Made by a program: the position numbers and the translations under genes
Notes under the pieces: generated by a model
What the model was told of the DNA's origin: nothing
Database searches by the model: none
The model's input: only the letters and a program-made list of their open reading frames with translations
In this document: in pieces, positions 1-64,000 of the stretch
Numbering within the stretch: position 1 is the stretch's first letter
Layout: every line of letters starts with the position of its first letter
Assembly: GCF_003762905.1 (NCBI RefSeq)
Contig: NZ_RJKS01000003.1
Location: 434,001-498,000 of the forward strand
Source of the DNA: Curtobacterium sp. ZW137
GTDB lineage: Bacteria; Actinomycetota; Actinomycetes; Actinomycetales; Microbacteriaceae
Reading direction: 5' to 3'
Length of the DNA: 64,000 nt

Positions 1-720
1 GGCGACGCCCTCGTCGTGCAGTCCGACCTGTGCCTCGACGAGTTCACCGACCACGGGCACTGCGGGGTGCTCGCCGCCGACGGCTCCGTCGACAACGACG
101 CGACGCTGCTGCGCTACCGGGACATGGCCGTCGCGCAGGCCGAGGCGGGCGCCGAGCTCGTGTGCATGAGCGGGATGATGGACGGCCAGATCGCCGCCGC
201 CCGTGATGCGCTCGACACGGCCGGTCACTCCGGCACGGCACTGCTCGCCTACGCGGCGAAGTACGCCTCCGCGTTCTACGGCCCCTTCCGTGAAGCCGTC
301 TCCTCCTCGCTCGTCGGGGACCGCCGGACCTACCAGATCGACGCAGCGAACGGACGCCAGGGCCTCCGCGAGGTCGCGCTCGACGTGGACGAGGGCGCGG
401 ACATCGTGATGGTGAAGCCGGCGATGAGCTACCTCGACGTCCTCGCCGAGACCGCCGCCACGTCGCCCGTTCCGGTCTGGGCCTACCAGATCTCCGGCGA
501 GTACGCGATGATCACCGCGGCCGCGCAGAACGGGTGGATCGACCGGGACGCCGCCGCGATGGAGTCGCTCGTCGGCATCAAGCGCGCCGGGGCCGACGCG
601 ATCCTGACCTACTTCGCGACCGAGATCGCGCGGAAGCTCAACGACGAGGCCGGACTCCGGACCTCCGGCAGCACGGCGGGCGTCGCCGGCATCGCCTCGA
701 CCGGGAAGGCCCCCGAATGA
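1..720 (+). CDS. hemB: delta-aminolevulinic acid dehydratase (porphobilinogen synthase), 5' end missing
   Basis: Condenses two 5-aminolevulinate molecules to porphobilinogen in cytosolic heme synthesis. The frame is open from base 1, so only the C-terminal 239 residues are seen. They carry the metal-loop segment [14 protein letters not shown], the [11 protein letters not shown] motif (Lys about 87 of the fragment) and the Schiff-base lysine motif MVKPA (Lys 139). The loop has Asp where zinc enzymes have Cys, which marks the Mg-dependent type. The stop codon overlaps the start of hemL (ATGA), so the two are in one operon. Confidence 0.97.
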
Positions 721-2066
721 CCACCGCAGCATCGACCACGACGAACGGCCAGCTCTTCAGCCGGGCCAAGAACAGCATCCCGGGCGGCGTGAACTCGCCG
801 GTCCGCGCCTACGGCTCGGTCGGCGGGACCCCGCGCTTCCTGGTGTCCGCGAAGGGCGCGTACGTCACCGACGCCGAGGGTCGTGAGTACGTGGACATGG
901 TCGCGTCGTGGGGTCCCGCGATCCTCGGGCACGCGCACCCGGCGACGGTGCAGGCCGTGCAGGACGCCGCCGCCCGTGGACTGTCGTTCGGGGCGTCCAC
1001 CCCGGGCGAGACCGAGCTCGCCGAACTCGTGAAGCAGCGGGTCTCGGTCGACGGCGACGGTCCGATCGAGAAGATCCGGATGGTGTCGACCGGCACCGAG
1101 GCGACGATGACGGCGATCCGCCTGGCCCGCGGGTACACCGGCCGGGACCTCCTCGTGAAGTTCGCCGGGCACTACCACGGGCACTCCGACTCGCTCCTGG
1201 CCGAGGCCGGGTCGGGCGTCGCGACGCTGGCGATGCCGGGCAGTGCGGGCATCACGGCCGAGACCGCCGCGCAGACCCTCGTCCTGCCGTACAACGACCT
1301 CGACGCGGTCCGCCGCGCCTTCGACGAGCACTCGGAGCGCATCGCCGGCGTCATCGTCGAGGCGGCCGCGGCGAACATGGGCGTCCTGGCGCCGGACCGC
1401 GGGTTCAACCGGGCGCTCGCGCAGATCGTCCAGTCGCACGGCGCGCTGCTCATCGTGGACGAGGTCCTCACCGGGTTCCGCGTCGGGTCCGCCGGGTGGT
1501 GGGGGCTCGAGGCGTCGAAGGTCGTCCCGGACGGCGCCGGGTGGAAGCCCGACCTCATCACGTTCGGCAAGGTCATCGGCGGCGGCATGCCCCTCGCGGC
1601 ACTCGGTGGTCGGCGCGAGGTGATGGACTTCCTGGCGCCGCTCGGCCCCGTGTACCAGGCGGGCACCCTCTCCGGGAACCCGCTCGCGGTCGCTGCCGGG
1701 ATCGCCACGCTCCGCGCCGCGACGCCCGCCGTGTACGAGTCGCTCAACCGGACCGCGTCCGTGATCTCCACGGCGACGAGCGAGGCGCTGTCGGCCGAGG
1801 GCGTGGCGCACACCGTGCAGCGCGCCGGGAACCTGTTCTCGTTCGCGTTCACCGAGCGGGCCCCGAAGAACTACGACGACGTCCGCGCGCAGGACACCTG
1901 GCGGTACGCGCCGTTCTTCCACACCATGCTCGACGCCGGGGTCACGCTGCCGCCGAGCGTCTTCGAGGCGTGGTTCGTCACCGCCGCCCACGACGACCGT
2001 GCCGTGGACCGGGTGCTCGGCGCGCTGCCGGCCGCCGCGAAGGCCGCAGCGGCCGCCACCGCGTAG
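717..2066 (+). CDS. hemL: glutamate-1-semialdehyde 2,1-aminomutase
   Basis: PLP enzyme that converts glutamate-1-semialdehyde to 5-aminolevulinate, the substrate of HemB encoded just upstream, in the C5 heme pathway. 449 residues, normal family length. Seen: N-terminal [26 protein letters not shown], the YHGHSDSLL loop, VDEVLTGFR and the PLP lysine in [13 protein letters not shown] (about Lys 285). The ATG at 717 overlaps the hemB stop (ATGA), which suggests translational coupling. Only about 46 bp separate it from the convergent ABC gene. Confidence 0.97.
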
Positions 2067-2112
2067 CGGCCACCGCCCGGCCACCACCGCGTTGCCGCTG
2101 GCCGGTACGCCG

Positions 2113-2898
2113 CTACGCCGCCCGGCGTGCGTGCCAGCGGCCCTCGTTCCGCGCGATGGCGAGCGGGAAGTCGAAGGCGTGCGAGACCGCGGACGACGTG
2201 ATGACCTCGTCCGCGGTGCCCTGCGCGACCGCGGCGCCGTCACGGAGCAGCATCGCGTGCGACGTCGACGCGGGCAGGTCCTCGAGGTGGTGGGTGACCA
2301 TCACACTGCCGAGATCGGGGTGACGGTGCCGCAGGGCGTCGACGGTCTCGAGGAGGTGCTCCCGCGCCGCGACGTCGAGCCCGGTCGCCGGCTCGTCGAG
2401 GAGCAGCAGCTGCGGCTCCGACATCAGCGCCCGGGCGATGAGGGCACGTCCACGCTCGCCCTGGGACAGCACCGGCCACCGGGAGTCCCGGCGGGCGGCG
2501 AGCCCGACGGCGGCGATGTGCTCCTCGGCCCGGGCGACCTCGGCCGCGGTCGGTTCCCACCGCATCATCAGGTCCGTCGTCCCAGTGAGCCCGGTCAGCA
2601 CCGTCTCGAGCACGGTCAGCGGGGAGAGCATCCGGTGGCGCGGGTCGACGTGCCCGATGTGCTCCCGGAGTTCCCGCACGTCGACGCGGCCGAGCCGGCG
2701 CCCGAGGACCTCGACGGTGCCGGCGGTCGGGTGCCCGGTGGCACCGAGCACGGCGAGCAGCGTCGACTTGCCCGCACCGTTCGGGCCGAGGAGCGCCCAG
2801 TGCTCCCCGCGGCGGACGGTCAGGTCGATGTCGTGCAGCAGGTCACGGCCGGACCGGGTCACACGGACGCCGGAGGCCTGGATGAGGACGTCGTTCAC
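2113..2898 (-). CDS. orphan ABC transporter ATP-binding protein
   Basis: 261-residue single ABC ATPase. It has Walker A GPNGAGKST (about residue 40), signature LSQGERGR, Walker B LLLLDEPATGLD and an H-loop in VTHHLEDLP. The GTG start at 2898 overlaps the stop of the regulator upstream (GTGA), so it is translated from that transcript. No permease or binding-protein gene lies nearby. The extended linker and VTHH loop resemble stand-alone cytosolic ATPases of the ModF/YbbA-like group, but the substrate cannot be told. Co-transcription with two GntR-like regulators is unusual. Confidence 0.85.
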   Translation of the reverse strand: MNDVLIQASGVRVTRSGRDLLHDIDLTVRRGEHWALLGPNGAGKSTLLAVLGATGHPTAGTVEVLGRRLGRVDVRELREHIGHVDPRHRMLSPLTVLETVLTGLTGTTDLMMRWEPTAAEVARAEEHIAAVGLAARRDSRWPVLSQGERGRALIARALMSEPQLLLLDEPATGLDVAAREHLLETVDALRHRHPDLGSVMVTHHLEDLPASTSHAMLLRDGAAVAQGTADEVITSSAVSHAFDFPLAIARNEGRWHARRAA

Positions 2899-4250
2899 GA
2901 CTCCATGCTGCCGTACCGCGTGCGGACGTCGTCGACGTGGGCGTCGAAGTGGGCGGCGAGCGCGTGGCAGGCGTCCGAGGCGATGTCGGGGTCGCGGGAC
3001 GTCACGGCCTCCTCGAGGAGCTGGAGGAAGTCCTCGACCGCCCACTGCCGGAAGGGCGGCGGCTCGGGGAGGATGTAGGCCAGCCGGGCGATGACCACGG
3101 TCGTGGTCTGGCGCATCGCCCGGTTCGGGCTGCGGAGGGCGAAGAAGCGGTTCAGCTCGAGCAGCGTGGTCGTGTACGCGTAGTCGCGCACGCGGGCCTC
3201 GCGGCGGGCTCGGGCGATCAGCGCGGTGAGCTCGTCGACGTCGCCGTCGGTGAGCACCGGGATGCTGCTCCTCGCGCACATCTCCTGCAGCCCGAGCAGC
3301 AGGCTGATCGTCTCGGCCCAGTCGTCGACGGTCGGCGTGCTGACGAGCACGCTGCCCTCGCGGTCCGGACCGGCCTCGACGAGGCCCATCACCTCGAGGC
3401 GGCGGATCATCGGCAGCAGGCGCTGCAGGGGCACCCGGAACCGTGCGGTGAGCGCTCGCAGCGGGTACTCCTGGCCACGGACGAGGGACTCGTCGCGGAT
3501 CGACCCCAGCAGCTCGAACCAGTCGGCGTCCGGGCGCCAGTCCGCCCAGTACAGGTCGTCGGAGGCGTGCCCGGCCGTCTGGCGGAGGTCGGTGCCGAGC
3601 ACTGCGGCGCTCGACGTCAGGTAACGCTCCCACAGCCGGGCGAACACGTGCGCCGCACGCTCGGCACTGCCGGTGTCGCGGAGCCGGAGGGCCTGCAGCG
3701 ACGACGCGAGCCACGCCTCGTCGTCGGGGTCCTGCCACGGCGGCCGGGTGGCGAGCCCGTAGCGCATCTGCTGCATCGTGCGGACGAGGAGCCGGGCGGT
3801 GAAGTCCTCCGGCGTGCGCTCCGCCCAGAAGTCGATCGTGGCGAGCACCGTCGTGTCGAGTTCGTCGCCGCGTTCCGCCGCGGCGCGACGTGCCGCCGCG
3901 ACGAGCTCCTCGTACCGCCTGACGTCGTCGTTCGTGGCGACGGGCACGAGCGCGCGCATCGACACCTCGACGAGGCCGACGAGCAGCCGGGTCCCCTCGG
4001 CCCAGGCGACGGGGTCCAGCCGGGTGAACCGGACGACGTCCCCCGGTGTCACGTGTGCGAGTCCGATGTCGGCGAGCCGCTGCAGGGCACCGCCGAGGAC
4101 GGCCGGACGCACGTCGAACCGCTCGCACAGCGCCAGGACGTCGTACGGGGTGTCGTCCCGGAGCGTCCCGTCCCGGACGCCCGCGAGCACCAGCGCGAAC
4201 GCGTCGTCGAACACGGGACGTCGGTCCCGGTTCGACGACGTGTCGGCCAT
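2895..4250 (-). CDS. double-length GntR/FCD-like regulator (tandem internal duplication)
   Basis: 451 residues built of two copies of a winged-helix plus FCD-like helical module: roughly residues 8-215 and 225-447. Each half aligns by eye with the whole 222-residue regulator encoded next to it. For example VEDFLQLLEEAV in the second half matches SEAFFSILREAL, and TPTVDDWAETISLLLGLQEM matches TPTIDDWVTATRAMTGFFEL. A normal FadR-family dimer binds DNA with two such units, so this chain could act as a covalent pseudo-dimer. The recognition helix of each half (RFDVRPAVLGGALQRL, RFRVPLQRLLPMIRRL) differs from the canonical WLGVSRTPIREAI, so DNA binding is uncertain. It starts 2 bp after the neighbouring regulator and overlaps the ABC gene by GTGA. 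Confidence 0.75.
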   Translation of the reverse strand: MADTSSNRDRRPVFDDAFALVLAGVRDGTLRDDTPYDVLALCERFDVRPAVLGGALQRLADIGLAHVTPGDVVRFTRLDPVAWAEGTRLLVGLVEVSMRALVPVATNDDVRRYEELVAAARRAAAERGDELDTTVLATIDFWAERTPEDFTARLLVRTMQQMRYGLATRPPWQDPDDEAWLASSLQALRLRDTGSAERAAHVFARLWERYLTSSAAVLGTDLRQTAGHASDDLYWADWRPDADWFELLGSIRDESLVRGQEYPLRALTARFRVPLQRLLPMIRRLEVMGLVEAGPDREGSVLVSTPTVDDWAETISLLLGLQEMCARSSIPVLTDGDVDELTALIARARREARVRDYAYTTTLLELNRFFALRSPNRAMRQTTTVVIARLAYILPEPPPFRQWAVEDFLQLLEEAVTSRDPDIASDACHALAAHFDAHVDDVRTRYGSMES

Positions 4251-4252
4251 CG

Positions 4253-4921
4253 TCAGCCGCGCGCGGCGCGGACCGTCTCGATGTGCTGCTCGAAGTTGCG
4301 GGTCAGGGCACGGCCGGCCTCGGCCGCCGTCTCGCCGTCGCGGTCGGAGAGCGCCTCGCGGAGGATCGAGAAGAACGCCTCGGACTCGTACTGCTCGAAC
4401 GGCGGGGTCGGGTTCAGCGTGAACCGGACGCGTTCCAGGGCACCGGTCGCGGCGACCTGCACGAGCGGGTTGCCGGAGTGCGCGATGGCGAACTCGATGA
4501 TGTCGGTGAGCGCGCCGCTGAACCCGTAGTCGCGGACCTTGCGGAGGCCGTCGGCACGGTCGAGGAGCTTCTCGAGCTGCTGGGCGTCGGCATCGCTGTA
4601 CTCGGGGACGCCCCAGCGCAGGCTGAGCTCGAAGAACCCGGTCATCGCGCGGGTGGCGGTGACCCAGTCGTCGATCGTCGGGGTCGCGACGCGGGTGTAC
4701 CGGTTCGCCTCCATCTCGACGAGACCGATGTCGACGAGCTTCGCGATCGCCTCACGGATCGGGGTGCGACTGACACCGAGCCACTGCACGAGCTCGTCGT
4801 CGTTGAGGCGCTCGCCGTGCTGGAGCGTGCCGTCGCGGAGTGCTGCGAGCATCTTGTCGTAGACCACGTCGCGCAGGAGCTTCCGCGGCGAGTTCTCGAC
4901 GGTGGACTTGGGTACCGGCAT
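4253..4921 (-). CDS. GntR family transcriptional regulator (FadR/FCD subfamily)
   Basis: 222 residues. N-terminal winged helix (about 18-78) with the canonical recognition segment WLGVSRTPIREAIAKL, then a C-terminal all-helical effector domain (about 85-218). Ligand unknown. First gene of an apparent operon with the double-length regulator (2-bp gap) and the ABC ATPase. Palindromes immediately upstream suggest autoregulation. The neighbouring acuI-type gene is on the same strand but seems to have its own promoter. Confidence 0.9.
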   Translation of the reverse strand: MPVPKSTVENSPRKLLRDVVYDKMLAALRDGTLQHGERLNDDELVQWLGVSRTPIREAIAKLVDIGLVEMEANRYTRVATPTIDDWVTATRAMTGFFELSLRWGVPEYSDADAQQLEKLLDRADGLRKVRDYGFSGALTDIIEFAIAHSGNPLVQVAATGALERVRFTLNPTPPFEQYESEAFFSILREALSDRDGETAAEAGRALTRNFEQHIETVRAARG

Positions 4922-4944
4922 CCGGGGCTCCTCACGAGTCGTGC

Positions 4945-4986
4945 GTTTGGTACTCCAAACCTAGCGTGTCAATATGCAAGCGCTTG
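4945..4986 (-). promoter_or_regulatory. putative GntR operator/promoter region
   Basis: Two palindromes sit 23 and 55 bp upstream of the GntR start: GTTTGG-tact-CCAAAC (4945-4960) and CAAGCGCTTG (4977-4986). A TTGACA hexamer on the minus strand (4972-4967) could be the -35 element, but no good -10 follows it. Position between the regulator and its upstream neighbour suggests an autoregulatory operator. Confidence 0.45.
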
Positions 4987-5009
4987 TGAAACAACAGTAT
5001 TGTGGAACG

Positions 5010-5987
5010 TCAGCGCGAGGTGTCGACGATCGTCCGGCCGTGCACCCGCCCCGCGACGATCTCCGGCCCGAGGGTGACCGCCTCCTCGAGACCGACGGTC
5101 CGGGTGATCGGCGCGAGCAGGGCCGGGTCGAGCTCGGCGGCGAGCACCTCCCACGCCTCCCGACGCAGCGCCGCCGGAGCGTCCACGGAGTTGATGCCGA
5201 GCAGCGACACCCCGCGGAGGATGAACGGCAGCACGGTCGTGTGCAGCTGCACGTCCTGCGCGAGACCGCACGCGGTGACCGCGCCGCCCCAGCGCGTCGA
5301 GGCGAGCAGGTTCGCCAGGGTCGCCCCGCCGACACTGTCGACCGCGCCGGCCAGGGTCGCCTTCTGCATCGGCTTGCCCCGCTCCGCCAGGGTCGCCCGG
5401 TCCACGACGTCGGACGCGCCGAGTGCCCGGAGCGCCTCGCCGTTCGCCGGACGACCGGTGGACGCGGTCACCCGGTACCCGCGTCCGGCGAGCAGCGGGA
5501 TCGCGACGGACCCCACCCCGCCGGAGGACCCGGTCACCAGGACCGTGCCGTCCCCGGGAGCCACGAACCGGGCGAGCGCGAGGACACTCAGCGCGGCGGT
5601 GAACCCCGCGGTCCCGATCGCCGCGGCGAAGTCCTCGTGCACCGACTCGGGCAACACGACGAGGGACGCCGACGGCACGACCGCCTGGGTCGCCCACCCG
5701 CCGTGCCGCGTCTCGCCGGCACCGGCACCGTTCAGGACGACCCGGTCGCCGATCGCGACGTCGTGCACGCCCGGTCCGAGCGCCGCGACGGTGCCGACGA
5801 CGTCGATGCCGGGGACCAGCGGGTCGACCCGCGCGACACCGGGGTCACCGGCAAGCGCGAGGCCGTCCTTGTAGTTCAGGCTCGAGTAGGCGACGTCGAC
5901 CAGCGCCTCGCCCTCACCGGGATCCGGGACGTCGACGTCGGAGAGGGCGGGGGCGGTGGTGCTGGACACGAGGACGGCGCGGGTCAT
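5010..5987 (-). CDS. acuI: AcuI/YhdH-type NADPH-dependent acrylyl-CoA reductase-like oxidoreductase
   Basis: 325 residues, zinc-free medium-chain dehydrogenase/reductase. The N-terminal YSSLNYKDGLAL segment and the PGIDVVGTV motif are typical of the YhdH/AcuI group. The nucleotide-binding Rossmann motif is GSSGGVGSVA (about residues 155-164), and VDSVGG and LLGINSVD also fit the family. Characterised members reduce acryloyl-CoA to propionyl-CoA with NADPH. The substrate here is inferred only from the family. Start ATG at 5987 is supported by a leaderless -10 (TAGCGT) 7 nt upstream. Confidence 0.85.
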   Translation of the reverse strand: MTRAVLVSSTTAPALSDVDVPDPGEGEALVDVAYSSLNYKDGLALAGDPGVARVDPLVPGIDVVGTVAALGPGVHDVAIGDRVVLNGAGAGETRHGGWATQAVVPSASLVVLPESVHEDFAAAIGTAGFTAALSVLALARFVAPGDGTVLVTGSSGGVGSVAIPLLAGRGYRVTASTGRPANGEALRALGASDVVDRATLAERGKPMQKATLAGAVDSVGGATLANLLASTRWGGAVTACGLAQDVQLHTTVLPFILRGVSLLGINSVDAPAALRREAWEVLAAELDPALLAPITRTVGLEEAVTLGPEIVAGRVHGRTIVDTSR

Positions 5988-5994
5988 GTGCCGG

Positions 5995-6000
5995 ACGCTA
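5995..6000 (-). promoter_or_regulatory. -10 box, leaderless promoter of acuI-type gene
   Basis: TAGCGT on the minus strand ends 7 nt before the ATG at 5987. This places the transcript start at or next to the start codon. Confidence 0.6.
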
Positions 6001-6057
6001 CCCCGAGCCTCCGGACCGGGTCAGACGCGACCGGGCCGGTGACGGCGACGAGCGCGC

Positions 6058-7086
6058 TCAGCCGAACAGGATCGCGGCCTCGTCGAACCGCGACTGCGGC
6101 ACCGTCTTCAGCTCACCGAGCGCGTCCGCGAACGACACGTGCACGATCTCGGTCCCGCGGAGCGCGACCATCCGGCCCCACCGTTCCTCGACCACGGAGT
6201 CGATCGCGGCCAGGCCCAGCCGCGTCGAGAGCACCCGGTCGTACGCCGTCGGCGTGCCACCGCGCTGGATGTGTCCCAGCGTGGTCGCCCGCGTCTCGAT
6301 GCCCGTCATCTCCTCGATGAGCGGAGCGAGGCGCTCGCCGATCCCGCCGAGCCGCGGACGGCCGAACGCGTCGAGTCCGCGCTCCGAGTGCGCGTTGTCC
6401 TCGTGGTCGGGGACGAAGCCCTCGGCCACGACGACCAGGGGTGCGCGTCCGCGGTCGTAGGCGGACTGCACCCACGCGGCGATCTGCTCCATGCTCGTCT
6501 TCTGCTCCGGGATGAGGATCGCGTGCGCGCCGGCGGCCATGCCGGACTGCAGGGCGATCCAGCCGACGTGCCGGCCCATCACCTCCGCGACCATGCAGCG
6601 GGAGTGCGACTCACCGGTGGTCCGGAGGCGGTCCATCGCCTCGGTCGCGATCTCGACGGCGGTGTCGAATCCGAACGTGTAGTCGGTGGCGCCGAGGTCG
6701 TTGTCCACGGTCTTCGGGACGCCGACGATCTTCAGTCCGGCATCGGTCAGCCGTTTCGCCGCCGCGAGGGTCCCCTCACCGCCGATCGCGATGATCGCGT
6801 CGATGCCGTGTCGCTCGAGGACGCGCTGGATGTTCTCCACGCCGCCCTTCTCGCCCTCGAACGGGTTGGTGCGGCTCGTGCCGAGGATCGTGCCGCCCTG
6901 TTTCGCGATGCCCTGGATGTCCTTGCGACCCAGGGGCACGATGTCGCCCTCGACGACGCCGCGCCAGCCGTCACGGAACCCGACGAACTCGTACCCGTGG
7001 ATCGCGATGCCCTTGAGGACCGCAGCCCGGATGACCGCGTTGAGTCCGGGGCAGTCGCCGCCGGAGGTGAGGATGCCGATGCGCAT
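6058..7086 (-). CDS. pfkA: 6-phosphofructokinase
   Basis: Phosphorylates fructose-6-phosphate in glycolysis. 342 residues, starting MRIGILTSGGDCPGLNAVIR. Seen: GGEGTLAAAKR (Gly at the position equivalent to E. coli 104, as in ATP enzymes), PKTVDNDL (catalytic Asp, but Lys at the position equivalent to 124, as in PPi enzymes), MGRHVGWIAL and LGHIQRGGTPTAYDR. The Gly/Lys combination is the mixed signature known from actinobacterial PFKs, at least one of which uses ATP. I use the start at 7086 and not an in-frame ATG 13 codons earlier, because the protein family begins at MRIGIL. Confidence 0.95.
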   Translation of the reverse strand: MRIGILTSGGDCPGLNAVIRAAVLKGIAIHGYEFVGFRDGWRGVVEGDIVPLGRKDIQGIAKQGGTILGTSRTNPFEGEKGGVENIQRVLERHGIDAIIAIGGEGTLAAAKRLTDAGLKIVGVPKTVDNDLGATDYTFGFDTAVEIATEAMDRLRTTGESHSRCMVAEVMGRHVGWIALQSGMAAGAHAILIPEQKTSMEQIAAWVQSAYDRGRAPLVVVAEGFVPDHEDNAHSERGLDAFGRPRLGGIGERLAPLIEEMTGIETRATTLGHIQRGGTPTAYDRVLSTRLGLAAIDSVVEERWGRMVALRGTEIVHVSFADALGELKTVPQSRFDEAAILFG

Positions 7087-7147
7087 GGGATGACTTCCGT
7101 TGTCGGGTGGTGGGTCGGGTCCCATCTTGGCCGACGGTGGTGTCGCT

Positions 7148-7153
7148 TACCAT
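7148..7153 (+). promoter_or_regulatory. -10 box, leaderless promoter of DNA glycosylase gene
   Basis: TACCAT followed by 7 nt and the ATG at 7161. Divergent from pfkA. Confidence 0.6.
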
Positions 7154-7160
7154 CCCTCTC

Positions 7161-8111
7161 ATGCACCAGGTCCGTCTCGAGCCGCCGCCGACCGGTGGCG
7201 CACGTCTCGACACGGCCTACCGCCCTGGAGGCCCGGTGCACGTGGCCGCGACGCTGCGGCCCCTGCAGCGCGGCTCCGGCGACCCGGCCTTCCGGGTGGT
7301 CGGGTCCGACGTGTGGCTCGCGCTCCGGACGCCCCAGGGGCCGGCGTCGGTCGTGGTCCGGCCCGCCGGGGACACGATCGCGATCTCCGCGTGGGGTGAC
7401 GGCGCAGCGTGGGCGATCGAGCACGGACCGGACCTGGTCGGCCGCGGCGACGACTGGTCCGACCTCGACGTCTCTGCACACGCGTTCCTGGCGGACGCCC
7501 GGCACCGGCAGCCCGGGCTCCGGCTGTGCCGGACGAACACCGTCGTCGCGATGCTCGTGCCGGCGATCATGGAGCAGAAGGTCACCTCACGGCAGGCGTG
7601 GGGCGCGTGGCGGTACCTCCTCCGTCGCTTCGGGACACCGGCCCCCGGTCCGGCGCCGGTCGGCATGATCGTGCCGCCGTCCGCCGACGAGTGGGCGCGG
7701 ATCCCGAGCTGGGAGTGGCACCGGGCCGGCATCGAACCGGGGCGCTCCGCCACGGTGATGCGGGCCGTGAAGGTCGCGCCGGCGCTCGAGCGGACCCTCG
7801 CACTCGGTCGCGGTGGAACCGTCGTCGCCGCCCGGCTGCAGTCGATCCCCGGCATCGGGGTGTGGACCGCCGCCGAGACGACGCAGCGGTCCCACGGCGA
7901 CCCGGACTCGCCGAGCGTCGGGGACTTCCACGTGCCGGCGCTCGTCGGGTGGGCGCTGACCGGCGGCCCGGTGGACGACGACGGCATGCTCGAGCTCCTC
8001 GAGCCCTTCCGCGGGCACCGGCACCGGGTCGTCCGGCTGATCGGCGGCAGCGGTTTCCGGAAGCCCGCGTTCGGTCCCCGCATGACGATCCAGGACCACC
8101 GCCGCCACTGA
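7161..8111 (+). CDS. DNA-3-methyladenine glycosylase family protein (HhH-GPD, AlkA-like)
   Basis: 316 residues. The C-terminal two thirds hold a helix-hairpin-helix with LQSIPGIGVWTAAET, followed by VGDFHVP, which has the Asp expected as the catalytic residue of HhH-GPD base-excision glycosylases. IMEQKVTSRQAWGAWRYL is also a family segment. The N-terminal about 100 residues form an AlkA-like beta domain. It probably excises alkylated bases from DNA. The start at 7161 (MHQVRLEPP) is set by the leaderless -10 at 7148; an in-frame ATG at 7107 would overlap the pfkA upstream region. Confidence 0.85.
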   Translation: MHQVRLEPPPTGGARLDTAYRPGGPVHVAATLRPLQRGSGDPAFRVVGSDVWLALRTPQGPASVVVRPAGDTIAISAWGDGAAWAIEHGPDLVGRGDDWSDLDVSAHAFLADARHRQPGLRLCRTNTVVAMLVPAIMEQKVTSRQAWGAWRYLLRRFGTPAPGPAPVGMIVPPSADEWARIPSWEWHRAGIEPGRSATVMRAVKVAPALERTLALGRGGTVVAARLQSIPGIGVWTAAETTQRSHGDPDSPSVGDFHVPALVGWALTGGPVDDDGMLELLEPFRGHRHRVVRLIGGSGFRKPAFGPRMTIQDHRRH

Positions 8112-8116
8112 CGCGG

Positions 8117-8707
8117 CTACCGCTGTTCGGAGCCGTCCGGGTTCACCACGTACCAGACCCCGCCGACGCCCTGCCCGGTGACGTCGCCCGGCTTCGTGTC
8201 CTCGGCGTACGTGTAGAGCGGGCGGCCGTCGACCGTGACCTGCAGCTTCCCGTCCGCGCCGGTGATCGTCCCGACCGCGCCCGTGACGCCGGTCACGGCG
8301 GGCTTCGCCGAGTCGGACTCGATCGGCGGCCAGGCCGCTGCGCACCCGCCCGTGCAGGTGCTCTTGCCCGAGCCCTTGACGTCCTGGTCGTAGAAGTACG
8401 CGGTCATGCCCTTCCCGTCGACGACGATCGTCCCGAGCGAGGTGGCGGCCGTGGCGATGCCGTCGTCGGCCCCGTGACCGCCGGTGTCGCCGCCCTTGTC
8501 GTCCGTGCCGTACGCCCCGCCGGCTGACGAGGACGGGGACGACGACGACGAGGACGACGACGACGATGACGGCGCAGTGGACGCCGACGTCGGGCCGGCG
8601 TCTCCGGACGACGCCGAGGACCCGGCGGAGCACCCTGCGAGCGCCAGCGCGGCGAACGCGACGCCGACTGCCAGCAGGCCGGTACGGGTGGAACGTGTGG
8701 TGCGCAT
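8117..8707 (-). CDS. secreted lipoprotein with two 'secreted repeat' domains
   Basis: 196 residues. Lipoprotein signal peptide with lipobox LALAGC (Cys about 25), then a Ser-rich linker including a run of about eleven serines. Next come two copies of the small domain known as 'secreted repeat of unknown function': GKGMTAYFYDQDVKGSGKST with CTGGCAAAWPP, then GRPLYTYAEDTKPGDVTGQG. It is anchored outside the cell and has no known reaction. The gene shares a mirror-image ECF-type promoter with the divergent yceI-sigma-anti-sigma operon, so it is probably in that sigma regulon. The ATG at 8707 gives the best signal peptide; earlier in-frame ATGs lack one. Confidence 0.85.
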   Translation of the reverse strand: MRTTRSTRTGLLAVGVAFAALALAGCSAGSSASSGDAGPTSASTAPSSSSSSSSSSSPSSSAGGAYGTDDKGGDTGGHGADDGIATAATSLGTIVVDGKGMTAYFYDQDVKGSGKSTCTGGCAAAWPPIESDSAKPAVTGVTGAVGTITGADGKLQVTVDGRPLYTYAEDTKPGDVTGQGVGGVWYVVNPDGSEQR

Positions 8708-8773
8708 GGGGTGACCCCTGTCCTGCGGAGCCGCGCCGGGCCTCCCGGCATGGACGGATCCACTCATCGGTGA

Positions 8774-8839
8774 CACGGCGGGACGGGCCGGATCGTTCGA
8801 TCTCGCTCCGGATCGAACGATCCGCCGGTCTGTCTCGTT
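8774..8839. promoter_or_regulatory. bidirectional ECF-sigma promoter with 12-bp inverted repeat
   Basis: Perfect inverted repeat GGATCGTTCGAT (8790-8801) / ATCGAACGATCC (8812-8823) between the divergent lipoprotein and yceI genes. Each arm supplies a GAAC -35 core. Rightward: GAAC 8815-8818, 17-nt spacer, CGTT 8836-8839. Leftward: GAAC 8798-8795, 17-nt spacer, CGTG 8777-8774. GAAC-N17-CGT fits the general ECF pattern, and the ECF gene lies in the rightward operon. The rightward start would fall at about the yceI ATG. Confidence 0.6.
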
Positions 8840-8847
8840 GACCGGGT

Positions 8848-9531
8848 ATGCGGAGACGAACGAAGGTCCTCATCGGCATCGCCTCGGGCGTCGTCGTCCT
8901 CGGTGCCGCCGGTGTCATCGGCGGCCCCGTCCTCTACGCGAACGTGGTGAACGGCGCGGCCGACGCCGCACCGACCCTCGCCCCGACCGGCGGGGCCACC
9001 CTGGACCCCGCCCAGGCGGACGGCGACTGGACGTCGTCCGCCGACTCCTTCGCCGGGTACCGGGTGCACGAGGTGCTCCGGGGCCAGGATGTGACCGTGA
9101 CCGGTCGGACGAAGGACGTCGAAGCGCGTGCCACCGTGGCCGGCGGATCGCTCACCGGGGCGACCGTGACGGTGCGGGTGGCATCGATCTCGACGCCCGA
9201 GTCGGCCCGCGACGAGTACTTCCGGTCCGAGGCGCTGCAGACCGACCGGTTCCCGACCGCGACGTTCCGCGTGACCGACCCGGTCGACGTGCGCGCGGCG
9301 CTCGCCGGGACGGACCGCGACGTCACCCTCCGCGGCGACCTGACCATGCACGGGGTCACGAAGGCGGTTTCCGCGGACGCCCAGCTCGGCGTGGACGGTT
9401 CCGGGCACGTCGAGGTCGCCGGGTCGGTCCCGGTCACCTTCGCGGACTACGGCGTCACGGCACCCGACCTCGGCTTCGTCACGGTCGACGGACACGGCGC
9501 CGTCGAGTTCTCGCTCGAGCTGGAACGGTGA
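8848..9531 (+). CDS. YceI family protein, membrane-anchored/exported
   Basis: 227 residues. A single N-terminal hydrophobic segment (about 7-32), then a YceI lipocalin-like beta-barrel domain from about residue 55. It has the typical DEYFRSEALQTDRFPTATF segment and a DLTMHGVTK motif. YceI proteins bind isoprenoid-type lipids outside the cytoplasm; no enzymatic role is established. First gene of the unit with the sigma factor; its stop overlaps the sigma start (GTGA). Confidence 0.85.
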   Translation: MRRRTKVLIGIASGVVVLGAAGVIGGPVLYANVVNGAADAAPTLAPTGGATLDPAQADGDWTSSADSFAGYRVHEVLRGQDVTVTGRTKDVEARATVAGGSLTGATVTVRVASISTPESARDEYFRSEALQTDRFPTATFRVTDPVDVRAALAGTDRDVTLRGDLTMHGVTKAVSADAQLGVDGSGHVEVAGSVPVTFADYGVTAPDLGFVTVDGHGAVEFSLELER

Positions 9532-10043
9532 CCGTGGCAGCGCGACCGGCGGACGAACTGCTCGCGGCCCTGCACGCCGAACACGGGGACGCACTCTTCC
9601 GGTACGTGCGGCACCTCACCCCGGACCGTGCGCTCGCCGAGGACGTCGTGCAGGAGACCCTGGTGCGCGCGTGGCAGCGCCCGGCCGTGCTCGAGCGCGA
9701 CTCGGACGGCGCTCGCGCGTGGCTCTTCACGGTCGCCAGGAACCTGGTCGTGGACGATGCCCGATCGGCACGGCACCGCCGCGAGTTCGGGTCCGACGAC
9801 CCCGTCGACGAACCGCAGCCGGACCGGACCGACGCAGTCCTCGACGGCATCCTCGTGGCCGACGCACTCGCCGCGCTGTCGCCGGAACACCGCCGGGTCG
9901 TCGTCGACGCCTACTGGCTCGGCCACACCGTCCCGGAGATCGCCCGACGCCACGGCATCCCCGAGGGCACCGCGAAGTCCCGTCTGCACTACGGACTCCG
10001 CGCACTCCGACTCGCACTGCAGGAACGAGGGGTGACCCGATGA
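9528..10043 (+). CDS. ECF (group 4) RNA polymerase sigma factor
   Basis: 171 residues with sigma region 2 (LFRYVRHLT, AEDVVQETLVRAWQR, about 22-60) and region 4 (LSPEHRRVVVDAYWLG, PEIARRHGIPEGTAKSRLHY, about 115-160). The GTG at 9528 overlaps the yceI stop. The stop overlaps the anti-sigma ATG (ATGA). Immediate linkage to a zinc-finger anti-sigma factor indicates signal-dependent control. It is predicted to use the GAAC-N17-CGT promoters at 8774-8839, so to autoregulate. Confidence 0.93.
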   Translation: MTVAARPADELLAALHAEHGDALFRYVRHLTPDRALAEDVVQETLVRAWQRPAVLERDSDGARAWLFTVARNLVVDDARSARHRREFGSDDPVDEPQPDRTDAVLDGILVADALAALSPEHRRVVVDAYWLGHTVPEIARRHGIPEGTAKSRLHYGLRALRLALQERGVTR

Positions 10044-10774
10044 CCGACGACCGCTACCGGGACTGGGACGCCGCGTACGTGCTCGGGTCGCTGCCGAACG
10101 ACGAGCGACTGGAGTACGAGCGGCACCTCGAGACGTGCGCCGCGTGCCGCGCCGCCGTCGCGGAGCTCGCGGGCGTGCCCGGACTCCTCGGCCGGCTGCC
10201 GGCCGAGGACGCGGTCGCGATCGCGGACCCGGACGGGAGGCCCGACCCGGCTCCCGAACGCACGCTCGCCTCGGTCGCGCACCGTGTCCAGGGCCGTCGG
10301 CGGCGTCGACGGGCGCTGGTCGCGGTCACCGCGGGGCTCGCCGTCGTCGCCGCGGTCCTCGGCGGGGTCGCGGTCGGTGGCGCACGGGTCGAGCCCGCGG
10401 CACCGACGGCATCGGCGCTCGCCGGCGGTGCGTCTCCGGCTCCTGCCGGAGGTGCATCGGAGCGCTACGCGATGACCTCGGGTTCAGCGACCGGGCTCCG
10501 CGTGGACCTCGACGTCACCGGGAAGGCGTGGGGGACCCGGTTCGACTGGGGCTGCACGTACGGCGGCCGCGACTGGGGGAGCGACAGCGCGGTGATGTAC
10601 GACCTGGTCGTGGTGCGGAAGGACGGCACCGACGAGACCGTGGCGTCCTGGACGGCTTCGGGGCGCGAGGCTGCGGGGCTGGCGGCGGCGACGGACGTGC
10701 CGCTGCACTCGATCGCGTCGGTCGAGGTGCGCCTGCACGACGACCCGCGCGCGCTGGCGTCGGTGGCGCTCTGA
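10040..10774 (+). CDS. membrane anti-sigma factor (RskA-like, zf-HC2)
   Basis: 244 residues. An N-terminal cytoplasmic anti-sigma domain has HLETCAACRAAV (His-x3-Cys-x2-Cys zinc motif, about 30-41). There is one transmembrane helix (about 92-115, preceded by an Arg-rich stop) and an extracytoplasmic domain similar to the RskA C-terminal domain. It should bind the sigma factor encoded just upstream (ATGA overlap) at the membrane and release it on proteolysis. The inducing signal is unknown. Confidence 0.88.
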   Translation: MTDDRYRDWDAAYVLGSLPNDERLEYERHLETCAACRAAVAELAGVPGLLGRLPAEDAVAIADPDGRPDPAPERTLASVAHRVQGRRRRRRALVAVTAGLAVVAAVLGGVAVGGARVEPAAPTASALAGGASPAPAGGASERYAMTSGSATGLRVDLDVTGKAWGTRFDWGCTYGGRDWGSDSAVMYDLVVVRKDGTDETVASWTASGREAAGLAAATDVPLHSIASVEVRLHDDPRALASVAL

Positions 10775-10785
10775 CGGCGCCGGGT

Positions 10786-10807
10786 GGCCACCGGTCGATC
10801 GGTGGCT
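10786..10807. terminator. possible hairpin between convergent genes
   Basis: GCCACCG-gtcgat-CGGTGGC (10787-10793 / 10800-10806) lies between the anti-sigma gene and the convergent amidohydrolase and overlaps the latter's stop codon. There is no clear T-run, so the terminator function is uncertain. Confidence 0.35.
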
Positions 10808-12227
10808 ACCGGAGCGACCGCGCGGCCGCGATCCGGTCCTTCACGGCGTCGAGCTCGGCGCGCGGACGCCACCGGCCGGCGCGGACGACCCCGACGACGT
10901 CGTGCAGGGCGTCGACGCTCGCGAGCGGATCGGCGCCGAGCACCACGAGGTCGGCCTGCTTGCCCTCGGCGACGGACCCCTGACGGTCGGTGGTCCCGAG
11001 GAAGCGTGCGGGGCCCAGTGTGGTCGACCGGAGGACGGTGAGGGGTGCGAGCCCGGCGGCTGCCATCTCGTCGAACTCCTGGTGCAGGGCGTGGCCCGCG
11101 ACGACCCATCCGGCGCCGCACGCGTCCGTGCCGGCGAGGAGTGGCACCCCGGCCTCCTCGAACAGCTTCGTGAGCCGGAGCTGGAGGGCGTAGTTCCGCC
11201 GGTACGTGGCGCGTGCACCGGCGTCGACCTTCGCGAACCGCGCGTTCGACCCGCGCCAGGTCCTCAGCGTGCCTGCGTCAACGTACCGCAGCGCCGGGTC
11301 CTCGGTGTGCACCGGGTCGTCGGCGAGCTGCTGCGTGCGGACCCGGATGAGGGTCGGGCACTGCCAGGTCTCGTGCGCCACGAACTCGGCGGCCACGTCG
11401 AGCGCACGCTGCTCGTCGAACGTGGCGTCGGCGCGGGCCAGGACGTCGACGTCCGTCGCGGTGTTGGCCGTCACGGGGTTCACGACGAGTCGGCGGATCA
11501 CCTTCGCCATCACGCGGGCCATGCCGGGCAGGCGGAGCTTCGGCACCCGGATCGACTTCGCGCCCGCGGCCGCCTCGGCGAGGATCGCGGACTCGTCCGT
11601 CGACGTCGCCGCGGTGATCCCGACGCCGGGGCCGAGGTGCTCGATGCACCGCATGCCGCGCCGGGACGCCTCGCGGACGTCGATGCCGTTCGGCAGGTGA
11701 CCGGCGACGGGGATGCCGACGCGGGCGGCCTCGTCGAGGACGGCGAGCAGCACCGCCGGGGTCACCGACGCGACCTTCAGGAAGTCGGCGCCGAGGGCGT
11801 GCTGCTCCCGCACGGTCGCGACGGCGGCCTCGACGGTCCCGGCGTTCACCGGGGTGAGCAGGTCGCCGGGCATCGCGACCAGGGCCGGTCCGTCGGCGGG
11901 CAGGCCGAGGTCGCCCGTGGCGCGGGCGGCCAGCAGCGCCGGTGAACCGCTCATCTGCCGGAACCCCGTGATGCCGTACGCGCCCATGAGCTCGAGCGCG
12001 TCGGATGCGCCCGGGAGCCCGAGCGGATGGGCGTGCATGTCGACGTACCCGGGGACGACGAAGTGGCCGGCAGCGTCGACGACCTCGGCGTCGCCCGGTG
12101 GTGTCGTACCGGTCGGGGTGATCGTCGCGATGTGGCCGTCGACCACGAGGACGTCGACCCCGGGCACGAGGGCCCCGGCCTCGACGTCGACGACGGTGGT
12201 GGCGCGGAGCAGGAGCGGTGTCGGCAT
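10806..12227 (-). CDS. metal-dependent amidohydrolase (imidazolonepropionase-like)
   Basis: 473 residues. The TIM-barrel amidohydrolase metal ligands are visible in order: VDMHAHPLG (HxH, about 65-73), LKVAS (Lys), AGHLPNG, IEHLGPG and AGTDACGAG (Asp). The C-terminal TLGPARFLG and GKQADLVVLGADPLA return to the N-terminal beta-sandwich. It belongs to the broad imidazolonepropionase/cyclic-imide/dipeptidase-like group; the substrate is unknown. Divergent from the IclR regulator with a shared operator at 12270. The start at 12227 is fixed by a leaderless -10 box. Confidence 0.8.
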   Translation of the reverse strand: MPTPLLLRATTVVDVEAGALVPGVDVLVVDGHIATITPTGTTPPGDAEVVDAAGHFVVPGYVDMHAHPLGLPGASDALELMGAYGITGFRQMSGSPALLAARATGDLGLPADGPALVAMPGDLLTPVNAGTVEAAVATVREQHALGADFLKVASVTPAVLLAVLDEAARVGIPVAGHLPNGIDVREASRRGMRCIEHLGPGVGITAATSTDESAILAEAAAGAKSIRVPKLRLPGMARVMAKVIRRLVVNPVTANTATDVDVLARADATFDEQRALDVAAEFVAHETWQCPTLIRVRTQQLADDPVHTEDPALRYVDAGTLRTWRGSNARFAKVDAGARATYRRNYALQLRLTKLFEEAGVPLLAGTDACGAGWVVAGHALHQEFDEMAAAGLAPLTVLRSTTLGPARFLGTTDRQGSVAEGKQADLVVLGADPLASVDALHDVVGVVRAGRWRPRAELDAVKDRIAAARSLR

Positions 12228-12234
12228 GGCCAGC

Positions 12235-12240
12235 ACGCTA
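12235..12240 (-). promoter_or_regulatory. -10 box, leaderless promoter of amidohydrolase gene
   Basis: TAGCGT on the minus strand, 7 nt before the ATG at 12227. Confidence 0.6.
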
Positions 12241-12269
12241 CGGAGCCGGCACTGCGCCGGGACGAGGAG

Positions 12270-12284
12270 TTCCACTGGGTGGAA
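12270..12284. promoter_or_regulatory. IclR operator copy 1
   Basis: TTCCACTGGGTGGAA: 6-bp perfect arms TTCCAC/GTGGAA around TGG, ending 2 bp before the IclR start codon and about 30 bp upstream of the divergent amidohydrolase -10. It matches the copy at 13063. It also includes the GGAA/GG ribosome-binding region of the regulator gene, so binding would block its own expression. Confidence 0.7.
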
Positions 12285-12286
12285 GG

Positions 12287-13054
12287 ATGGCGTCCGTGAC
12301 GGGCGCAGGGAGCCGGACCGGGATGGTGGAGCGGGCCTTCGCGGTGCTCGGGGCGTTCGACGACCGGCACCGGGTCCTCACCCTCACTGAGCTCGGCCGC
12401 CGGTCCGGACTGCCGGTGAACACGACGCTGCGCATCGTGCGCGACCTGGTCGGCACCGGAGCCCTGGAGCGCCGCGCGGACGGGACGTACGTGGTCGGGC
12501 TCCGGCTCTTCGAGATCGCGGCGCTCGCCCCGCGGAGCCAGGGCCTCCGTGCCCTCGCGATGCCCTCCCTCGAGGACCTGCACGCGGTCACCGAGGAGCA
12601 CGTGCTCCTCACCGTGCGCGAGGACGACGAAGCCGTCCTCGTCGAACGGCTCTCCGCCCGGGGCGCCGGACGCGTGCGGTACCGGGTCGGCGGCCGGATG
12701 CCCCTGGACCGGACCGGTGGCGGGCTGGTGCTGCTCGCCCACGCTCCCACGGGCCTCCAGGACGCGGTGATCGCGACCACGGACGGATCCGGACTGCTCG
12801 GGCCGGGCAGTGACCTCCGTCGTCAACTGGCGGCGATCCGGCGGGAACACGTGCTCGTCGCTGCGGAGCAGACCGCGACCGACGGCGCGCTGCCGATGGG
12901 CACGGTCGCCGCCCCGGTCGTGGGACCCGGTGACGTCGTCGTGGCGGCCGTCTCCGTCGTGCTGCCGGCGGACCCCGCCGCTGCGAGGGCTCTCGTCCCC
13001 GCCGTCCGCACCACGGTCAGGGCGATCTCCCGCGCGCTCGTCGCCCGCCGCTGA
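12287..13054 (+). CDS. IclR family transcriptional regulator
   Basis: 255 residues. Winged helix-turn-helix at about 10-70 (LTLTELGRRSGLPVNTTLRIVRDL), then an IclR effector domain (about 85-250) with VLLTVREDDEAVLVERL and a Gly-rich GGRMPLDRTGGGLVLLA segment. It lies between two amidohydrolase genes, with identical palindromes before itself and before the downstream amidohydrolase, so it most likely controls both and itself. The ligand is probably a substrate or product of these hydrolases (inference). Confidence 0.9.
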   Translation: MASVTGAGSRTGMVERAFAVLGAFDDRHRVLTLTELGRRSGLPVNTTLRIVRDLVGTGALERRADGTYVVGLRLFEIAALAPRSQGLRALAMPSLEDLHAVTEEHVLLTVREDDEAVLVERLSARGAGRVRYRVGGRMPLDRTGGGLVLLAHAPTGLQDAVIATTDGSGLLGPGSDLRRQLAAIRREHVLVAAEQTATDGALPMGTVAAPVVGPGDVVVAAVSVVLPADPAAARALVPAVRTTVRAISRALVARR

Positions 13055-13062
13055 CCTCCGGC

Positions 13063-13077
13063 TTCCACCCAGTGGAA
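13063..13077. promoter_or_regulatory. IclR operator copy 2
   Basis: TTCCACCCAGTGGAA has the same arms as copy 1 (TTCCAC/GTGGAA, 3-bp spacer). It lies 30 bp upstream of the -10 box of the downstream amidohydrolase gene, overlapping where its -35 should be. Confidence 0.7.
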
Positions 13078-13106
13078 GCCGCCCGATCCGGCACGGCCGA
13101 CGGTCG

Positions 13107-13112
13107 TAGCGT
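13107..13112 (+). promoter_or_regulatory. -10 box, leaderless promoter of ACMSD-like amidohydrolase gene
   Basis: TAGCGT followed by 7 nt and the ATG at 13120. Confidence 0.6.
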
Positions 13113-13119
13113 CCAGCAC

Positions 13120-14076
13120 ATGCCAGCAACACTCACCGACGTCCACGCCCACTTCCTGACCGACGATTACGTCGCCGCGGCCCGCGCCGCGGGCATCGAG
13201 CACCCGGACGGCATGCCCGGGTGGCCAGGGTTCGACCTCGACGACCAGGTCGCAGCCATGGACCGCCGCGGCATCGAGCGCGCGGTCCTGTCGGTCTCCT
13301 CACCCGGGGTGCACCTCGTCGCGGGCGACGACGCGGGTGCGCTCGCACTGGCCGAGCACGTCAACGACGCCGCGACGGGGATGGTGCGCACGCACCCGGA
13401 GCGTCTCGCGTTCCTGGCCGCGGTGCCGCTGCCGGACGTCGACGCCGCGGTCCGTGAGCTCCGTCGCGCGATGGACGCCGGTGCCCTGGGCGCGATCGTG
13501 GAGTCGAACGCACACGGCCGGTACCTCGGTGACCCGGCGTTCGAACCCCTCTGGGCGGAGCTCGACCGCCGTCGCGGGATCCTCTTCGTCCACCCCACGT
13601 CGCCGCCCGCCTGGGAGCAGACCTCGCTCGGGCTGCCGCGGCCGATGCTCGAGTTCATGGTCGACTCGACCCGGACGGTCATCGACCTGCTCGTCGCGGG
13701 GGTCGTCGCACGCCACCCGGGCATGCGCGTCGTCGTCCCGCACTCGGGCGCGACCCTGGGCGTCCTCGCCGACCGTGTCTCGGCGTTCCTGCCGATGCTC
13801 GTCGGAGCGGACGTCGGTGCTGCCTGGGACGCCCAGCTCCAGGAGCTGTGGTTCGACACCGCCGGCACACCGTTCCCGCGGGCGATCCCGGCCCTGACCG
13901 GCCTCGTCGGCACCGACCGCGTCCTCTACGGCAGCGACTCGTGCTGGACGCCCCCGGCCGGCGTCGACGTGCAGCTCGCCGCGATCGACGGGGCGCCAGC
14001 GCCCGAGGGTGCGACGTCGTGGCGGGCGCTGACCGCGGCGAACGCCGAGCGGCTCCTCGCCGGCCCTGCCGCCTGA
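13120..14076 (+). CDS. amidohydrolase 2 family protein (ACMSD-like decarboxylase/hydrolase)
   Basis: 318 residues. Family landmarks in order: TDVHAHFLTDDY (HxH at the N-terminus), GIERAVLSVSSPGVHL, LFVHPTSPP, VVVPHSGATLGVLADR and VLYGSDSCW (catalytic Asp). This family includes 2-amino-3-carboxymuconate-6-semialdehyde decarboxylase, gamma-resorcylate decarboxylase and related metal enzymes; the substrate is not decidable. The start at 13120 follows a leaderless -10. Under the IclR operator at 13063. It ends 3 bp from the convergent MarR gene. Confidence 0.82.
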   Translation: MPATLTDVHAHFLTDDYVAAARAAGIEHPDGMPGWPGFDLDDQVAAMDRRGIERAVLSVSSPGVHLVAGDDAGALALAEHVNDAATGMVRTHPERLAFLAAVPLPDVDAAVRELRRAMDAGALGAIVESNAHGRYLGDPAFEPLWAELDRRRGILFVHPTSPPAWEQTSLGLPRPMLEFMVDSTRTVIDLLVAGVVARHPGMRVVVPHSGATLGVLADRVSAFLPMLVGADVGAAWDAQLQELWFDTAGTPFPRAIPALTGLVGTDRVLYGSDSCWTPPAGVDVQLAAIDGAPAPEGATSWRALTAANAERLLAGPAA

Positions 14077-14079
14077 CGG

Positions 14080-14547
14080 TCAGTCGTGGACGGGCTCGCC
14101 CGGGCCGATCGCGGCCTGCAGCCGGGCGCTGACCGAGCGGAGCGTGCCCGCGTCGTCGGCCACCGGTTCCCAGAACAGGTGCTCGAGCGCAGCGGTGTGC
14201 GCGCGGATGCCGGCGAGCACCGCACGGCGACCGTCCGGGGTCATCACCACCCAGCTCCCACGGCCGTCGGTCGGGCAGTCCGCCCGTTCGACGAGCCCGC
14301 GCGAGACCATGCGCGTGACCTGGTGGCTGACACGGGACTTCTCCCAGCCGATGCCCGCCGCGACGTCACGGACCCGCAGCCGGTGGTCGGGCTCGCGGTG
14401 CAGCCCGATCAGGATCTCGAACTCCGGGATCGAGATGCCGGCGCCCTGCTGCACGGCGTGGTCGAGCGCCCGGTCGAGGCGCCGCCAGACGTCGTGGTAC
14501 GCGTCCCACGTGGCCCAGTCATGGCCTGCCCCACCCTGCTTCGACAT
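14080..14547 (-). CDS. MarR family transcriptional regulator
   Basis: 155 residues. Winged helix with ISIPEFEILIGLHREPDHRL, VRDVAAGIGWEKSRVSHQV, TRMVSRGLVERADCPTDGRG and WVVMTPDGRRAV (wing), flanked by dimerisation helices. Divergent from putA across 115 bp, so putA is a plausible target. The start at 14547 (MSKQGGAGHDW) is chosen because a TACGCT -10 box stands 6 nt upstream; an in-frame ATG 16 codons earlier lies upstream of that box. Confidence 0.88.
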   Translation of the reverse strand: MSKQGGAGHDWATWDAYHDVWRRLDRALDHAVQQGAGISIPEFEILIGLHREPDHRLRVRDVAAGIGWEKSRVSHQVTRMVSRGLVERADCPTDGRGSWVVMTPDGRRAVLAGIRAHTAALEHLFWEPVADDAGTLRSVSARLQAAIGPGEPVHD

Positions 14548-14553
14548 CCCACC

Positions 14554-14559
14554 AGCGTA
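14554..14559 (-). promoter_or_regulatory. -10 box, leaderless promoter of MarR gene
   Basis: TACGCT on the minus strand, 6 nt before the ATG at 14547. Confidence 0.55.
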
Positions 14560-14584
14560 TCCATCGGGGACACACTCGGCCGGG

Positions 14585-14602
14585 TGCTGACACATTGCTG
14601 AC
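14585..14602. promoter_or_regulatory. direct repeat in the MarR-putA intergenic region
   Basis: TGCTGAC-acat-TGCTGAC, an exact 7-bp repeat with 11-bp spacing (one helical turn), 26-43 bp beyond the MarR -10. Candidate regulator-binding site. Confidence 0.35.
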
Positions 14603-14650
14603 TCTTGGGCGGCGCCCGGCGTGCTCCGAGGTCAGGTCGGTGGCGCGGCA

Positions 14651-14656
14651 TACGAT
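14651..14656 (+). promoter_or_regulatory. -10 box, leaderless promoter of putA
   Basis: TACGAT, 6 nt before the ATG at 14663. Confidence 0.6.
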
Positions 14657-14662
14657 CGGACC

Positions 14663-17600
14663 ATGCCGAGCGCCCGCATCCAGGACTGCACCGACGACGC
14701 CGTCGCCCTCGTGCGACGGTGGCTGGCGGCGTCCGCGGACGTCAAGCCCGACGCCGGCGCGGCCCGGCTCGCCGGGGTCCTCCGCGACGAGCAGGGCCTC
14801 GACTTCACGCTCGGGTTCGTGGACCGGGTCATCCGGCCCGAAGACCCCAGGGTCGCGGCGCGCAACCTCGAGAAGGTCAGCCAGGACGTCCCCGACGCCC
14901 TGGCCTGGTACCTCCGGGGAGCGGTGTCCTTCGGCGGCGGGTTCGCCACGATGGCGCCGTGGGCCGTCATCCCCACCGCACGCCGGATCCTCCGCCGGAT
15001 GACCGGACACCTGGTGATCGACGCCAGCCCGTCGAAGCTCGGTCCGGCGCTCGCGAAGGTCGGCGGCGACGGCACACGGCTCAACGTGAACCTGCTCGGC
15101 GAAGCGGTGCTCGGCAGCGGGGAGAGCGACCGCCGACTCAAGGGCACCATGGACCTCCTCGCCCGGGACGACGTCGACTACGTCTCGATCAAGGTCAGCG
15201 CCGTCGTGCCGCAGATGTCGATGTGGGCCTTCGACCAGACCGTCGAGCGCGTCGTCGACCGGCTCGTCCCGCTCTACCGACTCGCAGCGTCGAGCCCGAC
15301 ACCGAAGTTCATCAACCTCGACATGGAGGAGTACCGCGACCTCGACGTCACGCTCGCGGTGTTCCAGGAGCTGCTGGGCCGTGACGAGTTCCTCGGCCTG
15401 CACGCCGGCATCGTGCTGCAGGCGTACCTGCCCGACGCCGCAGGGGCGCTCGAGTCCCTGACGTCGTGGGCCACCGCACGCCGGGCCCGGGGCGGTGCGC
15501 CGGTGAAGGTGCGACTCGTGAAGGGCGCGAACCTCGCCATGGAGCGCGTCGAGTCGATCGTCCACGACTGGCCGCTCGCCACGTGGGGCAGCAAGCGCGA
15601 GACCGACACCGCCTACCTCCGGATGCTCGACGCCGCGCTGACGCCGGAGCGCACCGACGCCGTGCGGATCGGGGTCGCGGGGCACAACCTCTTCGACCTC
15701 GCGACCGCGTGGGTGCTCGCCCAGCGCCGCGGGGTCACCGACGCCGTCGACGTCGAGATGCTCCTCGGGATGGCCGCGACCCACGCCGACGCCGTGCGTG
15801 CCGACGTCGGGCAGATCCTGCTCTACACACCCGTCGTGCAGCCGGACGAGTTCGACTCCGCGATCGCCTACCTGGCCCGCCGCTTGCAGGAGAACGCCAG
15901 CCCGGAGAACTTCATGTCGGCCGCGTTCGACATCGACCACGACGAGTCCGCCTTCGAGCGCGAACACCAGCGGTGGCTCGCATCCGTCGCGGCACTCGGC
16001 GACCCGGTGCGCCCGACGAACCGCACGCAGGACCGCCGACTGTCCCCTGGTGACCCGATCCCGCGCGACGCCTTCCGGAACGCGCCGGACACCGACCCCG
16101 CGATCCCCGCGAACCGCGAGTGGGCCGCCGACGTCCTCCGCCGGGTTCCCCGCTCGCAGCTCGGCGCGCAGACGATCCGCGGTGCGCGGGTCCTCGACCG
16201 CACCAAGCTCGAACGGATCGTCCGCAGCACCGCCCAGGCCGGCGTGAACTGGGGCCGCCAGGACCCGGTCGACCGCGCCGAGCTCCTCGAACTGATCGGC
16301 CACGAGCTCGAGACCCGACGCGCCGACCTCGTCGAGGTGATGGCCGCCGAGACGGGCAAGACCATCACGGAAGCCGACGCCGAGGTGAGCGAGGCGATCG
16401 ACTCCGCCCACTACTACGCGGACCGGGCCAGGCACCTCGCGGACATCACCGGTGCCACCTACGTCCCGCCGCGCCTGACCGTGGTCGTGCCGCCGTGGAA
16501 CTTCCCGGTCGCGATCCCGGCCGGCGGGGTGCTGGCCGCGCTCGCCGCCGGCAGTGGCGTGCTGTTGAAGCCCGCACCGGAAGCCAAGCGCTGCGGTGCC
16601 GTGCTGGCGGACATCCTCTGGGACGCCGGGGTCCCGCACTCGCTGCTGCAGCTCATCGACCTCGAAGAAGACGTGCTCGGCCGCCAGCTCATCGCGCACC
16701 CCGCCGTCGACCGGATCATCCTCACCGGGGCGGCGGAGACCGCCCGGTCGTTCACGTGGTGGCGTGCCGGACTGCCGTTGACCGCCGAGACCAGCGGCAA
16801 GAACGCCATCGTGGTGACACCGTCGGCCGACATCGACCTCGCCGTGCAGGACATCGTGCAGTCCGCGTTCGGGCACGCCGGGCAGAAGTGCTCCGCCGCG
16901 TCGCTCGTGGTCCTCGTCGGTTCCGTGGCGGAGAGCGAGCGCTTCCGCCGGCAACTCGTCGATGCGACCCGCACCCTGCGCGTGGCGTGGCCGGACGACC
17001 CCACGGCGCAGATGGGTCCGCTCATCGCCGAGCCCACGGGCAAGCTCCGCAAGGGCCTCACCGAGCTCGGGCCGGGGGAGTCCTGGCTCGTGCAGCCCGT
17101 CCCGCTCGACGACTCCGGACGGCTCTGGTCGCCGGGCATCCGCGACGGCGTCCGCCCGGGCAGCGACTTCCACCAGACCGAGTACTTCGGTCCGGTGCTC
17201 GGCATCATGCACGCGGAGACCCTCGACGACGCCATCGCGATCCAGAACGGCACCGACTTCGGCCTGACCGCCGGCATCCACTCCCTCGACGTGGACGAGG
17301 TCGCGGACTGGCTCCACCAGGTCCAGGCCGGCAACCTCTACGTCAACCGCGGCATCACCGGGGCGATCGTCGGGCGGCAGCCGTTCGGCGGGTGGAAGCG
17401 CTCCTCGGTGGGCACCGGCACGAAGGCCGGCGGCCCGATGTACGTCGCGACCCTCGGCCGCTGGGAGCCGACACCGCGCAAGGTGCACAAGAGCATCCAG
17501 CTGCACGGGCTGTCCCCGCGGGTCACCGCCGTGATCGAAGCGGCACGCAGCGGACTCACGTTCGAGGAGTTCGACCAGGTCCGCGCCGGCGCCACGAGCG

Positions 17601-18220
17601 ACGTGCAGGCCCGCGAGACCCAGTACGGCGTCTCGCACGACCCGTCCGCGCTCGTCGTGCAGCGGAACGTGCTGCGCTACCGTCCGCAGTCGGTCATCGT
17701 GCGCCAGGCCGAGGGAGCACCGAGCGGTGACCTCGTGCGCTCGCTCGTCGCCGCGACCGCGGCACGGGCGCACGTCCTGCTGAGCACGGCACGTCCGTTG
17801 CCCGGGCCCCTCACCCAGCTCTTCGCGTCGAGCCGTTCCCCGCTCGACGTCGTCGACCACGTCGTGGAGTCCGACGAGGAGTTCCACCGTCGCGCCGCGT
17901 CGGGTGCGGTGTTCCAGGACGACTGGTCGAACCCGTCCGACGAACCGCAGGACGCGATCGAGGTCGTGCTCTCCCAGGGCCAGGAGCGTCCGAAGCACAC
18001 GGCGTTCGGCGGTCCCGGCGCCCGCATCCGGCTGATCGGCGGTGACCACCTCGCGCTCGAGGAAGCGCTGGGTGCCAGCGTCGACGTCGCGGTGTTCGCC
18101 GCGCCCGTGGTCGAAGGCGGCCTCATCGAGATGCTGCCGTTCATCCGCGAGCAGTCGGTGTCGATCACGGCCCACCGCTTCGGGGACCTCGACGCCGACT
18201 TCACGGACCTGCGCGTCTGA
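14663..18220 (+). CDS. putA: bifunctional proline dehydrogenase / 1-pyrroline-5-carboxylate dehydrogenase
   Basis: 1185 residues. It oxidises proline to glutamate in two steps. PRODH domain (about 60-430) with NVNLLGEAVLGSGESDRRL, VSIKVSAVVPQM, KFINLDMEEYRDLDVT, GIVLQAYLPDA, VRLVKGANLAMERV and AYLRMLDAAL (FAD/substrate residues). Aldehyde dehydrogenase domain (about 500-1000) with PPWNFPVAIPAG, catalytic Glu about 709 in ETSGKN and catalytic Cys about 743 in GQKCSAAS, then ETEYFGPVLG-type segment FHQTEYFGPVLG. The C-terminal about 180 residues are a less conserved tail. No N-terminal ribbon-helix-helix, so it does not self-regulate as in enterics; the divergent MarR gene may do so. Confidence 0.95.
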   Translation: MPSARIQDCTDDAVALVRRWLAASADVKPDAGAARLAGVLRDEQGLDFTLGFVDRVIRPEDPRVAARNLEKVSQDVPDALAWYLRGAVSFGGGFATMAPWAVIPTARRILRRMTGHLVIDASPSKLGPALAKVGGDGTRLNVNLLGEAVLGSGESDRRLKGTMDLLARDDVDYVSIKVSAVVPQMSMWAFDQTVERVVDRLVPLYRLAASSPTPKFINLDMEEYRDLDVTLAVFQELLGRDEFLGLHAGIVLQAYLPDAAGALESLTSWATARRARGGAPVKVRLVKGANLAMERVESIVHDWPLATWGSKRETDTAYLRMLDAALTPERTDAVRIGVAGHNLFDLATAWVLAQRRGVTDAVDVEMLLGMAATHADAVRADVGQILLYTPVVQPDEFDSAIAYLARRLQENASPENFMSAAFDIDHDESAFEREHQRWLASVAALGDPVRPTNRTQDRRLSPGDPIPRDAFRNAPDTDPAIPANREWAADVLRRVPRSQLGAQTIRGARVLDRTKLERIVRSTAQAGVNWGRQDPVDRAELLELIGHELETRRADLVEVMAAETGKTITEADAEVSEAIDSAHYYADRARHLADITGATYVPPRLTVVVPPWNFPVAIPAGGVLAALAAGSGVLLKPAPEAKRCGAVLADILWDAGVPHSLLQLIDLEEDVLGRQLIAHPAVDRIILTGAAETARSFTWWRAGLPLTAETSGKNAIVVTPSADIDLAVQDIVQSAFGHAGQKCSAASLVVLVGSVAESERFRRQLVDATRTLRVAWPDDPTAQMGPLIAEPTGKLRKGLTELGPGESWLVQPVPLDDSGRLWSPGIRDGVRPGSDFHQTEYFGPVLGIMHAETLDDAIAIQNGTDFGLTAGIHSLDVDEVADWLHQVQAGNLYVNRGITGAIVGRQPFGGWKRSSVGTGTKAGGPMYVATLGRWEPTPRKVHKSIQLHGLSPRVTAVIEAARSGLTFEEFDQVRAGATSDVQARETQYGVSHDPSALVVQRNVLRYRPQSVIVRQAEGAPSGDLVRSLVAATAARAHVLLSTARPLPGPLTQLFASSRSPLDVVDHVVESDEEFHRRAASGAVFQDDWSNPSDEPQDAIEVVLSQGQERPKHTAFGGPGARIRLIGGDHLALEEALGASVDVAVFAAPVVEGGLIEMLPFIREQSVSITAHRFGDLDADFTDLRV

Positions 18221-18303
18221 GCCGCCGATGCACGACGGTTTCGTCGCGCGGTCCGGGCTCACCCCGGCCGAACTGGAGGCCCTGCGCACGTTCCGGACGC
18301 CGC

Positions 18304-18945
18304 TCACCTGACCCGGTCGGCGGCACGGCGCAGCACCGCGACCAGGCCGGCCGGGTCGGGCCGGTAGCCGGGATCGACCTCCGCACGCCACCGGCCGTAC
18401 AGCTCGTACGCGCGGAGCGCCACGGTCGGGTCGAGCGCGCCCGCGGTGAGCGCGGCCACGTCCGCGGCGCGGTCGTCGTACGGCGTCGGGAGGCGGTGGT
18501 GGACGGTCCCCGCTGCCAGGTCCGCCCGCACCATCGACTGGACCAGGGCCTCCCGTCCGATGCCCAGGACCAGGTGGAGGCCGATGAGCAGGTTCCCGCG
18601 GCCGAGCCGGGTCGCGGCGAGCACCGCGTCGAACCGGACGTCGACATCGGAAGGTGGTTCGGGGAGGAGTACCGACGGTCCGTCGACCGTCAGGTCCACC
18701 CGGCGCCCGTCCCGCGTGACGAGTCGGAGCTGTTGCCCGGACTCGGTGCTGGATCCCTGCCATGCCCAGAGCGGCGCGCCGAGCACCCGCTCGACGTCGA
18801 GCGGTTCGTGCGTGACGACCCGCACGTCGAGGTCGCTCCACGGGTCGAGGGCGTCAGCGCCCGTGACCGACCCGTACGGCTCCACGGCGCCGGTCGGCAG
18901 CGCGGTCCGCAGCTGCGCGAGGGTCTCGTGCCGCCAGTCGCCCAT
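18304..18945 (-). CDS. nucleotidyltransferase-domain protein
   Basis: 213 residues. The N-terminal YGSVTGADALDPWSDLDV carries the GS...DxD signature of the polymerase-beta nucleotidyltransferase fold, and RVDLTVDGPSVLL supplies the third acidic residue. The C-terminal half is helical (about 110-205), as in aminoglycoside/streptomycin adenylyltransferase-like proteins. The real substrate is unknown; a resistance role should not be assumed. A CAGGCT box 6 nt before the ATG is a weak variant of the local leaderless -10. Confidence 0.7.
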   Translation of the reverse strand: MGDWRHETLAQLRTALPTGAVEPYGSVTGADALDPWSDLDVRVVTHEPLDVERVLGAPLWAWQGSSTESGQQLRLVTRDGRRVDLTVDGPSVLLPEPPSDVDVRFDAVLAATRLGRGNLLIGLHLVLGIGREALVQSMVRADLAAGTVHHRLPTPYDDRAADVAALTAGALDPTVALRAYELYGRWRAEVDPGYRPDPAGLVAVLRRAADRVR

Positions 18946-18977
18946 GCCCTCAGCCTGCCATCCGCGTGGGCGGGAGG

Positions 18978-19175
18978 TCAGTCCTCGGCGTCGCCCTCGT
19001 CCTCGGGCTCCACGCCCGTCTCGTCCATGCGGTCGCGGAGGTGGTCCGCCATCGACGCCGCGCCCTCGTCGCCGTGGTCGTGGTTCACCTGTTCGATGAG
19101 GCCGGACAGCTTGTCGTGGTTCGTCGCGTCGGTGGCGCCGTCCATGACGGGCTCGGTCTGCTCGTTGTCGCTCAT
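18978..19175 (-). CDS. small acidic hypothetical protein
   Basis: 65 residues, strongly acidic, no membrane segment or signal: MSDNEQTEPVMDGATDATNH at the start and EDEGDAED at the end. Not recognised. The start at 19175 is supported by TAGCGT 7 nt upstream. A GGGGTAC motif lies at 19219-19225, the same motif that is repeated before the group 2 sigma gene at 46431, so a shared stress-type control is possible. Confidence 0.7.
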   Translation of the reverse strand: MSDNEQTEPVMDGATDATNHDKLSGLIEQVNHDHGDEGAASMADHLRDRMDETGVEPEDEGDAED

Positions 19176-19182
19176 GTTCCGG

Positions 19183-19188
19183 ACGCTA
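19183..19188 (-). promoter_or_regulatory. -10 box, leaderless promoter of small acidic protein gene
   Basis: TAGCGT on the minus strand, 7 nt before the ATG at 19175. GGGGTAC (minus strand, 19225-19219) is a second promoter-like motif further upstream. Confidence 0.5.
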
Positions 19189-19427
19189 CGCGGCCGTCCC
19201 GGGGGAGCCGCGCACGTCGTACCCCGAAATGGGGGGAAAGAACTGTCTGTCCCCCTTTGTGCGGACCCGCTAGGCTCCATGACAACGAGCCACACCCGAT
19301 CGGTGGAACCCCTGACCACCGCAGGCTCGCACAGGGCATCGACGCTCCGGCCCTCGAGCGTCCCCTGCGCTCGGGCCGGAGCGCGGTGGCCCGATCCACA
19401 CGCGCTGACGTGCTCTCGATCCGGCGC

Positions 19428-19988
19428 TCAGGCGTTCCGGTCGATCGCGTCGACCGCGTCGCCCGCCCGGTAGTGCAGCTCCACGGCGCCGCCGCGGAAC
19501 GGGGTCGTCCCGACGAGCTCGAACACCGACGTCGGCGCAGCGACGGGGAGGAGCGGTGCCCCCATTCCGAGCGCGAGCGGCATCACCGTGACGCGGAGCT
19601 CGTCGAGGAGACCGGCTTCCTGGTACTGCGCCGCGAGCAGCCCGCCGCCCATCACCCAGACCCCGCGCGCCCCGGCGGAACGCTCGATCACGGCCTGGTG
19701 GTCGGTGACCGGGCCGGACACGAACCGGACGTCCGCACCGACCGGAGCGGTGAGGGCTCGCGAGGTGAACACCCACGTCGGCAGGTCCGGGTAGGGCCAG
19801 GTGCCCTCGTGCGTGGTCAACCACGCGAAGGTGCTCGACCCCATCACGATCGCCCCGACCCCGGCGAAGAAGTGGTCGTGGTGCTCCTGGAACGGCTCGA
19901 ACCCGAACTGCAGCAGCCAGTCGAGGTCGTCACCGGGCGCAGCGACGAAGCCGTCCAACGAGGACGCGACGGAGTAGGTCGTGGTCAT
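19428..19988 (-). CDS. dihydrofolate reductase family (RibD C-terminal-like) protein
   Basis: 186 residues. DHFR/RibD-C fold motifs: SSLDGFVAAPGDDLDWL, IVMGSSTFAWL, VWVMGGGLLAAQYQEAGLLD and DELRVTVMPLALGMGAPLLP. Members are NADPH-dependent reductases of mostly unknown substrate, and essential folate reduction is usually done by a different gene. The start at 19988 is supported by TACCGT 6 nt upstream. Confidence 0.85.
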   Translation of the reverse strand: MTTTYSVASSLDGFVAAPGDDLDWLLQFGFEPFQEHHDHFFAGVGAIVMGSSTFAWLTTHEGTWPYPDLPTWVFTSRALTAPVGADVRFVSGPVTDHQAVIERSAGARGVWVMGGGLLAAQYQEAGLLDELRVTVMPLALGMGAPLLPVAAPTSVFELVGTTPFRGGAVELHYRAGDAVDAIDRNA

Positions 19989-19994
19989 GCCCGG

Positions 19995-20000
19995 ACGGTA
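19995..20000 (-). promoter_or_regulatory. -10 box, leaderless promoter of DHFR-like gene
   Basis: TACCGT on the minus strand, 6 nt before the ATG at 19988. Confidence 0.55.
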
Positions 20001-20020
20001 CCGAGCCCCACCGACACGCC

Positions 20021-20368
20021 TCAGCGCTTGCGGCCCGTCCCGACGAGCGTGACCTCGGCGACCGCCAGCGCGGTCGCGATCCAGAACTGACTCGTCGCCA
20101 CCCGGCGCCACTGCCCGCCGACGAGCATCAGCGGCAGCATCGTCACCGCGTGGGTGGCATCGACCGCCGCGCCGAGGGTGTGTGCGTCGCCGGACCGCGC
20201 GCGGAGGAGCAGCGCCGCCTGCGCGAGCTGCCGGACGCCGAGCACGCGGTAGAACACCGCGGTCCGCGGAGCAGCGCCGGCCCGGACCAGGTGCAGTCCG
20301 CCGAGGACGAGCCGAGCCGCCTCGACGGCCGATGCGCGCTGCCGCCGACGATCCCGTGCGCGGCTCAT
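20021..20368 (-). CDS. small membrane protein of unknown function
   Basis: 115 residues with a basic N-terminus (MSRARDRRRQRAS), a hydrophobic stretch near AAVDATHAVTMLPLMLVGG and another near FWIATALAVAEVTLVG, so two to three membrane helices. Its ATG overlaps the stop of the SDR gene (ATGA), so the two are coupled. No function can be assigned. Confidence 0.65.
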   Translation of the reverse strand: MSRARDRRRQRASAVEAARLVLGGLHLVRAGAAPRTAVFYRVLGVRQLAQAALLLRARSGDAHTLGAAVDATHAVTMLPLMLVGGQWRRVATSQFWIATALAVAEVTLVGTGRKR

Positions 20369-21360
20369 CGTCGACGCCCCGCGGCCAGCACCGCTGCGCC
20401 GGCGACGCCGAGCGCCGCGCCGATCAGGCCGTTGCCGAGACGCCGGTGCTCCACCCACCACGTCTGCGGCGACCACGCGTGTGCACTGTCGTCGAACACG
20501 CCGTGCGCGCCGTGGTCGCCCTCGACCGGCTCGTCGAGGTTCGACGGCAGCATCTGGCCGTCCTTCGACGCGGTCTGCTGCCCGGACACCAGCGTCTTCG
20601 CCGCGTACCAGTCCGCGAACCGTCCGCTGATCCGGTTGCCGAGGATCGTGTACACCGTCGACTCGCCGACCCAGGTGCGGCGGCGCGGGCGCTCGGCGGT
20701 GGCGGCGATCGCCCGGGCACCGACCTCGGGCTGGTAGATCGGCGCGACGGGCTGCGGGTGGTGCGGGAGCTGCGACTTGACCCAGTTGAACTGGATCGTG
20801 TTGAGCGCCGGCATGTCCACGCGGGACACCTGCACGCTGCTGCCCTGCTCGATGAGCTCCGACACGACCGACTCGGTGAACCCGACGATGGCGTGCTTCG
20901 CTCCGCAGTAGGCGGCCTGCAGCGGGATCCCACGGAAGCCGAGTGCCGACCCGACCTGGATCACCTGGCCGCGGTCGCGGGGAACCATCCGGCTGAGCGC
21001 GGCGCGGGTCCCGTTCACGAAGCCGAGGTACGTGACCCGCAGTGCGCGTTCGAAGTCCTCCGGCTCGGTGTCCAGGAACCGGCCGAACACCCCGACCATC
21101 ACGCCGTTCACCCACAGGTCGATCGGACCGAGCTCGGCCTCGATCCGGTCGGCGGCGTCCTCGACGGCCTGCCGGTCGGAGACGTCCGCGGCGACCGCCA
21201 GTCCCCGGCGCCCCGCTGCTTCGACCTCGGCTGCTGCCGCGTCGGCGCCCTCCTGCCCGCGCGCGATCACGGCGACGTCCCACCCGCGGGCCGCGAGTTC
21301 GCGCACCGTCGCCCGTCCGAGTCCCGCTGATCCGCCGGTCACCACTGCCACACGTGTCAT
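20365..21360 (-). CDS. short-chain dehydrogenase/reductase with C-terminal extension
   Basis: 331 residues. Classical SDR core (about 1-250): cofactor motif TGGSAGLGRA, VAADVSD, VNGVMVG in place of NNAG, catalytic Ser in IQVGSALG and YxxxK as YCGAKHA. A C-terminal extension (about 250-331) ends in a hydrophobic helix LGNGLIGAALGVAGAAVLAA followed by RRR, so the protein is probably membrane-tethered. Coupled to the small membrane protein downstream. Substrate unknown. Confidence 0.85.
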   Translation of the reverse strand: MTRVAVVTGGSAGLGRATVRELAARGWDVAVIARGQEGADAAAAEVEAAGRRGLAVAADVSDRQAVEDAADRIEAELGPIDLWVNGVMVGVFGRFLDTEPEDFERALRVTYLGFVNGTRAALSRMVPRDRGQVIQVGSALGFRGIPLQAAYCGAKHAIVGFTESVVSELIEQGSSVQVSRVDMPALNTIQFNWVKSQLPHHPQPVAPIYQPEVGARAIAATAERPRRRTWVGESTVYTILGNRISGRFADWYAAKTLVSGQQTASKDGQMLPSNLDEPVEGDHGAHGVFDDSAHAWSPQTWWVEHRRLGNGLIGAALGVAGAAVLAAGRRR

Positions 21361-21446
21361 GTGCCCCTTGTACCGGCGACGGCGTACAGACATCTCAGCC
21401 GCTGTCCCCCGATGCGCGTCCGTCGTCGCACGAGCACACTGGCCTC

Positions 21447-22061
21447 GTGGAGCCGACCGACGAGACACGAGACACCGAGACGCCGCCGGGGTGGGTGCTC
21501 CGTACTCCGACCCGGGCGAGCGAGGTCTGGTTGCTCCCGCTCCTCGCCGCGGTCCTCGCGGCGGGGCTGATCGTCGGTGGCGTGGTGCTCGGCGACGCGG
21601 TGGCTGCCATCACGGGGATCACCGTGGGAACGTGCATCGCCGTCGGAGCGGTCGCGCTGGCGGTGGCGGGCCACACGGCGTACACCGAGCAGAGCCGGGC
21701 AGCCTCGTGGCGACTGCACGTGGTCAACGTGGTCGTCGGATCCGGCTCGCTGCTGGTCGTCGCGCTCGGCAGCCTGGTGAGCGGCGTCCTCTTCGGGGTC
21801 GTGGCCGGCAGCCTGGTGACCGCCGTCCGGGTCGTCCACACTGCCAGGACGGTGTCGTGGATCGACCGCGTCGCACTCGGGGTGGTGTCGTCGGCGCTCG
21901 CTGTCGGCGCTGCGGTCTTGGTGGTCCTCGGTCTCACGGTCACCGGCATCCCGTCGCACCGGGTCGCGGTGTGGGTGGGCGCCGGGTGGCCGGTCGCGGT
22001 CGTCGCGGCGGTGGTCGCCGTCGTCCAGTTCCGGGCGGCGGCGCGCACACCGCGTGACTGA
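21447..22061 (+). CDS. polytopic membrane protein of unknown function
   Basis: 204 residues, about six hydrophobic segments (near 24-44, 46-67, 85-105, 107-125, 140-160, 172-192) joined by short polar loops. N-terminus polar (VEPTDETRDTETPPG, GTG start). No family recognised. Confidence 0.65.
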   Translation: MEPTDETRDTETPPGWVLRTPTRASEVWLLPLLAAVLAAGLIVGGVVLGDAVAAITGITVGTCIAVGAVALAVAGHTAYTEQSRAASWRLHVVNVVVGSGSLLVVALGSLVSGVLFGVVAGSLVTAVRVVHTARTVSWIDRVALGVVSSALAVGAAVLVVLGLTVTGIPSHRVAVWVGAGWPVAVVAAVVAVVQFRAAARTPRD

Positions 22062-22097
22062 GACGCCCGACGACGGCCGGGGCGCCAGCCCTCGCCG

Positions 22098-22880
22098 TCA
22101 GCGGCCCGCGCCGAACCGCGTCGTCACGCCCGGCGAGTACAACACCGAGTCCGGCGGCAGCTCCGTCAGCGCGAACGGCAGCCCGGCAGCACCCACGAGG
22201 TCGTCCCGCAACGACACCACCGACGCCCGGTGCAGCGCCCAGGTGTCGTGCTCGTTCGGCCAGAACCGTGTCGCCCCGGCACGGTGCACGTGCATGCCCC
22301 ACCGCGCCGTGAGGAACGTCTCGAGCGCCGTCGGCTCCGTGATCGCCGGCCCGACGCGCACGTCGAGCACCGACCGCAGGTGCGTCCCGTGCCGCCGCAT
22401 CGCGTAGCCCACACGGCCGTCGCGCTTCCGCACGGCGGCGTCCGCCCACCGGTACGGCAGCCCGGTCGCGACGCGCGCTCCGAGGGTCGGCAGGAGCTTC
22501 CCGGCGTCGAGCGAGAGGAACACGACCCCGCGCTGCCCCTGCTCGTCCACCGTGTAGACGCGGACGTTCACCTCGACGAAGTCGCCGATGCGTCCGGTCC
22601 GGCCGAGTGGTCCGAGCGGCGGGAACCGGGTGTCCTCGAAGCGGAAGGCGATGAGGCCGACCCACGTGGTCACGCCGTCGTCGGTGCCGTCGACGGCCAT
22701 CGTGTCGGGGCGGGTCCCGGCGGGCAGGAGCGGGGCGACGGCCGACACGTCCACCCGCCAGTGCAGGAAGACGACGTCCAGCCAGTCCTGGGAGATCCAG
22801 GGACGGCCGGGCAGTCCGGGGGCGACGGATGCAACGGCCGGGAGGCTCGGTGCGGCTCCGGTGGGACGGCCGCCGGTCAT
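22098..22880 (-). CDS. DUF2071 family protein (YqjF-like)
   Basis: 260 residues. Family features: [18 protein letters not shown] at the N-terminus, [15 protein letters not shown] [47 protein letters not shown] and [14 protein letters not shown]. The fold is acetoacetate decarboxylase-like; no activity is established. It overlaps the nitroreductase stop by ATGA, so the two are co-translated. Confidence 0.85.
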
Positions 22881-23707
22881 GCGATGGTCGCGTCGTCGAT
22901 GTGGGTCGCCACGGGCGATTCGTCCCACCCCTGCTGCGGGGTGTCGCAGGTCCCGCGGAACACGTACTGCGACGGGCGCTTCCGCTCGCTCGACGTCCAG
23001 TCGATCGCCGGACGTCGACGCTCGGGCGGCAGGTACCCGATCCGGTACACGGCCATCAGCTCGAGCTCCGGCGGCACCCGGAGCAGCCCCTCGATCTCGT
23101 CCCACGCACCGGGGGTCTCCATCGGGAAGGACACGAACTGGATGCCGAGGCCGAGCTCGGTGGTCGCGAGCCAGATGTTCTCCATCGCGGCGCCCATGCT
23201 GAACACGGAGTAGAAGCCGGAGAGCTCTTCCTTCCGGTACTCGTGCCGGTCGAGCATCACCCCGAGCAGCAGCGGCGACCCGGCGACGAGCTTCCGGTTC
23301 TCCTCGCCGAGCGTCTGCGGGACCCGCAGCGTGTTCATCAGCATCTGCCCGCGCTTGGTGAACACCTGCTTCGTGAACGGCTTCAACGGCCCGGGCAGCT
23401 TGTCGAAGAGCATGCCGTCGCGGCGCTCGTCCATCTCCGCCTGGCTGAACCGGAAGTACGGCTTGTAGCGCTGGAAGAACGTGCCCTCGGCCATCGTGCG
23501 GGTCATCGATCGCCCGCTGATCTCCGCGACGCGCTCGATCGTCGGTCGCTCCTCGACCAGGACGAAGCGCCACGGCTGGCTGTTCAGCTGCGAGGGTGCC
23601 CGGCCGGCGAGTTCGACGAGGAGCCGTTGGTGCTCCTCGGACACGGGATCGGGCAGGAACGCCCCGTTCGTCGTCCGCCGGCGTCGGATGGCCTCGAAGA
23701 GCTCCAC
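22877..23707 (-). CDS. nitroreductase family protein
   Basis: 276 residues. FMN-binding nitroreductase fold: N-terminal [33 protein letters not shown] (FMN contact), [19 protein letters not shown] (Gly-rich FMN segment) and [15 protein letters not shown]. It probably uses NAD(P)H to reduce nitro or quinone-like substrates. Coupled to the DUF2071 gene by ATGA; 17 bp downstream of the small membrane protein on the same strand. Confidence 0.9.
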
Positions 23708-23724
23708 TGCTGTCCTCCCACGGG

Positions 23725-24096
23725 TCAGCGCCGGAACAGCAGCGCCCCGAGGTAGGACGGCGCGGCGGCGACCGCGACTCTCCAGTGTGCTCCGGTCCGC
23801 GGGTTCGTGCGCGGAGCCATCGCCAGCGGCACGAGTGCCGGCAGCAGGAACAGCGCCGACCTCGACCTGGTCCAGAGCGGGGTCGTGGCGGCGGCCCCGG
23901 TGAGCGTCGCCGTCACGACGAACAGTCCGTGGTGGACGACCCGCAGCTTCTTCGTGCGGATGAGCCGGACGGCCACGGCCGTGCCCCAGAGGCAGTTCGC
24001 GACGTAGGCGGCGGACGCAGCGGTGACCATCCGGCGGGCAGTCGGCGATCCGACGGGAGGCATGGCGAGCCTCCCGGCTGTCTCCTTGCGTCCCAT
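23725..24096 (-). CDS. small membrane protein
   Basis: 123 residues with three hydrophobic segments (about 20-45, 55-72, 78-95). Starts [22 protein letters not shown] 7 nt upstream supports the first ATG. Same strand as the nitroreductase, 17 bp apart. Not recognised. Confidence 0.65.
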
Positions 24097-24103
24097 GGAC
24101 GCG

Positions 24104-24109
24104 AACCTA
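24104..24109 (-). promoter_or_regulatory. -10 box, leaderless promoter of small membrane protein gene
   Basis: TAGGTT on the minus strand, 7 nt before the ATG at 24096. Confidence 0.5.
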
Positions 24110-24158
24110 CGCGCCGGTGGTTCCGGCAGACTGCAACGAACGACTCGAAGGGGATCGC

Positions 24159-24944
24159 ATGCGCGTCACACCGAAGGTCTGGATCGGCATCGCCGCCCTG
24201 ATCGGGTACATCGTCCTGGTGGTCGTGATCCAGGCGGCGAGCGGCATCGACTACACGTCGTGGGGAGACTCGGCGCACGACCTGTTCTTCGGTGCGGACG
24301 TGTCGCTGATCGTCGCCGCGGTCGCGGTGGCGGTCACCGTGTCCCTGCTGGGCTGGTGGGGGCCGGTTCTCCGTGAACGACACCGCAGCCCGCACCGCTG
24401 GACGTTGCTCGCGCCGATCCTGATGGCGGTGATCGCCGTCGTGGGCCTCGCGTTCGCGGACTGGGGTGCCGTCGGCGGGGCGTTCCTCGCTGCGGCCCTC
24501 GTCCTGCTCCTGGTCGGGTTCACCGAGGAGGTCGTGGCACGGGGGATCCTCCTGGTGGCGCTGCGGTCGCGGCTGTCCGAGGTGTGGGTGTGGCTGATCA
24601 CGTCGGTGCTGTTCGGTGTGATGCACATGAGCAACGTGTTCCTGGGGCAGGCGGTCGGCCCGACGCTCGTGCAGGTCGTCTTCGCGTTCTCGGCCGGGTC
24701 GGTCTTCTACGTCCTGCGACGGACGACCGGGTCCCTGATCCCGGCGATGGTGCTGCACGCCGTGTGGGACTTCACGCAGTTCGTCGGCGGGGTCGGCGAG
24801 CGTTCGGCGGTCGCCGACTTCGCGCAGGGCGTGTACGTCGGGGTGGCTCTGCTCGGCGTCGTGTGCGCGGTGGTCGTCGCGCTGGGCGCCGATGAGCGTT
24901 CCGGGTTCCGGACCTCAGGCAGACTCGCGGGACACCAGGCGTGA
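24159..24944 (+). CDS. CPBP family intramembrane metalloprotease (CAAX protease-like)
   Basis: 261 residues, about seven to eight membrane helices. The ABI/CPBP catalytic motifs are present: FTEEVVARGIL (EExxxR), FGVMHMSN (His) and LHAVWDF (His). Bacterial members process or modify peptides and bacteriocin immunity factors; the substrate is unknown. The start MRVTPKVWIG at 24159 has GAAGGGGAT upstream. The 3' end overlaps the convergent AsnC gene by 30 bp. Confidence 0.85.
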   Translation: MRVTPKVWIGIAALIGYIVLVVVIQAASGIDYTSWGDSAHDLFFGADVSLIVAAVAVAVTVSLLGWWGPVLRERHRSPHRWTLLAPILMAVIAVVGLAFADWGAVGGAFLAAALVLLLVGFTEEVVARGILLVALRSRLSEVWVWLITSVLFGVMHMSNVFLGQAVGPTLVQVVFAFSAGSVFYVLRRTTGSLIPAMVLHAVWDFTQFVGGVGERSAVADFAQGVYVGVALLGVVCAVVVALGADERSGFRTSGRLAGHQA

Positions 24945-25352
24945 CAGCACGATCGCGCTGCGGGTGTGGTCGACCTGGGGTGCCAGCCTGACCCGGTCGA
25001 GTGCTTCCTCGAGCGCGGGGAGGTCCTTGGAGCGCATGTGCACCACCGCGTCGGCGCTACCGGTCACCGTTCCGGCGTCCACGACCTCGGGCACGGAGTC
25101 GAGCAGCGCGCGGAGTTCGTCGGGGGAGACGGTGCCGCGGCAGTAGAGCTCGACCCAGGCCTCGGTGCCCCGGTCCTCGACAGCGGGGTCGACCTTGATC
25201 GTGAAGCCCCGGATGACACCGTCGGCGACGAGACGGTCGACCCGTCGCTTGACGGCGGAGGCGGAGAGTCCGACGACGGATCCGATGTCGCCGTAGCCGG
25301 CGCGTGCGTTGTCCCGGAGCTGATCCAGGATGCGGTGGTCGAGCGAATCCAT
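24915..25352 (-). CDS. Lrp/AsnC family transcriptional regulator
   Basis: 145 residues. N-terminal helix-turn-helix (LDHRILDQLRDNARAGYGDI, VVGLSASAVKRRVDRLVADG) and C-terminal RAM ligand-binding domain (about 65-140) with VTGSADAVVHMRSKDLPALE. Divergent from the ddaH-like/rocD operon, so it most likely controls arginine/ornithine use, as AsnC proteins next to rocD do in other actinobacteria (family knowledge). Confidence 0.9.
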   Translation of the reverse strand: MDSLDHRILDQLRDNARAGYGDIGSVVGLSASAVKRRVDRLVADGVIRGFTIKVDPAVEDRGTEAWVELYCRGTVSPDELRALLDSVPEVVDAGTVTGSADAVVHMRSKDLPALEEALDRVRLAPQVDHTRSAIVLSRLVSRESA

Positions 25353-25397
25353 TGGGACCCATCGTACGCGGGCTTCTTGCGAGGACGTCGGGTCCAA

Positions 25398-25481
25398 CGC
25401 ACGAAATGTGCGCGCTTCCCTGCTGCGGTGAGCGCGGCGGAATCCATAGACTGGCCACGGCGTCGACCTGGTCCGCCGTGG
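25398..25481 (+). promoter_or_regulatory. AsnC-type operator and promoter of the ddaH-rocD operon
   Basis: Palindrome CGCAC-gaaat-GTGCG (25398-25412) fits an Lrp/AsnC site and stands about 35 bp upstream of a TAGACT -10 box (25447-25452). The transcript would begin near 25459 and carry a hairpin CCACGGCG/CGCCGTGG (25455-25462 / 25474-25481) in its about 108-nt leader. Confidence 0.45.
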
Positions 25482-25566
25482 AACACGGTGAGTGAGCCTG
25501 CATCTCACCGAGATCGCTCCAGGTGGTTCCTGGCAGGCTCGGGCCCGAAGTCCCAGGAGGACTCCC

Positions 25567-26472
25567 GTGTCGACCCAAGCCACGTCGAACCCCGCAGCCG
25601 CCACCACGACGACTCCCACTCGCACCGCCACCAAGCGCACGATCCTGATGTGCAAGCCGGACTTCTACACGGTGAGCTACCGGATCAACCCCTGGATGCA
25701 CCCCGAGGACCCCACGGACACCGCGAAGGCAGTCGCCCAGTGGCAGGAACTCCACGACGTCTACCAGGGGCTCGGGTTCGAGATCCACCTGATCGACCCG
25801 ATCCAGGGCCTGCCGGACATGGTCTACGCGGCGAACGGCGGCTTCGTGCTCGACGGTGTCGCGTACGGCGCGAAGTTCCAGTACCCGGAGCGCCAGCCCG
25901 AGGGCCCCGCGTACATGGACTGGTTCCGCGGCGCAGGCCTGCAGGTCGCCGAGCCCGTCGAGACGAACGAGGGCGAGGGCGACTTCCTGCTCGTCGGCGA
26001 CGTCATCCTCGCCGGCACCGGCTTCCGCTCCGACAGCACCTCGCACGAGGAGATCGCGAAGGTCTACGGCCGCGACGTCATCACGCTGAAGCTGATCAAC
26101 CCGAGCTTCTACCACCTGGACACCGCGATCGCCGTGCTCGACCCGGAGCCCGACGCGGACGGCCGCAGCAACATCGCGTACCTCGAGAGCGCCTTCGACG
26201 AGCCGTCGCTCGCGATCCTCCGCGAGCGCTTCCCCGAGGCGATCATCGCGACCGAAGAGGACGCGGCCATCCTCGGCCTGAACTCCTACTCCGACGGGTA
26301 CAACGTCGTCATCGCCGCGCGCGCGACCACCTTCGCGGAGCAGCTCCGCGCGAAGGGCTACAACCCGATCGGCGTCGACCTCTCCGAGCTCCTGCTCGGT
26401 GGCGGCGGCGTGAAGTGCTGCACGCTCGACCTGCACCCGGTCGGCACCGGCAACTCCGCGGCGCGGTCCTGA
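25567..26472 (+). CDS. dimethylargininase/arginine-deiminase-fold amidinohydrolase
   Basis: 301 residues of the guanidine-group-modifying (GME) fold: MCKPDFYTVSYRINPWM, DMVYAANGGFVLDG, EGEGDFLLVGD, catalytic His in SFYHLDTA and catalytic Cys in GGGGVKCCTLDL (Cys 284 or 285). Known relatives hydrolyse dimethylarginine or arginine to citrulline or ornithine derivatives. Its partner here is ornithine aminotransferase, so a role in arginine/ornithine catabolism is likely. The GTG start is chosen for the AGGAGG ribosome site 7 nt upstream. The N-terminal about 25 residues are Thr/Ala-rich. The stop overlaps rocD (TGATG). Confidence 0.85.
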   Translation: MSTQATSNPAAATTTTPTRTATKRTILMCKPDFYTVSYRINPWMHPEDPTDTAKAVAQWQELHDVYQGLGFEIHLIDPIQGLPDMVYAANGGFVLDGVAYGAKFQYPERQPEGPAYMDWFRGAGLQVAEPVETNEGEGDFLLVGDVILAGTGFRSDSTSHEEIAKVYGRDVITLKLINPSFYHLDTAIAVLDPEPDADGRSNIAYLESAFDEPSLAILRERFPEAIIATEEDAAILGLNSYSDGYNVVIAARATTFAEQLRAKGYNPIGVDLSELLLGGGGVKCCTLDLHPVGTGNSAARS

Positions 26473-27713
26473 TGACCACCGCGACCGGCGCGGGCACCGG
26501 GCTCGGTGCGGCGACCGCCGCAGCGCTCGCCGTCGAGGACCGCTCGCTGGCGCACAACTACAGCCCGCTGCCCGTCGTCATCGCCTCGGGTGACGGCGCG
26601 TGGGTGACGGACGTCGACGGCAAGCGGTACCTGGACGGCCTCGCGGCGTACTCCGCCGTGAACTTCGGCCACGGCAACGCCCGGCTGGTCGCTGCTGCGA
26701 AGGCACAGCTCGACCGGGTGACCCTGACGAGCCGCGCGTTCGTGAACGACCAGCTCGGCCCGTTCGCGTCGAGCCTGGCGGAGCTCACCGGCACCGAGAT
26801 GGTGCTGCCGATGAACACCGGCGCGGAAGCGGTCGAGTCCGCGATCAAGGTGTCGCGGGCGTGGGGCTACCGGGTGAAGGGCGTCCCCGCCGACCGGGCC
26901 ACGATCATCGTGGCGAGCGGGAACTTCCACGGCCGGACGACGACGATCATCTCGTTCTCCGACGACCCGGACGCCAAGGACGACTTCGGCCCGTACACGC
27001 CGGGCTTCCGCACGGTGCCGTACGGCGACGCGGACGCGCTCCGTGCCGCGATGGACGACACCGTCGTCGCGGTGCTGCTCGAGCCCATCCAGGGGGAGGG
27101 CGGCGTCGTGATCCCGCCGGCGTCCTACCTGCCGGCGGTGCGGGAGATCTGCGACGAGTTCGGTGCGCTGTTCGTCGCCGACGAGATCCAGTCCGGGCTC
27201 GGACGCACCGGCCACACCCTCGCGGTGTCGCGGGTCGGCGTCCGCCCCGACCTGATCACGCTCGGCAAGGCGCTCGGCGGTGGCATCGTCCCGGTGTCGG
27301 CCGTCGTCGGTTCCGCCGCGGTGCTCGGTGTCCTCCGTCCGGGCGAGCACGGTTCCACGTTCGGCGGCAACCCGCTCGCCGCGGCCGTCGGCGCCGAGGT
27401 CGTGACGATGCTCGGCGAGGGCACGTTCCAGCAGCGTGCACTCGACGGCGAACCGCTGCTGCGCGGGCTGCTCGAGGACCTGGTCGGCAAGGGCGTCGTC
27501 GCGCACCGGGTCGCCGGGCTCTGGGCGGGCATCGACATCGACCCGGCCATCGGGACCGGCAAGGAGATCGCGAAGGGACTCGCCGAGCGCGGGGTCCTCG
27601 TGAAGGACACCCACGGGTCGACGATCCGCTTCGCCCCGCCCCTCGTCGTCACGGACGACGAGATCGCCATGGCGATCGGGGCCCTCGGCGCGGTCCTCCG
27701 CGACCGGAGCTGA
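26472..27713 (+). CDS. rocD: ornithine-oxo-acid transaminase (ornithine aminotransferase)
   Basis: 413 residues, class III PLP aminotransferase: NYSPLPVVIASGDGAWV, YLDGLAAYSAVNFGHGN, MNTGAEAVESAIKVSRAWGY, SGNFHGRTTTIISFS, EPIQGEGGVVIPP, VADEIQSGLGRTG and the PLP lysine in LITLGKALGGG. Converts ornithine and 2-oxoglutarate to glutamate semialdehyde and glutamate. Its product, as pyrroline-5-carboxylate, is also the substrate of the PutA second domain encoded at 14663. Starts one base inside the stop of the amidinohydrolase gene. Confidence 0.95.
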   Translation: MTTATGAGTGLGAATAAALAVEDRSLAHNYSPLPVVIASGDGAWVTDVDGKRYLDGLAAYSAVNFGHGNARLVAAAKAQLDRVTLTSRAFVNDQLGPFASSLAELTGTEMVLPMNTGAEAVESAIKVSRAWGYRVKGVPADRATIIVASGNFHGRTTTIISFSDDPDAKDDFGPYTPGFRTVPYGDADALRAAMDDTVVAVLLEPIQGEGGVVIPPASYLPAVREICDEFGALFVADEIQSGLGRTGHTLAVSRVGVRPDLITLGKALGGGIVPVSAVVGSAAVLGVLRPGEHGSTFGGNPLAAAVGAEVVTMLGEGTFQQRALDGEPLLRGLLEDLVGKGVVAHRVAGLWAGIDIDPAIGTGKEIAKGLAERGVLVKDTHGSTIRFAPPLVVTDDEIAMAIGALGAVLRDRS

Positions 27714-27769
27714 TTCGCCGGACCGGCACCGGGCCTCCAGGCCGTCCGGTGTTGGGTGTCGGGTGGACC

Positions 27770-27831
27770 CGCACAACCAAAACCGGCTCGCACCACGTGA
27801 TCACGTGGTGCGAGCCGGTTTGCGTTGTGCG
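27770..27831. repeat. long palindromic repeat, copy 1 (also a likely bidirectional terminator)
   Basis: 31-bp arms (27770-27800 and 27801-27831) with no loop and only two mismatches. The outer part reads CGCACAACCAAAACCGG and the centre CACCACGTGATCACGTGGTG. It lies between the convergent rocD and epimerase genes, where it could end both transcripts. A second related element occurs at 29992, so it is a dispersed repeat and not only a terminator. Confidence 0.75.
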
Positions 27832-27873
27832 TCGACGGGTCGAACCGCAGGCCCCGCGCCCCGCACCCGCGCG

Positions 27874-28872
27874 TCAGACCGCCCAGCGCTCCGCGAGCTG
27901 GTCCATCAGCGCATCGAGCCGCTCGTCGACGACCTGCTCCTCCGGGTGCGCCTCGAACCACGCGATGACCTCGCGGACGCCCTGCCGGTACGGCGTGCGC
28001 GGGTGGTACCAGGGCACGAGCGACCGGATCTTGCTGTTGTCGAAGACGGAGCTGTTCGCCTTGTCGCCGAGCAGCGCTGCACCCCAGTCCGCGTCCACGG
28101 CGTTGATCGCGTCGGCGGGGACGTGCACGATGCGCAGGTCCTCGACCCCGGCCGCGGCGGCGATCTCGTGCGCGATGGCGTTCCACGTGGGCGCTTCGTC
28201 GCTCGTGATGGTGAACGCCTCCCCGATCGCCGAAGCGTTGTCGAGCAGGCCGGTGAACCCGACCGCGAAGTCGCGGCTGTGGGTGAGCGTCCAGAGGCTC
28301 GTCCCGTCGCCGGTGATGATGACGGGCTTCCCGGCGCGCATCCGCGCGATCGCCGTCCACCCACCCGTCAGGGGCAGCTTGGTCTCGTCGTAGGTGTGCG
28401 ACGGGCGGACGATCGTCACCGGGAAGTCCTGCTCCCGGTACGCCTGCATGAGGAGGTCCTCGCACGCGATCTTGTCCCGCGAGTACTGCCAGAAGGGGTT
28501 CTTCAGCGGGGTCGACTCCGTGATCGGCAGGTGGGTCGGCGGGGTCTGGTACGCCGAGGCCGAGCTGATGAACACGTACTGGTTCGTCCGGCCGGCGAAG
28601 AAGTCGATGTCCGCCTGCACCTGGTCGGGCGTGAAGGCCACCCAGTTCACCACCGTGTCGAAGTGGCGGTCGCCGAGTGCGTCCGCCAGGGCGCTGCGGT
28701 CGGACACGTCCGCCTGGAGGCGCGTCACACCCTCCGGGATCGGCCTGCCCCCGGTGGTCCCGCGGTTCAGGACCGTGACCTCCAGTCCCTGCCGGGTCGC
28801 CTCGGTGACACAGGCGGCGCTGATCACGCCGCTCCCGCCGATGAACAGGACGCTCGCTCCGTTGCTCGTCAT
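27874..28872 (-). CDS. NAD-dependent epimerase/dehydratase family protein
   Basis: 332 residues, extended-SDR fold. N-terminal VLFIGGSGVISAACV dinucleotide motif, VVNWVAF, SSASAYQTPP (Ser), QYSRDKIACE (YxxxK as YSRDK, with Asp and Lys) and PSHTYDETKLPL. Resembles the bacterial NAD-dependent epimerase group related to plant CSP41/isoflavone-reductase-like proteins; substrate unknown. Its ATG is preceded by a strong GGAGGA. Divergent from the aldo-keto reductase. Confidence 0.85.
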   Translation of the reverse strand: MTSNGASVLFIGGSGVISAACVTEATRQGLEVTVLNRGTTGGRPIPEGVTRLQADVSDRSALADALGDRHFDTVVNWVAFTPDQVQADIDFFAGRTNQYVFISSASAYQTPPTHLPITESTPLKNPFWQYSRDKIACEDLLMQAYREQDFPVTIVRPSHTYDETKLPLTGGWTAIARMRAGKPVIITGDGTSLWTLTHSRDFAVGFTGLLDNASAIGEAFTITSDEAPTWNAIAHEIAAAAGVEDLRIVHVPADAINAVDADWGAALLGDKANSSVFDNSKIRSLVPWYHPRTPYRQGVREVIAWFEAHPEEQVVDERLDALMDQLAERWAV

Positions 28873-28951
28873 TCCTCCACGTAACCACGTTCCGGCGGGG
28901 CTAGCGTCCATGGAGACGCCGCACCGATGCGGCACGGGAGGAACACCGCAC

Positions 28952-29962
28952 ATGGAGTACCGCTACCTCGGGAACTCGGGCCTCAAGGTCTCCGAGATCA
29001 CCTACGGCAACTGGCTGACCCACGCGTCCCAGGTCGAGAACGACGCCGCGATCGCCTGCGTCCGGGCAGCCCTCGACGTCGGCATCTCGACGTTCGACAC
29101 CGCCGACGTGTACGCGAACACCGGCGCCGAGACCGTCCTCGGCGAAGCGCTCAAGGGTGAACGGCGCCAGTCGCTGGAGATCGCGACGAAGGTCTTCGGA
29201 CCCACCGGTCCGAAGGGCCACAACGACACCGGGCTGTCCCGGAAGCACATCCTCGAGTCCATCGACGGGTCGCTCGGGCGGCTGCAGACCGACTACGTCG
29301 ACCTGTACCAGGCGCACCGCTTCGACCACGAGACCCCGCTCGAAGAGACCATGCAGGCCTTCGCCGACGTCGTCCGCGCGGGCAAGGTCCTGTACGTCGG
29401 CGTCTCGGAGTGGACCGCCGAGCAGCTCCGTGCCGGCGCCGCGCTGGCGAAGGACCTCGGCTTCCAGCTCATCTCGAACCAGCCGCAGTACTCCGCGCTG
29501 TGGCGGGTCATCGAGGAAGAGGTCGTCCCCACCTCGAAGGAACTCGGCATCTCCCAGATCGTCTGGTCGCCGATCGCCCAGGGTGTGCTCACCGGGAAGT
29601 ACAAGCCCGGTCAGCCGCTGCCCGAGGGTTCGCGTGCCACCGACGACAAGGGCGGCGCGGACATGATCAAGCGGTTCATGCGCGACGAGGTGCTGTCCGC
29701 CGTGCAGGAGCTCGAGCCGATCGCGAAGGAGCTGGACCTCTCGATGGCGCAGCTCGCCGTGGCGTGGGTGCTGCAGAACGAGAACGTGGCGTCCGCGATC
29801 ATCGGCGCATCGCGGCCGGAGCAGGTGCACGACAACGCCGGCGCTGCCGGCGTGACGATCCCTGCGGAGCTGCTCTCACGCATCGACGACGCGCTCGGGG
29901 GCGTCGTCGAGCGGGACCCGGCGAAGACGAACGACAGCAGCCCGAAGACCCGCGAGGCCTGA
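28952..29962 (+). CDS. aldo/keto reductase (K+-channel beta-subunit-like group)
   Basis: 336 residues. MEYRYLGNSGLKVSEITYGN, FDTADVYANTGAE (catalytic Asp and Tyr), ATKVF (Lys), YVDLYQAHRFD (His), SNQPQYSALWR, SPIAQGVLTGKY and ASRPEQVHDN (NADPH-binding). This is the AKR6-type group: an NADPH-dependent aldehyde reductase of broad specificity. The ribosome site GGGAGG is 10 nt upstream. Confidence 0.92.
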   Translation: MEYRYLGNSGLKVSEITYGNWLTHASQVENDAAIACVRAALDVGISTFDTADVYANTGAETVLGEALKGERRQSLEIATKVFGPTGPKGHNDTGLSRKHILESIDGSLGRLQTDYVDLYQAHRFDHETPLEETMQAFADVVRAGKVLYVGVSEWTAEQLRAGAALAKDLGFQLISNQPQYSALWRVIEEEVVPTSKELGISQIVWSPIAQGVLTGKYKPGQPLPEGSRATDDKGGADMIKRFMRDEVLSAVQELEPIAKELDLSMAQLAVAWVLQNENVASAIIGASRPEQVHDNAGAAGVTIPAELLSRIDDALGGVVERDPAKTNDSSPKTREA

Positions 29963-29991
29963 CGGCCGCGGCGCCCGGCGCACGGGCTGGA

Positions 29992-30059
29992 GTTCGCACA
30001 ACCGAAACCGCTTCGCACCACGGACGTCGGCGGTGCCAGGTGGTTTCGGTTGTGCGAAC
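29992..30059. repeat. long palindromic repeat, copy 2
   Basis: 18-bp perfect outer arms (29992-30009 and 30042-30059), GTTCGCACAACCGAAACC and its complement, around an imperfect centre with CGCACCACGG. It shares the string CGCACAACC-AAACCG and the CGCACCACG core with copy 1 at 27770. It lies just after the aldo/keto reductase. Confidence 0.75.
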
Positions 30060-30098
30060 GCGAACCGCACCACCGGTGCGCCCGCCGCAGAAACGGCG

Positions 30099-30126
30099 AA
30101 GGCCCCTCACTCGCGTGAGGGGCCTT
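30099..30126 (-). terminator. rho-independent terminator for the tRNA cluster (and aldo-keto reductase on the other strand)
   Basis: 12-bp perfect stem AAGGCCCCTCAC (30099-30110) / 30115-30126 with a TCGC loop, 6 bp past the tRNA-Phe 3' end on the minus strand. Confidence 0.8.
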
Positions 30127-30132
30127 TCACCG

Positions 30133-30205
30133 TGGCTGGACACGGCATCGATCCGTGGACCTTTCGATTTTCAGTCGAACGCTCTACCAACTGAGCTATC
30201 CAGCC
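30133..30205 (-). tRNA. tRNA-Phe (GAA)
   Basis: 73 nt on the minus strand. Acceptor GGCTGGA/TCCAGCC, D-loop AGCTCAGTTGGTAGAGC, anticodon loop CTGAAAA, T-loop GGATCGATGCC. CCA is not encoded. Last of three tRNA genes. Confidence 0.96.
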
Positions 30206-30209
30206 GTGG

Positions 30210-30283
30210 CGACCCTGACGGGACTTGAACCCGCGACCTCCGCCGTGACAGGGCGGCACGCTAACCAACTGCGCTACAGGGCC
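30210..30283 (-). tRNA. tRNA-Asp (GTC)
   Basis: 74 nt on the minus strand. Acceptor GGCCCTG pairs with CAGGGTC (one G-U), anticodon loop CTGTCAC, T-arm GGGTTCAAGTCCC. 4 bp from tRNA-Phe. Confidence 0.96.
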
Positions 30284-30336
30284 ATATTGACTTGCATCCG
30301 GTGTTGCTCTGTTCCTGCTTGCTGTCTCACGAGGAG

Positions 30337-30409
30337 TGACCCCAACGGGATTCGAACCCGTGCTGCCGCCGTGAAAGGGCGGTGTCCTAGGCCACTAAAC
30401 GATGGGGCC
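30337..30409 (-). tRNA. tRNA-Glu (TTC)
   Basis: 73 nt on the minus strand. Acceptor GGCCCCA/TGGGGTC, anticodon loop CTTTCAC, T-arm GGGTTCGAATCCC. First of the Glu-Asp-Phe cluster. Confidence 0.96.
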
Positions 30410-30642
30410 GCAAGCAGTACATCGCTGCACCGGAGGTCAAGCATACGGAAGCCCTGCGCGGATGACAAATCGGCGTGCCCGCACCGGCTCCGCCCGGCGT
30501 GTCGCAGGTCCGGGAACACGGCGCGCGGGCTTCACTCACGGTGGAGGAGTCCCTCCGATTCTGCGCCGTCGGTGTTCGAGTGCGAGCATCGTCGTCGGTC
30601 CGTGTCCCTCGTGCGAGGGGCTGCCCCGGTCCGGCACCTGTT

Positions 30643-30698
30643 GTTACTGTTGCGTCTGTTAACAGTGTTACGTGCGTGAGCCTTGCCGCGCTGTTACG
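30643..30698 (+). promoter_or_regulatory. cluster of GTTAC-type motifs before the cell-wall hydrolase operon
   Basis: GTTAC at 30643-30647, GTTAAC at 30658-30663, GTTACG at 30667-30672 and GTTACG at 30693-30698, upstream of the ATG at 30711. Repeated GTTAC/GTAAC boxes resemble MtrA sites, which precede peptidoglycan-hydrolase genes in actinobacteria. The stretch 30410-30640 before it holds no gene I can support. Confidence 0.4.
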
Positions 30699-30710
30699 AA
30701 ATCGAGATGT

Positions 30711-32015
30711 ATGTCGACCTCACCATCGCAGTCCCTCAGCCCCCGCCGCCGCGTGATCGCCGCCGCGGTGGCTGTCGTGCTCACTGCAGGGGCCATCGCC
30801 GCGTTCGCGCCCGCTGAGCAGGCATCGGCGGCGAGCTACCCGAGCTGGAGCGACGTGCAGGCCGCGAAGGCGTCCGAGTCCGCCCAGCAGGACAAGGTCA
30901 CCGAGATCAAGAGCCTCATCTCGGACCTGACGACCGAGGCCGCGGCGAAGCAGAAGTCCGCCGCCGCAGCGGGAACGGCGTACCAGACGGCGCAGACGAA
31001 CTTCGACGAGGCGACGCTCAAGCAGCAGAAGCTGCAGGAGCAGGCCGACGCGGCCGAGAAGACCGCGGCGCAGTCCGAGGAGCAGGCCGGCCAGCTCGCC
31101 GCCCAGCTCGGTCGTGCGAGCTCGAACGACGTCACGACGGACCTCCTCACGCACCCGACGAACTCCGGTGACCTGCTGTACGAGCTCGGCGCGATGTCGA
31201 AGCTCACGGAGCAGGCCGACGGCATCTACTCACAGGCGACGCAGGACCGGGGGACGGCGCAGGCCCTCGCGGACAAGTCGGCCGTCGCGAAGAAGGCCCT
31301 CGGCGCCCTCGCGGACGCCGCGCAGCAGAAGATGCAAGCCGCGCAGTCGGCTGCCGAGGCCGCGCAGACCGCGGTGGACGCCCAGAACGACAACCAGGCG
31401 CGACTCGAGGCGCAGCTGACCCTGCTCACCTCGAACGCGACGAACGTCGAGGCGAAGTACAACAAGGGCGTGGCGGTGGAGAAGGCGCGCCAGGCGGCCC
31501 TCGCCAAGGCCCGTGCAGCCGCCGCCGCGAAGGCCGCTGCTGCCGCTGCCCCGAGCGGCGGTTCCGGCGCCGGCTCCAACGGCTCCGGTGGCGGCACCCC
31601 GAACTCCTCCGGCTGGGTCCGCCCGAGCGCCGGCTACCAGACCAGCCCCTACGGCTACCGCGTCGACCCGTACACGGGAGCTCATGCCCTGCACGCTGGT
31701 GTGGACCTGGCGCCGGCTTGCTACTCGCCGATCTACGCGGCCCACTCCGGCACCGTCACCTTCGCAGGCAACGGCGGCGGCTACGGCAACGAGGTCGTGC
31801 TCGACAACGGCGGCGGCATCTCCACCGCCTACGGGCACATCGTCGACGGCGGGATCATGGTCGCCGCCGGCCAGCACGTCTCCGCCGGGCAGCAGATCGC
31901 CCAGGTCGGTTCGACCGGGTGGTCCACCGGGTGCCACCTCCACTTCGAGACCCGGGTGAACGGCGCAGCCGTCGACCCGGTCCCCTTCATGGCAGCGCGG
32001 GGGATCTCGGTATGA
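30711..32015 (+). CDS. secreted M23 family peptidoglycan endopeptidase
   Basis: 434 residues. Signal peptide with cleavage near ASA-AS (about 42), long Ala/Gln-rich coiled coil (about 50-290), Gly/Ser linker (about 295-315), and a C-terminal LytM/M23 domain. The domain has HAGVDLAPACYSPIYAAHSG (His and Asp zinc ligands) and HLHFETRVNG (HxH). It cleaves peptidoglycan cross-links outside the cell. The coiled coil shares PSW-DVQAAKA and LLYxxGxMSxLxE with the next gene, so the two arose by duplication. The ATG at 30711 is the start that gives a normal signal peptide. Confidence 0.92.
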   Translation: MSTSPSQSLSPRRRVIAAAVAVVLTAGAIAAFAPAEQASAASYPSWSDVQAAKASESAQQDKVTEIKSLISDLTTEAAAKQKSAAAAGTAYQTAQTNFDEATLKQQKLQEQADAAEKTAAQSEEQAGQLAAQLGRASSNDVTTDLLTHPTNSGDLLYELGAMSKLTEQADGIYSQATQDRGTAQALADKSAVAKKALGALADAAQQKMQAAQSAAEAAQTAVDAQNDNQARLEAQLTLLTSNATNVEAKYNKGVAVEKARQAALAKARAAAAAKAAAAAAPSGGSGAGSNGSGGGTPNSSGWVRPSAGYQTSPYGYRVDPYTGAHALHAGVDLAPACYSPIYAAHSGTVTFAGNGGGYGNEVVLDNGGGISTAYGHIVDGGIMVAAGQHVSAGQQIAQVGSTGWSTGCHLHFETRVNGAAVDPVPFMAARGISV

Positions 32016-32047
32016 CCGTGTGCGCGCCCGAGAGGCCCTGACACCAC

Positions 32048-33505
32048 ATGAAGAAGCCTGCGCGTTCCCTCGCCTGCGGCATCGCCACCGTCTCGTTGCT
32101 CGGCATCGGGCTCTCGGTGGGGATCGCGGGACCGGCAGGGGCGACCCCCGCTGCGGCCCCGTCGTGGGCTGACGTGCAGGCGGCGAAGGCCGACCAGGCG
32201 GAGAAGCAGCAGACGGTCGACGAGCTCGCCTCGCGGCTGTCCTCGCTGCAGGACGACGCCGACGCGGCCGGCATCGTGGTGCAGCAGGCGGGCCAGACGT
32301 ACGCGCTGGCAGCGTCGAAGCAGCAGGAGGCGCAGTCGACGCTCGACGACCTGACCGCGCAGGCCAAGCGTGCGAAGACCGCGGCCGACGAGTCGGCAGG
32401 GCAGGTCGCGGCGCTCGTGGTCGAGCTCTCCCGCACCGGCGGCGGGGACCTGTCGACGAGCATGCTCGTGGACTCCGCCGACGCGAAGGACCTGCTGTAC
32501 CAGGTCGGCACGATGTCGCACCTGTCCGAGCGCTCGGCGACGGTGCTGGCGCAGGCGAAGGCCGACCAGAAGACGGTCGACTCGCTCGCGGCGCAGAAGA
32601 GCCAGGCGGCGAAGGCCCTGACGAAGGCGACCGACGCCACGAAGACCGCCCTCGACTCGGCGAACGACACCGCGGCCGCCGCGAACGGCAAGCTCGCGGC
32701 CGGGCAGGAGCAGCAGGACGAGGTGCTCGAGCAGCTCGCCTACCTCAAGGGCACGACCGTCGCGACGGAGAGCGCGTACTACACGGAGCAGCGCGCGAAG
32801 CAGGCCGAGGCCGAACTCGCGGCGCAGGCCACGACCGACGACGGTGGGGCGAGCAGCGGCGGGGCGACCACCGGCAGCACGACGACCACCACGACGAAGC
32901 CGTCGACCAGCGGCGGCGGCACGACGACCACGACCAAGCCGTCGACCACGACGACGAAGCCGTCCACGACGACCACGAAGCCGTCCACCACGTCCCCCAC
33001 GACGTCGAAGCCCGCCACGACGACGCCCGTCGCCCCGGCGAAGCCGAGCACGCCCGTCACGACCACGCCCTCGAAGCCGGTCACCACGACCCCGACAGCA
33101 CCGAGCACCCCGTCCAAGGCCGCCGGCGCCATCGCGTACGCCCGTGCCCAGCTCGGCAAGGCGTACGTCCTCGGCGGCGCGGGCCCGAACACGTGGGACT
33201 GCTCCGGTCTGGTGATGATGGCCTACAACTCGCAGGGCATCGCGACCGGTGGGCACAACGTCGTGTGGCAGTACAACTACTTCAAGTCGATCGGCCGGCT
33301 CGTGCCGCTCTCGCAGCGTCAGGCGGGTGACATCCTCTTCTACTCGTCGAACGGAACCGCTTCAGGTGGTTACCACGACTCGATCTACACCGGCGGCGGG
33401 ATGATGGTCGAGGCTGCTCGACCGGGTGTCGGCGTCGTCGAGCGGGCCGTCTGGACCCCGAGTCAGCTGCTGCCCTACGTGGCGCGCCCCTCCGGCTCCC
33501 TGTAG
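32048..33505 (+). CDS. secreted NlpC/P60 peptidoglycan hydrolase (RipA-like)
   Basis: 485 residues. Signal peptide (about 1-34, AGATPAAAP), coiled coil (about 38-255) paralogous to that of the preceding M23 protein, a Thr/Pro/Lys-rich linker (about 265-355) with repeated TTTTKPST units, and a C-terminal NlpC/P60 domain (about 358-480). The domain has catalytic Cys in WDCSGLV and His in GGYHDSIYTG. Same overall plan as mycobacterial RipA: the coiled coil holds the peptidase until division factors activate it (family knowledge). 32 bp after the M23 gene, so a likely operon. Confidence 0.92.
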   Translation: MKKPARSLACGIATVSLLGIGLSVGIAGPAGATPAAAPSWADVQAAKADQAEKQQTVDELASRLSSLQDDADAAGIVVQQAGQTYALAASKQQEAQSTLDDLTAQAKRAKTAADESAGQVAALVVELSRTGGGDLSTSMLVDSADAKDLLYQVGTMSHLSERSATVLAQAKADQKTVDSLAAQKSQAAKALTKATDATKTALDSANDTAAAANGKLAAGQEQQDEVLEQLAYLKGTTVATESAYYTEQRAKQAEAELAAQATTDDGGASSGGATTGSTTTTTTKPSTSGGGTTTTTKPSTTTTKPSTTTTKPSTTSPTTSKPATTTPVAPAKPSTPVTTTPSKPVTTTPTAPSTPSKAAGAIAYARAQLGKAYVLGGAGPNTWDCSGLVMMAYNSQGIATGGHNVVWQYNYFKSIGRLVPLSQRQAGDILFYSSNGTASGGYHDSIYTGGGMMVEAARPGVGVVERAVWTPSQLLPYVARPSGSL

Positions 33506-33515
33506 CGGGAACGCG

Positions 33516-33550
33516 GAACGGCCCGGCCCCACCAGGGGACCGGGCCGTTC
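33516..33550 (+). terminator. rho-independent-like terminator after the NlpC/P60 gene
   Basis: Stem GAACGGCCCGG (33516-33526) / CCGGGCCGTTC (33540-33550), extended by CCCC/GGGG with one bulge. 10 bp past the stop codon. Confidence 0.75.
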
Positions 33551-33559
33551 GGCGTCAGC

Positions 33560-33613
33560 GCGGAAGCAGCGGAAGCCGCGGACGCGGCAGACGCAGCGGA
33601 AGCGGCGGCAGCG
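33560..33613. repeat. six 9-bp tandem units adjoining the ppa stop codon
   Basis: Imperfect units GCGGAAGCA, GCGGAAGCC, GCGGACGCG, GCAGACGCA, GCGGAAGCG, GCGGCAGCG. Read on the minus strand, one frame off ppa, they encode a run of Ala-Ala-Ser. They begin directly after the ppa stop (rc of 33614-33616). Confidence 0.7.
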
Positions 33614-34105
33614 TCAGTGACCGGCGGGCACGTACGCGGCCTGGCCGGCCGTGACGATCGCCTCGGCCTCGGCGGCGTCGCCCCAGCCCTCGGCCTTGAC
33701 CCACTTGTTCGGCTCGAGGTCCTTGTAGCGCTCGAAGAAGTGCGCGATCTCGGCCTTCGTCTGCTCGTCGACGTCGGAGATGTCCTGGATGTGCGCCCAG
33801 CGCGGGTCCTTCGCGGGGACCACGAGGACCTTCGCGTCGTTGCCGGCCTCGTCGCTCATCTTGAAGACGCCGACCGGGCGGACCTTGACGCCGACGCCCG
33901 GGAAGGTCGGGTACTCGAGCAGCAGGAGCGCGTCCACGGGGTCACCGTCGTCCGCGAGGGTCTTCTCGAAGAACCCGTAGTCGGTCGGGTACACGAACGA
34001 CGTGAACAGCACGCGGTCGAGGTACACGCGACCGGTCTCGTGGTCCACCTCGTACTTGTTGCGGCTGCCCTTGGGGATCTCGACGACGACGTCGTACGCG
34101 GCCAT
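33614..34105 (-). CDS. ppa: inorganic pyrophosphatase
   Basis: 163 residues, family I soluble pyrophosphatase: [38 protein letters not shown] (metal-binding Asp residues, signature [11 protein letters not shown]) and [15 protein letters not shown]. It removes PPi from biosynthetic reactions. It ends in VPAGH followed by an Ala-Ser-coding repeat in another frame, which may be a lost C-terminal tail. Divergent from tilS. Confidence 0.97.
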
Positions 34106-34157
34106 GGTTGCACTCCTGGTTTGTCGATGGGTCTGTCGGTGGTTCCGAAAGCGCGGC

Positions 34158-34163
34158 TAACGT
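34158..34163 (+). promoter_or_regulatory. -10 box, leaderless promoter of tilS
   Basis: TAACGT followed by 6 nt and the GTG at 34170. Confidence 0.6.
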
Positions 34164-34169
34164 TACCGG

Positions 34170-35189
34170 GTGAACTCTCCGCGTCCCCGGCTGGATCCCG
34201 CGGTCGCCGACGTGCGTCGTGCGGTCCGTGACCTCCTGGCCCGTGCCCGCGACGACCAGGTCGTCGCCGACGGCGACCTCGTCCTCGTCGCACTCAGCGG
34301 CGGACCGGACTCGCTCGCGCTCGCGGCCGCCACCGCGTTCGAGGCACCGAAGCAGGGGCTCCGAGCCGGTGCTGTGGTCGTCGACCACGCACTCCAGGCG
34401 GGATCCGAGGCGGTCGCGACCCGAGCCTCCAGACAGGCATCCGAACTGGGTCTCGACCCGGTGACCGTCCGACGCGTCGTCGTCGGCTCCGACGGCGGTC
34501 CGGAAGGCGCCGCCCGGGAGGCCCGGCACGCGTCCATCGCGGACGTCGCGTCCGCCACCGGGTCGCCCCTCGTGCTCCTCGGGCACACCCTGGACGACCA
34601 GGCCGAGACGGTGCTCCTCGGCCTGCTGCGCGGCAGCGGGCCGGACAGCCTGTCCGGCATGCAGCCGCTCGCGCGGCGCGAGGGCGGACCGGCGTACGGC
34701 CGACCGCTCCTGGCGGTGCGGCGGCACACCACCCGCCAGGCCTGCGCCGCAGCGGGGCTGGCGCCGTGGCACGACCCGCAGAACGAGGACCCGGCGTTCG
34801 CCCGGGTCCGGGTGCGCACCACGCTCATGCCGGTGCTCGAGCAGGAGCTCGGCGCCGGGGTGCAGGAGGCGTTGGCACGCACGGCCGACCAGCTGCGTGA
34901 GGACTCCGCGGCGCTCGACCACTTCGCGGAGGAGATGGCCGAGGACCTCGCCGAGCACTCGGAAGCCGGGATCTCGCTGTCCGTGCGCGAGCTGCACGCG
35001 AACCCGCCGGCGCTCCGGCAGCGACTCGTGCGCCTCGCCGTGGAGAGCGAGTTCGGCGTGACGCTGTCCCGCGTCCAGACGCTCGAGGTCTGCCGGCTCG
35101 TCACCGACTGGGGCGGACAGGGGCCGATCGACCTACCCGGTGTCCGGGCGTCCCGCGACGGTGACCGACTGTCCTTCGCTGCCGCGTAG
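34170..35189 (+). CDS. tilS: tRNA(Ile)-lysidine synthetase
   Basis: 339 residues. N-type ATP pyrophosphatase with the PP-loop SGGPDSLAL (about residues 44-52), VVDHALQ, LLGHTLDDQAETVLLGLLRG and the NEDPAFARVRVRTTLMPVLE segment. It modifies C34 of tRNA-Ile(CAU) to lysidine so that AUA is read as Ile. The C-terminal domain is short, as in other actinobacteria. First gene of the tilS-hpt-ftsH-fol cluster; GTG start with leaderless -10. Confidence 0.93.
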   Translation: MNSPRPRLDPAVADVRRAVRDLLARARDDQVVADGDLVLVALSGGPDSLALAAATAFEAPKQGLRAGAVVVDHALQAGSEAVATRASRQASELGLDPVTVRRVVVGSDGGPEGAAREARHASIADVASATGSPLVLLGHTLDDQAETVLLGLLRGSGPDSLSGMQPLARREGGPAYGRPLLAVRRHTTRQACAAAGLAPWHDPQNEDPAFARVRVRTTLMPVLEQELGAGVQEALARTADQLREDSAALDHFAEEMAEDLAEHSEAGISLSVRELHANPPALRQRLVRLAVESEFGVTLSRVQTLEVCRLVTDWGGQGPIDLPGVRASRDGDRLSFAAA

Positions 35190-35196
35190 GGCCGGT

Positions 35197-35202
35197 TAGG
35201 CT
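35197..35202 (+). promoter_or_regulatory. -10 box, leaderless promoter of hpt
   Basis: TAGGCT followed by 6 nt and the GTG at 35209. It starts 8 bp past the tilS stop, so hpt also has its own transcript. Confidence 0.6.
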
Positions 35203-35208
35203 GGACCG

Positions 35209-35760
35209 GTGGAACTCTCCGACGTGCAGGACGACCTCTCCGAAGTGCTCTTCACCCCCGAGCAGATCGACGACAAGATCGCCGAACTCGCTGCGGCGGT
35301 CGATCGCGACTACGCCGACAAGGACCCGCTGCTCGTCGGCGTCCTCAAGGGCGCGGTCATGGTCATGGCGGACTTCTCCCGCCACCTGACGCTGCAGGCG
35401 AAGATGGACTGGATGGCGGTGTCGTCGTACGGCTCCGGCACGAAGTCCTCCGGCGTGGTGCGGATCCTCAAGGACCTCGACACCGACCTGCACGGACGCG
35501 ACGTCATCATCGTCGAGGACATCATCGACTCCGGCCTGACGCTGTCGTGGCTCAAGCAGAACCTCGAGTCCCGCGGTGCCGCGAGCGTCGAGATCGTCGC
35601 GCTGCTCCGCAAGCCCGAGGCCGCCAAGGTCGAGGTCGACGTGAAGTACGTCGGCTACGACATCCCGGACGAGTTCGTGGTCGGCTTCGGTCTGGACTAC
35701 GACGAGCGCTACCGCAACCTGCGCGGCATCGGCGTCCTCGCGCCGCACATCTACTCCTAG
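35209..35760 (+). CDS. hpt: hypoxanthine phosphoribosyltransferase
   Basis: 183 residues. Purine salvage: hypoxanthine (and guanine) plus PRPP to IMP/GMP. Seen: LLVGVLKGAVMVMADF, YGSGTKSSGVVRILKDLD, the PRPP-binding motif VIIVEDIIDSGLTLSWL and FVVGFGLDYDERYRNL. Standard tilS-hpt-ftsH order. Confidence 0.96.
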   Translation: MELSDVQDDLSEVLFTPEQIDDKIAELAAAVDRDYADKDPLLVGVLKGAVMVMADFSRHLTLQAKMDWMAVSSYGSGTKSSGVVRILKDLDTDLHGRDVIIVEDIIDSGLTLSWLKQNLESRGAASVEIVALLRKPEAAKVEVDVKYVGYDIPDEFVVGFGLDYDERYRNLRGIGVLAPHIYS

Positions 35761-35875
35761 TCGAACGGGGAGTTCGCCCGCAGAGGACACCCATTCTCGC
35801 CACAGAATCGCGGCCGTATGCTGATCAGCACGCAACTTCGGCAGAGAAAGGTGTCGGGCGCTCTGCCCGGATCAC

Positions 35876-37864
<1,989 letters not shown>

Positions 37865-37870
37865 GCCGGG

Positions 37871-38755
37871 ATGACCGACCTCCCGACGAGACGGGACCGC
37901 CGCCTCGCCGCGACCGGCCGTCGCCGTGACCCGGGTGCGCTCCAGCGCGAGCGCACCCGGGTCATGGGCATCCTCAACGTCACCCCGGACTCGTTCTCGG
38001 ACGGTGGCCTGCACGATGCGTACGACACCGCGCTCGCCCACGCCCGTGACCTGGTGGCCTCCGGCGCGGACATCGTCGACGTCGGTGGCGAGTCCACCCG
38101 GCCCGGTGCCGAGCGGGTCCCGCTCCAGGTGGAACAAGACCGCGTGCTGCCGGTCGTCCGGGAGCTCGTGGCCGAGGGCATCGCCGTGAGCGTCGACACC
38201 ATGAACGCGTCCACTGCGGAGCGTGCGGTGGAGCTCGGCGCGGCGATCGTCAACGACGTCTCCGGCGGCCTGGCCGACCCGGACATGGCCCGCGTGGTCG
38301 CCTCCACCGGCACCGGCTTCGTGGTGATGCACTGGCGCGGCCACAGCGACCGGATGTACCGCGACGCCGTGTACGAGCACGCGGTGGAGGAGGTCCGGCG
38401 CGAGGTGGAGATGCGCGTCGCCGAGCTCATCGTGCTCGGGGTCCGTCAGGAGCAGGTGGTCATCGACCCGGGGCTCGGCTTCGCGAAGCAGGGCGTACAG
38501 AACTGGGAGATCCTCGCCGGGTACGAGCGCTTCGCGTCGATCGGGCTCCCCGTGCTCGTCGCCGCATCGCGGAAGCGCTTCCTCGAGGGCATCGGCAGCC
38601 CCGCGGGAGCCCCGCCGAAGGACCGCGACCTGGCCACGGCGGCCATCAGCCTGTTGTCAGCAGAGCGCGGCGCCTGGGGCGTCCGCGTGCACGACCCGGC
38701 GCCGACCCGCGCCGTGCTCGACGTCTGGGAAGCCTGGAGGGCAGCTCGATCGTGA
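37871..38755 (+). CDS. folP: dihydropteroate synthase
   Basis: 294 residues. Condenses p-aminobenzoate with dihydropterin-PP; sulfonamide target. Seen: MGILNVTPDSFSDGG, GADIVDVGGESTRPGA, VSVDTMNASTAERAVELGA, VNDVSGG, DPGLGFAKQGVQNWEIL and ASRKRFL. It begins 6 bp after ftsH; the folE gene that usually stands between ftsH and folP in actinobacteria is absent. The first about 30 residues (Arg-rich) precede the usual family start, so a start at a later codon is possible, though no closer ATG is better placed. Confidence 0.96.
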   Translation: MTDLPTRRDRRLAATGRRRDPGALQRERTRVMGILNVTPDSFSDGGLHDAYDTALAHARDLVASGADIVDVGGESTRPGAERVPLQVEQDRVLPVVRELVAEGIAVSVDTMNASTAERAVELGAAIVNDVSGGLADPDMARVVASTGTGFVVMHWRGHSDRMYRDAVYEHAVEEVRREVEMRVAELIVLGVRQEQVVIDPGLGFAKQGVQNWEILAGYERFASIGLPVLVAASRKRFLEGIGSPAGAPPKDRDLATAAISLLSAERGAWGVRVHDPAPTRAVLDVWEAWRAARS

Positions 38756-39156
38756 ACGACACCATCCGCCTCGTCGGGGTCCGTGCCCGCGGTCACCACG
38801 GCGTCTTCGACCACGAGCGCGCCGACGGCCAGGACTTCGTCGTCGACGTCGCCGTCGAGGTCGACGCCCGCGCGGCCTCCGGTCCGGACGACCTCGAGCA
38901 GACCGTCCACTACGGGGTGCTCGCCGAGCAGGTCGTCGCCGAGATCGAACGCGATCCGGTGGACCTCATCGAGACCCTCGCCGAGCGGATCGCCGCCGCG
39001 GTGCTGACCCACCGGGCGGCGCTGGCGACCGAGGTCACCGTGCACAAGCCGCAGGCCCCGATCACGGTGCCGTTCACGGACGTCTCGATCACCATCCGCC
39101 GAGCGCGTGCCGCGGACGAGCCCGCGCGACCCGCGGACGAGCAGGAGCCGGCGTGA
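38752..39156 (+). CDS. folB: dihydroneopterin aldolase
   Basis: 134 residues. IRLVGVRARGHHGVFDHERADGQ (family N-terminus), VDVAVEVD, TVHYGVLAEQV, LIETLAERIAA and VTVHKPQAPI. It releases glycolaldehyde from dihydroneopterin. The GTG start overlaps the folP stop, and the last codons overlap folK. The C-terminal DEPARPADEQEPA tail is an extension. Confidence 0.95.
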   Translation: MNDTIRLVGVRARGHHGVFDHERADGQDFVVDVAVEVDARAASGPDDLEQTVHYGVLAEQVVAEIERDPVDLIETLAERIAAAVLTHRAALATEVTVHKPQAPITVPFTDVSITIRRARAADEPARPADEQEPA

Positions 39157-39737
39157 CCCGCGCCGTCGTCGCCCTCGGCGCGAACCTCGGCGACCGGGGC
39201 AGCACGCTCCGGGCCGCCGCGGCCGCCGTCGCCGCGATCCCCGGTGTCACCGCCGTCGGGTCCAGCCACGAGGTCGAGTCCGTCGCCCTCACACTGGACG
39301 GCCTCGACACGTCGAAGCCCCGGTACCGGAACGCCGTCGTGGTCCTCGACACGGTGCTCGCACCACAGGAACTCCTCGACGCCCTGCACGTCGTGGAGGA
39401 CACCCACGGCCGCACCCGGGAGGTCCGCTGGGGCGACCGGACGCTCGACCTCGACGTGATCACCTACGGGGACGAGCGCATCGACACCGAGACGCTCACC
39501 GTGCCGCACCCCCGGGCGCACGAGCGGGCCTTCGTCCTCGCGCCCTGGCTGGACGCCGACCCCGACGCGGTGCTGCCGGGTGCCGGACCGGTCGCCGACC
39601 TGCTGGCCGCACTCGGCGACGACACCGACCGCGTCGACGAGCCGCGCCTCCTCGACGACCCGACCCGAGCCTCCCGTCCGGACGTGACGGAAGCCGAGAC
39701 CGACCCGACCACCGCCGGAACGGAACACGCCCCGTGA
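39153..39737 (+). CDS. folK: 2-amino-4-hydroxy-6-hydroxymethyldihydropteridine diphosphokinase
   Basis: 194 residues. VALGANLGDRGSTLR, RYRNAVVVLDT, EDTHGRTREVRWGDRTLDLDVITYG (the RWxxRxLDxDxx signature, ATP and Mg binding) and VPHPRAHERAFVLAPWLD. Makes the pyrophosphate substrate of FolP. An acidic, Thr-rich tail of about 45 residues follows the domain. Overlaps folB and the next gene. Confidence 0.95.
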   Translation: MTRAVVALGANLGDRGSTLRAAAAAVAAIPGVTAVGSSHEVESVALTLDGLDTSKPRYRNAVVVLDTVLAPQELLDALHVVEDTHGRTREVRWGDRTLDLDVITYGDERIDTETLTVPHPRAHERAFVLAPWLDADPDAVLPGAGPVADLLAALGDDTDRVDEPRLLDDPTRASRPDVTEAETDPTTAGTEHAP

Positions 39738-40213
39738 AGACCACCCGCGCCTCCACACTCGTCAGCCTCGCCCTCGTGGCGGGCATCGCCGGCTTCGCCC
39801 TGAACGCGGCACTGGCCTCGCGCCAGGCGCCCGCGCTCATCCTGGTCACCCCGCTCGGCTTCACGCTGGCGTTCATCGGCATCGTCCTCATCGCCCTGGC
39901 GCTGCCGGTCCGCCGGCACGTTCGCGGCGGGGCCGACCGCCGGGTCGACCCGATCTACGCGACCCGCGTGGTGGTGCTCGCGAAGGCCTCGAGCATCTGC
40001 GGCGTCCTCTTCGGCGCGTTCGCCCTCGGGCTCCTCGTGTACCTCCTGACCCGCTCGGTGGTCCCTTCGCTAGGCTCGACCCTGCCGAGTGCCGTGGCGG
40101 TCGGCGGTGGGATCGTGCTGACCGTGTGCGCCCTCGTCGCCGAGCGCATGTGCATCGCTCCGCCGGACGACGACGACCGCGACGACCCGCGGAACGGCAC
40201 CACGGTGAACTGA
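39734..40213 (+). CDS. DUF3180 family membrane protein
   Basis: 159 residues, four hydrophobic segments (about 9-28, 36-56, 78-102, 112-134), polar acidic C-terminus. GTG start overlaps the folK stop. DUF3180 proteins occur at this position in many actinobacterial folate clusters; no function is known. Confidence 0.85.
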   Translation: MKTTRASTLVSLALVAGIAGFALNAALASRQAPALILVTPLGFTLAFIGIVLIALALPVRRHVRGGADRRVDPIYATRVVVLAKASSICGVLFGAFALGLLVYLLTRSVVPSLGSTLPSAVAVGGGIVLTVCALVAERMCIAPPDDDDRDDPRNGTTVN

Positions 40214-40231
40214 CACAGCAGGAGGGCCCCG

Positions 40232-40753
40232 ATGCCGCGCGAACGACTCGACGAGCCCGGCCTGGGGCTGACCGGCATCGCGTGGACCAGGGTGTCCGCG
40301 AAGCTGGTCTGGACCGAACTCATCACGACGGTGCTCGCCGGTGCGGTGGTGACGGTCGGCTGCGTGCTGATCGGCCTCGCGACCGGGGGCGTCGGCGAGA
40401 CGACCGGCCTGGTCTGGACCCTGATCGCCACCGTCGTCGGGATCATCACGCTGATCACCGCGATCCTCACGCCGCGACGGGTCCGTGCGATCGGGTACGC
40501 CCTCCGCGACGACGACTTCGTGCTCCGGCGCGGGCTGATGTGGCAGCGCTTCACCGCCGTCCCCTACGGGCGCCTGCAGCTCGTCGACATCAACCGGGGC
40601 CCGCTCGACCGGGCGCTCGGGATGAGCGAGCTGAAGTTCGTGACCGCCGCCGCGTCGACGAACGTCCGCATCCCCGGGATCCCCGCCGAGCACGCCGACG
40701 AGCTCCGCGACCGGCTCGTCGAGCTCGCCGAGACCCGCCGCGCCGGGCTCTAG
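40232..40753 (+). CDS. bacterial PH domain membrane protein (YdbS-like)
   Basis: 173 residues. Two membrane helices (about 31-55 and 62-82), then a bPH2 domain (about 85-165) with YALRDDDFVLRRGLMWQRFT and VPYGRLQLVDINRGPLDRALG. Pairs with the larger bPH2 protein directly downstream, like ydbS-ydbT pairs. Cytoplasmic-membrane role unknown. Ribosome site AGGAGG upstream. Confidence 0.87.
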   Translation: MPRERLDEPGLGLTGIAWTRVSAKLVWTELITTVLAGAVVTVGCVLIGLATGGVGETTGLVWTLIATVVGIITLITAILTPRRVRAIGYALRDDDFVLRRGLMWQRFTAVPYGRLQLVDINRGPLDRALGMSELKFVTAAASTNVRIPGIPAEHADELRDRLVELAETRRAGL

Positions 40754-40762
40754 GCGGTCACC

Positions 40763-42523
40763 GTGACGTTCCGACCCGGCCCTCCGCCGCCGGCACCGCC
40801 CCGCAGCGGCAACGCTGCCGCCGCCGCACCCCTGACCGACGGCGAGTGGCACCGCCTGCACCCGCTGACGCCGCTGCTCCGCGGTGGGATCTTCCTCATC
40901 GTGGTGCTCGGCATCGTGCTGAACAACCTCCGCGACACCCTCTTCGACATGATCATCCCGGGCGGCGGTGGCCCCTCGGAAGAAGGCGACCCGGTCCGGT
41001 ACGTGTACGAGCACGGCGCCGTCGGCTGGGTGCTGCTCGGCATCGCCGGGTTCCTCATCGTGCTGATCGGCCTGTTCTACCTGTCCTGGCGGATGCACGA
41101 GTTCCGGGTCACCGGCGAGATCGTCGAGGTCCGCTCGGGCGTCCTCTTCCGGAACCACCGGAAGGCGCGGCTCGACCGGATCCAGGGCATCAACATCACC
41201 CGACCGCTCGTCCCGAGGATCTTCGGGACCGCCCGGCTCGAGATCGCACAGGCCGGCAACGACGCGAACGTGCAGCTCGCCTACCTCGGTGCGAGGGCCG
41301 CCGACGACCTCCGGCAGCGGATCCTGGTGCTCGCCTCCGGCGCACAGGAGGACGAGACGGAAGCGGGCGAGCGCCAGAGCAACGGCCGCGTCCAGGACCG
41401 GGTGAACGAGTTCCTCTCGCCCGAGCTCGACCCGTCCGCCGTGCACGCGACACGCATCGTCAAGGTGAAGCCCGGCCGGCTGATCGCGTCGATGGTGCTC
41501 TCCGGCACGACGGTGTTCATCCTGCTCGCCGTCGTCGCGATCATCGTGAGCATCGCGATCACCGGCCAGTACTTCCTGCTCGTGTCGCTGTTCCCGGCCG
41601 TCATCGGCGCCGGCGGGTACTACGTCCGGAAGTTCTCGAAGTCGCTGCAGTACACGATCGCGGACACCCGGGACGGCATCCGGATCGGCTTCGGGCTCGT
41701 CTCGACCACGAACGAGACGCTGCCGCCCGGGCGCATCCACGCCGTCAGCGTCGCGCAGCCGCTGATGTGGCGGCCGTTCGGCTGGTGGGACATCCGCATC
41801 AACCGGGCCACCAACGCCGGCAACGGGGCGTCGAACAACCAGCAGGTGTCCTCGATCGTGCTGCCCGTCGGTGACGCCGCCGACGTCCGGCAGGTCCTCG
41901 AGATCATCCTGCCCTCACTCGTCGGCAGCGCCGTCGTCGGACCGTCCGCCTCGAAGGACCTCCTCCGCGAAGGCTCGGCCGAGGCCGTCAGCGTCGTCGA
42001 CGACAGCCTCACCACGTCGGGCGACCAGGGCGGGTTCCGCTACTCGCCCCGCCGCGGTCGCTGGCTCCGGCCGCTCTCCGCGCGCCGCAACGGCTACCGC
42101 TTCGTCCAGGGGGCGGTGCTGCTCCGGCTCGGTGCGGTCTGGCGGTCGCTCGTGGTCGTGCCGCTGCCCCGCGTGCAGAGCGTGAAGGTGTCCCAGGGGC
42201 CGGTGGAGCGGCTGCTCCGACTCGCGTCGGTGCACGTGCAGACCGTGCAGGGCCCGGTCACCGCGTCCGTCGGTGCGCTCGACGCGCGGGACGCGCAAGA
42301 GCTGTGGTCGGAGACCGCGCACCGCGCGATCGAGGCCGCCGCGACCGACACGTCCCACCGGTGGCGGTCCGCCTCGGGTGTTGGACACGACGGCCTGGAG
42401 GCTCGGGTTGCCCTGGACGCGCCCCCTGCGGTTCCGCAGGCGGCGGCTCCAGGGCATGTCGCGCCGCCCGTCGTTCCTCCCGTCGGGTGGTCCGACGTGC
42501 CACCCACCGGAGCGGTCCGATGA
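40763..42523 (+). CDS. bacterial PH domain protein with three repeats (YdbT-like)
   Basis: 586 residues. Membrane helices near 41-60, 88-112, 245-285, and bPH2 domains at about 112-195 (EIVEVRSGVLFRNHRKARLDRIQGINITRPLVPRIFG in part), 305-385 (TRDGIRIGFGLVSTTNETLPP) and 435-525 (GAVLLRLGAVWRSLVVVPLPRVQSV). YdbT-type partner of the preceding gene. The C-terminus is Pro/Ala/Val-rich. The stop overlaps the next ATG (ATGA). Confidence 0.85.
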   Translation: MTFRPGPPPPAPPRSGNAAAAAPLTDGEWHRLHPLTPLLRGGIFLIVVLGIVLNNLRDTLFDMIIPGGGGPSEEGDPVRYVYEHGAVGWVLLGIAGFLIVLIGLFYLSWRMHEFRVTGEIVEVRSGVLFRNHRKARLDRIQGINITRPLVPRIFGTARLEIAQAGNDANVQLAYLGARAADDLRQRILVLASGAQEDETEAGERQSNGRVQDRVNEFLSPELDPSAVHATRIVKVKPGRLIASMVLSGTTVFILLAVVAIIVSIAITGQYFLLVSLFPAVIGAGGYYVRKFSKSLQYTIADTRDGIRIGFGLVSTTNETLPPGRIHAVSVAQPLMWRPFGWWDIRINRATNAGNGASNNQQVSSIVLPVGDAADVRQVLEIILPSLVGSAVVGPSASKDLLREGSAEAVSVVDDSLTTSGDQGGFRYSPRRGRWLRPLSARRNGYRFVQGAVLLRLGAVWRSLVVVPLPRVQSVKVSQGPVERLLRLASVHVQTVQGPVTASVGALDARDAQELWSETAHRAIEAAATDTSHRWRSASGVGHDGLEARVALDAPPAVPQAAAPGHVAPPVVPPVGWSDVPPTGAVR

Positions 42524-43212
42524 GGGCCGGGCGACTCGGGGTCGGCGTCGTCGGCGCCGGACGCGTCGGACCGGTGCTCGGTGCCGCGCTCGCGAACGCG
42601 GAGCACGCCGTCGTCGGGATCACCGCCGTGTCGGAGTCGAGCGTGGACCGTGCCGAGGCGCTGCTCCCCGGCGTGCCCGTGCTCGAGACGCCGGACCTCG
42701 TCGAGCGGAGCGAACTCGTGCTGCTCGCCGTGCCGGACGACCAGCTCGCGGGCCTCGTGCAGGGGCTCGCGGACGCCGGGATCTGGCAGCCGGGCCAGCT
42801 CGTGGTGCACACGAGCCCTGACCACGGCGTCGGGGTCCTCGCCCCCGCGATGGCCGCCGGCGCGATCCCGCTCGCGATCCACCCCGCGATGGCGTTCACC
42901 GGCACGAGCGTCGACCTCGCCCGCCTGCGGGACGCGTACTGCGCCGTGACCGCACCGGCGCCCGTGCTGCCGATCGCGCAGGCGCTCGTCGTGGAGATGG
43001 GGGCGGAGCCGTTCGTCGTCGCCGAGGCCGACCGGCCGGCGTACGCCGACGCCGTCCGCGCTGCCGTGAGCTTCTCGACCGCGATCGTGGACCAGTCCGC
43101 CGGCACCCTCTCCGGGATCGGCGTGGAGCACCCCGGGCGGGTGCTCGGCGCCCTGGTGCGGTCCGCCGTCGACAACGCGCTCGCCGCGGCCGACGGGCAG
43201 TCCACGCTGTGA
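42520..43212 (+). CDS. DUF2520-type Rossmann-fold oxidoreductase
   Basis: 230 residues. N-terminal NAD(P)-binding motif GVGVVGAGRVGPVLGAAL, LVLLAVPDDQLAGLV, VVHTSPDHGVGVL and AIHPAMAFTGT, then a helical C-terminal DUF2520-like domain (about 130-225). In related genomes this gene sits next to panC between the PH-domain pair and lysS. Here panC is not present. Coupled to neighbours by ATGA and GTGA overlaps. Confidence 0.82.
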   Translation: MRAGRLGVGVVGAGRVGPVLGAALANAEHAVVGITAVSESSVDRAEALLPGVPVLETPDLVERSELVLLAVPDDQLAGLVQGLADAGIWQPGQLVVHTSPDHGVGVLAPAMAAGAIPLAIHPAMAFTGTSVDLARLRDAYCAVTAPAPVLPIAQALVVEMGAEPFVVAEADRPAYADAVRAAVSFSTAIVDQSAGTLSGIGVEHPGRVLGALVRSAVDNALAAADGQSTL

Positions 43213-43643
43213 CGGAGTCGGGCTTCCGGATCACCACCGCCCAGGCGAAGGTCGGGTACGTCGTGGGGGCCACCGTCGTCGAGGTCCTCCTCGCCCTGCT
43301 CCTGTGGGCGATCGGCCTGCCGGACGCGGCCGTGCCCTTCCTCTCTGCAATCGGACTCGTGGCGATGGTCGTCGTCGGCGTCCGGCTCTTCCGCGGCGAG
43401 GACGAGCCCGTCGAGCCGCCTCGGGCGTGGTGGCGGATGACCGCAAGGCCGTTCGCGGGGTTCCTGCTCGCGGCGTACTTCGTCGCGGACGCCCTGTTCG
43501 CCCGGGCGTCCACCATCGGAGCGTTCGACGTGCTCGGGACGGTGGTGATGCTGCTCGTGGCGGCCGCCTACGTCGGGTCGTCGGTGACGCTGCTCCTGCT
43601 GCGTGCACAGGGGCGGCCCCCTGCCGGGGCCTTCGAGGCCTGA
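43209..43643 (+). CDS. membrane protein of unknown function
   Basis: 144 residues, four hydrophobic segments (about 15-38, 42-62, 80-98, 108-130). GTG start overlaps the preceding stop. No family recognised. The 233 bp to lysS hold no gene I can support. Confidence 0.7.
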   Translation: MTESGFRITTAQAKVGYVVGATVVEVLLALLLWAIGLPDAAVPFLSAIGLVAMVVVGVRLFRGEDEPVEPPRAWWRMTARPFAGFLLAAYFVADALFARASTIGAFDVLGTVVMLLVAAAYVGSSVTLLLLRAQGRPPAGAFEA

Positions 43644-43876
43644 GTGCTCGCGTTCCGTCGGTTCCGGGGCCCGATCGGCTTCATCGGTCCGCTGAGGGGT
43701 CGCGACTCCCCGCGCGCATCCCGCCCACCGGTCGGACATCGTCGCTCGGCACCGGTCCCGCGGCCGATTCGTGGCCGGTCGGCGAGTCTCGGTCGGGTGT
43801 CGCCGGGATTCCGGGGGAGTGCACGCGGACGGGTAGCATCGGTGCGATCCCCCACGACCCTCGGAGCCGCACCCGC

Positions 43877-45406
43877 ATGACCGACGAGACCGCCGCCACC
43901 ACCGACACCGCGATCGCCGACGCCGCCGCACTGGCCGAGCAGGAGACGAACGAGCAGCGTCAGGTCCGGCTCGACAAGCGCTCGCGGCTCCTCGAAGCCG
44001 GGATCGAGGCCTACCCGGCCGAGCTCCCGATCACCACCACGATCCCCGCGGTCCGGGCGCAGTACGCGCACCTGGAGACCGGTGAGGAGACCGACGACGT
44101 CGTGGGCATCGCCGGGCGCATCGTGTTCTCCCGCAACACCGGCAAGCTCTGCTTCGCGTCCCTGCAGTCCGGCGACGGTTCCCGTATCCAGGCGATGGTG
44201 TCCCTCGCCGAGGTGGGCGAGGACTCGCTCGCGCGCTGGAAGGAGTTCGTCGACCTCGGCGACCACGTGTTCGTGCACGGCCGCGTGATCTCCTCGCGTC
44301 GGGGTGAGCTGTCGATCATGGTCGACGAGTGGGCGATCGCGGCGAAGGCGATCCTGCCGCTGCCGAACCTGCACAACGAACTCAACGAGGAGACCCGGGT
44401 CCGTCAGCGGTACCTGGACCTCATCGTCCGCGACCAGGCGCGGGAGACCGTCCGTGCCCGAGCCGCCGTGATGGCGTCGCTCCGCCAGACGTTCACCGGC
44501 CACGAGTACCTCGAGGTCGAGACCCCGATGCTGCAGACCCAGCACGGTGGCGCCTCGGCCCGGCCCTTCGTCACGCACTCGAACGCGTTCGACACCGAGC
44601 TGTTCCTGCGCATCGCGCCCGAGCTCTTCCTGAAGCGCGCCGTCGTCGGTGGCATCGACCGCGTCTTCGAGATCAACCGCAACTTCCGGAACGAAGGCGC
44701 CGACTCGTCGCACTCGCCCGAGTTCGCGATGGTCGAGGCCTACCAGGCGTACGGCAACTACGAGCAGATGGCCGACCTCACGCAGGAGCTCGTGCAGAAC
44801 GCCACGCGTGCCGTGACCGGCGGGCCGCTCGAGGTCCCGCTGCCCGACGGCACCACGTACGACCTCGGTGGCGAGTGGCCGCGCATCGACATGTACGGCT
44901 CGCTCTCCGAAGCGGCAGGCCGCGAGATCACGCCGTCCACGCCGCTGTCCGAGCTGCAGGAGCTCGCCGCGGCCGAAGGGGTCGAGGTCGCGCACGCCAC
45001 GCACGGCAAGTACGTCGAGGAGCTCTGGGAGCACTTCGTCATCGACTCGCTCGACCGCCCGACCTTCGTGATGAACTTCCCGGTCGACACCTCCCCGCTG
45101 ACCCGCGAGCACCGCACCCGCCCGGGCATCGTCGAGAAGTGGGACCTCTACGTCCGTGGCTTCGAGCTGGCGACGGCGTACTCCGAACTCGTCGACCCGG
45201 TCGTGCAGCGGGAGCGCTTCGTCGAGCAGGCGAAGCTCGCCGCCGGCGGTGACCCCGAGGCGATGCGCGTCGACGAAGAGTTCCTGCGTGCGCTGGAGCA
45301 CGCGATGCCCCCGTCGGGCGGCATGGGCATGGGTGTCGACCGGCTGCTGATGGCCATCACGGGCCTCGGAATCCGCGAGACGATCCTGTTCCCGCTCGTC
45401 AAGTAG
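43877..45406 (+). CDS. lysS: lysyl-tRNA synthetase (class II)
   Basis: 509 residues. N-terminal OB-fold anticodon domain (about 70-175: VVGIAGRIVFSRNTGKLCFASL), then a class II core with motif 1 TFTGHEYLEVETPMLQ, motif 2 RNFRNEGADSSHSPEFAMVE and motif 3 GGMGMGVDRLLM. Charges tRNA-Lys. The ATG at 43877 gives a polar Ala/Thr-rich leader of about 25 residues, common in the group. A TAGCAT box at 43833-43838 could be its -10; no T-box or other riboswitch is seen. Confidence 0.95.
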   Translation: MTDETAATTDTAIADAAALAEQETNEQRQVRLDKRSRLLEAGIEAYPAELPITTTIPAVRAQYAHLETGEETDDVVGIAGRIVFSRNTGKLCFASLQSGDGSRIQAMVSLAEVGEDSLARWKEFVDLGDHVFVHGRVISSRRGELSIMVDEWAIAAKAILPLPNLHNELNEETRVRQRYLDLIVRDQARETVRARAAVMASLRQTFTGHEYLEVETPMLQTQHGGASARPFVTHSNAFDTELFLRIAPELFLKRAVVGGIDRVFEINRNFRNEGADSSHSPEFAMVEAYQAYGNYEQMADLTQELVQNATRAVTGGPLEVPLPDGTTYDLGGEWPRIDMYGSLSEAAGREITPSTPLSELQELAAAEGVEVAHATHGKYVEELWEHFVIDSLDRPTFVMNFPVDTSPLTREHRTRPGIVEKWDLYVRGFELATAYSELVDPVVQRERFVEQAKLAAGGDPEAMRVDEEFLRALEHAMPPSGGMGMGVDRLLMAITGLGIRETILFPLVK

Positions 45407-45422
45407 GCCCAGTCGCCGGGGT

Positions 45423-45428
45423 TAGGAT
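45423..45428 (+). promoter_or_regulatory. -10 box, leaderless promoter of small membrane protein gene
   Basis: TAGGAT followed by 6 nt and the GTG at 45435. Confidence 0.55.
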
Positions 45429-45434
45429 GCTCGG

Positions 45435-45638
45435 GTGCCGCATGGAGTCGTGACCGGGATCATCTTCGCCCTGACGCCGACCATCGTCGTCGGCCTCGTC
45501 TTCTGGTTCGTCATGCGCGCGATCATGCGCGCCGACCGGACCGAGCGCGCCGCCTACGCCAAGGTCGAGGCCGAGGAGCGTGCACGCTTCGAGCGTGAGC
45601 ACGGCGCGAGCGCGCCGGCACCCGCCTCGGCGGAGTAG
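45435..45638 (+). CDS. small single-pass membrane protein
   Basis: 67 residues: one N-terminal hydrophobic helix (about 5-28) then a charged amphipathic stretch (RADRTERAAYAKVEAEERAR) and an Ala/Pro tail. GTG start set by the leaderless -10. Small proteins of this plan often follow lysS in Microbacteriaceae; function unknown. Confidence 0.7.
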   Translation: MPHGVVTGIIFALTPTIVVGLVFWFVMRAIMRADRTERAAYAKVEAEERARFEREHGASAPAPASAE

Positions 45639-45713
45639 CTCCACCCGCTGTTCCGCGCTCCACCCGCTGTTCCGCACTCACCCGCTGTTGCGCGCTTCAC
45701 CCGCTGTTCACCG
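45639..45713. repeat. four tandem units of 18-19 bp
   Basis: CTCCACCCGCTGTTCCGCG (45639-45657), then three variants (45658-45676, 45677-45694, 45695-45713), all keeping CACCCGCTGTT. They start at the last base of the small membrane protein stop region and run up to the next small gene. Confidence 0.8.
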
Positions 45714-45725
45714 GGCGGTGCGATC

Positions 45726-45908
45726 GTGCGCGCCATGCACCCGACGACACCCGCGCCGGAGGACCCGGCGACCCCGCTATCGGACGATCCGACGGACATC
45801 GATGCAGCCGATGCGTTCGGGCACGCCGCGCTGAGCGACCCCGCTCGCGACGACGGGCGATGGGCCGACGTCGTCGGCGCTGACGACTTCGACGACATCG
45901 ACGTCTGA
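45726..45908 (+). CDS. small acidic hypothetical protein
   Basis: 60 residues, Asp/Pro-rich, ending ADDFDDIDV; no membrane segment. An ATG three codons in (45735) could also be the start. Not recognised; coding status rests on composition and on the tandem repeat ending just before it. Confidence 0.4.
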   Translation: MRAMHPTTPAPEDPATPLSDDPTDIDAADAFGHAALSDPARDDGRWADVVGADDFDDIDV

Positions 45909-45960
45909 GCGTCGCCGCCCGTTCACGCGGTCGTTGCCGGCCGCTGTGAGCATCGTCCCC

Positions 45961-46092
45961 ATGTCCATCACCCAGATGCTCCGTGCCCGCAGCCTCGTCG
46001 GCGACATCGAGAGCGAGTACGACGAGTACGACCGCGACGCCGACCATGAGGCGTCGAAGCGCCGCGCCGGATGGCTCGAGCCGTCCTGGTGA
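45961..46092 (+). CDS. very small hypothetical protein
   Basis: 43 residues: MSITQMLRARSLVGDI, then an acidic Tyr-rich stretch (ESEYDEYDRDAD) and a basic end with KRRAGWLEPSW. ATG preceded by GAGCAT-N7, a weak form of the local leaderless pattern. It looks like an amphipathic peptide; coding status is a judgement from composition. Confidence 0.45.
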   Translation: MSITQMLRARSLVGDIESEYDEYDRDADHEASKRRAGWLEPSW

Positions 46093-46112
46093 CCCCCGCT
46101 CGCTCGGTCAAC

Positions 46113-46365
46113 GGGGTACGGAGGCCGGATCTCGCCGATCCGGTCCGACGTACCCCTTTTGCCTGTCCGGCAAGCGCTGCACCCCGGGGTACATCGTCCG
46201 AAACGCGCCAGAAACACCGATGCAATCCCGGAAACACAACGACATCCCCTTGATCTCGGGGCGGCAGGGGGACCACACTGTTCCCACGCTGTACCCCGTG
46301 GGGGGCAGTCGCAATGACGAAGCACGGAGAACCCTGGGAATCATTCGGTTCCGTTTGTGGGGTAC
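46113..46365 (+). promoter_or_regulatory. five GGGGTAC motifs in the leader region of the sigma factor gene
   Basis: GGGGTAC at 46113-46119, 46186-46192 and 46359-46365 on the plus strand, and its complement GTACCCC at 46150-46156 and 46291-46297. The 338 bp between the small gene and the sigma ATG hold no other gene. GGGTAC is the -10 element reported for the Streptomyces stress sigma SigB, and another copy stands before the acidic protein gene at 18978. Confidence 0.5.
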
Positions 46366-46430
46366 ACCCCTCGCCCGCTTCACTAGTGACACCCCACGAG
46401 GCCATCACCGTCGAATGCAGGGAGAGTCAC

Positions 46431-47492
46431 ATGACGATCGCAACGGCAGCACCGAGCACCAGTTCGCGCCGGACGAAGAAGGCAACCGCCAAGACCGACA
46501 GCGCCAAGGTCGAGAGCACCACGCTCGACACCGCAGCAGCAGAGGTCGAAGCGGACGAGCAGCTCGCCGGCGTCCGCGGCGCATCGGTCGACCAGGTCGG
46601 CGACTACCTCCGCCACATCGGGCGTCTCTCGCTCCTCACCGCTGAGGAAGAAGCAGACATCGCCCGCCGGATCGAGGTGGGTCTGTTCGCCGGCGAGAAG
46701 CTCGCCACCGAGCAGGGACTCCCGAAGGCCCTGCAGCGCGAGCTCAAGTGGCTGGTCCGTGACGGTGAGCGCGCCAAGGAGCGCATGATCACCTCGAACC
46801 TGCGTCTCGTGGTGAGCATCGCCAAGCGCTACTCGCAGCGCGGTCTCCCCTTCATGGACGTCATCCAGGAAGGCAACCTCGGCCTCGTCCGCGCGGTCGA
46901 GAAGTTCGACTTCACGCAGGGCTACAAGTTCTCGACGTACGCCACCTGGTGGATCCGTCAGGCGATCTCGCGCGGTCTCGCCGACAAGGCCCGCACGATC
47001 CGCATCCCGGTGCACACCGTGGAGCTCATCAACAAGATCTCGCGCACCGAGCGTGACCTCACCGTCGACCTCGGCCGTGCGCCGATGCCGGAAGAAGTCG
47101 CGGCAGAACTGAGCATGTCGGTCGAAGAACTCGTCGACCTCAAGGGCCGCTCGCACGAGCCGGTGTCGATCCACACCGTGGTCGGCGACTCGGACGACAG
47201 CGAACTCGGCGACTTCATCGAGGACGAGGACGCCGCGTCCCCGAACGAACTCACCGAGACGACGCTCCTGCACCGCGACATCCGTTCGATCGTCGCCGAG
47301 CTCCCGAGCGACGAAGCCAACGTGATCCGCATGCGCTACGGCCTCGACGACGACAAGCCGATGACGCTCGACGAGATCTCGAAGATCGTGCACACGACCC
47401 GTCAGGCAGTCAGCCGTGTCGAGTCGCGTGCGAAGCTGCGCCTGTTCGCCAAGGCGGTCTCGCAGGACATGCAGCTCTACCTGACCGAGTAG
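46431..47492 (+). CDS. sigma-70 family factor, group 2 (primary-like, non-essential type)
   Basis: 353 residues. A short Ala/Thr/Lys-rich N-terminus without region 1.1. Region 1.2 is VGDYLRHIGRLSLLTAEEEADIARRIE. Region 2 has NLRLVVSIAKRYSQRGLPF, DVIQEGNLGLVRAVEKFDFTQ and KFSTYATWWIRQAISR. Region 3 follows, then region 4 (MRYGLDDDKPMTLDEISKIV, HTTRQAVSRVESRAKLRL). Region 4.2 lacks the GVTRERIRQIE of principal sigma factors, so this is more likely a SigB/HrdA-type stationary or stress sigma. The ATG at 46431 has CAGGGAGAG upstream. A hairpin follows the stop. Confidence 0.88.
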   Translation: MTIATAAPSTSSRRTKKATAKTDSAKVESTTLDTAAAEVEADEQLAGVRGASVDQVGDYLRHIGRLSLLTAEEEADIARRIEVGLFAGEKLATEQGLPKALQRELKWLVRDGERAKERMITSNLRLVVSIAKRYSQRGLPFMDVIQEGNLGLVRAVEKFDFTQGYKFSTYATWWIRQAISRGLADKARTIRIPVHTVELINKISRTERDLTVDLGRAPMPEEVAAELSMSVEELVDLKGRSHEPVSIHTVVGDSDDSELGDFIEDEDAASPNELTETTLLHRDIRSIVAELPSDEANVIRMRYGLDDDKPMTLDEISKIVHTTRQAVSRVESRAKLRLFAKAVSQDMQLYLTE

Positions 47493-47507
47493 GTCAGCAG
47501 CACTTCG

Positions 47508-47529
47508 GCCGACGCTTCACCGCGTCGGC
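47508..47529 (+). terminator. hairpin after the sigma factor gene
   Basis: GCCGACGC (47508-47515) / GCGTCGGC (47522-47529) with a 6-nt loop, 15 bp past the stop. Confidence 0.55.
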
Positions 47530-47580
47530 TCGGGGAGCCGGGTCGTTCTGTGGGAAGGCGATCCGGTGGGGTGATGGGAC

Positions 47581-47609
47581 GGCCCGTCCGAGCACTGCTC
47601 GGACGGGCC
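47581..47609. terminator. strong hairpin between convergent sigma and nadK genes
   Basis: Perfect 14-bp stem GGCCCGTCCGAGCA (47581-47594) and complement (47596-47609), one-base loop. Probably ends both transcripts. Confidence 0.7.
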
Positions 47610-47629
47610 ACACTCATGTCAGCAGGGTG

Positions 47630-48562
47630 TCAGTCCTCGACCTCGCGCCGCAGCTTCTGCCGCAGGTCGCTCGGGATGAGCTCGACGAGCTGGTCCGGGC
47701 GCACCGGCAGGTCGAGCAAGCTGAGCTTCACGCGGCCCGTCCGCCCGTGCCGCTCGGCGTCGAGGCGCACCACGCTGCCGGCGTCCTTCCGCAGGCGCAT
47801 GTCGATCTGTGCACCGGTCGCGACCTCGCCGACGACGAGCCCGTCGACCTCGAGCGCCGCGCTCCTGGTGCCCTCCGCGATCTCGAACCGGTAGCGCTCA
47901 CGCGCGGCGAGCACGACGGAGCGGTCGATGCCCGCCATCGGCGCGACCGGGGTCACCACGGAGCCGGAGAGCGCGGGGGAGAGCACCGGGCCACCGGCGG
48001 CGTAGTTGTACGCGGTGGACCCAGCGGGCGTCGCGGCGACGATGGCGTCCGCGCGGTAGTAGCCGTACCCGAGCCCGCCGACGCTGAGGTCCGCCGAGAC
48101 CTGGCCGGCTCCGGGGCGGCGCACGATCGTGAGGTCGTTGAAGGCGAGGTAGTCGGTGCGGGCACCGCTCCAGGACAGCCGGGCCTCGAGCGCGTGGTGC
48201 GGCTCGAGCTGGTAGTCGCCGGCGGACAGACGGTCCAGCGCGGCTTCGAGCTCCGGCGGTTCGATCTCGACCAGGAAGCCCACGTTGCCGTAGTTCACGC
48301 CGAGGACCGGGACCGGGCGCTTCGCGACGAGGCGCATGGCTCCGAGCATGGTGCCGTCGCCGCCGAGCGCGACCACGAGGTCGACCGTCCCGGTGAACTC
48401 GTCGTCCTCGACCACGTCGATCACCCCGCCGATCCGGGCGGCGTCGATGCGGCGGGCGATCAGGCGTCCGCGACCGGAGGCGTTCCAGCGCTGCAGGGTC
48501 GTGACGGACTCCTGGACGTTCTTGGTCGGGTGGACGACGAGGCCGACGACGGGCTGATCCAT
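47630..48562 (-). CDS. nadK: NAD kinase
   Basis: 310 residues. VVALGGDGTMLGAMRL (catalytic GGDGT), VLGVNYGNVGFLVEIEP, AFNDLTIVR and the second conserved motif ATPAGSTAYNYAAGGPVLSP. Makes NADP from NAD. Start at 48562 supported by TAGCAT 7 nt upstream. Convergent with the sigma gene. Confidence 0.95.
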   Translation of the reverse strand: MDQPVVGLVVHPTKNVQESVTTLQRWNASGRGRLIARRIDAARIGGVIDVVEDDEFTGTVDLVVALGGDGTMLGAMRLVAKRPVPVLGVNYGNVGFLVEIEPPELEAALDRLSAGDYQLEPHHALEARLSWSGARTDYLAFNDLTIVRRPGAGQVSADLSVGGLGYGYYRADAIVAATPAGSTAYNYAAGGPVLSPALSGSVVTPVAPMAGIDRSVVLAARERYRFEIAEGTRSAALEVDGLVVGEVATGAQIDMRLRKDAGSVVRLDAERHGRTGRVKLSLLDLPVRPDQLVELIPSDLRQKLRREVED

Positions 48563-48569
48563 GCGCCGG

Positions 48570-48575
48570 ATGCTA
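48570..48575 (-). promoter_or_regulatory. -10 box, leaderless promoter of nadK
   Basis: TAGCAT on the minus strand, 7 nt before the ATG at 48562. Confidence 0.55.
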
Positions 48576-48621
48576 CCGGGCGGACCTGGTCCGGGGTCTT
48601 TCCATCGCGGCCGCTATGCGA

Positions 48622-48627
48622 TATTCT
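48622..48627 (+). promoter_or_regulatory. -10 box, leaderless promoter of Clp-N gene
   Basis: TATTCT followed by GTATAC and the ATG at 48634, an AT-rich stretch in a GC-rich setting. Confidence 0.65.
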
Positions 48628-48633
48628 GTATAC

Positions 48634-49113
48634 ATGAACACCGCGACGCTCTCCATCTCCGTGCCCGTCCTCCGGCACGGCCGCGAGATCGTCCTCCTCG
48701 CCGAACACGAGTCCCGCGAATCGGGCTTCGGGTTCGTCGACGCCGAGCACCTGCTCGTGGCCGCCACCGTGCTGTGCTCCGGCATCCCGCGCTTCCGCGA
48801 CGTCCTCGACCACCACGGCGTCACGCCCGAACGGCTCCGCGACGCGATCCGGGTGTTCGTCGGAGCAGGGACCGCGCCGTACCCGTCCGAAGCCGGAACG
48901 ATCACCTGCACCCCGGCGGGCGCCCGGATCCTCGCCCGTGCCGCGCAGGTCGCCGGCGCGAACGAGCGCGTCCGTCCGCACCACGTGCTCCTCGCCGTGC
49001 TCGACGGTGTCGACGACCCGTTCATGGGTGCGGCGCACGACGTCCTCGAGCGGCTCGGCGTCGACCCCCGTCGCTTCCGCCGTGCCCTGCTCCGGGCTGC
49101 GCGCCGCGCCTGA
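48634..49113 (+). CDS. stand-alone Clp N-terminal domain protein
   Basis: 159 residues with two Clp-N-like helical repeats (about 10-75: GREIVLLAEHESRESGFGFVDAEHLLVAA; about 95-155: GARILARAAQVAGANERVRPHHVLLAVL), and no AAA domain. Clp-N domains bind substrates or adaptors for ClpC/ClpA. clpC itself is 460 bp away, so this could compete with or modulate ClpC (inference). Start set by the -10 box. Confidence 0.8.
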   Translation: MNTATLSISVPVLRHGREIVLLAEHESRESGFGFVDAEHLLVAATVLCSGIPRFRDVLDHHGVTPERLRDAIRVFVGAGTAPYPSEAGTITCTPAGARILARAAQVAGANERVRPHHVLLAVLDGVDDPFMGAAHDVLERLGVDPRRFRRALLRAARRA

Positions 49114-49170
49114 CGACCGGCCGCGCTCGCGGACTGATATGTTGCACTCTCCTTTCCGTTGGAGGTTGCT

Positions 49171-49416
49171 GTGGCCCGGACCCAGACGCTGGTCGGTCTC
49201 GCGAGAGCCCTGAGTTGCGCGTCCGTCGCGCTCGCTGCCGTGACGATCTTGGCTGTCAGCGCCGACGGTCGCCCGATCCTGACCGGGGCGCTCGCGCTGG
49301 CACTGGTGGCCACCGCCGGCACCCTGCACCGGTCCAGCCGTCTCGCGCCGGCGCTGTTCCTGGTCGACGTCCTGCTGCTCCTGATCGCAGTCGCACTGCA
49401 CCTGATCACGCGGTGA
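49171..49416 (+). CDS. small membrane protein
   Basis: 81 residues, three hydrophobic segments (about 8-28, 33-48, 56-77). GTG start at 49171 chosen because GGAGG (49161-49165) stands 5 nt upstream. Not recognised. Confidence 0.6.
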   Translation: MARTQTLVGLARALSCASVALAAVTILAVSADGRPILTGALALALVATAGTLHRSSRLAPALFLVDVLLLLIAVALHLITR

Positions 49417-49570
49417 CGAGCCGATCGGCGCACCCAGCGCCCCGAGGTCACGCCCACGGCGAACAGGGGCAGACCAGGGGGTGAGCGCTGGTTACTCTCG
49501 ATGTACGTGACCGGACTCACACGAGACCGGTGCAGCTGTCGGCCCGGTACGAAGGGCCAAGGGAGAGCAC

Positions 49571-52093
49571 ATGTTCGAGAGATTCACCGACCGAGCCCGT
49601 CGTGTTGTCGTCCTCGCTCAAGAAGAAGCGAAGATGCTCAACCACAACTACATCGGCACCGAGCACATCCTCCTCGGCCTCATCCACGAGGGCGAGGGCG
49701 TCGCCGCCAAGGCGCTGGAGTCGCTGGGCATCTCGCTCGACGCCGTCCGCGAGCAGGTCCAGGACATCATCGGGCAGGGCCAGCAGCAGCCGACCGGGCA
49801 CATCCCGTTCACGCCGCGCGCCAAGAAGGTCCTCGAGCTGTCCCTGCGCGAAGCGCTCCAGCTCGGCCACAACTACATCGGGACCGAGCACATCCTGCTC
49901 GGCCTCATCCGCGAGGGCGAGGGTGTCGCAGCCCAGGTCCTCGTGAAGCTCGGCGCCGACCTCAACCGGGTCCGCCAGCAGGTCATCCAGCTCCTGTCCG
50001 GCTACCAGGGCAAGGAAGCGGTCGCCGTCGGCGGCGAGCAGCAGCAGAACGCGCAGCAGGGTTCGCAGGTCCTCGACCAGTTCGGTCGGAACCTCACCCA
50101 GGCCGCGCGCGACGGCAAGCTCGACCCGGTGATCGGGCGCGAGAAGGAGATGGAGCGGGTCATGCAGATCCTCTCCCGCCGCTCCAAGAACAACCCCGTC
50201 CTGATCGGTGAGCCCGGCGTCGGCAAGACCGCCGTCGTCGAGGGTCTCGCCCAGGCGATCGTCAAGGGCGATGTCCCCGAGACGCTGAAGGACAAGCAGC
50301 TCTACTCGCTCGACCTCGGGTCGCTCATCGCCGGGTCCCGCTACCGCGGTGACTTCGAGGAGCGCCTCAAGAAGGTCACGAAGGAGATCCGCACCCGCGG
50401 CGACATCATCGTCTTCATCGACGAGATCCACACGCTGGTCGGTGCCGGTGCAGCGGAAGGTGCGATCGACGCCGCGTCGATCCTCAAGCCGCTCCTGGCC
50501 CGTGGTGAGCTCCAGACCATCGGTGCCACCACGCTCGACGAGTACCGCAAGCACTTCGAGAAGGACGCCGCACTCGAGCGTCGCTTCCAGCCGGTGCAGG
50601 TCAACGAGCCGTCGCTGCCGCACGCGATCAACATCCTCAAGGGCCTCCGCGACAAGTACGAGGCGTTCCACAAGGTGTCCATCACCGACGGTGCGATCGT
50701 CGCCGCGGCGAACCTGGCGGACCGCTACGTGCAGGACCGCTTCCTGCCCGACAAGGCCATCGACCTGATCGACGAGGCCGGCGCTCGCCTGCGTCTGTCG
50801 ATCCTGTCGGCGCCGCCGGAGCTCCGCGAGTTCGACGAGAAGATCTCGACGGTCCGCGGGTCGAAGGAAGCCGCCATCGAGGAGCAGGACTTCGAGAAGG
50901 CCGCGAGCCTGCGCGACGAGGAGAAGAAGCTCCTCGGCGAGCGTCTCCGCCTCGAGAAGCAGTGGCGTGCGGGTGACGTCGCCGCGTCCGGCACCGTCGA
51001 CGAGGGCATCATCGCCGAGGTCCTGGCCCAGGCCACGGGCATCCCGGTGTTCAAGCTCACGGAAGAGGAGACCTCGCGTCTCGTCTTCATGGAGAAGGCC
51101 CTGCACCAGCGCGTCATCGGTCAGGAAGAGGCCATCTCGGCGCTCTCCAAGACCATCCGCCGCACCCGTGCCGGTCTGAAGGACCCGAACCGTCCCTCCG
51201 GCTCGTTCATCTTCGCCGGCCCCACGGGTGTCGGCAAGACGGAGCTCGCCAAGGCACTCGCGGAGTTCCTCTTCGACGACGAGGGTGCATTGATCTCCCT
51301 CGACATGTCGGAGTTCGGTGAGAAGCACACTGTCTCGCGCCTGTTCGGTGCCCCTCCCGGGTTCGTCGGGTTCGAAGAGGGCGGCCAGCTCACCGAGAAG
51401 GTGCGCCGCAAGCCGTTCTCCGTGGTCCTGTTCGACGAGATCGAGAAGGCCCACCCGGACATCTTCAACTCGCTGCTGCAGGTCCTCGAAGAGGGTCGTC
51501 TGACCGATGGTCAGGGCCGCGTGGTCGACTTCAAGAACACCGTCATCATCATGACCACGAACCTCGGTTCGCAGGGCATCGCCGGTGGCCCGGTGGGCTT
51601 CCAGGTCGAGGGTGACTCGGGCGTCGGCTACGACCGCATGCGTGCGAAGGTGAACGAGGAGCTCAAGAAGCACTTCAAGCCGGAGTTCCTGAACCGCGTC
51701 GACGACACGATCGTGTTCCCGCAGCTGTCGCAGCCCGAGCTGCTGCAGATCGTGGACCTGTTCGTGAAGCGTCTGTCGGACCGCATGCTCGACCGCGACA
51801 TGACCGTCGAGCTCACGCTCCCGGCGAAGGAGCAGCTCATCAAGGTCGGGTTCGACCCGGCCCTGGGTGCTCGCCCGCTCCGCCGCGCGATGCAGCACGA
51901 GGTCGAGGACCAGCTCTCCGAGCACATCCTGCAGGGTGAGCTCACCGCGGGTGACCACGTCAAGGTGGACTTCACCGACGGCAAGTTCCAGTTCGAGACC
52001 GGGCGTCAGCCGGGCCGCGAAGAGGTCCTCGCCGGAGCCGCTGCCGTGGAGTCCGCAACGGACGCCACCCCGCAGGGCGAGATCGAGTCCTAG
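49571..52093 (+). CDS. clpC: ATP-dependent Clp protease ATP-binding subunit ClpC
   Basis: 840 residues, class I Hsp100. Clp-N repeats (about 1-145), AAA-1 with Walker [15 protein letters not shown] (about 217-230), a UVR-containing middle segment ([20 protein letters not shown], about 435-455), AAA-2 with Walker [15 protein letters not shown] (about 550-563), and C-terminal D2 small domain. It unfolds substrates for ClpP. An AGGGAGAG ribosome site precedes the ATG. A TTACTCT -10-like box at 49492 may be its promoter. Confidence 0.97.
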
Positions 52094-52105
52094 AGTCCCC
52101 ACCAG

Positions 52106-52151
52106 ACAGACGGGAGGCCCGGTGCCAGCTGGCACCGGGCCTCCCGTCTGT
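52106..52151. terminator. rho-independent terminator after clpC
   Basis: About 21-bp perfect stem (52106-52126 / 52131-52151), loop AGCT, CAGACGGGAGGCCCGGTGCC in the left arm. Between convergent clpC and the SRPBCC gene. Confidence 0.85.
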
Positions 52152-52164
52152 GTTCTGTCGGGTC

Positions 52165-52617
52165 TCAGGCCTGGACGTCGCCGCGCCAGCCGGCGTCCGT
52201 GGGTGCCGCCTCGACGCGCTCCTTGTAGTTCTGCAGGTCCTTCTTGATGGCGTGTCCGCCGACACCGACGGCGGCGCCGAGCTTCTCGAGGAAGCCGGAG
52301 GGCTCCCAGTCGATCTGCGCGGTGACGCGGGTCTCGCTGTCGGACAGCTTGTGGAACGTGACGACGCCCGCGTGGTCGGTTTCGCCGTCCTTGACGGTCC
52401 AGGCCACACGCTCGTCGGGGTGCTGCTCCGTGATGACCGCACGGAACTTGCGCTCCTGGCCGGCCACCTTCACGGTCCAGTCGGTGGTGGTGTCGTCGAC
52501 CTGGTCGATCTTCTCCACCTCGTCGAGGAAGTGGGGGAACTCCTCGAAGCGGGTCCACTGCCCGTAGGCAGCGCTGACGGGGACGTTGACGTCGATGGTC
52601 TCGATGATCTGGGGCAT
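52165..52617 (-). CDS. SRPBCC (START-like) family protein
   Basis: 150 residues. Polyketide-cyclase/START-like fold: IIETIDVNVPVSAAYGQWTR, FEEFPHFLDEVEKIDQV, DHAGVVTFHKLSDSETRVTAQIDWEPSG. Ligand-binding cavity proteins; no enzymatic role assigned. Start at 52617 from the leaderless TACCGT. Confidence 0.85.
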   Translation of the reverse strand: MPQIIETIDVNVPVSAAYGQWTRFEEFPHFLDEVEKIDQVDDTTTDWTVKVAGQERKFRAVITEQHPDERVAWTVKDGETDHAGVVTFHKLSDSETRVTAQIDWEPSGFLEKLGAAVGVGGHAIKKDLQNYKERVEAAPTDAGWRGDVQA

Positions 52618-52624
52618 GTCCCGG

Positions 52625-52630
52625 ACGGTA
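52625..52630 (-). promoter_or_regulatory. -10 box, leaderless promoter of SRPBCC gene
   Basis: TACCGT on the minus strand, 7 nt before the ATG at 52617. Confidence 0.55.
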
Positions 52631-52677
52631 GGCGGGTGCGCCTGGGCGCGACCCGGAACGCTGTCCCCCGACCGCAC

Positions 52678-52683
52678 TATGGT
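52678..52683 (+). promoter_or_regulatory. -10 box of argA-like gene
   Basis: TATGGT followed by 7 nt (GGGGGAG) and the ATG at 52691. The same 7 nt could serve as a ribosome site if transcription starts earlier. Confidence 0.45.
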
Positions 52684-52690
52684 GGGGGAG

Positions 52691-53233
52691 ATGACTGAGC
52701 ACGGGAAGCACGCGTTCCACGAACGGGACGACCACGGCATCCTGGTGCGACCTGCGCTGGCGTCGGACGTGCCGCACATCCAGCGACTCATCGCCCCCTA
52801 CGTCGACCGGCGGATCCTGCTCGGCAAGGAGAACGTCGCGCTCTACGGCTCGATCCAGCAGTTCCGGATCGCCGAGGGGCCGGACGGTGTCCCGATCGGG
52901 TGCGGTGCCCTCGCCGTGTTCTGGGACGACATCGCCGAGGTGCGAACGCTCGCCCTCGACGCGGACTGGATCCACAAGCGCGTCGGACACCGGATGCTCG
53001 AGGCGCTCGAACACGACGCGCGAGAGCTCGGCGTCGCGCGGATCTTCTGCCTGACGTTCGAGGTCGAGTTCTTCGCGAAGCACGGGTACCTCGAGATCGG
53101 CGAGCAGGTCGTCGAACCGTCCGTCTACGCGGAGCTCGTGCGGTCGTCGGACGAAGGTGTGGCGGAGTTCCTCGACCTCGCCCGGGTCAAGCCGAACACG
53201 CTCGGCAACACCCGCATGCTGAAGATCCTCTGA
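52691..53233 (+). CDS. argA: amino-acid N-acetyltransferase (N-acetylglutamate synthase, GNAT type)
   Basis: 180 residues. GNAT fold: ILVRPALASDVPHIQRLIAP, ILLGKENVALYGSIQQFRI, IGCGALAVFWDDIAEVRTLA, KRVGHRMLEALEHDA (acetyl-CoA loop), IFCLTFEVEFFAKHGYLEI, VKPNTLGNTRMLKIL. Closely follows the plan of the mycobacterial stand-alone ArgA, which makes N-acetylglutamate for arginine synthesis. Confidence 0.88.
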   Translation: MTEHGKHAFHERDDHGILVRPALASDVPHIQRLIAPYVDRRILLGKENVALYGSIQQFRIAEGPDGVPIGCGALAVFWDDIAEVRTLALDADWIHKRVGHRMLEALEHDARELGVARIFCLTFEVEFFAKHGYLEIGEQVVEPSVYAELVRSSDEGVAEFLDLARVKPNTLGNTRMLKIL

Positions 53234-53285
53234 CGCTTTCACACCCGGCTCGGCGGGGTTCCCTCGTGGCGCGCCCGGCGTTGTC

Positions 53286-53291
53286 TACCCT
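53286..53291 (+). promoter_or_regulatory. -10 box, leaderless promoter
   Basis: TACCCT followed by 6 nt and the ATG at 53298. This favours 53298 over the in-frame GTG at 53292. Confidence 0.5.
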
Positions 53292-53297
53292 GTGCGC

Positions 53298-53990
53298 ATG
53301 TCGTCGTTCCGTCACCCCGTCGGCCCGCAGAAGCCGGGCGTCTACTGGCGCCGTCGCGCGACCGTGGCCGGAGTGATCCTGCTCATCGTGATCGTCGTCG
53401 TGCTCATCGTGGTGGGGCGTGGGAACGGGGCACCGGCGGCGGAGTCCTCGCCGTCCGCGTCCCCGTCCGCGTCGTCGTCGGTTCGGTCGTCGCCGTCGGC
53501 CTCCGCTTCCTCGGCACCGTCTTCTGGGTCGGCCTCTGCGTCGCCGTCCGCTTCGGCTTCGTCGTCTTCTTCGTCTTCCGCATCCGGTTCGACCTGCTCC
53601 AAGAACCAGATCACGCTGAAGCCCGTCCTCGACAAGAGCGCCTACGGCCCCACCGAGGACCCGAAGATCGCGATGTCGATCGAGAACACCGGGTCGGGCT
53701 CCTGCCACATGGACCTCGGGTCGTCGCAGCAGGTGCTCACGATCAGCTCCGGTGAGGAGCAGTACTGGTCGTCGAAGGACTGCCAGACCGGCGGGACGAA
53801 CCAGGACGTCACGATCAAGGCCGGGCAGACCCTGACCACGCCGGCGATCGCGTGGGACCGCACCCGGTCGTCGACGTCCACGTGTGACTCCTCACGGCCG
53901 TCGGTGACCGGTGGGGGCGCGAGCTACCACCTGCAGGTCGCGGTGGGGAACATCTCGTCGAAGGAGTCGGCGCAGTTCATCCTGAACTGA
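53298..53990 (+). CDS. membrane-anchored protein with Ser-rich stalk and exported domain (DUF4232-like)
   Basis: 230 residues. One membrane helix (about 24-42), Ser/Ala/Pro stalk (about 48-98), then an exported domain of about 130 residues with four to five Cys (STCSKNQ, GSCHMDLG, KDCQTGG, TSTCDSS). The pattern of NTGSGSCHMDLG resembles DUF4232-type secreted domains. No function known. Confidence 0.75.
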   Translation: MSSFRHPVGPQKPGVYWRRRATVAGVILLIVIVVVLIVVGRGNGAPAAESSPSASPSASSSVRSSPSASASSAPSSGSASASPSASASSSSSSSASGSTCSKNQITLKPVLDKSAYGPTEDPKIAMSIENTGSGSCHMDLGSSQQVLTISSGEEQYWSSKDCQTGGTNQDVTIKAGQTLTTPAIAWDRTRSSTSTCDSSRPSVTGGGASYHLQVAVGNISSKESAQFILN

Positions 53991-53993
53991 CGT

Positions 53994-54050
53994 CGGCGGC
54001 TCGGCGGCTCGGTGGCTCGGCGGTTCGCCCGGCGGCTCGGTGGCTCGGCC
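53994..54050. repeat. GC-rich direct repeat
   Basis: CGGCGGCTCGGTGGCTCGG occurs exactly at 54002-54020 and 54030-54048 (28-bp period) within a longer CGGCTCGG-rich stretch between two convergent genes. Confidence 0.6.
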
Positions 54051-54066
54051 GGCGCGGTTCGGGCGG

Positions 54067-54504
54067 TCAGTCGAAGTCGGGGGTCGTCGCGGCGCAGCGG
54101 ACGGGTGCACCGGCGCGGCCGTGCTCCTCGGCGATGACCTTCTTGCCGTCGAGCAGGATGCGACAGCTGGCCGTGCGCTCCGCCGGGGGAGTGGCGCGGA
54201 CCGACGCGGGATCGTCGGTGAGGACGATCGACTCGTGCGTCCAGGTCTGTGCCGCTGACTTCGTGTCGCTCGTCGTCACCGCGGATCGCTCGTGCGTCTC
54301 CGGGGCGGCACCCCGTCGCTCGGCGCCCTCGAAGCGGACGTCATGGAGTGTGACGGACTCGGGAGCATCGACGCTCACCTCGTACGTCACCGACCAGGCG
54401 TCGCCGACCTGCTGGTGGACCTGCGCGCACCCAGTCAGTCCGACGACGGTCAGTGCGAGTGCTGCTGCTGCGGCGGTGGTCGATGCGATGCGTGAATTGG
54501 TCAT
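54067..54504 (-). CDS. putative lipoprotein
   Basis: 145 residues. Lipobox LTVVGLTGC (Cys about 26). The mature part is hydrophilic with YEVSVDAPESVTLHDVRFEG and a C-terminal SCRILLDGKKVIAEEHGRAG segment. A beta-rich exported domain similar in size to MmpS-type proteins, but I cannot assign it. Confidence 0.7.
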   Translation of the reverse strand: MTNSRIASTTAAAAALALTVVGLTGCAQVHQQVGDAWSVTYEVSVDAPESVTLHDVRFEGAERRGAAPETHERSAVTTSDTKSAAQTWTHESIVLTDDPASVRATPPAERTASCRILLDGKKVIAEEHGRAGAPVRCAATTPDFD

Positions 54505-54620
54505 ACAAACACAATCGCGGCCGGCCGATCGATCCTCGTCATGACGAGGTATCGATCGAGTCCGACCGCGGTCGTGTTCGGGGTCAGCCGACCGGATGAC
54601 GGTCAGCGTTCCCCTGGGGT

Positions 54621-54827
54621 TCAGCCGATGACGGAGATGTTCTCCGCCTGCGGGCCCTTACGGCCCTCAGTGATCTCGAACTCCACCTTCTGGTTCTCCT
54701 CGAGGCCGCGGTAACCGCTGCCCGAGATCGCCGAGAAGTGGGCGAAGACGTCGGCGCTGCCGTCGTCCGGGGCGATGAACCCGAAGCCCTTTTCGTTGTT
54801 GAACCACTTGACGGTTCCAGTTGCCAT
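54621..54827 (-). CDS. cold-shock protein (CspA family)
   Basis: 68 residues: [20 protein letters not shown] (RNP1 KGFGFI), DVFAHFSAI (RNP2-like) and [20 protein letters not shown]. Single-strand nucleic-acid binding chaperone. Ribosome site AAGGAAA 8 nt upstream. The 276 bp to the next gene contain its 5' leader and nothing else I can support. Confidence 0.96.
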
Positions 54828-55103
54828 GATGGCGTTTCCTTAACTGTTCTTGCTTTCCATCGCGGTATGACACGCAGACGGAGCCTCGACGTATGTCGAC
54901 GAGGGTGATGCGCCACGCGGGCAGGTGCCGGCGGGACGGGTTCGGGGTCAGGCCCGTGGGCCAGTGACCCGTGAGCCCGGATGAGGGAGTGAAACCACCT
55001 CGCCCGGACGTTGGGCGCCGCAGAAGCGGTTCCACCAACCTATCGTGTCCGGACCCGAAGAACCAGACAAGTCGCCCGGATCGCAAGATTTCTGGTGAAC
55101 TTG

Positions 55104-55493
55104 ATGGCGATGGCAGACAAGGAACAGCGCTTCCGGAGCGAACAGCTCGAGGAAGCCCTCGCGAAGCAGGACGTGGCGGCGGTGGCATACGCGCTGCGGA
55201 ACGACATCGTGATCGTGCCCAGACTCGTCACCGGCAAGAAGGACATGCAGGTGCGGGTCTTCGGCCGTGAAGGGTCCGAGAAGCGCATCCTGCTGCTGTT
55301 CTCGTCCGCGGACGCCTACACGGCGATGGTGCCGGACGAGAAGATCCGGCAGGTCATGGTCTACGACGCGGCGCGGCTCGAGGAGTTCCTCGCCGCGCAC
55401 CTCGACTCCCTCGAGGGCGTGTTCTTCGACATCGCCGGGCCGCACACCATGCAGTCCGAACCGGCCGACCTGCTGGCCGCATTGCGCGCCTGA
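55104..55493 (+). CDS. SseB-like domain protein
   Basis: 129 residues. SseB N-terminal-like fold: LEEALAKQDVAAVAYALRND, IVIVPRLVTGKKDMQVRVFG, RILLLFSSADAYTAMVPDEKI, VFFDIAGPHTMQSEPADLLAAL. Function in actinobacteria unknown. A second ATG two codons on (55110) is equally possible. Confidence 0.7.
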   Translation: MAMADKEQRFRSEQLEEALAKQDVAAVAYALRNDIVIVPRLVTGKKDMQVRVFGREGSEKRILLLFSSADAYTAMVPDEKIRQVMVYDAARLEEFLAAHLDSLEGVFFDIAGPHTMQSEPADLLAALRA

Positions 55494-55542
55494 CGTCCGG
55501 TCCCGCGCGTGTCGGGGGTGGTGCCTGGCGCGTTGCCCGGCG

Positions 55543-56904
55543 TCAGAAGGCGGCGTCGAGTTCGCGTTCCCGGACGGACTTCGTCAGGGAGAACGCGACG
55601 CGGAGTGCTTCACGGAGGTGTTCAGCGTCCGCCCCGAGCACGGTCGTGAACCCGAGCCGACGCGCTTCGCTCGCGCGCTGCTTCGCGCCGGTGGCCTGCC
55701 GGATCTCCCCGGCGAGGCTGATCTCCCCGATGGCTGCGAGCGTGTGCGGGTAGGGACGATTCCGCGCGGCACTGGCGAGTGCCAGCACGATCGCGAGGTC
55801 GGCGCCGGGCTCGGTGAGTTTCATGCCGCCGACAGTGGAGACGTAGACGTCTGCGTCGGAGAGCTTGATGCCCGCGCGGCGTTCGAGGACCGCGAGGAGC
55901 ATCGCGACTCTTGACGAATCGACGCCGTTCACCACGCGGCGCGGCTGCGGTGCGGAACTCGGGACGACGAGTGCCTGGACTTCGACCGGGAGCGCCCGAC
56001 GGCCTTCCATCGTGACCGTGATGCACGTCCCCGACACCGGCGTGCCGTTCCGCGACATGAACAGGCCACTGGGGTCCGGGACTTCGTGGATGCCGTCGCC
56101 GGCCATGTCGAAGCAGCCGACTTCGTCCGTGGGTCCGAAGCGGTTCTTCAGGGCGCGGACGAACCGGAGTGCGGTCTGGCGGTCGCCCTCGAAGTGACAC
56201 ACGACGTCGACCAGGTGCTCGAGCAACCGTGGGCCGGCGATCGAGCCGTCCTTCGTGACGTGCCCGACGATGAGCACGGGCAGGGCGAGGTCCTTCGCGG
56301 CACGGATGAGGGTCGATGCGACTTCACGGACCTGCGACGTGCCGCCCGCGATGCCGTCGATGCTGGCGGAGGAGATCGTCTGCACGGAGTCGGCGATGAG
56401 CAGGTCCGGCTGCACCTGGTCGATCTGGCCGAGGATCACGCCGAGGTCGACCTCACTCGCGAGGTAGAGGTCGTCGTGCATCGCCCCGGTGCGCTCGGCC
56501 CGCAGACGGACCTGGTCCACCGACTCCTCAGCGCTGACGTAGAGGACACGCTTGCCCATGGAGGCGGCGCGCGAAGCGACTTCGAGCAGGAGCGTGGACT
56601 TGCCGACGCCGGGCTCGCCGCTCAGGAGGACCGCGGCACCCGGGACGATCCCGCCGCCGAGCACCCGGTCGAACTCGCCGATGCCGGTCTGCCAGCGTGG
56701 AACCGCACCACCGCGCGCCTGCGTGATGGGCTGCGCGATGCGGGTCCCCGTGACGGCGACCGCACTGGTGCCCCGTGCGCTGGCCGTGACGGCAGAGGCG
56801 TCTTCGACGGTGCCCCACGCCTGGCACTCGCCGCAGCGACCGACCCACTTGATCGTGGTCCAGCCGCACTCGGAGCAGCGGTAGGAGGACTGGGGGCGGG
56901 CCAT
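55543..56904 (-). CDS. radA: DNA repair protein RadA
   Basis: 453 residues. N-terminal C4 zinc finger YRCSECGWTTIKWVGRCGEC, RecA-like core with Walker A GEPGVGKSTLLLEVA (about 97-111), Walker B LLIADSVQTI, the RadA-specific LKNRFGPTDEVG motif and a C-terminal Lon-protease-like domain (LSDADVYVSTVGGMKLTEPG, about 330-445). It helps branch migration in recombination repair. Leaderless -10 TAACCT 6 nt upstream. Confidence 0.96.
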   Translation of the reverse strand: MARPQSSYRCSECGWTTIKWVGRCGECQAWGTVEDASAVTASARGTSAVAVTGTRIAQPITQARGGAVPRWQTGIGEFDRVLGGGIVPGAAVLLSGEPGVGKSTLLLEVASRAASMGKRVLYVSAEESVDQVRLRAERTGAMHDDLYLASEVDLGVILGQIDQVQPDLLIADSVQTISSASIDGIAGGTSQVREVASTLIRAAKDLALPVLIVGHVTKDGSIAGPRLLEHLVDVVCHFEGDRQTALRFVRALKNRFGPTDEVGCFDMAGDGIHEVPDPSGLFMSRNGTPVSGTCITVTMEGRRALPVEVQALVVPSSAPQPRRVVNGVDSSRVAMLLAVLERRAGIKLSDADVYVSTVGGMKLTEPGADLAIVLALASAARNRPYPHTLAAIGEISLAGEIRQATGAKQRASEARRLGFTTVLGADAEHLREALRVAFSLTKSVRERELDAAF

Positions 56905-56910
56905 GGGACG

Positions 56911-56916
56911 AGGTTA
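56911..56916 (-). promoter_or_regulatory. -10 box, leaderless promoter of radA
   Basis: TAACCT on the minus strand, 6 nt before the ATG at 56904. It overlaps the last codons of the upstream GDSL hydrolase gene. Confidence 0.6.
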
Positions 56917-57894
56917 GGCCGCGCCGCCGACATCACCGGCATCGCCGGAGGTGTCGTCGTTTTCGGTGGCGCCGGGCACGGTGATCGACCCGGTCATGCG
57001 CTGCCGGAGCCGGTCGACCCGGCCGGGACGGTGTGCGTGCTCGAGTTCCTCGGCGCCGAGCGTGTCCTGTTCGGCACGCGCGTTCGCCACGGCACCGGCG
57101 TCGCGCCCGAGGTCCTCGGCTTCTCGCGCCGACAGGTAGTGCCGGATCGCGGCGACGGTGTCCACCCGGGCGTCGATCGCCGGTTCGAACGCGCTCGCCC
57201 AGATCTCGTACCCGCGGTCGTTCGGGTGGAACAGGTCACCGTAGGTGTTGAAGAACGTCCGCCGCAGCCCCACTCGGCGCGTGATCGCGTGGAGCGGCGC
57301 CACCGTCAGTCCGAGCTCGTCCGCGACGCGGTGCACGATCTCGTTCGCGACGGCGACCTTGCGCTCGCGGTCGGGGACGAACATGCACGGCAGCTCCGCG
57401 ACGATCGCGTGCGACGGGACCGCGCCGTAGATCGCGCGGAGGTTCCGCTCGAACTTGTCGGGGTGGAAGTCCGCGATGTCGTTCGCGCCGATCGAGACCG
57501 TGCAGACGTCGGGAGTGAAGCTCCGCAGCTTCGGGAGTTGGTCCTTCTTCGCGCCCCACGTCGTCGCACCGGAGACGCTGAGGTTCACGACGCGCACCGT
57601 CTCGCGCGACCGGTGCTTGATCCGGCGGGCGAGCAGGCCGACGTACCCGCGCGACGGGACCGTCGCGCCGACACCCTGCGCCGCGGAGTCGCCGATCGCC
57701 AGGTACGTGATCTCACCCTCGTGGTGGAGTCGTTCGCGCCACCAGTCGGCGTGCGACGGGAGCATGTCGACGACGCGTTGCGCTGCCGCACGCTGGCCCT
57801 TGACGCCGGCCCGGGCGCCGAGGGCGGCGCCGCCGGCGACGACCAGGCCGCCGCCGATCGAGGAGAGCAGGGCGATGAGGGTTCGGGACTTCAT
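56914..57894 (-). CDS. exported SGNH/GDSL-type lipase/esterase
   Basis: 326 residues. Membrane anchor or signal (about 6-30), then an SGNH hydrolase: block I ITYLAIGDSAAQGVGA (nucleophile Ser), NLSVSGATTWG, block III SIGANDIADF, block V LFHPNDRGYEIWA (Asp/His). The C-terminal about 60 residues are charged and low-complexity. Probably an extracytoplasmic esterase; substrate unknown. Just upstream of radA on the same strand. Confidence 0.87.
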   Translation of the reverse strand: MKSRTLIALLSSIGGGLVVAGGAALGARAGVKGQRAAAQRVVDMLPSHADWWRERLHHEGEITYLAIGDSAAQGVGATVPSRGYVGLLARRIKHRSRETVRVVNLSVSGATTWGAKKDQLPKLRSFTPDVCTVSIGANDIADFHPDKFERNLRAIYGAVPSHAIVAELPCMFVPDRERKVAVANEIVHRVADELGLTVAPLHAITRRVGLRRTFFNTYGDLFHPNDRGYEIWASAFEPAIDARVDTVAAIRHYLSAREAEDLGRDAGAVANARAEQDTLGAEELEHAHRPGRVDRLRQRMTGSITVPGATENDDTSGDAGDVGGAA

Positions 57895-57901
57895 GCGGTG
57901 G

Positions 57902-57907
57902 ACGGTA
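57902..57907 (-). promoter_or_regulatory. -10 box, leaderless promoter of GDSL hydrolase gene
   Basis: TACCGT on the minus strand, 7 nt before the ATG at 57894. Confidence 0.55.
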
Positions 57908-58024
57908 CGCCCGCTGGATCAGTCGGATCAGAGCGGACCCTGTGGCTGTGGGAAGAGCCCTGGACGCGGCCGCCTGTGGGCGCCGAGCCGTCCTGGGGTG
58001 TCGCGAGGGGCCTCCCGGATCGTG

Positions 58025-58030
58025 TAAACT
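58025..58030 (+). promoter_or_regulatory. -10 box of tRNA-Ser
   Basis: TAAACT, 7 nt before the tRNA 5' end. Confidence 0.5.
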
Positions 58031-58037
58031 GTCTCCC

Positions 58038-58127
58038 GGTACCGTGTCCGAGCGGCCGAAGGATCATGTCTCGAAAACATGTGTGGGGGCAACTCCACCG
58101 TGGGTTCAAATCCCACCGGTACCGCCA
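58038..58127 (+). tRNA. tRNA-Ser (CGA)
   Basis: Class II tRNA: acceptor GGTACCG/CGGTACC, anticodon loop CTCGAAA, long variable arm, T-arm GGGTTCAAATCCC, discriminator G (58124), and an encoded CCA (58125-58127). It stands at the edge of the lower-GC accessory region and is a plausible integration site. Confidence 0.96.
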
Positions 58128-58130
58128 CAG

Positions 58131-58156
58131 AAAACCCCCGTTCACGCGGGGGTTTT
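58131..58156 (+). terminator. rho-independent terminator of tRNA-Ser
   Basis: AAAACCCCCG (58131-58140) / CGGGGGTTTT (58147-58156), loop TTCACG, followed by CCTCTTTT. Confidence 0.9.
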
Positions 58157-58159
58157 CCT

Positions 58160-58646
58160 CTTTTGAAGAGCGTTTTTGATGCATCACTGGTGCACCCTCC
58201 TGAGCGCACTACCCGCAACGCGGCTGCCTCCTCCTTGGCAGCGTGGTCAGCCAGAGTGCGTCCAACCCGCTGTTCCAGGCACACTCGCCCGTTCCTCGAG
58301 TGTGCGCGGCGAAGCGCTAACCTTCACATCGGCCTCCGTCGTGGGCCAGCGGGAACCTCATCACCGCATCGTGCCCTCGGGGATCTAGATCAGCGCACAG
58401 AAGTGTGGCAGAGGCTCGGGTAAGACCGTAGAACCGCAGACGAACAGCCAGCCGGGACTGTAGCGCTGGGGTGTGCCCCAGTGCGGCGGCGATGCAGCTG
58501 GCGCGCATCGACGGGAAGATCACTCGCAAAGGCGTCGTGCGCAGTGATCGCTGCGGAACGCTGCGGTCAACACCTAAGCTAGATCCAACTAACATCATGC
58601 GCTTCACTGCGGATACGCAGGACGAGCATCACGACTTGGGGGAAGC
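58160..58646. other. gene-free start of the accessory island
   Basis: 487 bp between the tRNA-Ser terminator and the first island gene. No frame with coding-like composition or family resemblance is seen on either strand. GC is lower than in the preceding core. It may hold the promoter of the ATPase-HEPN cassette and decayed remnants. Confidence 0.5.
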
Positions 58647-60452
58647 TTGAACAAACTGCGTGTGCACGAAGTGGCGCAACGAGCTAACGTGTCTTCTCGC
58701 GACGTAATTGAGTGGTTGAAGGCTCAAGGAGAATTTGTCAAGGGGCCATCAAGCGGACTTGAGCCACCCGTCGCACGGAAAGCGCTTCGCGCATTCGGTG
58801 TGGAGGATTTTGAGCAGCCGGCGAAACAATCACGAAGCAGCGCACAGTCTACTAGCAAGACGCACGCGGTTCAGACAACTCCTTCGTCGCGAGAAGTCGG
58901 GTGGCGAGCCGGCTCTGTGAAGCAGCCGATCCATCCTGATTTGCTGACAAAAATGGACGAACTGGGAAGGCGATTTCCAGAATTCGAAAAACACCGCGCC
59001 GCCTTGCGAGAACTCGGCTCGCAGATCGTATTCGCACGTCCTTCCAAAAACCCGAAATTTGCGGATTGTGCTGTTGCGCTGGTGCGGTTTAGTGGTGCAA
59101 TTGAGGCAGGCTTTGGGCTCACGAGGGAACTCCTGATATTCTACGCGCCCCACCATGATTTACAGGTACGCACGTACGAGGCCGCTCTAGCGGAGATCCA
59201 AACGATGGATCGGAAGATAACCCCCGACATCATATTTGTGAGTGCCCCGGACCCCCGCCTCCGGACGAAGCTGGATGACTGGTCATCCTCCACTCCGTCG
59301 CTTCGAGCAATCCCTTTGTCTCAGGACATGGACCCTAACGCCATGGCGTTCATTGGCCTGATTCGTGACTACGTATACAGTCGCGACTTGTTCTACGAGA
59401 CCACTCCGGTACGGGGTGCTCGTTTCTTCGGCCGAAGGACTTTGCTCCAGTCGCTACGCGACGACGTACTAAGCCAACGAGTCTCCGGTGTTTTCGGCTT
59501 GCGCAAAGCTGGCAAGACGAGCGTGCTATTTGAGCTCGCCGACCAGATGCGTCAAGAAAAAGTTATTCCCATCCTTTTGGACCTCGAGGCGTTCCCGTCC
59601 CCACCGGAGGATCCGACCTCGGAGATCCTTGCGGACCTGAGACGGCGATGCCTAGAGGAGCTGCGCGACCGAAAACTTCGTACCAAAGAGCTTGCTGAAC
59701 TGTCGACCTCACCGTCGATCGTTGAATTCAAGACGGCACTTCAAGCCCTGCTGCGCAGACTTGCCCCTGACGGTATTCAGCTGCTCATAATGCTCGACGA
59801 GATTGAGTACCTCACTCCCGCAGATAAGGTCGACATTGCCGAAGGGGACATGCCTCGAATCGCCCAATTGCTGGCATCATTGCGGAGTTTGGTTCAAGAG
59901 GCATCGAACTTCACCTTCATGCTCGCTGGCCTGACCAGTGCGATCATTGAGAGTGGGCGTTTGTATGGCAGGCCGAATCCGCTTTTCTCCTGGGCGAAAG
60001 CCTATTACGTCGGACCTTTCGCTCGCGATGAGGCTGATGACCTCGCGCTCGCAACTGGCGCGAAAATGGGTATTGAGATCGAAGAGAAGGCGCTCGAAGC
60101 ACTATTCGAAGCGTCCGGTGGCCACGCATTTCTCTATCGCAACTTTGCGTCGGAGGTCGTCGGTGCCCTTCCTACTGAAGTTTTCAGGAGAATAATCACG
60201 CGCCCACTGGTACTTTCCCGTTTGATGGACTGGAAGGCTCAGGTCGGGGGACATATCTCGGAAATGGTTCAGCATGTCACGCGGTATTATTCGACCGAAT
60301 CGGTGCTACTCGATGTTCTTCGCGAGTACCCGGATGAGTTCCTTCAGCTGGCGGAGGATGAGCCGCAAGCGTTAAGGCACCTGCTCGATCTTGGCCTGGT
60401 GCGTAAGGTGGAGCATCACTATGAACTCAACTCCTTGCTGGATCTTGTCTGA
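58647..60452 (+). CDS. P-loop ATPase (STAND/AAA-like) with IF2-type N-terminal domain
   Basis: 601 residues. Residues 2-50 ([40 protein letters not shown]) match the small N-terminal domain of translation initiation factor IF2. A Ser/Gln linker (about 53-85) and a middle domain (about 95-265) of alternating strands and helices follow. Next is a P-loop module with Walker [14 protein letters not shown] (Lys about 290) and Walker [12 protein letters not shown] (Asp-Glu about 384), then a helical region with ATPase-sensor and winged-helix look (about 430-601). Not IF2 itself: there is no GTPase domain. TTG start with GGGGGAA just upstream. The stop overlaps the next gene. Lower GC than its surroundings. 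Confidence 0.7.
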
Positions 60453-61576
60453 TGGCCAGGGAAGACTATAAGACCGAGTGGGTGAATGGCGTTCTGCAGC
60501 AGGCCCGGCAGTTTGGGCTCATCTTCGTGCAGCTCGGGGCGACGCAGGCTCCGCTAGTGAGTCTTGTTTGTGAACAAGAGCATTGTTTCAGCGTGGAAGA
60601 ATACGTCTCGTTGCGGGCCGGAGCTCGAGGTGCCACGCCGACGTTCGTCCTCGGCCTGCGACCCGAGAAACTGGGGGAGGATCCAAAATCGCCCACTCTC
60701 GGGTTGTTGAGAGAGCGCGTCATGGACGACATGGCTGCTGGCGGTCGGGTCGTATTGGTTTCAGCTGCTCCCCGCGTGGCCTATCCTCCGGTGCCGGGAA
60801 GCTCACTCCTTGAAGACGCCAAGTTCGTTGCGGGTCCTCTCGCTCCGATTCCGGTGGACGCAAACGCGGTTCCGGAAGCTGTGTTACCGGTGTGCCGCGA
60901 GAATGAATCGCCTCTGCAGGAAGTGCTAGAAGCTTCATTGCGTGAACTGGGGCTCGAAGTTTGTGCGTCGTTGGATCATGCTTTATTCGAGGCTGCGCTC
61001 GACCCTGCCGATTTGTTTAGTACATTGACTTCTCGCGAGGTCGAAGCCCTTCGAGGGGCGTCTCTCGTTCGAACGAGTACTTCCGGGCCCGAATGGACAA
61101 TGCCGCTTCGGATAAGCGAATTGAGGGATGCGCTCAGCGAGGTCTTGTCGGATCAGACCGAGACGCAGGAAGCGTTGGGCGCGGTCTTTGCTAGTTTATG
61201 GAGCATCGAGAGGTCTGTAAGGCGCGCACTTCGGATTCGAGCCATCGAGCTTTGGGGGGCGAGGTGGAGGCGGCAAGTGCTAGCGGGGGACCTCAAGGAG
61301 AAAGTTGAAGGAAGGGCGAAGACGTCAGCCTATGCGGTGGCGTCAAGCATCTCACAAATTCGTGATCCTCTTGAGTGGTTGACCATGGGCGAACTGCTGG
61401 AGACTCGTGCAAGAAGTCAGATTGGCGATCTTGGACTCGAAGAGCCGCTTTGGAAGACGCTTGCGAACGAGGTGTTGCCTGTGCGAAACCAGATCTCGCA
61501 CATGCGACTGCTGCGCCCAACTGACCTGGGCACAGTGCTGAAATGGGCAAAGGTTGTGCAGGTCAAGCTGAGGTGA
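60452..61576 (+). CDS. partner protein with C-terminal HEPN-like RNase motif
   Basis: 374 residues, coupled to the ATPase gene (TGATGG, one shared base). Residues 1-150 look like an alpha/beta domain (FGLIFVQLGATQAPLVSLV, GRVVLVSAAPRVAYPP); the middle is winged-helix-like. The C-terminal about 130 residues are all-helical and end with VLPVRNQISHMR, in which RNQISH (345-350) is the Rx4H motif of HEPN ribonucleases. Not recognised as any named family. The pairing suggests that an ATPase sensor controls an RNA-cutting effector (inference). Confidence 0.6.
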   Translation: MAREDYKTEWVNGVLQQARQFGLIFVQLGATQAPLVSLVCEQEHCFSVEEYVSLRAGARGATPTFVLGLRPEKLGEDPKSPTLGLLRERVMDDMAAGGRVVLVSAAPRVAYPPVPGSSLLEDAKFVAGPLAPIPVDANAVPEAVLPVCRENESPLQEVLEASLRELGLEVCASLDHALFEAALDPADLFSTLTSREVEALRGASLVRTSTSGPEWTMPLRISELRDALSEVLSDQTETQEALGAVFASLWSIERSVRRALRIRAIELWGARWRRQVLAGDLKEKVEGRAKTSAYAVASSISQIRDPLEWLTMGELLETRARSQIGDLGLEEPLWKTLANEVLPVRNQISHMRLLRPTDLGTVLKWAKVVQVKLR

Positions 61577-61743
61577 AGCGCGGTCGAGCGGACTGACCTG
61601 AGGTAGATTAGCGGACCATTTTGCTCGACGAGCGCGGACGCCGCAGTGCGACGGAACTGTGAACCTTGGCTCGTGCGGTCAGGTTTGGGGACGAAGTCCG
61701 GTGATCACCGAGGATGGTCCGGGTACGTGACGTGGGTACCACC

Positions 61744-61749
61744 TATGGT
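61744..61749 (+). promoter_or_regulatory. -10 box before leader frame
   Basis: TATGGT followed by 6 nt and the ATG at 61756. The 167 bp before it, back to the previous gene, hold nothing else I can support. Confidence 0.5.
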
Positions 61750-61755
61750 GGGACC

Positions 61756-61818
61756 ATGCCCGAGATGCAGTCTGTTCAGGCGGCGCCAAGTCGTCGCCGA
61801 CGATGCGGCACACGATGA
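61756..61818 (+). CDS. 20-residue leader frame coupled to nuclease-like gene
   Basis: Begins at the site where a leaderless transcript from 61744 would start. Encodes MPEMQSVQAA then a basic end with RRRRCGTR. Its TGA (61816-61818) overlaps the ATG at 61815 as ATGA, so ribosomes ending here could restart on the next frame. Confidence 0.45.
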   Translation: MPEMQSVQAAPSRRRRCGTR

Positions 61819-62612
61819 CCGGGGCCGTCACCACGTCGTCGAAGACGCCAGCCATGGGGGGCAGATTCCGGTACGAGACGGACCTCGTAGACGCGCTCGC
61901 ACCTGTTGTGGCGCACTCCGTCTTTCGGCGGGGAGATCCCGACGTCGTCACGTTCCGGGAAGTCCCCGCAGTGCGGGGGGTGCCGGATCTGGTGATGATC
62001 CGATTCGACCCGGTCGTGCTCGCGGCCCGCGCCGAACACGCGGTCAAGCCCTTGAGCGGTGATCGTGAGGTGCGAATCGTGCAGCTTCTCCGACGAGCGG
62101 GCAGCCTTGATCGCGGCGGCATCGCTCGAGCAACGGGGCTGCCACTGGAGTACCTCCGGCGCTCAGCACTGCCGATGCTGGAGCAGCTCGGGTGGCTACA
62201 GATGCACGCCGGAGACGTCATGCTTCGCCCGGGCACAGCGCCAGTGGGCCGACGCGTCGTCACCGTCGAGGCGAAGCTGCGCGACTGGTTCCGTGCATTC
62301 AACCAGGCCCGCGACCAGTTCCACTCCGCCGACGCGGCATACATCGCACTCGATGAACGCGCCGGCGGCCCGCTGCAGGACCAGGTGGACGCCATCGCTC
62401 AGCGTGGCGTCGGCGTGATCCTGGTCAACGCCGACACGAACCGGCACCGCGTCATCGCGCGCCCACATCGAGTGCTCGACCGCCGGATGACCTCGGTTGG
62501 TCGTGAGCTGCTTTCCGAGCGAAGCCACGCTCTCTGGTCACGCGGAGAACGCTCTGGGCAGGTGTCACCCGTGTTCGGCTGGTATCCGCCGACCAGCACA
62601 CATCACAACTGA
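61815..62612 (+). CDS. PD-(D/E)XK nuclease-like protein with internal winged helix
   Basis: 265 residues. Nuclease-fold residues in order: Glu 21 (FRYETDLVDAL), Asp 58 (VRGVPDLVMIRF), and Glu 152/Lys 154 in VVTVEAKLRDW, then ALDERAGG and GVGVILVNADTN strands. Between Asp 58 and Glu 152 a winged helix is inserted (about 83-138: VRIVQLLRRAGSLDRGGIAR, TGLPLEYLRRSALPMLEQLG). It may be a restriction-like or repair-type nuclease directed by its own DNA-binding unit. The start at 61815 is chosen for the ATGA coupling; the ATG at 61803 in the same frame is possible. Confidence 0.65.
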   Translation: MTGAVTTSSKTPAMGGRFRYETDLVDALAPVVAHSVFRRGDPDVVTFREVPAVRGVPDLVMIRFDPVVLAARAEHAVKPLSGDREVRIVQLLRRAGSLDRGGIARATGLPLEYLRRSALPMLEQLGWLQMHAGDVMLRPGTAPVGRRVVTVEAKLRDWFRAFNQARDQFHSADAAYIALDERAGGPLQDQVDAIAQRGVGVILVNADTNRHRVIARPHRVLDRRMTSVGRELLSERSHALWSRGERSGQVSPVFGWYPPTSTHHN

Positions 62613-62641
62613 CCTGCAGGAACCACGCTGAGCGTGGTTGG

Positions 62642-63838
62642 TCAGCGGACCGTCTGCCAGACCGGGAGGTGGGTTGGGCTGTTGGCCCCGGCCGGCTTAT
62701 CGACCTGTGCCAGTGCGTTCACCCATCCCTGCCCGCGATCGATCGCACGGTGCGCGAAAGCGGCACGGCCCGCAGGCTGCATCTTGGCCTGCAAGTTCCC
62801 GACCGCGTTGAGGTAATGCAAGCCAGCGACCGGTTTGGAGTGCCCGTCCGTGGCGATCTCATCGAGGAACCTGGTCCGGAAATCGCGGTGGCCGGGGAGG
62901 GCTCGGAGACGGTCGAAGACGGCGGCGTCCATCGTGTGCAGCAGGAACCGGTCGAAGATCCGCGGGATCTCCTTCGGGGGTGTCTGCCCGGGCCGGCGAC
63001 CCATTCGCCGTGCTCGCGCAAAGGTCTGATCGGCAGCTGAAGCACCGGTCGAGAACCCTGCAGCGCCGAACGCACCCATTAGCCACCCAGTGAGGGACGC
63101 GTTGGCGAGGAACAGCTTCTTATCTTCGAGCGCAGCAGTCTCGGTGAGGAGGCGGTACCCGCGGAGGATGTCCGGGTCAGCGAGCTGGCCATAAGAGTTC
63201 GCCGATTCTGGCCACCAGAACCGTAGGTACCAGTGCTGCTCGTTCGACTCCACGATCTCGCGAAGCAGCAGGTTTCGTAGCTCCCGGTTGATCAGCCACT
63301 CCTTGTCCATCGTCAGGTTGACGAACATGGGACTGTCTTCCACGACTGCTCGGCTCGCGCGCACGATCAGCATCGCCTGGTCCAGCGCGGCCGCGGCGTT
63401 GATCGTCCCGACCCACCCGGTGGCCGAGAGTGCCACGGTGGCGCCCACCCGGTACTGGGCCTGGATGACGCTGCGGATCCACGCCGCGTCCACGGTGGTG
63501 GGGAGTGTGTTGTAGAACGTGAAGGTGGGATCGCGCCGCGCAGGCTCGATCGTTGCCATCCCTTCCCAAGTGGAGAGCGGGTGGCGGAACAGGACGGGGT
63601 CAGCGATCCGCAGCGGGACGGTGCCGACCGAGGAGAAGTACTTGTCGATCGCGGCCTCGGTGTTGCCCCACATCTTCATCGCAGTCCCGACGCCGAGCTT
63701 CTTGCCGTGATCGGTCATCAGCGCGTCAAACACCTCCGGAAGCCGATGCATGTGCTGTGCGCTGCGCTGAGTGATGAAGGTGGGCGCCTTCCCACGGAGC
63801 ATGCGGTTCAGGGAAGCGGTGGTGGATTGGTCAGTCAC
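62642..63838 (-). CDS. unrecognised 398-residue protein, TIM-barrel-like strand pattern
   Basis: GTG start overlapping the stop of the upstream gene (GTGA). A helical N-terminus is followed by regularly spaced hydrophobic strands each ending in small or polar residues (VPLRIADPVLF, GATVALSATGWVG, PMFVNLTMDKEW, HWYLRFWWPES, KKLFLANASLTGWLMGAFGA). This is the pattern of a (beta/alpha)8 barrel such as tRNA-guanine-transglycosylase-like enzymes, but no family motif is certain. No signal peptide or membrane helix. Convergent with the nuclease-like gene, 29 bp apart. Confidence 0.55.
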   Translation of the reverse strand: MTDQSTTASLNRMLRGKAPTFITQRSAQHMHRLPEVFDALMTDHGKKLGVGTAMKMWGNTEAAIDKYFSSVGTVPLRIADPVLFRHPLSTWEGMATIEPARRDPTFTFYNTLPTTVDAAWIRSVIQAQYRVGATVALSATGWVGTINAAAALDQAMLIVRASRAVVEDSPMFVNLTMDKEWLINRELRNLLLREIVESNEQHWYLRFWWPESANSYGQLADPDILRGYRLLTETAALEDKKLFLANASLTGWLMGAFGAAGFSTGASAADQTFARARRMGRRPGQTPPKEIPRIFDRFLLHTMDAAVFDRLRALPGHRDFRTRFLDEIATDGHSKPVAGLHYLNAVGNLQAKMQPAGRAAFAHRAIDRGQGWVNALAQVDKPAGANSPTHLPVWQTVR

Positions 63839-64000
63839 TTGGCGGCCTTTCGCAGGTCCTTTAGAGCACGCTTCGCGGTGCCGCGCTCGAACGCGTCCTC
63901 GCTGAGCAGTCGGAGAACGACGTCGCGGAGCGCATCGGGGATGTGCGCAGGAAGCGCTCGAGGAGGTCCAGTAATTTCTTCTGCAACCTCGTCTTCCGAC
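63835..64000 (-). CDS. partial gene, 5' end beyond the window
   Basis: Only the last about 54 codons are seen: charged helical sequence with SEDEVAEEITGPPRAL, AHIPDALRDVVLRLL and a basic end RALKDLRKAAK. Coupled to the TIM-barrel-like gene by GTGA, so in the same operon. Not recognised. Confidence 0.6.
   Translation of the reverse strand, partial: SEDEVAEEITGPPRALPAHIPDALRDVVLRLLSEDAFERGTAKRALKDLRKAAK

Follow-up and report, generated by a model that had tools for sequence, protein, structure and literature searches.

The closest described relatives of the gene pair reported here are proteins that join a HEPN domain to a STAND ATPase. Abi2/Swt1-like HEPN domains fused to STAND ATPase, TPR and S1 domains were already described in 2013, as were HEPN-STAND proteins with cold-shock-like OB folds (PMC3710099). 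Likewise, CoCoNuT systems of types II and III bring together an NTPase, a HEPN RNase and translation-related domains, among which an SmpB-like OB fold, Hsp70, YTH and a cold-shock domain (CSD) are named (PMC11090510). In Avs and other STAND immune sensors, a STAND ATPase switch is coupled to an effector, which in Avs takes the form of a large single chain (1541 residues in 8dgf). The HEPN RNase Csm6 carries a CARF domain. The PADLOC database further holds a candidate system, PDC-M34, of which we found no mention in the open-licence full-text literature.

We analysed two genes in a stretch of 64,000 nucleotides from Curtobacterium sp. ZW137 (the window), which a first-pass annotation had read as an ATPase and a HEPN-motif protein at the edge of a tRNA-Ser island. 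The pair resembles a mobile immune device, one that may monitor the machinery of protein synthesis. Its parts are the following.

58038..58127, + strand: tRNA-Ser (CGA), found by ARAGORN, at the left edge of the variable region
58647..60452, + strand: gene 1, STAND ATPase of 601 aa with a TTG start
58647..58805, + strand: IF2_N domain (PF04760), gene 1 residues 1-53
58887..59372, + strand: conserved alpha/beta module, gene 1 residues ~81-242, from invariant columns and the secondary structure of the model
59385..60449, + strand: predicted STAND ATPase core with lid and winged helix, gene 1 residues 247-601
59496..59522, + strand: Walker A of gene 1, including K290, in 39/39 rows of alignment A1
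59781..59813, + strand: Walker B of gene 1, including D384 and E385, in 39/39 rows of alignment A1
60452..61576, + strand: gene 2, the predicted STAND-like/HEPN partner of 374 aa with an ATG start
60455..61141, + strand: probable P-loop-less STAND/AAA+-like half, gene 2 residues 2-230
61163..61573, + strand: predicted HEPN domain, gene 2 residues 238-374
61484..61501, + strand: predicted RNase motif RNQISH, R345 to H350 of gene 2, from invariant columns (Rx4H in 41/41 rows of alignment A2)

Both open reading frames are present as first annotated, including the one-base overlap, which lies within TGATG, where gene 1 stops and gene 2 starts. The pair is not a chance sequence, because we found 356 relatives of protein 1 (E<=1e-5) and 87 of protein 2 (E<=1e-3, own copy included). 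The lower GC content that had been claimed is also real: gene 1 has 55.4% and gene 2 58.2%, against 71.2% in positions 1-58000 of the window, and GC at third codon positions is 60% and 62% in the two genes compared with 88-91% in the two genes left of the tRNA-Ser.

Like the HEPN-STAND proteins of PMC3710099, the cassette combines a HEPN domain, a STAND ATPase and a third domain that derives from proteins of RNA metabolism or translation. Unlike those single-chain proteins with S1 or cold-shock folds, it is divided between two genes, its borrowed domain is IF2_N, and its HEPN subunit would own a P-loop-less STAND-like half; the terms 'IF2' and 'initiation factor' occur 0 times in the main text of PMC3710099. 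It shares with CoCoNuT the association of NTPase, HEPN RNase and translation-related domain, whereas the systems described in PMC11090510 have a McrB-type GTPase, coiled coils and several genes, and no IF2_N is among the CoCoNuT domains named there. The McrB family is absent from the six Pfam matches of gene 1 at E<=1. A STAND ATPase switch coupled to an effector would be common to the cassette and Avs, and our fold lists include Avs4 and EfAvs5, but the two genes encode proteins of only 601 and 374 aa, and for neither does PADLOC give an Avs model at E<=1. Outside the HEPN domain, gene 2 differs from Csm6 in matching STAND/AAA+ folds and not CARF. The HEPN region of gene 2 does match the PDC-M34B model (E 3.1e-5), which has this one match in the genome and none in 14 control genomes; however, the match covers the HEPN part only, and gene 1 has no PDC-M34 model at E<=1. 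We found no description of this gene pair, nor of a combination of HEPN with IF2_N, in the open-licence literature. The annotation had known of no named system with this combination of domains. That claim agrees with our searches for the IF2_N-bearing, two-gene form, and needs qualifying for HEPN-STAND proteins with RNA-binding domains, which date from 2013 (PMC3710099). What we did not find described is thus an IF2_N domain in such a system, the two-gene split and the putative P-loop-less STAND-like/HEPN subunit.

The first 50 residues of gene 1 had been said to match the N-terminal domain of IF2, and PF04760 indeed matches residues 1-53 with E 4.7e-9 and 36.3 bits, above its gathering cut-off of 25.3, while residues 3-49 are 64% identical to the IF-2 of this genome. 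Five Pfam ATPase models match the protein, each below its own cut-off. For conservation we used alignment A1, consisting of 39 hand-picked rows (our ATPase and 38 of 120 listed relatives), in all of which the Walker A motif GLRK[AS]GKTS and the Walker B motif DE[IV]EYL recur, so that the motifs read from the single sequence are conserved ones. Together with the STAND fold and winged helix of the predicted model, they mark gene 1 as a STAND NTPase. A C-terminal repeat sensor was not found, as ATPase and winged helix reach residue 601 of 601 and no Pfam repeat family matches. Between the IF2_N domain and the ATPase lies a conserved module (residues ~81-242) that the earlier reading had overlooked; the fold searches, whose lists were filled by the ATPase part, assigned no fold to it. 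Matches of gene 1 to pentatricopeptide repeat proteins in the PDB (E 0.036 and worse) were rejected as chance, and no convincing hit came from searching PDB sequences with gene 1, gene 2, the A2 profile or the IF2_N stretch.

Gene 2 was examined with alignment A2, 41 hand-picked rows comprising our protein and 40 of its 86 other relatives. The motif RNQISH, from which a HEPN domain had been proposed, is well conserved: Rx4H occurs within the last 80 residues of 41/41 rows, the longer pattern R[NH][QR]..HM in 40/41, and R345 and H350 are invariant columns. The modelled end of the protein is a HEPN-like helical bundle. The first-pass annotation had named the lack of a HEPN or an IF2-N fold as evidence against itself; both are found. 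No Pfam family matches gene 2 at E<=1, so it cannot be placed in PF18731 (Swt1-like HEPN), and the UniRef name 'Swt1-like HEPN domain-containing' is carried by 3 of the 87 listed relatives.

The remainder of gene 2, also overlooked before, is likely a second STAND/AAA+ module that has no P-loop. None of the 41 rows of A2 has a P-loop in the first ~230 residues, and gene 2 is thus not a STAND NTPase in the sense of P-loop plus STAND fold. Its model was matched to STAND/AAA+ folds with VIA Z values of 6-7.4, which may mean no more than a common arrangement, and Foldseek gave TM-scores of 0.16-0.28 with no row reaching E 0.001. These fold matches are the sole basis of the assignment. Kinship in sequence of this half with gene 1 or with the partner ATPases of other lineages was considered and rejected, since hhalign detected none.

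A scan of genome contigs retrieved 107 relatives of gene 1, of which the best 80 were kept, corresponding to 79 distinct loci. Twenty of them (L003-L022) belong to 19 actinobacterial genomes, L019 and L022 being two contigs of one genome. In all actinobacterial loci with a contig that extends past gene 1 (18/18), gene 2 directly follows gene 1; the count leaves out L006 and L019, whose contigs end inside gene 1. The co-occurrence across actinobacteria on which the first reading had staked itself is therefore complete at all loci that could be tested. In L010, the gene 2 copy is split between two frames. The distances of proteins 1 and 2 agree with a Mantel r of 0.924, reached by 0/5000 permutations of 18 sequences (17 loci and the window), a value that joint inheritance alone would also give and that does not separate co-evolution from it. 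Confidence in the domain composition and the pairing is high.

The pair is rare. Full-length gene 2 occurs in 2/394 genomes of the class and 2/398 genomes of the family, our own included in both counts, and a third match in the class (G455) covers gene 2 positions 238-370 only (E 7.7e-6). Gene 1 is likewise found in 2/398 family genomes, with one more distant ATPase in G252. In both full-length hits besides the window, G265 and G707, the ATPase lies just upstream; these two are apparently the genomes from which L003 and L012 come. The plasmids searched contain three distant ATPases and no gene 2 relative, and viral contigs contain two distant relatives and no IF2_N-type copy.

The position of the pair also suggests mobility. 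Left of the tRNA lies a gene (56914-57894) with a relative in 65/66 genus genomes searched, our own included; the gene at 62642-63838 occurs in this genome only (1/66). At six sister loci chosen from these genus genomes, DNA similarity ends at or within 70 bases of the tRNA-Ser 3' end in every case (last matching positions, numbered within the stretch compared, 2130, 2196, 2131, 2130, 2131 and 2173, the tRNA ending at 2128), which confirms the proposed island edge at the tRNA-Ser. Beyond that, none of the six sisters matches any other part (E 1e-8) of the 40 kb compared from our genome. Only 1/15 pairs of sisters, L097 and L099, share same-strand DNA to the right of the tRNA in pieces longer than 150 bases. 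Six kilobases of the sister hotspot L096 have a single match of 357 bases (74%) in this genome. The 20 kb further right in our genome (L094) have many short matches in three sister genomes, and no clear sister counterpart among the matches listed. A second copy of the tRNA 3' end, as an att repeat, is not present in the genome at up to two mismatches, the tRNA itself aside, and we located no right boundary of the island within 38 kb rightward of the tRNA. Taken together, the tRNA-Ser site looks like a hotspot of replacement.

The search for known defence genes near relatives, proposed in the annotation, covered 139 roughly picked ORFs around 18 loci, 118 of which were scanned with PADLOC (E<=1e-6). 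Jointly, these 118 match 78 PADLOC families (families counted, not ORFs), and the matches listed include Avs2, PDC-S39, PDC-S48, capP and mad2/mad3; the Avs2 match adjoining L010 has E 3.4e-151. A small control of 49 ORFs from one genome (the window core and the infB region) matches two families, mad3 and mad8, and the mad2/mad3 matches near relatives are thus unspecific. Some of the PADLOC neighbour matches are TrwC-type relaxases that also match RecD-like models, and four of seven long neighbour ORFs, scanned again, have no PADLOC match. With Pfam, three neighbour ORFs have a TrwC relaxase and three a phage integrase domain.

Rarity and surroundings bear on one alternative, an accessory regulator of RNA or translation, acting in stress response or RNA quality control, which would be horizontally mobile and non-immune and would be placed at initiation complexes by its IF2_N domain. 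Such a role would agree with the 64% identity to host IF-2 and with the cold-shock domain ahead of the ATPase in the distant locus L031. A regulator is nevertheless hard to reconcile with occurrence in 2/394 and 2/398 genomes (own included), replacement at a tRNA hotspot, neighbours matching many PADLOC families and relatives on viral contigs, and we consider it very unlikely.

The best explanation, to which we assign a probability of about 0.6, is that the cassette is an ATPase-gated RNase of the abortive-infection type with an IF2-like accessory docking domain. STAND ATPases have a closed state that is opened by nucleotide exchange, and HEPN RNases work as dimers. The two genes would accordingly form a two-component STAND-type immune switch, with gene 1 as the ATP-driven STAND switch and gene 2 as a dead-ATPase, STAND-like subunit bearing the HEPN RNase. 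The IF2-like N-domain and the module of ~160 residues would tether gene 1 to a host target or monitor it, most plausibly a partner of initiation factor IF2 (the 30S initiation complex or transcription-translation coupling). The STAND cores of both subunits would pair, and HEPN would thereby be kept inactive. On disturbance of the target, presumably as in phage infection, gene 1 would exchange its nucleotide, the complex would rearrange, and two HEPN domains would dimerise and cut RNA, leading to growth arrest or death of the infected cell. The original proposal of an ATPase-gated RNase is upheld in its domains, motifs, pairing and hotspot, all of which were computed; the RNase activity, trigger, assembly, defence role and IF2-like docking with its binding partner are what we infer from them. 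If this explanation is true, an immune ATPase has borrowed a domain from the initiation factor of its own host, and the two subunits divide their tasks: one is the active STAND switch, and the other, STAND-like but a dead ATPase, bears the RNase.

The overlapping gene pair, the toxin-like HEPN motif and the hotspot position would also be expected of a toxin-antitoxin or addiction module, in which gene 1 neutralises a HEPN RNase toxin encoded by gene 2 and which serves maintenance of the element and not phage sensing. However, both subunits look STAND-like, gene 1 as a multi-domain protein of 601 aa is larger than the usual antitoxin, and the possible single-chain fusions considered below would join toxin and antitoxin. 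Even with the precedent of HEPN/MNT modules, which are toxin-antitoxin systems (PMC7641770), we regard this alternative as unlikely.

Within the preferred ATPase-gated RNase, the IF2-like domain is a natural candidate for placement or sensing. The 64% identity to host IF-2, retained although the GC content of the gene is foreign, suggests that the domain is constrained by binding to an IF2 partner. In E. coli, NusA is bound by Domain I of IF2, which includes the 50-residue N1 domain, whose function is called long obscure; according to a model, Domain I contacts NusA at KH2/AR1, and deleting the C-terminus of NusA all but abolishes the binding (PMC12297416). The putative NusA of our genome (L111:4780-5790, identified by its sequence and its place beside infB) appears by eye to end soon after KH2, so the exact E. 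coli-type contact between IF2 and NusA cannot be assumed. NusA is therefore one possibility for the target, and the 30S initiation complex is another candidate.

Of the 19 actinobacterial loci that include the start of gene 1, 16 have IF2_N; L012, L013 and L020 lack it yet keep the gene pair, and docking through IF2_N can thus not be required. In the distant loci, no IF2_N match falls below E 0.3. This distribution would suit a simple nucleic-acid- or protein-binding helical module unrelated to initiation, in which case the 81-242 module and the ATPase alone would read the trigger; so would the apparent lack, in host NusA, of the AR domains on which E. coli IF2 Domain I depends (PMC12297416). 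The constraint suggested by 64% identity in a gene of foreign GC speaks against such a module. We consider it quite possible, at somewhat worse than even odds; it concerns the sensing step only and is otherwise compatible with the ATPase-gated RNase. A bolder and rather doubtful extension of that preferred explanation is that IF2_N is an integrated decoy of host IF2, and phage interference with translation initiation, or with transcription-translation coupling, would free the HEPN RNase from its dead-ATPase partner. The cassette would then be a bacterial guard of the initiation machinery whose bait is swapped between lineages (IF2_N here, CSD in L031), and the IF2 N1 domain would be bait in the conflict with phages.

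More distant relatives suggest variations in the architecture. Among the best 80 of the 107 gene 1 relatives, 59 loci (L023-L081) are 22-31% identical to gene 1. We chose 29 of their ATPase frames, each of which runs past the ATPase and some of which have a close upstream ORF. Compared with the HEPN region of gene 2 by hhalign, the tails of these 29 gave E 1.8e-4 over 114 columns at a probability of only 48%. Counted by eye, 27/29 tails end in R-x-[DE]-[AC]-H (Rx3H), whereas the tail of L078 has RNPVDH (Rx4H) and that of L055 has neither Rx3H nor Rx4H. One of three such proteins scanned, L026, weakly matches PDC-M34B (E 0.0065) and has no Pfam match at its C-terminus; the other two, L041 and L043, have no PDC-M34B match in the PADLOC scan. 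Some distant relatives may thus fuse ATPase and HEPN in one protein.

Other lineages have a separate partner. In L031, a cold-shock domain and TPR precede the ATPase, and a downstream ATPase has a HEPN end that matches PDC-M34B (E 1.6e-6), with TrmB and HEPN Pfam models below cut-off, among them PF18731 at E 0.028; against the gene 2 profile, this partner gave a weak hhalign match (40 columns, E 0.0057, 6%). In cyanobacterial loci, the fused ATPases are long and accompanied by a partner of about 400 aa. By hhalign, the partner ATPases of cyanobacteria (E 3.9e-9) and Sorangium (E 2.5e-6) are homologues of the gene 1 ATPase, in agreement with a two-STAND plan. Such systems may generally consist of a STAND ATPase and another, STAND-like subunit, which bears an effector in some lineages. 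The partners in L061 and L075 have a P-loop, and those in L045 and L056 a P-loop-like stretch. Near the end of all four partners lies an LHDR pattern reminiscent of phospholipase-D-like domains.

A locus in Fimbriimonadales is likely a cousin system of the cassette in which the bait domain is different:

L031:7200-11002: a protein with a cold-shock domain, TPRs and a STAND ATPase, followed by an ATPase with a HEPN end resembling PDC-M34B, a PADLOC phage defence candidate model.

Other cassette-related STAND ATPases, at the distant loci L045, L056, L061 and L075, are each followed by a partner protein containing a P-loop or P-loop-like stretch. These partners have an LHDR pattern close to their ends, and from this sequence they are perhaps phospholipase-D-like effectors. 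Distant relatives were also found on two viral (IMG/VR) contigs, where the tail may represent a C-terminal HEPN:

L116:5764-7803: distant STAND ATPase with a GRP[DE]AHAK tail.
L117:4873-6906: distant STAND ATPase with the same tail.

Within the hotspot to the right of tRNA-Ser, the two sister genomes L097 and L099 have diverged DNA (65-72% identity) in common, indicating that some hotspot contents recur. The following genes lie beside the cassette or further along the hotspot:

Window 61803-62612, +: reading frame of a 269-aa protein, directly after the cassette.
Window 62642-63838, -: 398-aa protein without an assigned family, present in one of 66 genomes of the genus.
L093:7836-8549, -: ORF adjoining the 398-aa protein gene, Ser/Thr protein kinase-like as judged by eye.

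Pfam and PADLOC scans of the 269-aa protein gave no family above the cut-off; its VPDLVM...VEAK pattern is similar to a PD-(D/E)xK nuclease motif. The 398-aa protein gene and the kinase-like ORF could constitute a second two-gene cassette of the hotspot.

In the Herbiconiux daphne cassette (L010:9830-11571), the HEPN gene is divided into two reading frames, and an Avs2-like gene adjoins it.
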